Below are positions 1 through 36,384 of a stretch of 36,384 nucleotides of DNA, piece by piece (the first letter of the stretch is position 1; the number at the start of each line of letters is the position of its first letter). Under the pieces are notes generated by a model, which was not told where the DNA came from, searched no databases, and worked only from the letters and a program-made list of their open reading frames with translations. The stretch comes from Pirellula sp. (GTDB taxonomy: Bacteria > Planctomycetota > Planctomycetia > Pirellulales > Pirellulaceae), in NCBI GenBank assembly GCA_021299695.1, contig JAJTEK010000019.1, forward strand, positions 1-36,384. The letters are read 5' to 3'. The position numbers were made by a program, and so were the translations under genes.

Positions 1-2
1 CG

Positions 3-353
3 CCCGTGAAAGCAGCCCCCGTGAAGGCAGCGCCCGTGAAAGCAGTGACCAAGAAGGCCCCCGCTTCGAAGAGCGAAGCGGCCAAAAAGACCCTCGTCAA
101 GACGGCCGCCAAGCGGACGGCGAAGCGGGCTGAAGTGGCTTCTTCGGCACCTGCGATCGCAGTGCCCAAGAAGGTCGTCAAGACGACGGCCAAGCCTGGG
201 ATTGTCGCAGCGACCCCGGCGGCCAAGGCCCAACTGGCTGCCAGTGCCAAGTCCAACCGTGTGAAGCTTTCGAATCGTTCGAGCAACATCGCCGGACACG
301 TATCGGCCAAGGGCAAGCGGGCGCAGGCCAAGCGGGATTCCAAGGGCCGCTAG
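3..353 (+). CDS. Lysine/alanine-rich histone H1-like protein, 3' part
   Basis: This is the tail of a very basic, low-complexity protein built almost only from Lys, Ala, Pro, Val, Thr and Ser. The frame is open to the window edge and begins inside tandem A-P-V-K-A pentapeptide repeats, so the real start is probably upstream. The GTG at position 6 is one of the repeat codons and a poor start candidate. The C-terminus changes to an Arg/Ser-rich stretch (NRSSNIAGH, then KGKRAQAKRDSKGR) before the TAG. Such proteins resemble eukaryotic histone H1 tails and the AlgP/H1-like proteins of bacteria, which bind DNA non-specifically; a nucleoid role is inference from composition only. It converges on the membrane protein gene, with 7 nt between the two stop codons. 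A second, smaller protein of this type is encoded at 24299-24553. Confidence 0.7.
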   Translation, partial: PVKAAPVKAAPVKAVTKKAPASKSEAAKKTLVKTAAKRTAKRAEVASSAPAIAVPKKVVKTTAKPGIVAATPAAKAQLAASAKSNRVKLSNRSSNIAGHVSAKGKRAQAKRDSKGR

Positions 354-360
354 TCGAGGC

Positions 361-1545
361 TCAGCGCAGGTAGAACGGGACGGGGGGTAGGAAGGCGTGC
401 TGAAAAAGCAGAATCGCGCCCCCTTCCCATAGGGCGAACTTTCCTAGGTACAGGAACCCGACGTAGATCGCGATGGCCGCAAGCAAAGGGAGCCAAGCGA
501 TCCAGCGGAGGGTCCAATGGGCGTCGTTGGATTTCGCAAGGCTACAGCGCAGAGCCCAGCCGATAAGCAGTTTGGCTGGGAACATCAAGACGACGAAAAA
601 GATCGACAGCAAGAACCACAACTGGGGTGGGATCTCTTCGATTCTCAGCAGATATAGCGGCAGTGCAAGAGCCAGAAAGAGGATATTGGCAAGTGCGTAT
701 CGCAGCGGGGTGCGACGGAAGGCAAGTCGAGCGGCCGAGCGGTCCAGGACCCCGCCGAGACGTTGTTTGGTCGATTGCCGGTAGCTCGATCCTTGGCGAG
801 TCAACAGATCATTCCGAGCCATGTGGGTTTGGAGGGTCGGCAGATACTGGATGACCCAGGCCATGAGGATTGCACCGAGGAGTCCTAGGAGTGCCAGTCC
901 ACCTTGTTGGTCGGTTCGGACCTCGGGGGCGGCGTTGAGTGCCAAGAGGATCAGCAGGGCTGGGATGACTAGCCATATCCCTGCGCCGAGGCTGGCTTTG
1001 AACCCGAGTCGGATCAACCGCCAGAGGTGAAGTTGTTCTAGGAAGTTCCACCATCGATTCTCGGCATTGAGCCAGAAGGAGCGCGAGAAAAGGGCTTTGG
1101 CGAATCGGATCGGCTGAGGCCACAGGAAGTGGAACCAGCGGCCGCCGCGGAGGATGGCCCAAACGACCCAAAGGACCCAGAGGATCGCCAGGACTCGAGC
1201 GGCGATCCGGAGGTTGAGGGCTCTGCTGGAACCTGGTTGGATCAATTCCGAGGAGTAGCCCAGGTCGGTAATGAACCAGATCGGTAGCCAGGTCAGCAGG
1301 GTCCACAGACCGCATCGAACGAGATGTCCGGCCAGGGCGATTCCTGGGAAGCACGTGCGGATCGGCTGTCGGTTTGCGATCCTGGCTGAGCATTCGAGCA
1401 TGTAGCCGAGGCTAGCGAATTGGACGACCGGAATCGTTGCCGCGAGGCTCAGGACCAGCACGAGGCTGAGGGTATTCCAAGCGAACTTGGCCAGAGCGCC
1501 GATTGCATTGAGGATCCGCAGCGGGATAGAGCGCAGGAAATTCAC
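361..1545 (-). CDS. Polytopic membrane protein of unknown function
   Basis: A 394-residue integral membrane protein with a GTG start. Hydrophobic segments are visible near residues 20-48 (TLSLVLVLSLAATIPVVQF), 72-92, 112-131, 185-203, 216-234, 282-299, 307-331 and 345-368, so roughly eight membrane spans. Trp and Arg are abundant at the segment ends. The N-terminal sequence around VVQFASLGYMLECSARIA recalls the DUF4013-like membrane proteins found in planctomycetes, but I cannot confirm the family. No catalytic motif is visible. The gene is divergent from the secreted protein at 1753, sharing a 207-nt upstream region, and no convincing ribosome binding site precedes the GTG. No function is assigned. 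Confidence 0.75.
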   Translation of the reverse strand: MNFLRSIPLRILNAIGALAKFAWNTLSLVLVLSLAATIPVVQFASLGYMLECSARIANRQPIRTCFPGIALAGHLVRCGLWTLLTWLPIWFITDLGYSSELIQPGSSRALNLRIAARVLAILWVLWVVWAILRGGRWFHFLWPQPIRFAKALFSRSFWLNAENRWWNFLEQLHLWRLIRLGFKASLGAGIWLVIPALLILLALNAAPEVRTDQQGGLALLGLLGAILMAWVIQYLPTLQTHMARNDLLTRQGSSYRQSTKQRLGGVLDRSAARLAFRRTPLRYALANILFLALALPLYLLRIEEIPPQLWFLLSIFFVVLMFPAKLLIGWALRCSLAKSNDAHWTLRWIAWLPLLAAIAIYVGFLYLGKFALWEGGAILLFQHAFLPPVPFYLR

Positions 1546-1752
1546 TGGATGGGAATTGAGTCAACGCGGGGGGGTGGGCATCAGAATCGCTACAACTGGG
1601 TATTCGTTACGACCGGTATTTTTTCGGCCCTCGAAGGATGCAATTTTAATGGAAAACCGTAAATAGTTTGCACGGTTTGGATAAGGAATTAGGATTAGGG
1701 CGTCGTTTCTAGGTAACAGTTATAGGTCGCAATCACCTTAGGTAGCTTTGAT

Positions 1753-2460
1753 ATGCATCTGAGATTCTCCTCCCTGTGCGCGTTGGTGCTCGCAGCATTT
1801 GTTTCGATTCCTGCTAGGGCTCAAGACCCTTTAGACGATGTTTATGGGCATGCTGTGCATGCTTATTTCCGCGGCGATGCGGCCACTGCACAGCAGTGGC
1901 TCAACGATGCGATTGCATCGGGGAGTCAGGATCCGCGGGCGTTTTACTTCCGAGGACTTTGCGATGCGGCCGTATCCGGAGATCCCGAGGCGGGAGTAGC
2001 GGATTTTGAGCAAGCCGCTCAGATGGAGATCGATGGCAAGCGAGTTGTCAATGTAGGAAAGGCACTTGAACGGATCCAGGGACCGGTACGCTGCCAGATC
2101 GAGGCGATCCGTCGCAAGGCGAGGTTGGCTTCTCGGGGCAAGTACCTTGAAATGCAACGATTGCGTTATGAGCAAGGGATTCGAAACGGGGCGATCAATC
2201 CAGTGTCACCTTCGGATGCACCCCCGCGGCCCGTGCCATCGATCAACGATCCATTCAGTGAGGGGGCGGATTTCAACAAGGGGCAGCCCAAGCCCATGGC
2301 AGAGCGCGTCGAACCTGCGCCTGCATCGAACGATCCGTTCGGCGACAATCCGGCTAACCCAGCACCGGCCAATCCAGCACCGGCGGCCGACGACCCGTTT
2401 GGATCGAGCGGAGCCAAGCCCAACGCGGCACCGGCCTCGGACGATCCGTTTGGCAACTAG
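1753..2460 (+). CDS. Secreted protein with TPR-like N-terminal part and C-terminal DPF repeats
   Basis: A 235-residue protein with a good Sec signal peptide (MHLRFSSLCALVLAAFVSIPARA, predicted cut after residue 23). Residues 30-90 look like one or two TPR-type helical hairpins: YGHAVHAYFRGDAATAQQWLNDAI, then DPRAFYFRGLCDAAVSGDPEAG. The last 85 residues are Pro/Ala/Asn-rich and carry four spaced DPF motifs (NDPFS, NDPFG, DDPFG, DDPFG), a tail pattern common in planctomycete exported proteins. The TPR part suggests protein-protein contact in the periplasm; the partner is unknown. The gene appears to be a single transcription unit, because a strong intrinsic terminator lies 53 nt after the stop. 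Confidence 0.8.
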   Translation: MHLRFSSLCALVLAAFVSIPARAQDPLDDVYGHAVHAYFRGDAATAQQWLNDAIASGSQDPRAFYFRGLCDAAVSGDPEAGVADFEQAAQMEIDGKRVVNVGKALERIQGPVRCQIEAIRRKARLASRGKYLEMQRLRYEQGIRNGAINPVSPSDAPPRPVPSINDPFSEGADFNKGQPKPMAERVEPAPASNDPFGDNPANPAPANPAPAADDPFGSSGAKPNAAPASDDPFGN

Positions 2461-2512
2461 GGTTCCCTTTAGGGGCCTTCCAGGCGGTCTTACAGAAACA
2501 TGGAAAATCCAC

Positions 2513-2543
2513 AAGCGGATTCCGACTCGGGGTCCGCTTTTTT
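2513..2543 (+). terminator. Rho-independent terminator after the DPF-repeat protein
   Basis: A perfect 7-bp stem (AAGCGGA at 2513-2519, TCCGCTT at 2533-2539) encloses a second short stem (CCG/CGG) and is followed by a run of six T (2538-2543). It lies 53 nt after the stop of the gene at 1753-2460 and 160 nt before the next gene, so it separates the two transcription units. Confidence 0.85.
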
Positions 2544-2705
2544 GTTGGTTTGCTTCGAGGAAATCTTGCTCCATTATCTCTGGCGGGATCGAAAAAACCA
2601 CTTCCGTGAATTTCCCCTCGGACTTACATTGCTTGGCATTGGATCAACGCTCCAGAACGATGGAGTGATGACGGAAAATCCAGGACGCAGAGCCCGGGGG
2701 GACCG

Positions 2706-5700
2706 GTGAGTAGTCATACGCCAGATGGGAAAGAATCAGACATAGGCGCAGCGGGGGCAGATCGACCCGAGGCGGTGCTTAGGGAGTCTGAGCGTATCGA
2801 GGATTTGAATCAGGTTCTTGGGTATTTGAACTTCTCGTCGGGCAAGAGCGATTCGAAGTTTCTCTCGGCCTTGAACCGACTTTATTTGTCGGCGCTTGAT
2901 GGGGCAGACCGTTCGGTTTATGCGGGAATGCCTGCGTGGTTGAAGATCCAGCAGTGGCTACTTGAGCGTTTAGAGAGTTTGAGGGGAACCAATCCGGCCT
3001 TTGCACAGAGCGAGCAAGCCTCGCGCGTGATCGAATTGGTATGGCGATCGTTGTTGCCCGATTACTTAGACTTTCACAGCGACCTTCTTTTTCATCAGGA
3101 GCCGCAGGGGATCTTCAACAGTTTGTTTTTGGGTAGGGCCATTGAGGCGACGCTCAAGCAGGGAGGACCATGGGAGCAATTGGACCGGATCGTCGCGGGT
3201 GCGATTGGCGAGTTGAACGATTATGTGGGGTATCGTCCGGTCGCGACGCTCGAGGGTCATGACCTAGAGCCTTATGACCACGAGTGGCTCGGGCCTATAC
3301 CTCTTTTCATTCGTGGAGTGGGGGTTGCTTATGGTCCATATCACGAGTTGATCGAGCGCACGTTGGTGGTATTGCAAGAGACCTCGGGATGGATTTTGAG
3401 CGCTGCGCAATTCGATTTGAATCGACTCGACGAGTTGGCCATGGATCCAAGGGCTTATGATTTTGACCATCCGGTCAATACGAGACCGAATTATTACTTT
3501 GGGCAATGGGATCCTCACAGGATCGATGGTTCGGGATATTACCGACGTTTTGTGTTGCAGCAGGTCACCGTCGATGCGTTGATGGCTCGGGTGCGCCAAG
3601 GGGGTGGATTATCGAGAGACGAGTTGCTCACTGAGGCGGCGGCGGTATTGGCAGGCACGATCTTGATGGCTTCTGGGATTTGCGGAGCGAGTCCCAACAG
3701 TATTGCATCGACGACGACGATCATGGAGTTACTCAGTCATGTTGCGGCGTACAGGGATGCGTTTTATGTCGAGTACTTACCTAAGTTGAAAGGGGTTCAT
3801 GGCCAGCGTTTGGAGGCTGAGGCGAAGATTCGCAGGCAGCCTTTGGGGGGAGCAAGGCAAGAGCTCAACACGACGCTCGGTCGCTTGCGAGCCGCCCAGG
3901 TCGAGAGGATTCAGGTCGCGCGGATATTTGCAAGGATGGGCAGTGCCAATGCGGCCAAGGAGGAGGCTGACGATGTCCAGGTACCCTCGGCACGGATCCT
4001 ATGTCGGATCGATTGTTTGTTGACGATTGGCAATCAGCTTTTGAGGCGAGGGCAGCTCGAGCGAGCCGCAGAGATTCCCGGTCAGATCGAGGATTTGGTT
4101 CTGCGAGGGATCGCCTGTGGGGCGTTGGTCGATCCTTGGAATATTCTCGGATTCGGCGGGAATTTTAACCGTTTTAGCAACAACGATGCATCGGTTCCCG
4201 ATGATCGGGTCCATGAGCTCGTCGAGATCATGGAGATGAGTTTTGGTTTGTTGTCGCGGATTTGGCGTGAAGCCGCTGCGCGGGACCTCGAGGAGTTGTG
4301 CGATCGGACCGAGGGTCAGTTTCGCAAGTTATCCCAGTGGTGGCGTCAGTATGCGGCCCACGAGGTTTCCGAGGTGCATGCGACGGACCCGAAGGTGGCA
4401 TTGGAGTCCTCTCAGCTTGTGGCTCGAGCTTTGCGTCTTTGGCATCGTGGGGGGGCAGCGGCTGGGGATCTTCGGTTTTGGACTCCCCACGCGGAGATCT
4501 TCGATTCGCCCAAGGCATATGCGTTGGTGATCGAGGCTCTTTTGGATCGAGAGGATTTTGTCGGTTCGAGGGCTTTGCTGATTCATTGGCTCAGCCAGGT
4601 GCCCAGGGTGGGTATCTCCAGTGGCACGATCGCTTATTCGGACTTTGCAAGACGATGGATGGAGAGGTTGCTTGATCCTGCGCGTCGCACGAGCACCAAT
4701 GCGATAGAGACTTGGGATTCGATCGAGAAGTTCTTTGGGTATTTGGAGTCCAACGGTGAGGACTATTGGCAGGCGCCGAGTTTTCAATTGCTCAAGGGTC
4801 CTCTCAAGGGATCCTCAGGAAGAAGGGACTTGGAATCGAACCCCGAGGACGATCCCCAGGAGAATCGCTTCGGTGCGGCTTACGAAGACGTCAGTTACCA
4901 CGATACGACCGACGACGGGGTCGAGGGGCCGGTCTACCAGAACGATACAGGATCCGACGAGGAGTTCATCGCTGAGTCGAAGCGGATCGGGGAGCATTTG
5001 CTGTTTCTAAGCGGTCTTGCGCACATGTGGAAACAGGTCGCCGAATCGGGGGCTTGGCTCAGCAAGGTTCGAGGACCGAGCAAGGCTTTGCCGCACCGGG
5101 CACGGATGAAGGAAGCCTTTGGCGGTTGGATCAGTTCTAGCGTATCGCAGCGAGAGGGGCTCATGCGATTGCTCGATCAGGTTCGCGGTCATTTGATTGC
5201 GACCGGGGGGACCGATGCAGACTCGATGATGCGTTACGATCGTCAAAGAGTTGCCAAGGAATCGCTCATTGAGAAGATCATCGCAACGGCCGTAGAGACC
5301 ACGGATGCAAGCCGCATGCTTCTAGGGGTTCAGTTCGCGTTCTTTCAGAGCCCACAGGAGATCAAGGACAACACGACCCAAGCTTGGTGGCAGAGTCACG
5401 AATCGATTTCGCTCGACGATCGATGTGCGATCGAACTTTATGGGCATTTGATGTCCGAGCGAAGTGGTCGGGTCGCAGGGAGCTTTAAGAGGTTCATCGA
5501 TGCGATCGGTGACCAGCCATTACTTTATGTTTCCTTGGCCCGTGGCGGGGACCCCAAGGAGATTGTCTTTGCGAGATCAAGGCGAAGGACATTGACCCAT
5601 CTATTGACGTGGTTACCTCGGCAGGGGTTCTATTTGCTTTCGGCAGATTTGATCGCGATGGCACGGAAGATGGAGATTCAAAATCACGTAGGTGACGGCG

Positions 5701-6908
5701 CGGTCACAGAGTTTGACGACCTTTTTCAGATCGCGTTTAAAGCGATGGTCCGATGTGTGGTCCGGAACTCATTCGGATGGTCATGGGAATCGATTGGACT
5801 TTCCAAGGAGAAAGGGAACTCGGATTCTCCTAGCAAGGTCAAGAAGGATTTGCTCGGCGAAATCAAGTCCGTGGAGCTCGACGAGTTGGTCGATCGCAAT
5901 TTGCCCGAGCCCAAGACCGATTTGCTCGTACCGCTCTTGGAGCGGCTTACCGAGGGTCTTTTAGGGCATTGGCTTTCCCATTCCAGAACGCTTCGATTGA
6001 GCGTATTGGAGTCGGTCGACAATCCGAAGCGTTGGGGCCCGCTCTCGGAGTTCATCCAGAAGTATGGGCATGGTCTCTTTACGCAGGTCTTTTTGAGTTT
6101 GCCCCATGTGCGAGCGATCTTGCATCAGGGGGTTGGCAATTGGCTCAAGCACGCGATTGTCAACCGAGACAGTCCAGAGATGCAGCCGGTCCTCGATGCG
6201 ATCGAGGCCGGGGAGATCGGATTTGAAGAAGCTCGCGAGCATTTGGCCGTGGTCTTTGAGGCGATCATCGATCATTATGCCGAGTACAAGGACTACAACA
6301 CCACGACGACACAATCGGACCGTGGCGAGATGCTCTACATGTTCCTGGATTTCTTGAGGCTCAGGGTACGCTACGATCGGATCAGTTGGAATCTCAAACC
6401 GGTTTTCTGGGCTCACGAGGTTCTAGTGCATGCCGGCTGCCGCGATTCGGCGATGCAATGGCGTCGAGCGTTGCACGAGCGGGTCGCTAAGGAGTCCGAG
6501 AGCTTTTTAGAGAAGCTTGCGACATTGCAGAAAAAGTATGCCATGATGATGCCCTCGGTAGCCGACCGGCTCAACGAGCGGTTCCTCAAGCCCATGACGA
6601 TCGATCGGATGCGAGCGTTGATTCGGCCTTCGATGCGCCAGTTGCGAAGCAGCGAATCGCAGAAGAGTCGAGCTTTTGATCTGCTAGTTCAGGAACTTCA
6701 CCTGATGATGCGGGAGCCTACAGGAGTGGGGCTTGAAGTCCCCGCCTGGTTGGTGGTTCTTCAGGAGGAAGTAGACAGGGTTTTGGACCAGGATCAAAAT
6801 TCTTTAACCTCCTATCGGCTCGACCGAGCCGTACCCCTTAAGAGCCTTGCGCGAGTTAAAATCAACTCCCAATTGATGGCCAATCGAGATCGCCAAGAAG
6901 GCAACTAG
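2706..6908 (+). CDS. 1400-residue cytoplasmic protein of unknown function
   Basis: A very large soluble protein with no signal peptide or membrane span. The GTG start at 2706 follows a purine-rich GGGGGAC stretch about 5 nt upstream. The sequence is mostly predicted helix, rich in Leu, Glu and Arg, which suggests an alpha-solenoid scaffold. A charged, possibly coiled-coil stretch lies near residues 370-412. An acidic, probably disordered linker (about residues 707-755, rich in Asp/Glu, e.g. DDPQENRFG and TGSDEEF) divides the protein into two halves. I see no P-loop, nuclease, protease or kinase motif. The 3' end overlaps the stop of the convergent zinc-ribbon gene by 4 nt. It may be a planctomycete-specific orphan family, but I cannot assign a role. 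The full-length open frame and uniform codon use make it a real gene. Confidence 0.85.
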   Translation: MSSHTPDGKESDIGAAGADRPEAVLRESERIEDLNQVLGYLNFSSGKSDSKFLSALNRLYLSALDGADRSVYAGMPAWLKIQQWLLERLESLRGTNPAFAQSEQASRVIELVWRSLLPDYLDFHSDLLFHQEPQGIFNSLFLGRAIEATLKQGGPWEQLDRIVAGAIGELNDYVGYRPVATLEGHDLEPYDHEWLGPIPLFIRGVGVAYGPYHELIERTLVVLQETSGWILSAAQFDLNRLDELAMDPRAYDFDHPVNTRPNYYFGQWDPHRIDGSGYYRRFVLQQVTVDALMARVRQGGGLSRDELLTEAAAVLAGTILMASGICGASPNSIASTTTIMELLSHVAAYRDAFYVEYLPKLKGVHGQRLEAEAKIRRQPLGGARQELNTTLGRLRAAQVERIQVARIFARMGSANAAKEEADDVQVPSARILCRIDCLLTIGNQLLRRGQLERAAEIPGQIEDLVLRGIACGALVDPWNILGFGGNFNRFSNNDASVPDDRVHELVEIMEMSFGLLSRIWREAAARDLEELCDRTEGQFRKLSQWWRQYAAHEVSEVHATDPKVALESSQLVARALRLWHRGGAAAGDLRFWTPHAEIFDSPKAYALVIEALLDREDFVGSRALLIHWLSQVPRVGISSGTIAYSDFARRWMERLLDPARRTSTNAIETWDSIEKFFGYLESNGEDYWQAPSFQLLKGPLKGSSGRRDLESNPEDDPQENRFGAAYEDVSYHDTTDDGVEGPVYQNDTGSDEEFIAESKRIGEHLLFLSGLAHMWKQVAESGAWLSKVRGPSKALPHRARMKEAFGGWISSSVSQREGLMRLLDQVRGHLIATGGTDADSMMRYDRQRVAKESLIEKIIATAVETTDASRMLLGVQFAFFQSPQEIKDNTTQAWWQSHESISLDDRCAIELYGHLMSERSGRVAGSFKRFIDAIGDQPLLYVSLARGGDPKEIVFARSRRRTLTHLLTWLPRQGFYLLSADLIAMARKMEIQNHVGDGAVTEFDDLFQIAFKAMVRCVVRNSFGWSWESIGLSKEKGNSDSPSKVKKDLLGEIKSVELDELVDRNLPEPKTDLLVPLLERLTEGLLGHWLSHSRTLRLSVLESVDNPKRWGPLSEFIQKYGHGLFTQVFLSLPHVRAILHQGVGNWLKHAIVNRDSPEMQPVLDAIEAGEIGFEEAREHLAVVFEAIIDHYAEYKDYNTTTTQSDRGEMLYMFLDFLRLRVRYDRISWNLKPVFWAHEVLVHAGCRDSAMQWRRALHERVAKESESFLEKLATLQKKYAMMMPSVADRLNERFLKPMTIDRMRALIRPSMRQLRSSESQKSRAFDLLVQELHLMMREPTGVGLEVPAWLVVLQEEVDRVLDQDQNSLTSYRLDRAVPLKSLARVKINSQLMANRDRQEGN

Positions 6909-8419
6909 AGGGAGTCCGAAGCCGATGATTGTCTTAGATCCTGGCTGCGTCTCCAGTAGCTTTGGAACTTATAGAATCTCTTGCGGTCTTCTTCGGCATA
7001 CGAACCGTTGAGTTTGACGGTCCAGTAGTTGTTTAGATCGTTGAGCCTTTCGATGAGCAAATCAGGGTCGTTCGACTCCAGGGCAGTAGCGATCATCGCG
7101 CGGAAGGAATCTAGGGACTGAAATCGATTTTGTTCGGCTTTGCGAAAATTCTCCAAGGCTAGTTCTCGATTGCTCAGTTCGGATTCCAAGCGGCCCAGGA
7201 AGTCGAGCATCAATGGATCCTTGGTCTGAGCATACACATTATTGAGCGACTTGCGGATCTCCGTAGGGTCGGCGCTTTGTGACTTGTTGCTACTGGGCGT
7301 GTTCCACTCTTGAATGGCCCTCAGATCGGTATCCAAAAGGCCCGGAAGTGGTTTTTTATCGAGGGGTAGTTGGTCGATGTTCGTAGTGGACGCCCCAGTC
7401 CAAACCGAGCACAATTGGCTCAACGGGCGCTGGACTTGGAAGTCAAAAACATCCTCAATCTCGTCATTTGGTCCATTGCCATTGAGCATCAAAACGACGT
7501 ACCCAAAGTACTTGTTCGCAAAGAAATGCCTATGCATGTAGCCTTGGAGTTTTGGATCGGTCGATCGCTCGGGTGCTTTGGTTTTGAACAAGTTATTGCA
7601 GTAGAGTTTGAACTTATTGAAGGTGACCATTTTGGTCATAGGCAGAAGGAGTTCCTCGGAATCAAGCATTTCGATGGGTGTTGAGGTTTCGCGATAGTAC
7701 CGAATCAAAACTGCTGTGCGGTCTTCCTGGGTTACCAAGCCGATGGTTCTCCAGTCGTGGTATCCTGAGGTGATGCATTTGGTATCATCGAGAAAACCAA
7801 GGACTAGTGTGCGCAGTTGCTGCGCAAGGGCCTCAGGGGAATCGGAACGAAAGGACTTTAGTTCCTCGCGTCCTTGTTGGATTCCATCGATCATCGGACC
7901 GTAATCGAAGAGTGCCTCGATCGCGTCGTATCGGTTTGCGCTCGCTTCGTTCGTGAAAACCTTGGCCGTCTGAGACCCACAAAACATTCCCTCGATGGGG
8001 TCGATTTGCGTATCCCATCGGGCTTGATTGGACCAATCAAAATCCACCGCAAGCGACTTTTTCGGTGGGTCGACTGCGCTCGATGTGGGGGCATACACTA
8101 GGCGAAATGAATTGGACGAAGGGACTCCAATCCAACTTGCCGCCCCGAAGGCAACGAGTCCAAGAACCAGCATTCCGAGGCCAACAATCTTTGACAGCGC
8201 AGATCGTCGATGGACTCCACCAAAGTTGGTTTTCATTCCCAAGCCAGGTCGGTTCGCAAATGCAGCGAATAGAGATAGGGCAGGATCTATTTCCGAAGTG
8301 ACGTGTTGTTCCTCAAAAGTCACTCGTTTGCCGCAGTTTGGGCAGTCGATACCCTTTTTGAACAATCGGATCGGTGCGCGCAGTTGTGTGCCGCAACGGC
8401 ATAAGCAGTTTCGACGCAT
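6905..8419 (-). CDS. Zinc-ribbon single-span membrane protein of unknown function
   Basis: A 504-residue protein. Residues 5-29 hold a probable zinc ribbon (C5, C7, C9, C26, C29: CLCRCG then CPNCG), on the cytoplasmic side. A membrane span follows at about residues 78-98 (IVGLGMLVLGLVAFGAASWI). The remaining 400 residues would be outside the membrane: a domain with many aromatic and charged residues, no recognisable catalytic motif, and a helical region near 385-490 (e.g. LDFLGRLESELSNRELALENF) that looks TPR-like. The zinc-ribbon-plus-anchor design is common in planctomycetes. ATG start. It converges with the 1400-residue gene with a 4-nt overlap. Function unknown. Confidence 0.8.
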   Translation of the reverse strand: MRRNCLCRCGTQLRAPIRLFKKGIDCPNCGKRVTFEEQHVTSEIDPALSLFAAFANRPGLGMKTNFGGVHRRSALSKIVGLGMLVLGLVAFGAASWIGVPSSNSFRLVYAPTSSAVDPPKKSLAVDFDWSNQARWDTQIDPIEGMFCGSQTAKVFTNEASANRYDAIEALFDYGPMIDGIQQGREELKSFRSDSPEALAQQLRTLVLGFLDDTKCITSGYHDWRTIGLVTQEDRTAVLIRYYRETSTPIEMLDSEELLLPMTKMVTFNKFKLYCNNLFKTKAPERSTDPKLQGYMHRHFFANKYFGYVVLMLNGNGPNDEIEDVFDFQVQRPLSQLCSVWTGASTTNIDQLPLDKKPLPGLLDTDLRAIQEWNTPSSNKSQSADPTEIRKSLNNVYAQTKDPLMLDFLGRLESELSNRELALENFRKAEQNRFQSLDSFRAMIATALESNDPDLLIERLNDLNNYWTVKLNGSYAEEDRKRFYKFQSYWRRSQDLRQSSASDSL

Positions 8420-8719
8420 AGAAAAAACACTCGGCGGGATTGGAGGTGGGAAACTTCGCGATCACGAAGCGGATTCCGTTCCAAGACTTACCGGGTAGTC
8501 GTCTCGAACTGAGAACTGTATCTAAATGTACACGATAAAATCGGCAGAGTTCGCAAAAAATCCAAGTTAGAGTAGTATTCCTTGTGGCCCCAGTGCCGTG
8601 GGAAAAGCGAAGCTAATGCGGTTTGGTTTTCGTTCGGACCGATGTCCGGTTAGCATTTCCATGGAGTCCCTTTTCGGACTTTGAAAAGCCCAGAAGCAAA
8701 TCCCAGGGTGGATGAAACG
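8420..8719. other. Divergent intergenic region with two short hairpins
   Basis: About 300 nt without a convincing gene, between the zinc-ribbon gene (minus) and the PEP-CTERM gene (plus). It holds two short inverted repeats: CGGAC-CGAT-GTCCG at 8635-8648, and AGTCC with GGACT at 8665-8680, just upstream of the PEP-CTERM gene. Neither is followed by a T-run. They may be operator or leader structures of the PEP-CTERM transcript, or chance. No convincing -35/-10 pair was found. Confidence 0.35.
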
Positions 8720-9505
8720 ATGAAGCGAATCAAGTTTCGGTATGTGATGTTTTTATGGCTGATTCTGTTTTCCTCGGCGCACGCCGAGCTGGTGACACTC
8801 TACAGTGGAACTGGACTCCCGGCCGCTGAGCCTTGGCTGAGCTTTGGTGCCGATACGATCGGCGGTTGGTCACAAACCGCCGTGGCCGGTGGAGTGCGGT
8901 TGACGACGGATTTGCCGACGCGATCGGGATACAGCAACTACAATCCCTTCCCGTCCCCTGCGTACAAGAATCCGGCTTTTCCTGAGCTTCGCAGGTCCGA
9001 TGGGTTTGAGCTATCGTTTCGCACAAGCTTGCTCTCGGAGAGCCACACGAATGCGAACCGCGCGGGTTATTCGGTGATCTTGTTAGCGGAAGATGCCAGA
9101 GGTATCGAATTGGGATTTTGGCAGAACGAGATCTGGGCTCAGAATACCGACTTTACGCATGCTGAGGGGGTGTCGATCGACACGACGATGGCTCGTGACT
9201 ATCGGCTGCAGATCATCGGCGAGGAGTATCGGCTTTTTGAGGGCACCACGAGTTTGCTCTCAGGAGCTTTGCGCACCTACACCAGTCCAACTCTTCCCTA
9301 CACATTGCCAAACTATGTGTACTTCGGAGACAATACAACGAGCGCAGCGGGGAGTTTTTTGCAGGGTTTTATTCGGCTCGAATCGAATTTGAGCACGGTT
9401 CCCGAGCCGTCGAGTATGCTCTTGGCGAGCGTTTTTGGTATTGGTTGTTGGGCCGCCCGCAGGATCCGCGTCAAGAGCAAGGGTCTCAGCGGGAGTGAGG
9501 TTTGA
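8720..9505 (+). CDS. PEP-CTERM sorting-domain exported protein
   Basis: A 261-residue exported protein. I chose the ATG at 8720 because it opens directly into a signal peptide (MKRIKFRYVMFLWLILFSSAHA, cut after residue 22) and follows a GGGTGG stretch; the TTG at 8681 would add 13 residues before the signal. The mature part is a beta-rich domain (GFELSFRTSLLSES, YSVILLAEDARGIELGFWQ, DYRLQIIGEEYRLFEG) resembling the choice-of-anchor/concanavalin-like sandwich domains of other PEP-CTERM proteins; that resemblance is tentative. The C-terminus (residues 227-251) is a classic PEP-CTERM signal: VPEPSS, a hydrophobic stretch, then AARRIR. Known family behaviour is recognition by an exosortase (EpsH/XrtA-type) and export to the surface or matrix; no exosortase lies in this window. 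A glycosyltransferase gene starts 5 nt after the stop. Confidence 0.88.
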   Translation: MKRIKFRYVMFLWLILFSSAHAELVTLYSGTGLPAAEPWLSFGADTIGGWSQTAVAGGVRLTTDLPTRSGYSNYNPFPSPAYKNPAFPELRRSDGFELSFRTSLLSESHTNANRAGYSVILLAEDARGIELGFWQNEIWAQNTDFTHAEGVSIDTTMARDYRLQIIGEEYRLFEGTTSLLSGALRTYTSPTLPYTLPNYVYFGDNTTSAAGSFLQGFIRLESNLSTVPEPSSMLLASVFGIGCWAARRIRVKSKGLSGSEV

Positions 9506-9509
9506 TTCG

Positions 9510-10667
9510 ATGGTGTTTTTTGTTATTTCCTGCGTCTTGCTTGCCCTGGCTCTACTGCCGCTTGCCATGTTCGTAAAGAACCTACAGGACTTCCAGAGAG
9601 CCTGCAGCGATCCTGCGATCTTGGAGCGGGCAAGCGAGCTTGCGGTGAGCGTTCTGATACCGGCTCGCAACGAGGAATCGAGCATTGGTGCAGCTCTCGA
9701 TCGTTTGATCGAAAGTACGCATCGGCGATTCGAGGTGCTGGTCCTCGATGACGCTTCGGAGGATGCAACGGCTCAGATCGTCGAATCGAAATCGGAGCGT
9801 TTTCAAGCCATCGCGTTGCATCGTTCCAAGGGGCTAGCTCCGGGTTGGAATGGCAAACAAAACGCTTGTTGGCAATTGGCTCATTTGGCTCAATACGATC
9901 GGCTTTTGTTCCTCGATGCCGATGTGCGGCTTTCGCCCGAGGCGCTGGTGCGGATCGTTGCTGAGCAGGAGCATCGGGAGGCTCCATTGGTCAGTGGCTT
10001 TCCGTTTCAAGAGACCGGTAGCTTTGCGGAAAAGCTATTGATTCCAATGATGCACTATATTCTGCTCGGCTTTTTACCGATCGACCGCATGCGCAACTCG
10101 ACCGATCCGGGCTTTGCAGCCGGTTGCGGGCAACTGTTTCTTGCCAAAAAAACTGACTACCTGCAAGCCGGTGGTCACAGCGCGATAGCTGGCTCGAGGC
10201 ATGACGGTATCAAGCTTCCGAGGGCCTTTAGGCAAGCCGGCCTTAAGACCGACATTTTCGACGCGTCCGATCTAGCGACATGTCGGATGTACCAGAACTT
10301 GCAGCAGGTTCATCAGGGCCTACTGAAGAATGCTACCGAGGGGATTGCCAACCCCAAGCTGATCGGTCCATTTACCTTTCTTTTGCTCGGTGGTTCGGTC
10401 CTACCGATCTGTTTTTTTCTCTGGCAATTGGTTCGCTGCCTTGAGGGATCCTTGTGGAGTGGTTTGCCACTAGCGACGTTGATTATTCTGGGACTTGCAT
10501 CCTTGATCAGTTGGCTCCCTAGGCTGTTAGCGCAACGCCGATTTCGTCAGTCGATGCTCGGAGCCCTTATGCACCCCTGGAGCGTTTTGTGGTTCGTGAT
10601 ACTGCAATGGACCGCCCTGTTTCGACAAGCCCTGCGTTTAAAGACAGCTTGGAGAGGCCGGTTGTAA
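9510..10667 (+). CDS. Membrane-associated family 2 glycosyltransferase
   Basis: A 385-residue GT-A type glycosyltransferase. The order of features is an N-terminal membrane span (residues 2-22), the nucleotide-sugar fold start VSVLIPARNEESSIG (46-60), the acidic pair in LVLDDAS (about 78-83), GWNGKQNAC (112-120), the DxD metal site LDADV (D136, D138), and two or three C-terminal spans (about 285-375). The layout resembles the CrtQ/diaponeurosporenoate glycosyltransferase group and other processive-type GT2 enzymes, but the acceptor cannot be read from sequence. The start is the ATG at 9510, behind GGGAGTGAGG (9491-9500); an upstream in-frame start at 9435 lies inside the PEP-CTERM gene and would add 25 unlikely residues. 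With only 4 nt between them, the two genes are probably co-transcribed. A cell-surface polysaccharide, lipid or carotenoid acceptor is possible. Confidence 0.85.
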   Translation: MVFFVISCVLLALALLPLAMFVKNLQDFQRACSDPAILERASELAVSVLIPARNEESSIGAALDRLIESTHRRFEVLVLDDASEDATAQIVESKSERFQAIALHRSKGLAPGWNGKQNACWQLAHLAQYDRLLFLDADVRLSPEALVRIVAEQEHREAPLVSGFPFQETGSFAEKLLIPMMHYILLGFLPIDRMRNSTDPGFAAGCGQLFLAKKTDYLQAGGHSAIAGSRHDGIKLPRAFRQAGLKTDIFDASDLATCRMYQNLQQVHQGLLKNATEGIANPKLIGPFTFLLLGGSVLPICFFLWQLVRCLEGSLWSGLPLATLIILGLASLISWLPRLLAQRRFRQSMLGALMHPWSVLWFVILQWTALFRQALRLKTAWRGRL

Positions 10668-10696
10668 TCGACCCAATTGAGCGATTGGTGATTCGG

Positions 10697-11503
10697 TTAT
10701 TTGGAGTCGTCGCGTGGTTTAAGTGTCCATGCCAAGAGTCGGTCGGTTATGTTCGGGAACCAACGGCCCATGGCGACCAAGGCTTTGCCACCGAGGCTCA
10801 AGACACGATCGCGTTTGGAGCGGACCAAGGCTTTGATAGCAAGTTCGGCGACGCGTTCGGCAGACATGCTGCCAAGAGAGCGACTCTGGGAGTCGATTCG
10901 GGTATCGACCAACGCGTCGAAAAATTCCGAACGGGTGGTACTCGGCGAGACCATCAGAACCTCGATACCCAGCGGGGAGAGTTCGACTCGGATCGACTCG
11001 GCCCAACCCCTGAGTGCGAATTTCGCAGCACAGTACTCGCTTTTGTTTGGAACGGCGCGATGGGCCAGGACCGATCCGATGTTCAGTATGGCTGGCCGCG
11101 TGCCGAGCTTGAGCAGCGGAATACAGATTCGAGTCAATTCCGCAGGTGCGAAGAAGTCGATCTCCATGACTTTCCTCAACCGATCTGTATCGGCTTGTTC
11201 GAACGGGCCGATCGCGCCTGCCCCGGCGTTGTTGACGAGAACATCCAAACCGTGCCAGTGGACCTCGCACCACTTAGCGAGTCGCACTCGATGGGCCTGG
11301 GAGGTCAGGTCTCCTTCGATAGCTGTGAGTTTTCCAGGATGATTCTGTGTCTGGAGGACCAGCCGGTCCAATCGATCTTTTCGACGCGCAGTGACTAGGA
11401 CCTCGGCCCCGGCCTGCGTCAGTTGCTTGGCCATGCAAAACCCAATGCCGCTCGAGGCTCCTGTCAGAAGCACTCGAAGACCTTGAAGTCGTCGCCTAGC
11501 CAT
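10697..11503 (-). CDS. Short-chain dehydrogenase/reductase (SDR) family oxidoreductase
   Basis: A 268-residue classical SDR. It shows the NAD(P)-binding TGASSGIG (residues 14-21), the arginine pair after the second strand (TARRKDR, favouring NADP), NNAG (91-94), and the catalytic Ser144, Tyr157 and Lys161 (SEYCAAK). Substrate is unknown; the C-terminal 70 residues, which decide specificity, end in a short hydrophobic stretch (ALVAMGRWFPNITDRLLAW) that could touch the membrane, as in SDRs acting on lipids. It starts 2 nt after the hflX stop codon on the same strand, so the two are translated from one message. It converges with the glycosyltransferase gene; the 29-nt gap holds only a weak CCAAT/ATTGG hairpin. 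Confidence 0.9.
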   Translation of the reverse strand: MARRRLQGLRVLLTGASSGIGFCMAKQLTQAGAEVLVTARRKDRLDRLVLQTQNHPGKLTAIEGDLTSQAHRVRLAKWCEVHWHGLDVLVNNAGAGAIGPFEQADTDRLRKVMEIDFFAPAELTRICIPLLKLGTRPAILNIGSVLAHRAVPNKSEYCAAKFALRGWAESIRVELSPLGIEVLMVSPSTTRSEFFDALVDTRIDSQSRSLGSMSAERVAELAIKALVRSKRDRVLSLGGKALVAMGRWFPNITDRLLAWTLKPRDDSK

Positions 11504-11505
11504 TT

Positions 11506-12927
11506 CTAACCGACCTTGGGACGGACGCTCAGGTCCTGAAGCGAGACTTCTGGCATGGAAGTTTGGGATTCGGCTGGCACGAACGTGGCGTTGTTAGGCA
11601 ATCCTTGCCGGATCGGTTCGGGCAAGGTGCCTTTGAGGACACGCATGTCGACGCCGTTTCCTGCAAGCTTACCGGCGCAGCCGATGCTCATGCGGCAGTG
11701 GACTAGGCACAAGTCGTCTTGGTAGTGTTTCGAGAGGACCTCAGCGTGCGTGGCAAGCCAAGCGATGGTTTTGCCATCGCCGACAGGCAATCGCAGTTCG
11801 AGTTCCACGAAACTTGAGGTCAACGAATCACTCACGGCCATGGAGAGACGCTGGAGTCCGAGTCCGCTTAGGGCCGAGATGGGGATCGCATTGGGGTAGC
11901 GCTCGTGGACCAACGAAATCCGCTCGTCGGCGCCGGGGCAATCGCATTTATTGAGCACCAGCAGAGTGTCTTTTTCCTGAATATCAAGTTCCTTGAGGAC
12001 TTTATATACCGACGAGATCTGCTGGAATACCGATGGGTTGCTCGCGTCGGCCACATGCATGAGCAAATCGGCTTGCCGAGCCTCTTCGAGCGTCGCTCGG
12101 AAACTTGCGATCAGGTGGTGAGGTAGATCGCGAATGAAACCGACGGTATCGCTCAGCAAGATCGGGCCCCACCCCGGTAGCATCCAACGTCGCGTGCGGG
12201 TATCGAGTGTCGCGAAGAGTTTGTCGGCAGCTTCGACCCCCGCACCTGTCAACGTGTTCATCAGAGTGCTTTTGCCGGCGTTGGTGTAACCGACGATCGA
12301 GACGCAGAAGGTTCCGTCGCGCGAGGCGACTTCCCGGGCTTTTCGCTTCTCGACTTTCGACAAATCCATCTTCAGATCATGGATTCTTTTCTCGGCCAAT
12401 CGGCGGTCGACTTCCAATTGCTTTTCGCCAGGACCTCGCATCCCGACACCCATGGTCTGACGCGACAGGTGGGTCCACATCCGCTTGAGCCTCGGCAGCG
12501 AGTATTCCAACTGAGCCAACTCGACGGCTAGGCGCGCTTCGTGGGTGCGGGCGTTGGTTGCGAAGATGTCGAGAATCAATTCGGATCGATCGATGACCTT
12601 CGTGCCAAGAGATTTCTCGAGATTCCTGGTCTGGGCTGGGGTCAAGTCATTATCGAAGAGGACCACGTCGGCGCCGACGTGCTCGACAAAGTTGACCAGT
12701 TCCTCGACCTTGCCTTTACCTAGGTAGGTCGAATGATCTGGATGCTCGCGTTTTTGGAAGATGGTGCCACAGACCTCGATTCCGGCGGTGTCTGCAAGCC
12801 CCTTGAGTTCATCGAAGGGATCATCCGAGACAAAATCGTTGGGGAGCAGGAGTCTGGCAAGTACTCCTTTTTCGTTGGTCAAACTTTGGGATCGTTCGTC
12901 CGTGCGCACTAGTTTTGGGTACTCCAC
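11506..12927 (-). CDS. hflX: Ribosome-associated GTPase HflX
   Basis: A 473-residue HflX family GTPase. The N-terminal HflX domain (about 30-150) and the glycine-rich linker GMRGPGEKQLEVDRR (162-176) precede the G domain: G1 GYTNAGKST (213-221), G3 DTVGFI (260-265) and G4 NKCD (326-329). The C-terminal domain (about 385-440) has the usual position. HflX is known to bind the 50S subunit, split stalled ribosomes during heat or antibiotic stress, and hydrolyse GTP. The start is GTG at 12927 (MEYPKLVRTDERS); no strong ribosome binding site is visible. A minus-strand promoter with a perfect TATAAT lies about 80 nt upstream (13004-13034). The SDR gene follows after 2 nt. Confidence 0.97.
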   Translation of the reverse strand: MEYPKLVRTDERSQSLTNEKGVLARLLLPNDFVSDDPFDELKGLADTAGIEVCGTIFQKREHPDHSTYLGKGKVEELVNFVEHVGADVVLFDNDLTPAQTRNLEKSLGTKVIDRSELILDIFATNARTHEARLAVELAQLEYSLPRLKRMWTHLSRQTMGVGMRGPGEKQLEVDRRLAEKRIHDLKMDLSKVEKRKAREVASRDGTFCVSIVGYTNAGKSTLMNTLTGAGVEAADKLFATLDTRTRRWMLPGWGPILLSDTVGFIRDLPHHLIASFRATLEEARQADLLMHVADASNPSVFQQISSVYKVLKELDIQEKDTLLVLNKCDCPGADERISLVHERYPNAIPISALSGLGLQRLSMAVSDSLTSSFVELELRLPVGDGKTIAWLATHAEVLSKHYQDDLCLVHCRMSIGCAGKLAGNGVDMRVLKGTLPEPIRQGLPNNATFVPAESQTSMPEVSLQDLSVRPKVG

Positions 12928-13003
12928 TGAAGGTGCAAAGGGGGATGGGGTATCGAGGAAAATCGTTCAAGCTCCGGACACTTAAGGTTCATCGCTTCTG
13001 AGC

Positions 13004-13034
13004 ATTATACTCCATCGCTCGGGGCGCTCGGCAA
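13004..13034 (-). promoter_or_regulatory. Putative sigma-70 promoter of hflX
   Basis: On the minus strand, TTGCCG (13029-13034) and a perfect TATAAT (13004-13009) are separated by 19 nt. The -10 is ideal, while the -35 and the spacer are sub-optimal. Transcription would start near 12997, leaving a leader of about 70 nt before the GTG of hflX. Confidence 0.5.
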
Positions 13035-13244
13035 GCCATCGAGAGTCCTCGAGAATCCGTGGGTTGGTCTTGGTTAGACGTTTGGAGATTCCGGTTCGTT
13101 CGCCCTTGAATGGTCCGATGCGTCAAAAATCCACATTTTCTTCCGTGGCCACCTCGGCACCCGCAGCCCTAGGGTGCCTTCAAAGGGGACTTCGAAGGCC
13201 GAAAGACCCAAGGGGAGAATTGGCTCCTTAGAGGCGGGCTCCTT

Positions 13245-13260
13245 GGTGGCTTGTGCCACC
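13245..13260. other. Perfect 6-bp hairpin in intergenic region
   Basis: GGTGGC and GCCACC are separated by TTGT. The stem is GC-rich and perfect but has no following T-run, so it is not a standard intrinsic terminator for either direction. Purpose unknown. Confidence 0.4.
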
Positions 13261-13363
13261 TCGTTCTGAGAGTCCTTGCAGTCGGTTTTCCCGTTAGCTT
13301 CTCCCCAGAGCCCTTGGTGTTCAGGTCCAGCGAAAAGCCGATGAAAATGTCGTTTTATTTTGC

Positions 13364-13391
13364 TTGACTTTAGTTTTCCAGTACGAATAAT
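13364..13391 (+). promoter_or_regulatory. Putative sigma-70 promoter of the 75-residue protein gene
   Basis: TTGACT (13364-13369, five of six consensus) is followed by a 16-nt spacer and AATAAT (13386-13391, five of six). The flanks are AT-rich (CGTTTTATTTTGC upstream). The predicted transcript starts near 13398 and has a leader of about 68 nt. Confidence 0.6.
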
Positions 13392-13465
13392 CCGATACAA
13401 CTTAACTCAGGAACGTGGCCGGGAGCCCGTATCTGACGAATCTCACACAAAAGGTTCCAGACAGT

Positions 13466-13693
13466 ATGAGCAATCTTTGCAAAAATGTTTTCGAAGCCAT
13501 TCTCAAGTACGGTCACGATGAGGACTTCGATCCTATCGCTGATGGGAAGTTCTTGCCCACCGATGCACCGGCTGGCTCGCAAGAGAAGATCGAAGTTCTT
13601 CGACGACGTGTGGAACTCGGACAGCCCCTGTGGCACAATGACGACCGAGTCGACTACAGTGGTTTGACCGGCGCTATTCGCCCACGCGAGTAA
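13466..13693 (+). CDS. Small acidic protein of unknown function (75 residues)
   Basis: The frame is open from 13415, but the ATG at 13466 (MSNLCKNVFEAILKYG) is the best start: AAAGG lies at 13449-13453 and a good promoter about 75 nt upstream. The product has two parts. Residues 1-37 are amphipathic helix and acidic loop (YGHDEDFDPIADGKFLP), and residues 38-75 contain a helix (EKIEVLRRRVELG) and an ordered-looking tail (QPLWHNDDRVDYSGLTG). The tail looks strongly conserved-type sequence, rich in Trp, His and Tyr, and I believe similar short proteins occur in other planctomycetes, although I cannot check. No signal peptide or membrane span. Function unknown. A putative terminator hairpin lies about 100 nt downstream (13794-13823). 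Confidence 0.75.
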   Translation: MSNLCKNVFEAILKYGHDEDFDPIADGKFLPTDAPAGSQEKIEVLRRRVELGQPLWHNDDRVDYSGLTGAIRPRE

Positions 13694-13793
13694 CAACAAA
13701 GAGTCAGTTCGTCCTACACATCCTAGCTGGGTCTTGGTAAAAATCCCAAAGATCCACTAAGTAGGTTGAACGATGTACAATCAAGAACCAACG

Positions 13794-13823
13794 AAGGCCG
13801 GGTTTGATTCCAGACTCGGCCTT
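13794..13823 (+). terminator. Possible intrinsic terminator or attenuator
   Basis: A perfect 7-bp stem, AAGGCCG (13794-13800) and CGGCCTT (13817-13823), has a 16-nt loop and is followed by CTGCTATTGTTG, which is only moderately T-rich. It could end the transcript of the 75-residue gene, or act as an attenuator ahead of the TOPRIM gene. It lies inside a 68-codon open frame (13773-13979), which argues against that frame being a gene. Confidence 0.5.
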
Positions 13824-13845
13824 CTGCTATTGTTGAATCGAGCCC

Positions 13846-13912
13846 TGCGCTTCGAGCTCCCCGGGCTTGAGCGCCCCGGGCTTGAGGTCCTCGGGCTTGA
13901 GGTCCCCGGGTT
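13846..13912. repeat. 15-bp tandem repeat, three clear copies
   Basis: Copies with the core CCGGGCTTGAG start at 13861, 13876 and 13891 (the last begins TCGGG), each 15 nt long. A partial copy follows at 13906, and a degenerate one precedes at 13846. The repeat is GC-rich, lies 67 nt ahead of the TOPRIM gene, and would encode P-G-L-E-V pentapeptides if read in the 13773-13979 frame. Replication slippage is the likely origin. Confidence 0.75.
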
Positions 13913-13978
13913 CTCTTGCCAATCAAGCGAATTGAGCTCTGCCAATGTCCTCCCTGAGACCCATGCAAAGGACTTGTA

Positions 13979-14641
13979 ATGACCCAACCCCCAAGAGGAA
14001 ACGGCGTTTCATCCGCCGCTGAACCAACGGCTCTGGAGTTGTTCTTGGTAGAAGGAGAATCGGCAGCGAGTGCAGTTGAACGTGTGTGCAATAGCCAATT
14101 TCAATCGGTCCTAGCGATGCAGGGCAAGCCGATGAACGCGTGGAAAGCGACGCGTGCCAAGGTCGAGTCGAACGGTTTGTTCGAACAACTGATCGCCAAA
14201 CTTGGAGCCGGAATCGCAGACGATTTCGATATCGAAAGATGCCGCTTTGCAAGAATCATCCTACTCTTTGATCCCGATGCAGATGGAATTCACGGATGCT
14301 CTCTGATGCTCTGGTTTTTTTACCGCTGGATGCCACAGCTCCTCGAAGCCGATCGACTCTTGGTTGCCAACCCCCCGATCTGCGAGCTGCTCGATCGAAC
14401 GACCCTCAAAAGAGCCTATCCCTCCCATCCTGTCCAACGCGACAAGATACTAGCCGAATGGAATGCTGGTTTGTCACAGGGAGACTCTGACCGCTTCGAG
14501 ATGCGGCCATACCGTGGGCTTGCAAGCCTCGGGCAGGAGATCCTCTACAGCACTTGCGTATGCCCTGAGACTCGATTGCTCAGACGGCTTCGAACGCAAG
14601 ACGCACTGGCTTCGTTGAAGGTCTTCGGTGCACAAAAGTAG
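13979..14641 (+). CDS. Stand-alone TOPRIM protein resembling the C-terminal catalytic part of GyrB/ParE
   Basis: A 220-residue protein that matches, piece by piece, the TOPRIM part of type IIA topoisomerase B subunits. ELFLVEGESAASAV (residues 20-33) corresponds to the GyrB ELYLVEGDSAGG motif with its catalytic Glu (here E25). GKPMNAWKA (49-57) matches GyrB GKILNVEKA. KLGAGIADDFDIERCRFARIIL (74-95) is followed by the metal motif DPDADG (D98, D100, D102; GyrB DADVDG). FFYRWMPQLLEADRLLVANPP (113-133) matches FFYRQMPELIE...IAQPP. The end, YRGLASLGQEILYSTCVCPETRLLRRL (178-204), matches the GyrB tail YKGLGEMN..LWETTMDPE. The GHKL ATPase and transducer domains are absent, so it cannot act alone as a topoisomerase. 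AAAGGA (13967-13972) is a good ribosome binding site 6 nt before the ATG. It might pair with a GyrA-like subunit, bind DNA, or modulate gyrase; this is inference. Confidence 0.88.
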   Translation: MTQPPRGNGVSSAAEPTALELFLVEGESAASAVERVCNSQFQSVLAMQGKPMNAWKATRAKVESNGLFEQLIAKLGAGIADDFDIERCRFARIILLFDPDADGIHGCSLMLWFFYRWMPQLLEADRLLVANPPICELLDRTTLKRAYPSHPVQRDKILAEWNAGLSQGDSDRFEMRPYRGLASLGQEILYSTCVCPETRLLRRLRTQDALASLKVFGAQK

Positions 14642-14673
14642 CTGGAATCTACGCTCGAGAAGCCGCCGGATCC

Positions 14674-15654
14674 TTACTCACTGTGATTGTTTTGATCTTG
14701 GTCAAAAACCCAAGGCCCCCTAGGGATATCGAGCCACCATTGCTGTTTGTTTTTCGCAATCGCAAGCAGGTCCTTAGACCCGATCGGTGCGTCGGTCTGA
14801 GTCAATCGCAGCGACTTGGCTAGCGAGCCGATGATTTGCTCGGGCCGTACGCCTTGTTCTCGCCAGTAGGACAAGCGGGAATCACCATGGCGTTTGGCGA
14901 GTCGCTTGCCATCGGGGCCCACGACCAAAGGGACGTGAAGCCAACCCGGAGGTTCCCACCCTAAAGCTCGGTAGATCGCAAGTTGCCGATAGGTGCTATA
15001 GACCAGATCGTCTCCCCGAACGACGTGGTTGATCTCTTGCTCATGATCATCGACCGTCACGGCGAGTTGGTAGGCAGGTGGCCCATAATTCCGAGCGACG
15101 ATAAAATCCCCGAGGGACACTTTAGCATCGAGCTGCTGTGGACCAAGATAATCGTCGATCCACTGCATGGTTCCTTGGCTGAATCGAAACCGCCAAGCGT
15201 AGCGGTGTCCTTGAGCGTCGAGTTTCGGAGCGTCCAACGCCGAACGATCAGCGCAGCGACCGGGATAGACCACCCCATCGAGGAACGATTCGTGAGGTGC
15301 CGACGAACATGCTTCGATTTGCGTGCGACTGCAGGTACAAGGATAGACGAGCTCCTGTCGCTTGAGTTGTTCGAGAGCATCGAGGTAGCGATCGGTTCGG
15401 GAGGATTGCAAGGGTGCGGTTTGATCCCAGTCGATTCCGAGCCAACGCAGGTCATCGATCGCTTGTTGGTTCGCCCAGGACTTGGTTCGGGGGGTGTCGA
15501 GGTCTTCGACCCTCAAGAGCAACTCGCCCTGAGAGCTTCGGACGTGCAACCAAGCGATCAAGAAAGTGCGTGCATTGCCCAAGTGCTGAGCTCCGGTCGG
15601 CGAAGGAGCCAACCTTCCACGGACTCGGTCGGATTGCATCGAATTAGGAATCAC
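14674..15654 (-). CDS. gluQ: Glutamyl-Q tRNA(Asp) synthetase (GluQ-RS)
   Basis: A 326-residue paralogue of the glutamyl-tRNA synthetase catalytic domain, without the C-terminal anticodon-binding domain. It shows GRLAPSPTGAQHLGNART (13-30, containing the HIGH-type HLGN), the substrate loop LLLRVEDLDTPR (45-56), a GluQ-RS zinc site (C106-x-C108, then Y130-x3-C134), and the KMSKS-type loop KRLAKRHG (250-257). Known function: it activates glutamate and attaches it to the queuosine at position 34 of tRNA(Asp). It overlaps the upstream lipoprotein gene by 4 nt (start and stop share ATGA at 15651-15654), which points to translational coupling and decides for this start rather than the ATG at 15639. 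It ends 32 nt from the convergent TOPRIM gene. No queuosine synthesis gene lies in the window. Confidence 0.95.
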   Translation of the reverse strand: MIPNSMQSDRVRGRLAPSPTGAQHLGNARTFLIAWLHVRSSQGELLLRVEDLDTPRTKSWANQQAIDDLRWLGIDWDQTAPLQSSRTDRYLDALEQLKRQELVYPCTCSRTQIEACSSAPHESFLDGVVYPGRCADRSALDAPKLDAQGHRYAWRFRFSQGTMQWIDDYLGPQQLDAKVSLGDFIVARNYGPPAYQLAVTVDDHEQEINHVVRGDDLVYSTYRQLAIYRALGWEPPGWLHVPLVVGPDGKRLAKRHGDSRLSYWREQGVRPEQIIGSLAKSLRLTQTDAPIGSKDLLAIAKNKQQWWLDIPRGPWVFDQDQNNHSE

Positions 15655-18083
15655 AACTCATCGGATTCTTCGGGCAATGGGGGCATGAGCCGCAGATCGT
15701 GCTCCACAGGCCCGAGCGATCCGGTCTGAGCGTGCATCAGAAGGAGTGTGTTGGAACGACGCTGAAGAGTCGTCGGGGCGATTTGAAGCTTGGATAATTC
15801 CGCATCGGTCCATCCGACGGCGATCCATTCATCGGGCTGCAATGGATATTTAGAGAGGATATCTTCGACCATGGCTTGGAGCTTCATCCGGTCGGGATCG
15901 GTCTCGGTGGTCTTCCAAGAAAGGGCAGATGACGCTGGGGGAACTTGGATTTGGCCATTGGCCGCATCGCCTGCACGGATCGTTCCGACCTCGGCTCGCT
16001 TGAGCTCGCCACTGGTTGCAAAACCAATCAGGACCACATCGCGCAGTGTATGGTTCGATCCATTGGTCACTTTATATCCACTGCCTTCCGGATCGATCGT
16101 CCAGGAGACCCCTCCACCGAGCGCGATGACTTCTTCGCTCTGGAGCAAGCCGGTGGTGTTTGAGAGGACGGGGAAGGCCTGGAACCCGGTCCCTTTGGAG
16201 TCGGCGATTCGATAGGGCAGGAGTTTGCCTCGGGCCGCGACGCTGCGTGAGCGATGCTGCGGCGTGGGACTCACGACCCCTTGGCCCTCGGGATAAATGA
16301 CTTGGTAATTGGTCGTCAGCGAAGAATAAAGTGCATGAAACGAGGACAGAAGTGCGCGAGGGTGTCGGTTGTGTATTTCCACCAGAGCTACCGAAGTTTC
16401 GCTGCGCGAAAATCCGACGTCCAGTTGCACCGCTTTGGCAATCACGAAGACACCGGCGATGGCGATCAGCGGCGCGGCAACCCAAGCCAATTCGAGCCTT
16501 CGGATCAGTCTGAAGAACAGCCAATTGACGGGAACCAAAACGATCAGATACGCGCAGAGCCACTTGAGGATCGTGCTGAGATTCGGGACAGAGATTCCTG
16601 AGAGTTTTTTCAAGTAGTCGTTAGCTCCCTTGCTGACAATCGCGTTGCTGTTCCAAGCTCCAAAACTCGAGGGTTTCGGTGCAGCGACCTCCAGTGTGGG
16701 TTTTAGGGGATTGGCGCTTTGGGTGGTCATATCAAGATCTCTGGCCCAAAGGCGCAAACGCGTATTGAAAGTCGAACTTCGCTCAAATTCCATCGCGGAT
16801 CGTCGTTCCGTCAGTCCAGAATTGTCGTTTGTAGCAACAGCGACCTGATAGACCAACTTGCGAGGGTTGTCCAGATCGGAGTTGATTTTCACATCGCGAG
16901 ACGGTTTGCGCAAGACGGCATTGTGGATCAAGGCCGAGTAGGATGGCCAGTTGACGAAGGCCGAGTCGTTCATAGGAAAGCTGGTCATCACGATGCGACC
17001 TTGGCCGACCAAGCGTTCGGCGACGAGTCCCTCGAGATTTTCGATCCAGGCGCTACCCGAGTCGATTTGCCCCTGGAGGATCGGAATCGGTTTGTTGGCT
17101 TTCAATGGAATGGCTTGGTCGGCAAGATGGTAGCGCAAGCACCAGGAATCCGGATCGTTGAGCAGCAGGAGTTGGTCTTGCGAAAGTTCGCCGGACGAGG
17201 TGTTTTGGATCGGTGCATAGGGTTTGAGGAACGAGGTTTCGATCCCGGCGATTGCATCGGGACCATTGATGATGATGGTCCCTCCGAAATGGAGCCAATC
17301 GAGGATCGCATCCTGTTGGTCTTGAGGCAATATGCTAAGCGATACATCGTTCAGAACGATATGCGAGACACTGGTCATGGTAAGCAGTTGAGAAGGAATC
17401 GCTTCTGCCATCTCTTCTTCCGAGATATCGATGATTCGATGTGGCATGACTTTGAATTTCATATCCGGTTCGTACTGTGGCCAAACCACACAGTCCAAGC
17501 CTCGCCAGAAGACTTGGCGGGAAACATCTCGGCTCAATATGAGCATGTCATACTGGTACTCTTTGAGGAGCTTGAGCAGGAACCTCTCATCGAGCAATGA
17601 GGAGCCGAGTCCGCGTTGGGCGTATCGTGTGAAGATCGAGAGTTGATTGTTCAGTGGCGAATTGGTCGCGGTCTGTTCCGAAGCTGGCACGTCGGTCTGA
17701 AGGACCTTCATTTCGATGGTCTTCTCCTGGCCTTTGGTCAGCGAGACGTCGCGCTCGAACTCCAGAGCAAGACCGTCAGGCCATAGACTCGTGGCTCGAT
17801 CATTGCGATCGACTTCGTAGAGCGATGCGGTGAGCGACTCATCATTTTGGTTGGCCTTAAGCTTTTGGCGGGTTTGATACCAATGCCCTGGTTTGACCGA
17901 ATTTCCGACGATCTCTTTAGAGAAAGGTAGTGTTCGAAGTTCGTCGGCTACCAACCGTAGCTTTCTTTTTTGCTTCTCTTTCTCGGTGAGCTTCTCCGAG
18001 TCATCCTGGCTTGTGCAGCCACGGCACCCGGTGATCAAGACAAGAAGCAAGAGCAACCAAACCAGACGTGAGATCCGAAGCAT
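15651..18083 (-). CDS. Large lipoprotein with GATase-like domain and two internal membrane spans
   Basis: The frame is open from 18134, but the ATG at 18083 is the likely start: it gives a lipoprotein signal (MLRISRLVWLLLLLVLITGC, lipobox LITGC, lipidated C20) and begins 5 nt after the stop of the upstream gene. Product of 810 residues. Residues about 25-170 are beta-rich; residues about 170-370 resemble the glutamine-amidotransferase-like fold (YDMLILSRDV, HIVLNDVSL, QQDAILDWLHFGGTIIINGP, GQGRIVMTSFPMND) seen in many membrane-linked planctomycete proteins, without an obvious catalytic Cys. Two membrane spans follow near 505-525 (LKWLCAYLIVLVPVNWLFF) and 535-556, then a beta-rich C-terminal domain. 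Such proteins often accompany MoxR/VWA (Bat-type) clusters, but none lies here. Function unknown. It overlaps gluQ by 4 nt. Confidence 0.82.
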   Translation of the reverse strand: MLRISRLVWLLLLLVLITGCRGCTSQDDSEKLTEKEKQKRKLRLVADELRTLPFSKEIVGNSVKPGHWYQTRQKLKANQNDESLTASLYEVDRNDRATSLWPDGLALEFERDVSLTKGQEKTIEMKVLQTDVPASEQTATNSPLNNQLSIFTRYAQRGLGSSLLDERFLLKLLKEYQYDMLILSRDVSRQVFWRGLDCVVWPQYEPDMKFKVMPHRIIDISEEEMAEAIPSQLLTMTSVSHIVLNDVSLSILPQDQQDAILDWLHFGGTIIINGPDAIAGIETSFLKPYAPIQNTSSGELSQDQLLLLNDPDSWCLRYHLADQAIPLKANKPIPILQGQIDSGSAWIENLEGLVAERLVGQGRIVMTSFPMNDSAFVNWPSYSALIHNAVLRKPSRDVKINSDLDNPRKLVYQVAVATNDNSGLTERRSAMEFERSSTFNTRLRLWARDLDMTTQSANPLKPTLEVAAPKPSSFGAWNSNAIVSKGANDYLKKLSGISVPNLSTILKWLCAYLIVLVPVNWLFFRLIRRLELAWVAAPLIAIAGVFVIAKAVQLDVGFSRSETSVALVEIHNRHPRALLSSFHALYSSLTTNYQVIYPEGQGVVSPTPQHRSRSVAARGKLLPYRIADSKGTGFQAFPVLSNTTGLLQSEEVIALGGGVSWTIDPEGSGYKVTNGSNHTLRDVVLIGFATSGELKRAEVGTIRAGDAANGQIQVPPASSALSWKTTETDPDRMKLQAMVEDILSKYPLQPDEWIAVGWTDAELSKLQIAPTTLQRRSNTLLLMHAQTGSLGPVEHDLRLMPPLPEESDEL

Positions 18084-18088
18084 GATGT

Positions 18089-18316
18089 CTAGTTCCCGAA
18101 CATACAACCCCGAGCGCATTGTGGTTTGCCGCAAGTCTCCGACTCGCTTTGGCGCGCCTTGGACCCAGTACCGACGACCGGCGCTCCGATGACGCTTAGC
18201 AGTTTATCCATGCGGACCGAACCGCATTGAGGACATTCGGGCTCGGACTCCAAAGTTTTGACAAGCAGTTCCGATTCCCGTTTGCAATCCTGACAGCGGT
18301 ACTCGTACAAAGGCAT
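18089..18316 (-). CDS. FmdB-family zinc-ribbon protein
   Basis: A 75-residue protein opening with the family signature MPLYEYRCQDC. Two CxxC pairs (C8/C11 and C28/C31) form the zinc ribbon. The tail carries an extra Cys cluster (C62, C67, C71 in CGKPQCARGC), which is typical of the longer FmdB/putative regulatory protein members. Family function is not well defined; it was named from a formamidase operon and may be a small regulator. It is the first gene of an apparent operon with the lipoprotein and gluQ (5 nt, then a 4-nt overlap). Confidence 0.92.
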   Translation of the reverse strand: MPLYEYRCQDCKRESELLVKTLESEPECPQCGSVRMDKLLSVIGAPVVGTGSKARQSESETCGKPQCARGCMFGN

Positions 18317-18383
18317 GATGAGATTCCCAGTGGATGGAGGTAGGACCTGAGAAGCTTAATCCTAGCGTCTCGAGGAGCCGAAT

Positions 18384-18581
18384 TCAATTCGTGCCGATCC
18401 ACCACATCGCGATGCCAAGCGCCAAGGCGATCGCACCGAGAAACGATAGCGTCCAGATCGCACTGCTGATGGCTTGTTTGCAGATCAAGTCCCATCGTTC
18501 ATGGCGCGTTGCGGCCATCACCAGACTTACAGCCAGCAAGATAGGAATCGACCAAAGCAGATAGGTTAGCGATATCGCCAT
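18384..18581 (-). CDS. Small two-span membrane protein (65 residues)
   Basis: The product has two clear hydrophobic segments: residues 4-24 (SLTYLLWSIPILLAVSLVMAA) and 42-62 (IWTLSFLGAIALALGIAMWWI), joined by a charged loop (TRHERWDLICKQ). This is a hairpin with both ends probably outside. It lies between rsfS (40 nt upstream) and the FmdB gene (67 nt downstream), all on the minus strand. No family is recognised; the regular amphipathic pattern and location make it likely real. Function unknown. Confidence 0.6.
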   Translation of the reverse strand: MAISLTYLLWSIPILLAVSLVMAATRHERWDLICKQAISSAIWTLSFLGAIALALGIAMWWIGTN

Positions 18582-18621
18582 CGGTGGATCAAACTCCAGA
18601 GTCCAGATTGGTTAGCGAAGG

Positions 18622-19059
18622 CTAGAGGCCAGGGGTAGGACGAGCCCCGGTCGATAGGAGCACCGGCTCGAGGTCGATCCTCTGGGAGTCTCCCCAAAGC
18701 CCCTCAAGATCGTAGTACCGACGGTGCTCTTCGTCGAACAAATGGACGATGATCCCACCGTAGTCGATCGCGATCCATTGGCTTTCGTTGTAGCCGGACA
18801 TCTTCAGACGGACTTCCCCGAGCTTCTTTAGCTCTCGGTCGATCTCTTCGGCAATCGCATGGAGCTGGCGTCGGGAGGTTCCCGTGACGATCAAAAAGCA
18901 ATCGAATATGCTTGTTTGCTTGGATAAATCCAAGAGAACGATCTCCTGGCCCTTATTCTCTGCCGCGACCCGTGCGGCAACCTTTGCAGATTCAATGCTA
19001 TCGGCGACTGTCTGCGAGTTGTTGGCCAACGTGGTTGGATCGGATTGTACTGTGCTCAT
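18622..19059 (-). CDS. rsfS: Ribosomal silencing factor RsfS
   Basis: A 145-residue RsfS/Iojap family protein. Conserved pieces are visible: DIVLLDLS-like EIVLLDLSKQTSIFDCFLIVTGTS (40-63), RQLHAIAEEIDRELKK (64-79), and the hallmark WIAIDYGGIIVHLF with the following EEHRRYYDLEGLWGDSQ (about 93-126). RsfS binds ribosomal protein uL14 and blocks subunit joining when nutrients are short. An N-terminal extension of about 20 residues and a short C-terminal tail make it longer than usual (105-120). The ATG lies at 19059 with a strong promoter 70-100 nt upstream (19129-19157), so it does not need read-through from kdsB. Confidence 0.96.
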   Translation of the reverse strand: MSTVQSDPTTLANNSQTVADSIESAKVAARVAAENKGQEIVLLDLSKQTSIFDCFLIVTGTSRRQLHAIAEEIDRELKKLGEVRLKMSGYNESQWIAIDYGGIIVHLFDEEHRRYYDLEGLWGDSQRIDLEPVLLSTGARPTPGL

Positions 19060-19128
19060 GCGCCTTGGCAGTCGGTGTTATTCCCTGGGATCAATATTTC
19101 TCAAGCAGTCAGAATCACTGACGATGGT

Positions 19129-19157
19129 ATTCTAAGGCCAAACGGGCGGATTGTCAC
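19129..19157 (-). promoter_or_regulatory. Putative sigma-70 promoter of rsfS
   Basis: On the minus strand, GTGACA (19152-19157, five of six) and TAGAAT (19129-19134, five of six) are separated by an ideal 17 nt. The -35 element lies 1 nt from the kdsB stop codon. The leader before the rsfS ATG would be about 63 nt. Confidence 0.65.
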
Positions 19158-19158
19158 G

Positions 19159-19938
19159 TTATAAGTTTTTCTGTCTAGCTAAGAAAGCGTCGTAATCCTC
19201 GCGAGTGTCGATCCCCCGCGGCGAGTTTGGGATGACCCCGACGGCGATTTGATGCCCAGCTTGAAGGAATCGCAACTGCTCGAGTTTCTCGATCCGCTCG
19301 AGCTCGCTCGGAGCTAACCTGTCGAGATTGACCAGGAAGTCCCTGCGATAGGCGTAGATTCCCAAGTGCTGCAAATAGGTGCTCGAACCGGATAGGGAGC
19401 CCGATTCCGACTCGGGGAACCCGTCGCGGGGATAGGGGATGACCGATCGACTGAAGTACAATGCCATTCCCGCATGGGATCGAACCACCTTGACGCATGC
19501 AGGATCTTGAAGATCTTGACGATGGCGAATCGGGGTCGCTAGCGTCCCGATCATCGCATGGGGTGCACCGGTCAAGAGTTCGATCAAAAAATCGATCGAT
19601 TCTCCAGCGATCTCGGGCTCGTCTCCCTGAACATTGACAAACAAATCCACCTCGGGACGGGCCTTAGCGACCTCGGCAACGCGGTCTGTACCGCTCGGAG
19701 CCTGGGGGTCGGTCATCACCCAATCGGCCCCGACTTGCTGAGCGACTTGGGCCAGCTTTGGGTGGTCGACGGCCAGAGTCACACCACTTGCCAATCGGCT
19801 CTTCTGAGCGGCTAGGTAGGTATGGACGAGCAGGGGTTTGCCGGTCTCGGCAAGCAGCAATTTTTCAGCGAGTCTGGTCGAAGCCAACCTGGCAGGAATC
19901 ACGATTTGAGCCCGCAAAGGGGAGTTGCTCGTGTGCAT
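19159..19938 (-). CDS. kdsB: 3-deoxy-manno-octulosonate cytidylyltransferase (CMP-KDO synthetase)
   Basis: A 259-residue KdsB. The nucleotide-binding start IVIPARLASTRLAEKLL (12-28), SGTDRVAEV (82-90), FVNVQGDEPEI (100-110), and the sugar-binding region HLGIYAYRRDFL (about 191-202) are all present. It activates KDO with CTP for addition to lipid A in the cytoplasm, and therefore supports an LPS-type outer membrane. No other KDO gene is in the window. The ATG at 19938 lies 43 nt after the 3' end of tRNA-Cys on the same strand, without an obvious own promoter, so it may be transcribed together with the tRNA. No good ribosome binding site precedes it. Confidence 0.96.
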   Translation of the reverse strand: MHTSNSPLRAQIVIPARLASTRLAEKLLLAETGKPLLVHTYLAAQKSRLASGVTLAVDHPKLAQVAQQVGADWVMTDPQAPSGTDRVAEVAKARPEVDLFVNVQGDEPEIAGESIDFLIELLTGAPHAMIGTLATPIRHRQDLQDPACVKVVRSHAGMALYFSRSVIPYPRDGFPESESGSLSGSSTYLQHLGIYAYRRDFLVNLDRLAPSELERIEKLEQLRFLQAGHQIAVGVIPNSPRGIDTREDYDAFLARQKNL

Positions 19939-19957
19939 CGGTTAGGGCTTTGGAAGA

Positions 19958-19971
19958 TTCGGATGTCCGAA
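19958..19971 (-). other. Short hairpin between tRNA-Cys and kdsB
   Basis: The palindrome TTCGG-ATGT-CCGAA (plus-strand reading) lies between the two minus-strand genes, after a pyrimidine-rich stretch that follows the tRNA. It may aid processing of the tRNA 3' end or weakly terminate transcription. It is too small to decide. Confidence 0.35.
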
Positions 19972-19981
19972 AAGAAGAAAG

Positions 19982-20054
19982 AGGCTCCGGTGGGAGTTGA
20001 ACCCACGCGTGGCGGATTTGCAATCCGCTGCCTTAGCCACTTGGCTACGGAGCC
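19982..20054 (-). tRNA. tRNA-Cys (anticodon GCA)
   Basis: On the minus strand the 73-nt sequence folds as a normal cloverleaf: acceptor GGCTCCG pairs with CGGAGCC, discriminator U73 (usual for Cys), anticodon stem GCGGA/TCCGC around the loop TTGCAAA with anticodon GCA, and T-arm GTGGG-TTCAACT-CCCAC. The D-arm is GCCAAGTGGCTAAGGC-like. The CCA end is not encoded (CTT follows). A good promoter lies about 45-70 nt upstream. Confidence 0.97.
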
Positions 20055-20096
20055 TTCTGTCAAAAACCGCTTAGGGAAAGCCGATTGACTTTTCTG

Positions 20097-20125
20097 GTTG
20101 TAGTGAATGTGCGAGCTTAGGTCAA
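20097..20125 (-). promoter_or_regulatory. Putative sigma-70 promoter of tRNA-Cys (and possibly kdsB)
   Basis: On the minus strand, TTGACC (20120-20125, five of six) and TACAAC (20097-20102, four of six) stand 17 nt apart. Transcription would start near 20090, giving a 5' leader of about 35 nt before the mature tRNA, which RNase P would remove. Confidence 0.6.
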
Positions 20126-20135
20126 CACGAGTTCA

Positions 20136-20207
20136 GACGGATCGGACGGATCGGACGGATCAGACGGATCAGACGGATCAGACGGATTAGACGGATTAGA
20201 CGGATTA
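20136..20207. repeat. 9-bp tandem repeat, eight copies
   Basis: Eight perfect-length copies of GACGGAT plus two variable bases. The first two end in CG, the next three in CA, and the last three in TA, so variants form ordered blocks. The array lies between the divergent tRNA-Cys promoter and rpoN. This is a minisatellite-like array, likely grown by slippage, and its copy number may vary between strains. Confidence 0.95.
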
Positions 20208-20349
20208 GAGCAACAACTGCAAACAGCGTACCATTTTCAGTTTTTTTATACTTCGACCCTGCCCTGAGGGGGTACAGACCGTTAAAATTGAGCGGACTGT
20301 GGTGGCTTGGAAGCTGCCGAAAATGATTACACTTTCGATGACAACGGCC

Positions 20350-21837
20350 ATGCGTCTATCGTTCGGACTCGAAGCCCGTCAAATACAAACCCAAAAACTG
20401 GCTCCTCGGATGATCCAGTCGATGGAGATCCTTCAGTTGCCGATCCAGGCGCTCCAAGAGCGGATCGAGCAAGAGATGGCGGAAAATCCGATGCTCGAGG
20501 TTGCCGAGCGCGACGAGAACCTGCCTGATGAAGAGCCCGAGGGGGACGAGCCGTCGCAGTCCTCGAAGACCGAGGATGAGCGTGAGTTGGTCGTTCGCGA
20601 GGATTCCTCGAACGCCGAGGATTTCGAGCGTCTTGAGAACATGGGCAATGACATGCCCGATACGTTCGACGATTTCCGTCGCTCGAGCAACCGGGTCCAA
20701 GAGGACTCCGACCGTCAGCACGACTTGATGGCCAACGCCTTGGAGCGGCCCGAGTCTCTCAATGACTATCTGCTTCATCAGCTTGCCGAGCTGGACATCG
20801 ACGACGACGTCGAGAAGATCGCCGAGCGAATTATTTCTTGCTTGGACGCTCGCGACGGCGGGTATTTCCATTCTTCATTGATCGACATGTTGCCTCCGGA
20901 CCACAAGCCTGAGGACATCCCCAAGGCGGAGGAGGCATTGCGGGTGGTACAGGGCTTGGAGCCGGCGGGTATCGCTGCGAAATCGCTTAGGGAATGTTTG
21001 CTGAATCAAATCTCCGATGCGACGGAGATGGCCGATAAAATGCGGATCATCATCAACAATCACCTGGATGATCTGGCGGAAAACCGCATGCTGGCCATCC
21101 AGAAGAAGACTGGCTATTCGATCGATACGATCCAAAAAGTTCGCGAAGAGCTCCATAAGCTCAACCCCAAGCCGGGTGCCTCGTTTATGGATTCTTTTGT
21201 TCCTCTGGTCACTCCCGATGTCCTCGTCGAGCAGCAAGACGATGATCAGTATGTGGTTCGACTCGTCGATGAGTATATCCCTTCTCTTCGAATCAGCGAT
21301 TACTACCGTCGACGTCTGATGGACCCCAAAGCGACTGAAGAGGAAAAGGAGTTCATCAAGCGGAAGGTTGGAAGTGCGCAGTGGCTGATCGAATCGATTC
21401 AGCAGCGCCAACGCACCTTGGCTCGTGTAGCCGGAGCGATAGTCAAGCACCAGCGGAAGTTTCTCGACGAAGGTCCCGAGGCGATTATCCCGCTGAAAAT
21501 GCAGCAGATTGCAGACGAGGTCGGCGTACACGTCACGACGATCTCCAGAGCCGTCGATGACAAGTGGATTCAAACGCCCCGTGGAATTTTCCCTCTGCGG
21601 AGATTCTTTGTCTTCGGTACCCAAACGGCCGACGGCGAGGATGTTGCTTACGAGACGATCCGGCTCAAGCTCCAAGAGATCATCGACAAGGAGGATAAAA
21701 CCCGGCCTTGTAGCGACGACGAATTGATGGATGAGCTTCACAAGCATGGCTTGGGTGTTGCGCGACGCACCATCACCAAGTACCGAAAGAAAATGGGGAT
21801 CCCAAGCTCCCGTCAGCGGCGCGACTGGTCCAAGTAG
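20350..21837 (+). CDS. rpoN: RNA polymerase sigma-54 factor
   Basis: A 495-residue RpoN from the ATG at 20350 (MRLSFGLEARQIQTQKLAPRM), the form most family members have; in-frame GTG (20299) and ATG (20338) would add up to 17 residues, and no clear ribosome binding site settles the choice. Region I (about 1-50) is Gln/Leu-rich and contacts activators; region II (about 55-135) is acidic (DEEPEGDEPSQSS, DDFRRSSN). The core-binding domain and helix-turn-helix (about 370-400, MQQIADEVGVHVTTISRAV) follow, and the RpoN box ARRTITKYRK (471-480) recognises the -24 element. The factor directs transcription from -24/-12 promoters with AAA+ enhancer-binding proteins; none is encoded here. A TATACT at 20247-20252 could be its -10. 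Confidence 0.96.
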   Translation: MRLSFGLEARQIQTQKLAPRMIQSMEILQLPIQALQERIEQEMAENPMLEVAERDENLPDEEPEGDEPSQSSKTEDERELVVREDSSNAEDFERLENMGNDMPDTFDDFRRSSNRVQEDSDRQHDLMANALERPESLNDYLLHQLAELDIDDDVEKIAERIISCLDARDGGYFHSSLIDMLPPDHKPEDIPKAEEALRVVQGLEPAGIAAKSLRECLLNQISDATEMADKMRIIINNHLDDLAENRMLAIQKKTGYSIDTIQKVREELHKLNPKPGASFMDSFVPLVTPDVLVEQQDDDQYVVRLVDEYIPSLRISDYYRRRLMDPKATEEEKEFIKRKVGSAQWLIESIQQRQRTLARVAGAIVKHQRKFLDEGPEAIIPLKMQQIADEVGVHVTTISRAVDDKWIQTPRGIFPLRRFFVFGTQTADGEDVAYETIRLKLQEIIDKEDKTRPCSDDELMDELHKHGLGVARRTITKYRKKMGIPSSRQRRDWSK

Positions 21838-21870
21838 ATTGGATCCGATTGGTTTGCGCGACGCGATGCA

Positions 21871-23067
21871 TCACCTAGGGTAGATCCAATGCTCTTTGGA
21901 CTGATCCCTGAAAGCCTCCTCTTGTGCCGTCCAGGACTCGGCGATCTGCTCCCAAGTCCTTCCTTGCTCGATGGCCAAGCGTTCTTTATTCGATCCAAAA
22001 AGCAGATCGATGGCGATCGGATCGGAAACAAATTCATAGATTTCGCTTCGCCAGGCAAACTTTTCAGGTGACTCATTGCGCATCTGGATCAACAGCGCCA
22101 GGGACGTTCTGACCGGAGCGTAGCTCTTTGCATCAAGCACGTGGATTTGGACACCTCCGCAATCGATACCCGCATGCTTTTGGAATGTCGGACGAAACCA
22201 TACGGGGCGAAACTTCACGCCTGGTAAATCCAATTGGTTCATTCTTTGGCTCAGGCCAATCGCATCGATCCAGGGCGCACCGCAGATCTCAAACGGGCGG
22301 GTCGTTCCGCGACCTTCGCTCAAGTTTGTGCCTTCGAGCAAGCATTGGCCTGGGTAGACGATGGCCGTCTGGAGCGTCGGCATGTTTGGGGAAGGAAGGA
22401 CCCAGGGGAGTTTGCACTCGTCGAAGTAGCGATCGGTTTCCCAGTTCTGACAGGCAACGATGTGGAGTTGACCAAGTTTTGCGTTTGGGTTTTGCACCGC
22501 GATGTGTTTTCGGTAGAGGCATGCAAGCTCCCCGATGGTCATCGCGTGTCGGACCGCGATGGAATGGACCCCGACGAAACTCTCAAAGCCTTCACAAACC
22601 CCAGGACCTTCGACCTGCAATCCTCCGATGGGATTGGGCCTATCGAGCACCAGTACATCGAGGCCCATCGGTAAGGCCACGTCCAAGGAGTACTTCATGG
22701 TCGCTTGGAAGGTGTAGAACCGAGTTCCGACGTCTTGTAAGTCGATTACCAAGAAGTCCAAATCTTGGAGTTGCTCAGTCGTCGGCTTGAGGCTCTCGAA
22801 GTTCTTTCCATAGAGGCTTACAACTTGAGTTTGGACCCCTTTTGCCTCCTGATCTGCAACGCCGATGAGGTCTTGTGCTTGTCCATGGAGTCCGTGTTCA
22901 GGGCCAAAGATTTTTAGGATCTGAATCTCTGGGATAGTGCCGATAGCTTCGATGCTGCTGCGTAGGTTTCGATCGATCGCTGCTGCATGGGTTACGATTC
23001 CGACTTTTTTGCCATGAAGGATTTCGCTCGATTGTGAGAGCAAAACATCCAAGCCGCTTTGTACCAT
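21871..23067 (-). CDS. DUF1343 / NamZ-like exo-beta-N-acetylmuramidase family protein
   Basis: A 398-residue DUF1343 protein. It has the family pieces VGIVTHAAAIDRN (22-34), IFGPEHGLHG (53-62, with the conserved E57 and H58), FLVIDLQDVGTRFYTF, VLDRPNPIGG, WVLPSPNMPTLQTAIVYPG and LLEGTNLSEGRGT. The characterised member, NamZ (YbbC) of Bacillus subtilis, removes terminal N-acetylmuramic acid from peptidoglycan fragments (GH171). There is no signal peptide, so this protein should act in the cytoplasm on imported or recycled fragments, or on another substrate. It starts 3 nt after truA ends, so it is the last gene of the truA message. It converges with rpoN across 33 nt. Whether it still cuts muramic acid is inference. 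Confidence 0.9.
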   Translation of the reverse strand: MVQSGLDVLLSQSSEILHGKKVGIVTHAAAIDRNLRSSIEAIGTIPEIQILKIFGPEHGLHGQAQDLIGVADQEAKGVQTQVVSLYGKNFESLKPTTEQLQDLDFLVIDLQDVGTRFYTFQATMKYSLDVALPMGLDVLVLDRPNPIGGLQVEGPGVCEGFESFVGVHSIAVRHAMTIGELACLYRKHIAVQNPNAKLGQLHIVACQNWETDRYFDECKLPWVLPSPNMPTLQTAIVYPGQCLLEGTNLSEGRGTTRPFEICGAPWIDAIGLSQRMNQLDLPGVKFRPVWFRPTFQKHAGIDCGGVQIHVLDAKSYAPVRTSLALLIQMRNESPEKFAWRSEIYEFVSDPIAIDLLFGSNKERLAIEQGRTWEQIAESWTAQEEAFRDQSKEHWIYPR

Positions 23068-23070
23068 CGC

Positions 23071-23943
23071 TTAGGCTCCTTGGGTCGTTTCCGATGGATA
23101 GGGATCTGAATCAAGGTAGATCCAGGCTGGGTACTCCACGTTCATCATGCAAAGTCCGCGCGCCGGAGCCGTTTGACTTTCCAGGGCGCGCTGTCGGGAC
23201 TTGAGGCATTCTTCGAGCCAGATCGGATCGAATCGTCCTCTGCCGATTTCGACCAGTGCTCCGGTGATGTTGCGGACCATGTTGTATAGAAATCCGTCAG
23301 CTTGGATGTCGATGGTAATCTCGCGACCTGCGAGTGCATCGGTTTGGGATATTTGGAGTTTTTGGACGGTACGTATCGAGGTTTTGCGATTCGATCCCAG
23401 GGTTTCGAAGGCTTTGAAGTCGAGGGTTCCGAGCAATTTGACAGCCCCTTTTTGCATCGCTTGGACATTGAGTTCCCGAGGTATCCACCAGTGATAGCCG
23501 TTCCTCAGAGGGTCTGGGACATTGGAATTGCGAATCGTGTATCGATAACTCTTGGATAAGGCGTTACGAATCGGATCGAATCGATCGACGACTCTTTGGC
23601 AGTGAAGCACGGAGATATCGCGGGGTAGGAATCGGTTGATGGCCCGCACGAGCTTGATCGGATCGTGCTTCCAGACCGGTGTTGAGAACGCCGCGACTTG
23701 TCCTTGGGCATGGACCCCTGCATCGGTCCTGCCACTGCCATGGACGACGACATCATGGCCGATGGCTTTGAAGATGCTGCGGGCTAGGACTTCTTGGATC
23801 GCAAGTCCGTTGGGTTGGATTTGCCACCCGGCATATCGGGTCCCATCGTAGGCCAGTCTCAGGGCGTAGGTCTTGGCCGACTGCGCATCGCCTGACGTAG
23901 CGTCACCGGGAGTACTCTTATCCGGGAGATCATCGGTGCGCAT
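23071..23943 (-). CDS. truA: tRNA pseudouridine(38-40) synthase TruA
   Basis: A 290-residue TruA. The opening LRLAYDGTRYAGWQIQPNG (28-46), the catalytic motif GSGRTDAGVHAQGQVA (69-84, catalytic D74), and the C-terminal FLYNMVRNITGALVEIGRG are diagnostic. It converts uridines 38-40 of the anticodon stem-loop to pseudouridine. The ATG at 23943 gives a 22-residue polar extension before the domain and overlaps the upstream DUF721 gene by 14 nt. It is followed after 3 nt by the NamZ-like gene. Confidence 0.96.
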   Translation of the reverse strand: MRTDDLPDKSTPGDATSGDAQSAKTYALRLAYDGTRYAGWQIQPNGLAIQEVLARSIFKAIGHDVVVHGSGRTDAGVHAQGQVAAFSTPVWKHDPIKLVRAINRFLPRDISVLHCQRVVDRFDPIRNALSKSYRYTIRNSNVPDPLRNGYHWWIPRELNVQAMQKGAVKLLGTLDFKAFETLGSNRKTSIRTVQKLQISQTDALAGREITIDIQADGFLYNMVRNITGALVEIGRGRFDPIWLEECLKSRQRALESQTAPARGLCMMNVEYPAWIYLDSDPYPSETTQGA

Positions 23944-24286
23944 CGCAACGGACTCGAAGGGTACGGATCGAGAACTCGGGAAGTTTCTCTTTGAGCGATT
24001 TGAGGATTTGCGACTTCATGTAGTCGAGTTCGCTGGCCACGACTTTGTTGGCTGCGAGGACCGTCAGTTGTCCTCGTTCGACCTTACCGACTTGGGTTTG
24101 GCTTGCGAGGTTTTGGCCGACGGCATCGGCCCATGCGTTTCGGAGCATGTCGGCCGATTGGATTGCCGAATAGCCTTTTTGTTGGATGACTTTTCTCAGG
24201 ACTGCCGAGATCTTCGAGGCGCGAAAACGCGATCCACTCGATTCGGGGATTTGGCTTAGGAAGTAAGCTTCTTCTTTGTCATCCAT
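23930..24286 (-). CDS. DUF721 (DciA-type) protein
   Basis: A 118-residue protein of the DUF721 family: ISAVLRKVIQQKGY (about 26-39), the helix with LRNAWADAVGQNLASQTQVGKVERGQLTVLAANKVVASELDYMK (about 48-91, including the W..VG hallmark), and a basic end (RTLRVRCDAHR). The best-studied relatives are DciA proteins, which load the DnaB helicase in bacteria lacking DnaC/DnaI; this is shorter than many DciA and the role here is inferred. ATG start. It overlaps truA by 14 nt, so the pair should be translationally coupled. The H1-like gene ends 12 nt upstream... that is, it lies just upstream on the same strand. Confidence 0.85.
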   Translation of the reverse strand: MDDKEEAYFLSQIPESSGSRFRASKISAVLRKVIQQKGYSAIQSADMLRNAWADAVGQNLASQTQVGKVERGQLTVLAANKVVASELDYMKSQILKSLKEKLPEFSIRTLRVRCDAHR

Positions 24287-24298
24287 ACCGTGTGGTGG

Positions 24299-24553
24299 CT
24301 ACTTCTTGGACTTCTTTTTGGTTGCCGTTTTTTTGGTTGCTGTTTTTTTCGTTGCTGTAGCTTTTGTTGTGGTGGTTTTCTTCTTTACGGCTTTTTTAGC
24401 TGCTTGGCTGGCCGAGCTGCTTTTGGTAGCAGCTTTCTTTGGAGTTGCTTTTTTAGCTTTGGCACTCGCACTACTTTTGGACTTGGTGGCTCCGAATACA
24501 GCCGACCAACCTTCAGCGTACTTCTCATTCGTTCCAACTCGCGTAATCGTCAC
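24299..24553 (-). CDS. Small lysine/alanine-rich histone H1-like protein
   Basis: An 84-residue basic protein. The frame can start at GTG 24562, but a canonical AGGTGAT (24558-24564) stands at the right distance from the GTG at 24553, giving MTITRVGTNEKYAEGW. Residues 1-20 form a short, ordered-looking head (RVGTNEKYAEGWSAVFG). The rest is a Lys/Ala/Thr/Ser tail with several TKKTA-like direct repeats ending KKKSKK. Head plus tail resembles H1-like nucleoid proteins; DNA binding is inferred from charge. It is first in the DUF721-truA-NamZ cluster, 12 nt ahead of the DUF721 gene, and so may be co-transcribed with it. Confidence 0.75.
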   Translation of the reverse strand: MTITRVGTNEKYAEGWSAVFGATKSKSSASAKAKKATPKKAATKSSSASQAAKKAVKKKTTTTKATATKKTATKKTATKKKSKK

Positions 24554-24557
24554 CGTA

Positions 24558-24564
24558 ATCACCT
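24558..24564 (-). promoter_or_regulatory. Ribosome binding site deciding the start of the H1-like gene
   Basis: AGGTGAT (minus strand) matches the anti-Shine-Dalgarno complement and lies 4 nt (8 nt from its GAGG core) before the GTG at 24553. The GTG at 24562 overlaps it and would be too close, so 24553 is preferred. Confidence 0.65.
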
Positions 24565-24660
24565 CAATGAAACACTAGTAAACTTCTTGACCCAAACCAG
24601 ACTGCCATAGTCTAGCAAATAGAACGCTTATTTTCGAGGGCTGCTTGGATCGAGCCGTTG

Positions 24661-27654
24661 CTAGTCTGCTTTGGAGGGACTAGTTCGAAGGACGGAAGTT
24701 GCGGGGATCGCGCTTGGGTCTTGGGCCGCCAGGGCGGCCATCTGCTGGATGACGCTTGGGAGAAAGACCACTCCTGAGTAGTGGTCTGCGGGCAATTCGA
24801 TGTGGTGTCCTTCGGGCAGTTTGGCCGCATCGGCGTATTTCTTGGAGCTTACCGGAGGGACGACCGTGTCGTGGGTTCCGGAGAAGAGCCAGGTCCGATC
24901 TGCTGCGGCGCGATGTGCAAGTCGCAGAGGTTCGATCGAATAGAGTGCCTCTTTGGCTTGGTCCATACTGATTCCGCTTTTGGCTAATTCCTGCCTGGTT
25001 TTGGCCGCATCGCGATCGCCGTTGGCGAGAACTCCGTAGAGATCTCCGCCGGCAAGGAGAATCATGGATCGGTGGTAGACGGCATCGAGGCCGGTGGTCG
25101 TCGCGACGACGAAACCACCGAGGCTTGTTCCTTGGATTGAAATGCGTTGCGGATCGATGCCGGGCAAAGCGCCGACGGCATCGTAAGCGCGTCGAGCATC
25201 GGCGATTCCCTGTTTGAGGCCGGCGATGAGCGTTTCGCCTTCGCTTCGCGTCGAGGTTGGGTTGCGTCGAAGTCCGTAGGAGGGGAGTTGTAGCAACAGA
25301 GCATGGACGCCTTGGTTGCTGAGTCCTCGTGCGATCATTTTGCCGACGGTCATACCGCGTCCTGATTCGTGCACCACGACGATCGCGGGGGCTCGGTCCA
25401 GTTCCTGTCCTTTCTTGGAGGCCCGATACCATTCCATGGCGACCGAGTCGTTGATGGGGTCTCCGCTAGAGACCGGGGACGGGAATCGGACGATCCGATC
25501 GATGCCGCTGCGTTTTTGTTTTTCATCGGCATCATCGATTCGAACCTGAAAGGTTTGCGGTTCCCAACACAGGCCATCTAGGCACTGCTTTGCATCCAGG
25601 GAGGCTTCTTTGGAAATTGCTAAGGCCAGGGAGTCTTTTGCCTCGAAGAGCCTTGGGGTCAAAGCGGCTGCGGACTTGGCATTGGCCTTTGGAGGATATT
25701 GCTTTTCGATTTCTTGGAGCAACGCTCCAAGGTCGAGTTTGGTGTAGGGCATTTCGGCAGCGGGCTTCGAGTGGCTTGCGTTGGCGACGTAGAGCAAGCC
25801 ATCTTCGGGGACAAACAGGACGTTGTGCAGGTTCGATTCCATGGCCACTGGACGGCACATCAGTTGCATAGCCCCGGCCGTATCGATCTTGCCATATTGC
25901 TGTTCGACGCGGTTGCGAAGTTCTTGCAAACGCGAACCGGCCGAGAGGACCACGGCGTTGGGGATTCCCTGCCCGAGGAGTTCATGGGATTTTCCTGGAT
26001 CGACAAACTCGATTTTCTCGGGGGTCGCTGCGACACCGACTGCGGATTTTGCTTCACCATCGGCAAAGACATAATAGTATTCGCATGTCCGAGGGCTTTG
26101 GCTCCAAAGCTGCTTGACCTCATCGAGCGAATCGCATTCCTCCATGGCTCGGCGCATCAGGGTTGCCATCGGCACTCCGTTCCATTGGCCTTCGCCCCGG
26201 CCTCCCATCTCACCGAGCGAGATTTTCTGGGCGTTCATTCCGCTGACACTGCCGATGAACCCTGCGTATCCAATGTTGGCAAAGGGTATTTGCCCTTCAG
26301 GAGCGACGATGAAGGTCGTCGCTGCGTCTTGCAATCCGATTGCGGTCATGTAGTCGAGCACACGGCCATGATAGAGCTTGCCATCGACGGTCGCATTTCC
26401 CATCAGTGCAAAACCCGAGCAGTGGAACAGTTCAGGAAAGACATTCAAGGTCTCTACGAGTTGTTCATCGAGGTCGAGCGATTTGGCCATGGCTCGAGTC
26501 TCGACCAAGTGGCGTTCGGGAATGTGGGGTTTGAGTTGGACATAAGCGCGCTCGAGGTCTTTGCGGAACCAACGGCCGTTGGCGATGGTCTGAGCAAAGC
26601 CGAAACCATAGAGGACCGAATCGATGCATCGCATCGCCTCGGTCTTGAGCAGCTGACCGTGCGCTTTGCCGATTTGCTCGGGGGATCCGTACAAGAGGGC
26701 GACGCGCTGGCCATCGATCCAGCGAAGTTCCCCATGCTCGATCTTGCGAGATTTCTGGTTCGGTTCGGTCAATCGGCTCGAGGGGGCTAGGACTTCCGTC
26801 GCGCGGCGAACGCCCCGTGCGATGGTTCTTTCGATTTCTTCTCGAGCGATTGGCTCGATGTCGTAATCGCCCCAATGGCTTTGAATCCAGTCGAGGGGGC
26901 TTTGGCCCTCAGGGCGCACAAAGACTTCCTTGTGCTCGTTGGATAGCCCGAGGGTTGCTTGCACATCGTTGATCGCAGCCTGGACGATCGCTAGCTGGCC
27001 CTCCGCACCGGCTTGGCTCAGGGTGATTCGAGCATCGTCGGTCACTAGCCAAGAGGTGGAGTCCTCGAAGGATTGTTGCGAGGTCGCTTTAGGCGCAAGA
27101 GGTTTGATTTGCTTCGAAGCCAACAGCAGGTCGGCTGCGGCACTGCCGTCGAGGAACTTGATCAACTCGAAAGGGGCTGCGATCTGCGTGGTCCCTTTGA
27201 TGGTTCGTTTAAGCAACTCTTTGCTGTCGAGGTGATCCTCGGAATCGACAGAGCCTTGACCCCAAAACACCTTGCGATGCTTGGGCAGAACCACGGCCGT
27301 GAGATCTTCGGTCCGTACGATCGTCAGCGCGTATTCGGGATGCTTGAGCACCAGTTCGAAATGGGAATCCGAATGCCGAACGAGTTGAAGTTCAACTTGT
27401 TGGATTTTGTTATCGATGGGAATCGAGCCGACACCGCTGAGGGTGAACTGCGGGGTCTTGAGCTGGAGGGCTTTGAGCCACGGATCGAGTTGTGAGCCGA
27501 GTTTAGTGGCTGCGGCGGGTGTCGCATTCGATGGGTCTTGGGCTAAGGCACTCGTCGGCTCGCAGGTGATTTGCATGCCTAGGATCGAAGCGATCGCAAG
27601 GCGTTGGATCCATCGTGGTGCGAGGTGCCGTGGTGAGAGGTTCGGGGCGACCAT
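24661..27654 (-). CDS. Secreted C45-type acyltransferase/peptidase fused to an alpha/beta hydrolase
   Basis: A 997-residue exported protein in three parts. The start is taken as ATG 27654 (MVAPNLSPRHL), since it precedes a signal peptide (IQRLAIASILGMQI..., cut near ALA-Q at 38) and follows GGAG; the frame is open to 27939 inside glmM. Part 1 (about 45-260) is beta-rich and may be LolA-like. Part 2 (about 310-640) is like the C45 acyl-CoA:6-APA acyltransferase family: GSPEQIGKAHGQLL, then CSGFALMGNATVDGKLYHGR with C412 as the probable N-terminal nucleophile exposed by self-cleavage, and NIGYAGFIGSVSGMNAQ. Part 3 (about 745-985) is an alpha/beta hydrolase: VVVHESGRG, GTSLGG (S844), GTHDT (D929) and DHYS (H958) form the triad. 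Substrate unknown. It lies 152 nt downstream of glmM on the same strand. Confidence 0.85.
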   Translation of the reverse strand: MVAPNLSPRHLAPRWIQRLAIASILGMQITCEPTSALAQDPSNATPAAATKLGSQLDPWLKALQLKTPQFTLSGVGSIPIDNKIQQVELQLVRHSDSHFELVLKHPEYALTIVRTEDLTAVVLPKHRKVFWGQGSVDSEDHLDSKELLKRTIKGTTQIAAPFELIKFLDGSAAADLLLASKQIKPLAPKATSQQSFEDSTSWLVTDDARITLSQAGAEGQLAIVQAAINDVQATLGLSNEHKEVFVRPEGQSPLDWIQSHWGDYDIEPIAREEIERTIARGVRRATEVLAPSSRLTEPNQKSRKIEHGELRWIDGQRVALLYGSPEQIGKAHGQLLKTEAMRCIDSVLYGFGFAQTIANGRWFRKDLERAYVQLKPHIPERHLVETRAMAKSLDLDEQLVETLNVFPELFHCSGFALMGNATVDGKLYHGRVLDYMTAIGLQDAATTFIVAPEGQIPFANIGYAGFIGSVSGMNAQKISLGEMGGRGEGQWNGVPMATLMRRAMEECDSLDEVKQLWSQSPRTCEYYYVFADGEAKSAVGVAATPEKIEFVDPGKSHELLGQGIPNAVVLSAGSRLQELRNRVEQQYGKIDTAGAMQLMCRPVAMESNLHNVLFVPEDGLLYVANASHSKPAAEMPYTKLDLGALLQEIEKQYPPKANAKSAAALTPRLFEAKDSLALAISKEASLDAKQCLDGLCWEPQTFQVRIDDADEKQKRSGIDRIVRFPSPVSSGDPINDSVAMEWYRASKKGQELDRAPAIVVVHESGRGMTVGKMIARGLSNQGVHALLLQLPSYGLRRNPTSTRSEGETLIAGLKQGIADARRAYDAVGALPGIDPQRISIQGTSLGGFVVATTTGLDAVYHRSMILLAGGDLYGVLANGDRDAAKTRQELAKSGISMDQAKEALYSIEPLRLAHRAAADRTWLFSGTHDTVVPPVSSKKYADAAKLPEGHHIELPADHYSGVVFLPSVIQQMAALAAQDPSAIPATSVLRTSPSKAD

Positions 27655-27806
27655 GGAATGGAATCTCCGGGAGAAGAGGAGGGGAAAAGACGTCGGGTGA
27701 GGATAGACTGCAGATTTAATGTAACGGCTTACGAAAACCCCCCGCAACTCAGAACCGTTGGAAAATGGCAAAAAAGGGGGACTCGGTTCCTCGACCAGTT
27801 CCCAGT

Positions 27807-29165
27807 TTAGTTGGTTTCCATCAGTGTTTTTGCTCGCAGGATCAGCTCCTGGGCCGATTGGCGATCGGGTGCTTCGGCAATCAAACGGACCAAGGGTTCG
27901 GTATTGCTCGCCCGGAGCAGGAGCCATCGATCGGCCCAATCGAGCCGGACTCCATCGAGGGTGCTGACCGAATCGGCCTGTAGTTTGGAGCCTAACAGAC
28001 CGATCGAGGCCTCGAGCTTTTCTTTGCTCAGAGTCATTTTGTCTTTGATCATCGAATAGCTGGGCAGTTGGCCTACGAGCTGCGAAATCGAACGTCCGGT
28101 GGCCGCCATGAGATCGAGGATTTGCGCCATCCCGGCGATGGAGTCTCGGACCAGTACGACGCGGGGATCAATCGGTCCGCCACTCCCCTCGCCCCCGTAG
28201 AGAGCTCCGTGCTCGAGCATGCAATCGACGACATTGGCTTCTCCGACTTTGGATCGAAAAAATGGGACTTCGTGCTTGCTGGCCAAGTCTTTGGTCATCG
28301 AGCTCGATGCGCAGTTGGTGACCAGGGGCCCACGGTGTTGCATCAAAGCGCGCAGGATGCACAGGACCGGCGTGTACTCCTCACCGATATAGGATCCATG
28401 TTCATCGAGAACGGCTAAACGGTCCGCATCGGGGTCTTGGCAAAAGCCGACGGCAAATCCACCTTGGATGACGCTCGCACCGACAGCCGAGAGGTTTTCT
28501 AGGATCGGTTCGGGTGGATGGCTAAATTGCCCATCGGGCTCATCGCCTAGGATAACAAATTCGCAGCCAAGAGCCTCGAGCAAACGGGATGCGAGGATTG
28601 AGCCTGCGCCGTGATTGCTATCGACGAGAACTTTGATTCGGCATTGTCGGATGGCTTGCGCGTCGACGGTCGCAAGGACCCGGTCCAAGTGGGCTTGGTG
28701 CGGGTCCTCGATTCGTCGGCGAGTGCCGATGCTCTGGATGGGAGCCCAAGTCGCCTTCTGGGGGGCTTCTTGGCATTGTCGGTAGGCAGCCAGGACTTGG
28801 TTGCCGAATCCGGCGGGAACGACCCGACCCTCTGGGCCAAAGAGCTTCATGCCATTGTAGGGTGGAGGATTGTGGCTTGCCGAGACCTGGATTGCACCGG
28901 CCGCCCCTGAAGCTTGTACCGCCACGCCGACACTCGGTGTGGTGGCCACGTCCAAATCGAGGCAATCGCGTCCCGAGGCGACGATAGCCGACGCGATCGC
29001 GTCGCACAGGAAAGGACCGCTGGTTCGTCCGTCCCTGGATAAGAGTACCGGTCCCGGACCTAGTTGGCTGCAAAATGCGTTGGCAAATCGGATCGCAACC
29101 TCGGGCGTTAACTCCGAGCCGATGATTCCACGGAGTCCACTGACGCTGATGATGGGTTCGGCCAT
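27807..29165 (-). CDS. glmM: Phosphohexomutase, probably phosphoglucosamine mutase
   Basis: A 452-residue alpha-D-phosphohexomutase. The catalytic serine loop SASHNPPPYNG (95-105, phosphoserine S97), the metal loop DPDADR (D244, D246, D248), the sugar loop GGEGSGG (324-330) and the phosphate loop RASNTEPLVR (418-427) are all present. The opening ISVSGLRGIIGSELTPEVAIRFANAF is like GlmM and the archaeal-type phosphoglucosamine mutases; most bacterial GlmM have GGEQSGH in the sugar loop, so substrate may be glucosamine-6-phosphate or another hexose. It would make glucosamine-1-phosphate for UDP-GlcNAc, needed for LPS and peptidoglycan. ATG start at 29165; divergent from the gene at 29490. Confidence 0.9.
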   Translation of the reverse strand: MAEPIISVSGLRGIIGSELTPEVAIRFANAFCSQLGPGPVLLSRDGRTSGPFLCDAIASAIVASGRDCLDLDVATTPSVGVAVQASGAAGAIQVSASHNPPPYNGMKLFGPEGRVVPAGFGNQVLAAYRQCQEAPQKATWAPIQSIGTRRRIEDPHQAHLDRVLATVDAQAIRQCRIKVLVDSNHGAGSILASRLLEALGCEFVILGDEPDGQFSHPPEPILENLSAVGASVIQGGFAVGFCQDPDADRLAVLDEHGSYIGEEYTPVLCILRALMQHRGPLVTNCASSSMTKDLASKHEVPFFRSKVGEANVVDCMLEHGALYGGEGSGGPIDPRVVLVRDSIAGMAQILDLMAATGRSISQLVGQLPSYSMIKDKMTLSKEKLEASIGLLGSKLQADSVSTLDGVRLDWADRWLLLRASNTEPLVRLIAEAPDRQSAQELILRAKTLMETN

Positions 29166-29489
29166 GGTTGGGTTTACAAAAAGGGCTAGTTTTTCGTCGT
29201 AAAACCGAAAAACTCGAAAAGGTAGAACAATCCAGAAACCTATGAAGGTCGGAAAACTTTAGGGTATTCGGCAGAACAAGCAAAGTTGATCCAAGGGGCC
29301 CAACCCCCCCGGAGATCGTTGCTTGACACCCGATTTTCACTAACTTACCATCGGATTTGTCTTAAAAATAATAGGACTGCCGAATATTTCCAACTATGCT
29401 AGGGAATTCTCGGCAAACTTGGCGATGATAGCCGAGTTCAGCGATTCAGCAGACGTTCCTTTTTTGTTTAACCCATCACGGCTGACCTC
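29166..29489. other. Divergent intergenic region between glmM and the coiled-coil membrane protein
   Basis: A 324-nt region. The first 60 nt (glmM leader side) are rich in short A/T tracts with TTTTTCG and CGAAAAA elements that could fold. The other half carries a near-consensus promoter for the plus-strand gene (29323-29351). A run of seven C (29304-29310 area) sits 15 nt upstream of its -35. No gene is visible. Confidence 0.5.
29323..29351 (+). promoter_or_regulatory. Sigma-70 promoter of the coiled-coil membrane protein gene
   Basis: A perfect TTGACA (29323-29328) is followed by a 17-nt spacer and TACCAT (29346-29351, four of six). Transcription would start near 29358, giving a leader of about 130 nt. 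It is the best -35 element in any intergenic region of the window. Confidence 0.7.
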
Positions 29490-31031
29490 ATGGACTTAAT
29501 GGGAATGATAGTGTGGTTGGTGGTCGTACTGACCCTGGCCCTATTTATCTGGATGATGGTCAAGTCCGTCAAAGAGTGGGGGGCGCTCCATGCCGTCCTG
29601 GTCTCCTTGATGTTCATCCAGGTTTGGTGTTTTCTTTTCTTTACCGCTGGGGTGGCCTCCCGCCGCAATGGTTATGTGAAGGCTTACGACACACTTCGCA
29701 AGAAGGTTGCCGATCGAGAACGAGAACTCGATCAGGTCCGCACCGGCGATAAACTCAACCCGAATCCGGACTTAGATAGCTACGTTCCGGTGACCAAGCA
29801 ACTCGAACGTTTGAGTGTCGAGCGAGGTCGGGTCTGGCGAGGAGCCAACGTTACAGGCCTTGCGCAGAACGAAGCTACACTACAACTTGGAATGGTCGCG
29901 CCGGTGATTCTCAATCCGGTCGATCCGGGCGACGGTTCTGCTCCAGCGGCAGCCAACGCTCCTGCGGGAGCCCCGGCAGTCGATCTTGGAATCACCCCCC
30001 AGACGATTGTCCATGTTTTTGGAGAGTCCAGCGACCAGCGAGGTTTACTCCCATCGATTTACCTCGGTGAGTTTGTCGTCACGGAAGCCAATGCAGCGAT
30101 CATCAAGATCAAGCCCACGAGTGTTCTGACTGCTGAGCAAATCGCAGCCATTGGTTCGGGCCGATTTCCTTCTTGGTCGATCTATGAACTCATGCCGCTC
30201 GATTCCCACGATGCGTTCGCTGCCGAGGGATCCAAGTCTGAGGATACCGCGATCTTCGGTCGGATGGACTTGAACGAGATCGCCAATTTACTCTCGATCG
30301 ATCCAGCACTTGCGACAGCCGAACCGACCGGTTTGAGTGTCAAAGATGCGATCAAGGCTCGGGTGCTGCAGTCCTACATCAACGATGGAGCCCGTCCCCC
30401 CGAGGGGACCCCTCCCGAGCAAGTCTACGTACAAGTCGAGTTTCTTAAGGACTACACCATCGAGGTCGATGCTCAAGAACAACGCAACGCCACCGAGGGT
30501 GGTTTCTACGATCTGAGCGGACGATCCGTCGATGCTCGACTCAAGCGGGGAGAAGATGGAGCCAAGGTTTCCTTCAAGCAAGGGGACCGAATCGTGTTCG
30601 ATTCGTCCACTTCCAACGAACTTGGTAAGCAGGACATCATCAAAATCGTTACACCCGTCTTTGTCCGCTCGCTGAACGATTACGAATACGCATTCCGCGA
30701 AGTTCGCCGCCAAATCACCGCCGCCTTGCAAGACGCCGTGCTGATCCAACGTGAACTTGCAGAAATGCAGAAATCTCAAGGCATCGCTGACAACCAAGTC
30801 CGCCTCGGTCAGGATGAACGGTCCAAGTTGGATAAGGATTTCGCACAGTACAAGAAAGAGCTCGATGTCATCGGAGCAGAGGCGACAAGACTTGGGGAAG
30901 CCGTCCAGACAACCCGTTCGGAAATTTCCGCGACCTTCAAGCAAATCCAAGCCTTGCGCGACCAAATCGTCATGAAGCAAAAGGCTCTGAGCGAATCGAT
31001 CAATGCTCTCTCGGGCGCTACGAACCCTTAA
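29490..31031 (+). CDS. Two-span membrane protein with C-terminal coiled coil
   Basis: A 513-residue protein with two N-terminal membrane segments (about 5-24, MIVWLVVVLTLALFIWMMV, and 33-54, HAVLVSLMFIQVWCFLFFTAG). A short charged helix (YDTLRKKVADRERELDQV) follows, then a Pro/Ala linker (about 150-165), a central domain of mixed beta structure (about 165-400, e.g. TIVHVFGESS, IYLGEFVVTEAN, KQGDRIVFDSS), and a long coiled coil at 410-505 (RRQITAALQDAVLIQRELAEM, then KKELDVIGAEATRLG). There is no known catalytic motif; the anchor plus coiled-coil pattern suggests a structural or scaffolding role on the cytoplasmic or periplasmic face. No family is recognised; it may be planctomycete-specific. 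It follows a good promoter and a 130-nt leader. ATG start. Confidence 0.85.
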   Translation: MDLMGMIVWLVVVLTLALFIWMMVKSVKEWGALHAVLVSLMFIQVWCFLFFTAGVASRRNGYVKAYDTLRKKVADRERELDQVRTGDKLNPNPDLDSYVPVTKQLERLSVERGRVWRGANVTGLAQNEATLQLGMVAPVILNPVDPGDGSAPAAANAPAGAPAVDLGITPQTIVHVFGESSDQRGLLPSIYLGEFVVTEANAAIIKIKPTSVLTAEQIAAIGSGRFPSWSIYELMPLDSHDAFAAEGSKSEDTAIFGRMDLNEIANLLSIDPALATAEPTGLSVKDAIKARVLQSYINDGARPPEGTPPEQVYVQVEFLKDYTIEVDAQEQRNATEGGFYDLSGRSVDARLKRGEDGAKVSFKQGDRIVFDSSTSNELGKQDIIKIVTPVFVRSLNDYEYAFREVRRQITAALQDAVLIQRELAEMQKSQGIADNQVRLGQDERSKLDKDFAQYKKELDVIGAEATRLGEAVQTTRSEISATFKQIQALRDQIVMKQKALSESINALSGATNP

Positions 31032-31203
31032 ACTGCCGAGTTACCAAGATCGCACGAAGCGGGCCTGTGCCGAATTGCATCCATCGCTCTGGCCTGCTAT
31101 GCTCGGTTCACTTGAATTCACGCGAAGCGTTTTGTTCATCTGGGGTTCTCCCTAGGGGCTTTCTGCTTCGCACCCACCTGAGTCCATCCCCACCAAGAAC
31201 GTC

Positions 31204-31210
31204 TGAGGAA
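31204..31210 (+). promoter_or_regulatory. Ribosome binding site deciding the oxidoreductase start
   Basis: TGAGGAA stands 6 nt before the ATG at 31217. The frame is open from 31067, but that stretch has no binding site and would put 50 residues before the Tat signal. Confidence 0.65.
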
Positions 31211-31216
31211 TGTCCC

Positions 31217-32545
31217 ATGAGTGAAGCTTCCAAGCCCCATGCACAAGCCGGCCAACCCAAAGCACCAGCGAGCGACCGCAGCGCCTTGGGACGCCGAGCC
31301 TTCCTAGCGACCGCCGGAGTCGCAGTGTCGGCCGTGAGCCAATTGACGGCCAAGAGCTATGCCAGAGTCATCGGAGCCAACGACCGACTCGGAGTCGGAC
31401 TCATCGGCGGCGGAGTCATCGGCAAAGCCCACATGGGAGTCATCAACAATCTCAAGGAAAAAAACAACCTGCACCCGGTGTGCGTGGCCGACTGTTGGAA
31501 ATCCAGAGCTGAGGAGGCCAAGGCCACCATTCAGGCCGACCACGCAGAGACCGATTACCGCAAACTGCTCGAACATAAGGACATCGATTACGTCGTTGTG
31601 GCAACCCCAGAGCATTGGCACTGGACCATGACCATCGATGCGATGGAAGCCGGCAAAGCTGTCTACTGCGAAAAGCCGCTGACCCACACCATTCCAGAAG
31701 CACAAGCCGTCGTCAAGAAGCAAAAAGAAACCAAACGACCGGTCCAAGTCGGCGTGCAGGCCATGTCCGACGACAGCTACATCTCGGCGGGCAAAGCCAT
31801 CCAAGAGGGAATGATCGGAAAGGTTCTCCAAGCTCAGATCGAATACGTCCGCAGGTATAGCAAGGGAGCGGGGCCTTGGCGGGAACCAGACTTGGTTGCT
31901 CAGCACAAAGACAAGCCTGCCGACCTGGATTGGAACGCTTGGCTCGGGACGGCCCCGAAGATCGATTGGAATCCAAACCATTACTTCGAGTGGCGCTGCT
32001 ATTCGGCTTACTCTGGCGGTATCTGCACCGACCTATTCATCCACCGAATCACGCGCATCATGAAGGCTTGCAATCTGCTCTATCCCCGCCGTGTCGTCGG
32101 TATGGGCGGCATTTGGCAATGGCCAGATGGACGCGATCTGCCTGACAATATCGAGATGATCTGCGAGTACCCCCGAGGCATGACGGTCTACGTCCTTGGA
32201 ACCATGGGCAACCGTGTCCGTGTCGACCATTTGATCCGGGGGTATGACGGGACGCTCTTTTTCAACAACGACGGTTGGATCGCAAAAGACCCCGATGGAA
32301 AGGTCCTCGGACAGCACAAAAAGACAGGTGGCGAAGACCAAAACTTGCACCATACCAATCTGCACAACCATCTTCGAAACGGTGAACCACTCAACTGCCC
32401 AATCGAACTCGGTCTCGCCGGTGTCGTCGCCGTCAATATGGCCAACGAAAGCTGGCGGACCAACCGAATGATGGGTTGGGATCGCAAGCTCGAGAAGATG
32501 GTTCCAGCCGACCTTCTGAACGAGGGCCACCAACCAGAGGCCTAG
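31217..32545 (+). CDS. Tat-exported Gfo/Idh/MocA family oxidoreductase
   Basis: A 442-residue protein. The start (ATG 31217) is set by TGAGGAA 6 nt upstream. A twin-arginine signal (ALGRRAFLATAGVAVSAVS, R26/R27) leads to an NAD(P)-binding Rossmann fold, GVGLIGGGVIGKAHMGVI (59-76), VVVATPEHWHW (about 126-136), and the conserved EKPLTH (152-157) that carries the catalytic lysine. The C-terminal part (about 210-430, with YFEWRCYSAYSGGICTDLFIH) is the substrate-binding beta-sheet domain. Export with folded cofactor through Tat is typical of planctomycete members, which are thought to act on sugars, inositols or glycosides in the periplasm. Substrate unknown. A weak TTGCAT-N17-TATGCT pair lies at 31075-31103. 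The next gene begins 141 nt downstream. Confidence 0.92.
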   Translation: MSEASKPHAQAGQPKAPASDRSALGRRAFLATAGVAVSAVSQLTAKSYARVIGANDRLGVGLIGGGVIGKAHMGVINNLKEKNNLHPVCVADCWKSRAEEAKATIQADHAETDYRKLLEHKDIDYVVVATPEHWHWTMTIDAMEAGKAVYCEKPLTHTIPEAQAVVKKQKETKRPVQVGVQAMSDDSYISAGKAIQEGMIGKVLQAQIEYVRRYSKGAGPWREPDLVAQHKDKPADLDWNAWLGTAPKIDWNPNHYFEWRCYSAYSGGICTDLFIHRITRIMKACNLLYPRRVVGMGGIWQWPDGRDLPDNIEMICEYPRGMTVYVLGTMGNRVRVDHLIRGYDGTLFFNNDGWIAKDPDGKVLGQHKKTGGEDQNLHHTNLHNHLRNGEPLNCPIELGLAGVVAVNMANESWRTNRMMGWDRKLEKMVPADLLNEGHQPEA

Positions 32546-32632
32546 CGAACCTTTGGTCGATGACCAGCCGAGTCGTTCCGATTTGCCTGCGATGATTCAG
32601 GTTTTTGAGGATGCGTTTTTCACCAGTAACGT

Positions 32633-32663
32633 TAAAATCGAGTTTCGGTCCGACTCGATTTTA
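32633..32663 (+). promoter_or_regulatory. 11-bp perfect inverted repeat before the DnaJ-like gene
   Basis: TAAAATCGAGT (32633-32643) and its exact reverse complement ACTCGATTTTA (32653-32663) are separated by 9 nt, ending 23 nt before the dnaJ-like start. It could be an operator, or a bidirectional terminator of the oxidoreductase gene (A-tract before, T-tract after the stem). The arm-9-arm layout resembles that of the CIRCE heat-shock operator, but the sequence differs. Confidence 0.6.
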
Positions 32664-32686
32664 TATCGAAAGAAAACGCTCAGGAT

Positions 32687-33673
32687 ATGTCAGAAGACTA
32701 TTACAAAACGCTGGGTTTAAGCCGCACGGCCAGCCCCGATGAAATTGCTAAAGCCTACAGGAGTCTTGCGCGCAAGTACCATCCTGATCTGAATCCCGAT
32801 GACGCGAAGGCCAAGCAGCAGTTCCAGCGGGTCCAAGTTGCCTACGACACGCTCCACGATGCGGAGAAACGCAAGCTCTACGATCAATACGGAGAAGGGT
32901 ACGAAGCGTACCGAAATGGACCCTTCGGTGGATCCCAAAGTGGCCCTTCCGGGTTCGACTTCCGTGAAGCCTTCGGAAACTCCGAAGGCTTCCAGTTCTT
33001 CGATTTCTTCCAAGGTGCCGGTCCTGGTGCTCAAGCCACCGGCGAGTCCGCACGATCCCGTTCCAGGTCGCGGCGATCAAGCTCCTCGCCCGACTCCTCG
33101 TCGAGGTACTCTCCGCAATCCCCATCGACCTCGCCAGGTGATGTCACCGCTGAAATTTCCGTCCCACTGCGCATTATCGTCGAAGGGGGCGAGGTCCAAT
33201 TCAAACTCAATCGCGGGAATGGCCAAACCGAGGATCTCAGCGTCAAGATCCCGAGCGATGTTGCACCCGGAAAAAAGATCCGTCTGCGCGGACTCGGAGA
33301 TCCAATACGCGGTGGCTCCAACGGCGACTTGATCCTCACGATCCAAATGCAACCCCATCACGCAGTGAGGATCAACGGCAACAATATCGAACTGAAACTT
33401 CCAATCACCCTGTCCGAAGCGGTCTATGGGGCAAAAATCGATGTGCCCGCCCTCAGAGGGGACGTGACCATCCGCATTCCGATCATGTGCGATAGCGGAA
33501 AACGCCTACGGGTCAAAGGTCAGGGTCTCAGAGGGCCCGACGGACTTCGCGGAGATCTGATCGTCGAACCCTTGATTCAATTACCCGAAGAAATCCCCGA
33601 AGGCCTCGAGCCGAATATCAAGGAATTCGAAAAGGGCTACAAGACGAATCTGCGCGACGGCATCCGTTGGTAA
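32687..33673 (+). CDS. DnaJ/CbpA-like co-chaperone without zinc finger
   Basis: A 328-residue type II J-protein. The J domain (about 5-68, DYYKTLGLSRTASPDEIAKAYRSLARKYHPDLNP) holds HPD at 32-34, which stimulates the ATPase of DnaK. The Gly/Phe linker (about 75-115, e.g. GPFGGSQSGPSGFDF, FQFFDFFQGAG) runs into an Arg/Ser/Pro low-complexity stretch (about 120-148). The C-terminal client-binding part (about 150-325) is the usual beta-sandwich pair (ISVPLRIIVEGGEVQF, ITLSEAVYGAKIDVPALRGDVTIRIP). The four CxxCxGxG repeats of DnaJ are missing, as in CbpA. AGGA lies a few nt before the ATG at 32687. surE starts 5 nt after its stop, so the two are likely co-transcribed. Confidence 0.95.
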   Translation: MSEDYYKTLGLSRTASPDEIAKAYRSLARKYHPDLNPDDAKAKQQFQRVQVAYDTLHDAEKRKLYDQYGEGYEAYRNGPFGGSQSGPSGFDFREAFGNSEGFQFFDFFQGAGPGAQATGESARSRSRSRRSSSSPDSSSRYSPQSPSTSPGDVTAEISVPLRIIVEGGEVQFKLNRGNGQTEDLSVKIPSDVAPGKKIRLRGLGDPIRGGSNGDLILTIQMQPHHAVRINGNNIELKLPITLSEAVYGAKIDVPALRGDVTIRIPIMCDSGKRLRVKGQGLRGPDGLRGDLIVEPLIQLPEEIPEGLEPNIKEFEKGYKTNLRDGIRW

Positions 33674-33678
33674 AGGCA

Positions 33679-34473
33679 ATGACCTTGAATATCCTTCTTG
33701 CAAACGATGATGGAATCCACGCCCCAGGTCTCCGAGCCTTGCGCATCGCACTCGAATCCTTGGGACGCGTCACGGTCGTCGCACCGGCGACCGAACAAAG
33801 CGGTGTCGGACACTCGATCACTTATTTGTCCCCGTTGACCTGCAAACAGATCTTCGACGGCGAGATCTTTCGGGGCTGGGCTGTCGAAGGCTCACCGGCA
33901 GACTGCGTAAAACTGGGACTTACCGAATTGGCTCCCAAGCCCACCGAGTTGATCGTCAGCGGAATCAACGGGGGACTCAATGCCGGTATCAATGTCCTCT
34001 ATTCAGGTACCGTCGCAGCGGCTATCGAGGGAGCCTTTTTTCGCATCCCAAGCATCGCCGTTTCGCTCGAGGAAGACCCGCATGCGGATTTCGAAGCCGC
34101 CGGTTCTATCGCAGTCCAACTGATCCGGAAAATTCTCGAATACCAAGGTTTTTCGCCTGAACTCTACAACATCAACATCTCCACCCAAGCGACCCGAGAC
34201 TACCGCGCTGGGAAAATGCCTCACATCCATAAGGTCCCCATGGGAGTCGAACGCTACGGAGACCATTACGTCAAACGCCAAGATCCCAAGGGTCGAAACT
34301 ACTATTGGTCGACCAACGATCCACCACCGAAACCCACCGAACACGAAACCGATCTGATGGCCCTCGCATCGGGCGGGGTGACCATCACTCCCCTCCAATT
34401 CGACATGACCAAACGCTCCCAATTGGAAACCATGAAGGACTGGAATCTCTCCCTGGGATCCGAGGGCACTTAG
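33679..34473 (+). CDS. surE: 5'/3'-nucleotidase SurE
   Basis: A 264-residue SurE. The start is the ATG at 33679 (MTLNILLANDDGIHAPGL), which matches the usual N-terminus; a TTG at 33667 would add four residues and overlap the upstream gene. Metal ligands D10 and D11, S41 (in SGVGHS), and N97 (in SGINGGLN) are all present, followed by YSGTVAAAIEG and GFSPELYNINIST. The enzyme removes phosphate from nucleoside 5'- or 3'-monophosphates and helps survival in stationary phase. It starts 5 nt after the dnaJ-like stop and is followed after 23 nt by the BRCT-like/MerR/TPR gene. Confidence 0.95.
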   Translation: MTLNILLANDDGIHAPGLRALRIALESLGRVTVVAPATEQSGVGHSITYLSPLTCKQIFDGEIFRGWAVEGSPADCVKLGLTELAPKPTELIVSGINGGLNAGINVLYSGTVAAAIEGAFFRIPSIAVSLEEDPHADFEAAGSIAVQLIRKILEYQGFSPELYNINISTQATRDYRAGKMPHIHKVPMGVERYGDHYVKRQDPKGRNYYWSTNDPPPKPTEHETDLMALASGGVTITPLQFDMTKRSQLETMKDWNLSLGSEGT

Positions 34474-34496
34474 TCCCCAACGATGGCATTCCAACA

Positions 34497-35699
34497 ATGA
34501 CCCAACACCCTAGTGTGATCCTCGAAAACAAACGGGTCGGCTTGTTGGGCAAGCTCGGGGCGATGACCCGCAAGGAAGCTTGCCAATGGCTTAAGCAACA
34601 TCGCGCAGCGGTCGCAGAGAAACTCGCCGGCGAATTGGACTTGGTCGTTATCGGAGCCGATGAACTCCCCGACGAGGACATCCAAGCCATGCTCCATCCG
34701 AGCCTGCGAGAACGGATCCGCTTGGGCACCACAATCCTGATCCACGAACACGATCTGTGGACAAGCCTCGGGTTGCTCGACGACCCATCGCAAAAACAAC
34801 TCTATACCCCAGCGATGGTCGCGAGCCTTATCAAGACACGTGTCAGCGCCGTGCGACGTTGGCATCGGATCGGTCTGCTACCGAGTATCAAAGTCGCCCA
34901 CAAACTTCCTTATTTTGATTTTGAACAAGTCCAATGCGCCAAGCAAATCGCATCTTGGACCAATCAAGGGGCCAAAGTCACCGACCTGAAAAAACAACTC
35001 GATGACTTCGGTAGTCGGATCGCTAACCGTAGCTTGATCGATCTAGATATCCGAATCGATGGTCGACGCATCTTGCTTTACGAAGATGGACAATGGGTCG
35101 GTTCGCATGGGCAGTTGCATTTTGATTTCGACGAATCTGCGGATGACTCGGACCCATCCAGTTCGCCCAATATCCTAGTGATGAATTCCAATGCGACGAC
35201 CGCAGCGTTGGTCGGACCACGCCAAACCTCAGACCTAGGGCCCTGGACCCGCGAGGCGATGCTCGTTGCAGCTGAGGAACTCGAAGACGCAGGACGCATC
35301 GACGAGGCCATCGAATGGCATCGCGTGATTTTGGCCAAGTACGGGCCAAGCGCAGAGATCGTGTTTGGACTAGGGGAATTGCTTCTAAGAGCAGGCCAGG
35401 TCCAAGCGGCCCGAGAGCGATTTTACAATGCCATCGAGATCGACGAAGACTTCGTCGAGGCCCGCGCGAGCCTAGGCTGTGTGCTCGCCGAAACCGGGCA
35501 GATCGATTTGGCGATCGCAGCGTATGAGGGGGCATTGGCCAAGGACGACCATTACCCGGACGTTCATTACCATCTAGCAAGATCTCTCGACGAAATCGGT
35601 CGATCCGACGACGCGACCAAGTATTGGTTGCGGTTTCTACAGCTTTCGCCCCAAAGCCCCTGGGCCGACGAAGCCCTCGAGCGATTAGGACGAATTTAG
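34497..35699 (+). CDS. BRCT-like, MerR-type HTH and TPR fusion protein
   Basis: A 400-residue cytoplasmic protein in three parts. The start is the ATG at 34497 (MTQHPSVILENKRV); the frame is open back to 34305 but inside surE. Residues about 8-90 look like a BRCT fold (KRVGLLGKLGAMTRKEACQWLKQHRAAVAEKLAGELDLVVIG, then LGTTILIHEHDL), as in the NAD-dependent ligase end. Residues about 102-150 form a MerR-type winged helix-turn-helix (YTPAMVASLIKTRVSAVRRWHRIGLL, then YFDFEQVQCAKQI). A linker of about 70 residues precedes TPR units (about 255-398: AAEELEDAGRIDEAIEWHRV, EARASLGCVLAETGQIDLAI, VHYHLARSLDEIGRSDDA). DNA binding with protein contacts through the TPRs is inferred. It follows surE by 23 nt on the same strand. 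Confidence 0.85.
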   Translation: MTQHPSVILENKRVGLLGKLGAMTRKEACQWLKQHRAAVAEKLAGELDLVVIGADELPDEDIQAMLHPSLRERIRLGTTILIHEHDLWTSLGLLDDPSQKQLYTPAMVASLIKTRVSAVRRWHRIGLLPSIKVAHKLPYFDFEQVQCAKQIASWTNQGAKVTDLKKQLDDFGSRIANRSLIDLDIRIDGRRILLYEDGQWVGSHGQLHFDFDESADDSDPSSSPNILVMNSNATTAALVGPRQTSDLGPWTREAMLVAAEELEDAGRIDEAIEWHRVILAKYGPSAEIVFGLGELLLRAGQVQAARERFYNAIEIDEDFVEARASLGCVLAETGQIDLAIAAYEGALAKDDHYPDVHYHLARSLDEIGRSDDATKYWLRFLQLSPQSPWADEALERLGRI

Positions 35700-35780
35700 T
35701 TCGCCCCCCTAGCTTGGACATCGGACAAGATTGACGCGCTGCTGGCCCTGGTTGGCTCACTTGTGATTAACCCCGTGAAC

Positions 35781-35790
35781 CGCCTAGGCG
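35781..35790. repeat. 10-bp perfect palindrome
   Basis: CGCCTAGGCG, followed by CAAGCGAGC. It is self-complementary over 10 bp and lies 38 nt before the 24-bp repeat array. Its purpose is unknown. Confidence 0.5.
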
Positions 35791-35827
35791 CAAGCGAGCT
35801 GTAGATTTAGTGCGCGCGTTTCGGCGA

Positions 35828-35927
35828 TGATGAAAAACTCAGGGACTGTCCCCGCGAAAAACTCAGGGACTGTCCCCACGAACTCAAAAGGGACTGTCCC
35901 CGCGAAAAACTCAGGGACTGTCCCTAA
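35828..35927. repeat. 24-bp repeat with GGGACTGTCCC core, four copies
   Basis: The 11-bp near-palindrome GGGACTGTCCC occurs at 35842, 35866, 35890 and 35914, exactly every 24 nt. The 13-nt spacers are of the type CGCGAAAAACTCA; the third copy differs slightly (CACGAACTCAAAA). Each core can fold as GGGAC-T-GTCCC. The regular period and palindromic core recall REP-like elements. It is not a CRISPR array, because spacers are also repeated. Confidence 0.95.
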
Positions 35928-36215
35928 GCTAGTTAGGGAAACGACCGCGATGATTTGAGCGGTCGGTGGTGGATTCAAGCGATGATTCCACCCAAAAGAA
36001 GGGTTTAGAACCAATTCAGGCGACTTTTCTACCGCCCCGGCGCGCACTGCTTGCGCTTAGCCACTCCGGCCCTTCAAAAGAAATCCGTCAGAGGTCCCTC
36101 AACACCCTTCTCGCTCCCCAACGGGACTACCATCTAATCCGTCTCGGGACGAATCCCAACCGGCTTGGGAGAACTCGCGGGATAAACCGCCGTGGAAAAG
36201 TTTCCGCGGGATAGC

Positions 36216-36383
36216 CTATTGGGCCTGGGTGCCCTCTGGGCCTGATGCTCTGCCTGATTCGGATGCTCTTTCATCCGAAGAGTCCCGCTGCGCATCCGAA
36301 ACAGGCTTGCATCCAGCCCGATAGCGATACATCTCGCCAAACTCTCGGGCTTGTTGAAGCACTAGTTCAGGCCCCAAACTGTT
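36216..36383 (-). CDS. 3' end of a minus-strand gene (partial)
   Basis: Reading from the window edge, an open frame of 55 codons ends with TAG at 36216-36218. The first 30 residues look like an ordered protein (NSLGPELVLQQAREFGEMY, then RYRAGCKPVSDAQRD), and the last 25 are a polar Ser/Gly/Glu/Ala tail. This is likely the C-terminus of a larger protein that begins beyond the window. Too little is visible for a family. Confidence 0.5.
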   Translation of the reverse strand, partial: NSLGPELVLQQAREFGEMYRYRAGCKPVSDAQRDSSDERASESGRASGPEGTQAQ

Positions 36384-36384
36384 C

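Follow-up and report, generated by a model that had tools for sequence, protein, structure and literature searches.

Among the described systems closest to the gene reported here is the GyrA2/GyrB47_2 complex, also called topoisomerase II prime. Its B component, GyrB47, is a laboratory fragment spanning residues 393-804 of E. coli GyrB; it contains the TOPRIM domain without the ATPase and transducer, and it serves GyrA in ATP-independent relaxation, as sections of the published account describe (PMC7897471). The ATPase-less core of human TOP2-beta performs strand passage, and loss of the ATPase domains raises the propensity for DNA damage; one proposal is that ATPase domains keep DNA cleavage by type IIA topoisomerases in check (all from sections of PMC10853770). 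The reason type IIA topoisomerases require ATP even for reactions that run downhill has yet to be settled.

In phage T4, where it is gp60, and in other short phage subunits, the C-terminal part of the B subunit is encoded apart from the ATPase part (sections of PMC2988022). The T4 ATPase half, gp39, is the product of a nearby gene. Arabidopsis GYRB3, a GyrB-like protein of reduced length, stands apart from the gyrase pair; it is without the TOPRIM motifs and, in a partly purified state, fails to bind E. coli GyrA, according to sections of PMC2845627. Excerpts of a planctomycete study (PMC8567305) describe a shorter GyrB paralogue that is without an insert, and not a free TOPRIM.

Here we describe a natural gene of 220 codons, known from sequence, whose product resembles GyrB47 in having a TOPRIM domain without an ATPase. 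It belongs to a family for which, unlike T4, no ATPase half was found, and its domain content is the opposite of that of GYRB3. Among the titles listed by our literature searches, which covered open-licence PMC papers only, none points to this family.

Results

A free-standing TOPRIM gene

The window, meaning the whole stretch of DNA analyzed (36,384 nucleotides), makes up contig C109 in an assembly of 5.49 Mb that is 95% complete; among named genomes, its nearest relatives are Pirellula and further MAGs of Planctomycetota. An ORF of 220 aa at 13979..14641 on the + strand starts with ATG, preceded by what reads as a Shine-Dalgarno-like AAAGGAC, and its domain and fold matches identify a free-standing type IIA TOPRIM-tail protein. 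Both flanking genes of annotated size are on the opposite strand; they encode an HflX-type GTPase and a protein with a class I tRNA-synthetase catalytic domain, read here as GluQ-like. Upstream of the gene lies a terminator-like hairpin with a T-rich tail (13793..13824, +), a weak call given that two such sites were seen versus 1.2 expected; it may terminate an upstream transcript. The scan that gave this hairpin returned no promoter-like site. A repeat scan placed 4.1 copies of a G+C-rich 15-bp tandem repeat between hairpin and gene (13849..13910), and an Rfam search of 12900-15700 found no match. Also upstream is a small ORF of ~75 aa (13466-13693, +), which has no Pfam match and is kept in seven genomes of one subclade.

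Pfam Toprim (PF01751) matches residues 20-124 of the protein above its cut-off (E 2.2e-10). The best NCBIfam model is GyrB (E 3.2e-40), aligned over residues 12-216 to model positions 416-614 of 641 with a score of 138.1 bits, far under the cut-off of 740; the Pfam GyrB C-terminal domain stays below threshold (13.1 versus 29.8 bits). No match to the GHKL ATPase or transducer domains was found in the protein with Pfam or NCBIfam, and the top chains of a PDB sequence search are GyrB and ParE (best E 7.7e-31). The protein modeled alone with AlphaFold (mean pLDDT 87.9, pTM 0.83) adopts the GyrB/ParE TOPRIM and tail fold, with Foldseek matches to GyrB/ParE structures at E values down to 8.4e-19, in a model biased toward the B-subunit fold by an alignment in which 6 of the 15 rows are B subunits. 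The sequence and structure matches thus bear out the original prediction of a free TOPRIM that has neither the ATPase nor the transducer, with an amendment on the tail. The TOPRIM domain is whole, but the tail is incomplete: free proteins have 0-15 residues past the F216 column (median 7), versus 26-29 (median 27) in B subunits. Judged by these matches, the protein corresponds solely to the TOPRIM domain and the greater part of the tail in a type IIA topoisomerase B subunit.

A conserved family distinct from B subunits

We aligned 76 B subunits with 56 free proteins collected from Pirellulales, Acidimicrobiales, and one Chromatiaceae plasmid; the copy in G023, broken into two pieces, and that in G729, found later, were left out of the 56. 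In an unrooted tree of the 56 free proteins and 39 of the 76 aligned B subunits, in which G006 and a few others form long branches, the two groups fall on opposite sides of one branch with support of 100/99. Members outside the window's clade share 34-40% identity with the window protein (16-row alignment).

The active-site residues have been preserved despite this divergence. The catalytic glutamate, E25 of the VEGESA motif (codon 14051..14053, +), is E in 56/56 free proteins and 76/76 B subunits, and alignment places D98, D100, and D102 in the DPDAD metal site (14270..14284, +); both motifs are intact and located where the original prediction put them. Homologues have not shed these residues: glutamate and DxDxD are complete in 55 of the 56 free proteins, the exception (G502) having N at the middle Asp. 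K50, H105, and R199 likewise occur together in 55/56, with G569 lacking K50 and H105. In 12 pairs of free proteins, dN/dS ranged from 0.043 to 0.213. Decay of the gene is ruled out by these ratios, and recent truncation of gyrB is ruled out by the 100/99 tree split. The view that this is not a decaying pseudogene therefore stands, on the dN/dS values and the nearly universal quartet, whereas the suggestion of a DNA-binding relic is unlikely given purifying selection and the single grouping. The original observation holds up, and its interpretation as a relic need no longer be considered. Together, these data show a conserved family of putative free catalytic half-subunits that are relatives of type IIA topoisomerase B subunits. 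The letters L.DC of the pre-TOPRIM linker are present in 76/76 B subunits and 27/56 free proteins, the window protein being without them; such remnants fit an origin of the family from a B subunit through N-terminal loss.

Residues rebuilt relative to B subunits

The free proteins share with the GyrB/ParE TOPRIM and tail the fold, the metal-site residues and the H105 that follows them, K50 in a likely DNA-binding loop, and R199 in the tail region. In contrast to GyrB/ParE, they are without the ATPase, transducer, and C-terminal extension, and they occupy the other side of the tree branch. Where the family has Q48, P51, P99, A182, and C193, B subunits mostly have R/K, I/V, A, G, and T, respectively; Q48, P51, and C193 are found jointly in 52/56 free proteins and 0/76 B subunits.

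Two of these family marks, Q48 and P51, fall within residues 48-58 (QGKPMNAWKAT; 14120..14152, +). In the AlphaFold model, these residues link strand 42-47 to helix 59-64. By inferred mapping, this segment likely corresponds to the loop that a study of M. tuberculosis gyrase names the DNA-binding loop (sections of PMC2923608). There, the R/K present in 76/76 B subunits has become Q in 54/56 free proteins, and I/V has become P at the P51 site. The Q48 site presumably corresponds to E. coli K447, a quinolone-resistance position. With the metal-site residues kept and the loop changed, the grip on DNA, and perhaps that on the A subunit, would therefore have been rebuilt. Positions that are invariant or nearly so in B subunits (G30, G31, I106, T108, T112, E183, and M184) are unconserved in the free proteins. 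The latter are also without about the last 20 residues of B subunits, and the C-terminal extension motif R..[FWY]I occurs in 0/56 of them versus 65/76 B subunits.

A patchy distribution

Within the genus, 19 of 27 genomes have a match at E 1e-52 and 8 are without one. Across the order, 39 of 246 genomes match at 1e-53; 30 of these 39 were read and included among the 56 free proteins, and 9 were left out. A Planctomycetota sample gave matches in 25 of 392 genomes at 1e-48. Besides the free protein of the window itself, 23 of these lie in open frames of at least 639 aa, and one lies in a frame of 301 aa that was left unread. Free proteins were found in 10 of 298 Acidimicrobiales genomes, and all 10 were read. 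In a sample of 396 genomes from the phylum of Acidimicrobiales, 113 matched at 1e-53; the centre genome aside, four frames of 266-422 aa were not read, and the rest are at least 540 aa long. Because thresholds of 1e-48 to 1e-53 were chosen to exclude most B subunits, these counts are lower bounds that miss divergent members such as G006. One further copy resides on a plasmid of Candidatus Thiodictyon syntrophicum, annotated as a “toprim domain-containing protein.” On a Priestia and a Rhizobium plasmid, the best matches lie in frames of 663 and 697 aa, which are full-length B subunits and not free proteins, and viral contigs scanned with both the protein and the alignment yielded no relative.

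This patchy distribution suggests horizontal transfer. The G006 copy is very divergent (196 aa) and the G023 copy is broken (L070, L071), which suggests that the gene can be lost.

Genomic context and possible partners

A neighboring or split ATPase gene would point to a fragment. No GyrB ATPase or transducer sequence was found in 52 neighborhoods totaling 798,711 bases, and both control loci matched. The B-subunit domain PF00204 matches only an 839-aa frame in the host genome; another 26 genomes with the family gave 39 matches, every one in a frame of at least 641 aa. A search of 40 genomes found no match to the domain in 3 (G004, G012, and G013), many assemblies being incomplete. The 839-aa frame is a full-length GyrB, whose presence elsewhere in the genome the original prediction had left to be checked. 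It is accompanied by one A subunit gene, also elsewhere, and no second A subunit gene was found in the host assembly at its 95% completeness. Since the host has a full-length GyrB and one A subunit, the free protein is an addition and not a replacement.

The A-subunit domain PF00521 is present in 40/40 genomes and in the 26/26 further family-bearing genomes, where it has one match in 12 genomes, two in 13, and three in one. These 26 are a subset of 45 family-bearing genomes outside the genus, one more (G031) being within the 40-genome set. In the 46 family-bearing genomes among these, the A subunit is always encoded either on a different contig or at a distance above 150 kb from the free TOPRIM gene. 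Among the genus genomes (G000-G024), the window's clade has one A subunit (12/12) and a second clade has two (6/6), several of the assemblies being incomplete. Because genomes like the window's have one A subunit, the family needs no dedicated one; if there is an A partner in such genomes, it would be the common GyrA.

Of the 25 largest groups of neighboring genes, none occurs in more than 8 of the 52 regions. Neighbors recurring across lineages are a short-chain dehydrogenase, a Gfo/Idh-type protein, an ABC ATPase, and a PQQ-like protein (assigned by eye); as these are large common families at differing distances, no partner can be read from them. Gene order is common to close relatives and differs between genus subclades and between lineages. 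With no widely shared neighbor and no ATPase half nearby, any partner would therefore act in trans.

Two local arrangements deserve description. Just upstream of the free TOPRIM in G020 are genes for a GHKL ATPase of the anti-sigma-factor type and for a STAS protein (L068, 10343-11208, -), and similar ORFs are present in G023; as an ATPase partner, the G020 gene was set aside because of its anti-sigma-factor type and its position beside the STAS gene, and the proximity is taken as chance. On the Thiodictyon plasmid, a UvrD-type helicase gene is followed by a gene for an RNB-domain ribonuclease and then, 30 bases further on, by the free TOPRIM gene. This row (L072, 7695-12648) has genes with a PRTRC system annotation in its vicinity. 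Two free proteins were scanned with PADLOC, and neither matched; its GajB matches are to the UvrD-type helicase of this plasmid, and no GajA is named in the annotation of 24.6 kb around the copy.

Discussion

The reading that we rank first, and hold tentatively, is that these proteins are free catalytic half-subunits that would work with the chromosomal GyrA without ATP. The protein would bind Mg2+ through E25, D98, D100, and D102 and would dock on the winged-helix part of chromosomal GyrA, replacing GyrB. The resulting ATP-independent cleavage or relaxation complex could consist of GyrA2 and two free TOPRIMs, or it could be mixed with one GyrB. The changed loop, with R/K replaced by Q and I/V by P, may tune how strongly this complex holds and cuts DNA; together with the lost C-terminal extension, it could hold cleavage down. 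For the cell, the outcome would be ATP-free relaxation or cutting of DNA, or lower net supercoiling through competition with GyrB.

Several observations are consistent with a partnership with GyrA: the quartet persists in 55/56 proteins despite identities of 34-40%, the predicted fold is of the B type, selection is purifying, the free proteins form one side of a single tree branch, the L.DC linker letters persist in 27/56, and an A subunit is present in every genome tested. GyrA2/GyrB47_2 and the ATPase-less TOP2-beta core set precedents for type IIA activity of this kind. The main counterpoint, drawn from the same alignment, is the loss of B-invariant positions and of the C-terminal extension, which leaves room for a nuclease or a decoy; if the lost positions form the A-subunit contact, binding to GyrA would be weakened or changed. 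The R/K-to-Q change in the loop also argues against this partnership, as does the lack of a dedicated A subunit or shared operon linking the gene to topoisomerases. G502 and G569 carry changes at conserved positions, the G023 copy is broken, and 8 of 27 genus genomes are without a match, so the function is dispensable.

The same losses bring up a possible but somewhat unlikely alternative, namely, a self-sufficient, metal-dependent TOPRIM nuclease or nickase that needs no A subunit to act on DNA or RNA. An enzyme of this kind might be expected to keep what this family keeps, the metal-site residues, and to dispense with B-specific positions and the C-terminal extension. In the genomes tested, the free TOPRIM has neither an A nor a B subunit gene beside it, and the Thiodictyon copy lies in a row with genes for an RNB-domain ribonuclease and a UvrD-type helicase. 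However, neither OLD, RNase M5, nor another TOPRIM nuclease family is among the matches listed from the Pfam, NCBIfam, PHROG, and PADLOC searches, and the type IIA tail fold and R199 have been kept, although a lone nuclease would not obviously need them. In topoisomerases, moreover, the TOPRIM metal site acts together with a tyrosine of the A subunit, which also counts against a nuclease working alone.

Unlikely, too, is a noncatalytic gyrase decoy or modulator, which would occupy the seat of GyrB on GyrA, or the DNA gate, and thereby lower gyrase activity or shield the enzyme from poisons. The likeness of the protein to the GyrA- and DNA-contacting part of GyrB would suit such a role, as would the family-specific Q48 at the R/K site of B subunits. 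Yet a decoy has no need of an intact metal site, and the full quartet is present in 55/56; nor did PADLOC match the two free proteins scanned.

A split topoisomerase in the manner of gp39/gp60 of phage T4, with this protein as one half and an ATPase half supplied by a gene elsewhere, is very improbable. Beyond the T4 precedent, the model finds matches in short phage proteins (203 and 210 aa), and the GHKL-type protein upstream in G020, with its similar ORFs in G023, could be a candidate half, but it is of the anti-sigma-factor type and sits beside STAS. Against a split stand the 52 neighborhoods devoid of GyrB ATPase or transducer sequence, with both controls matched, and the confinement of PF00204 to the 839-aa host frame and to frames of at least 641 aa in the 26 further genomes (39/39). 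PHROG 7229 (172 positions), which from its length we take to be of the gp60 kind, matches residues 68-187 only; a split of the T4 type would thus fall inside TOPRIM, whereas the free family has TOPRIM whole. Finally, a recent truncation or decaying gyrB fragment, which the broken G023 and very divergent G006 copies in the genus might evoke, is next to impossible given the 100/99 tree split, dN/dS of 0.043-0.213 in 12 pairs, and a full-length GyrB elsewhere in the genome.

A bolder form of the partnership with GyrA, which we regard as rather doubtful, is that this family provides a natural ATP-free type IIA topoisomerase. GyrA would then be shared between GyrB and a dedicated half-subunit with a rebuilt loop, and the cell could switch from supercoiling to ATP-free relaxation or cleavage. 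Should the free proteins indeed work with GyrA, they would be a new factor in the control of gyrase; should they be lone nucleases, this would be, to our knowledge, the first type IIA TOPRIM known to have become such an enzyme. Overall, a natural ATPase-less family that is under selection in several bacterial groups and carries an altered loop would show how an ATP-free DNA gate can be tamed.
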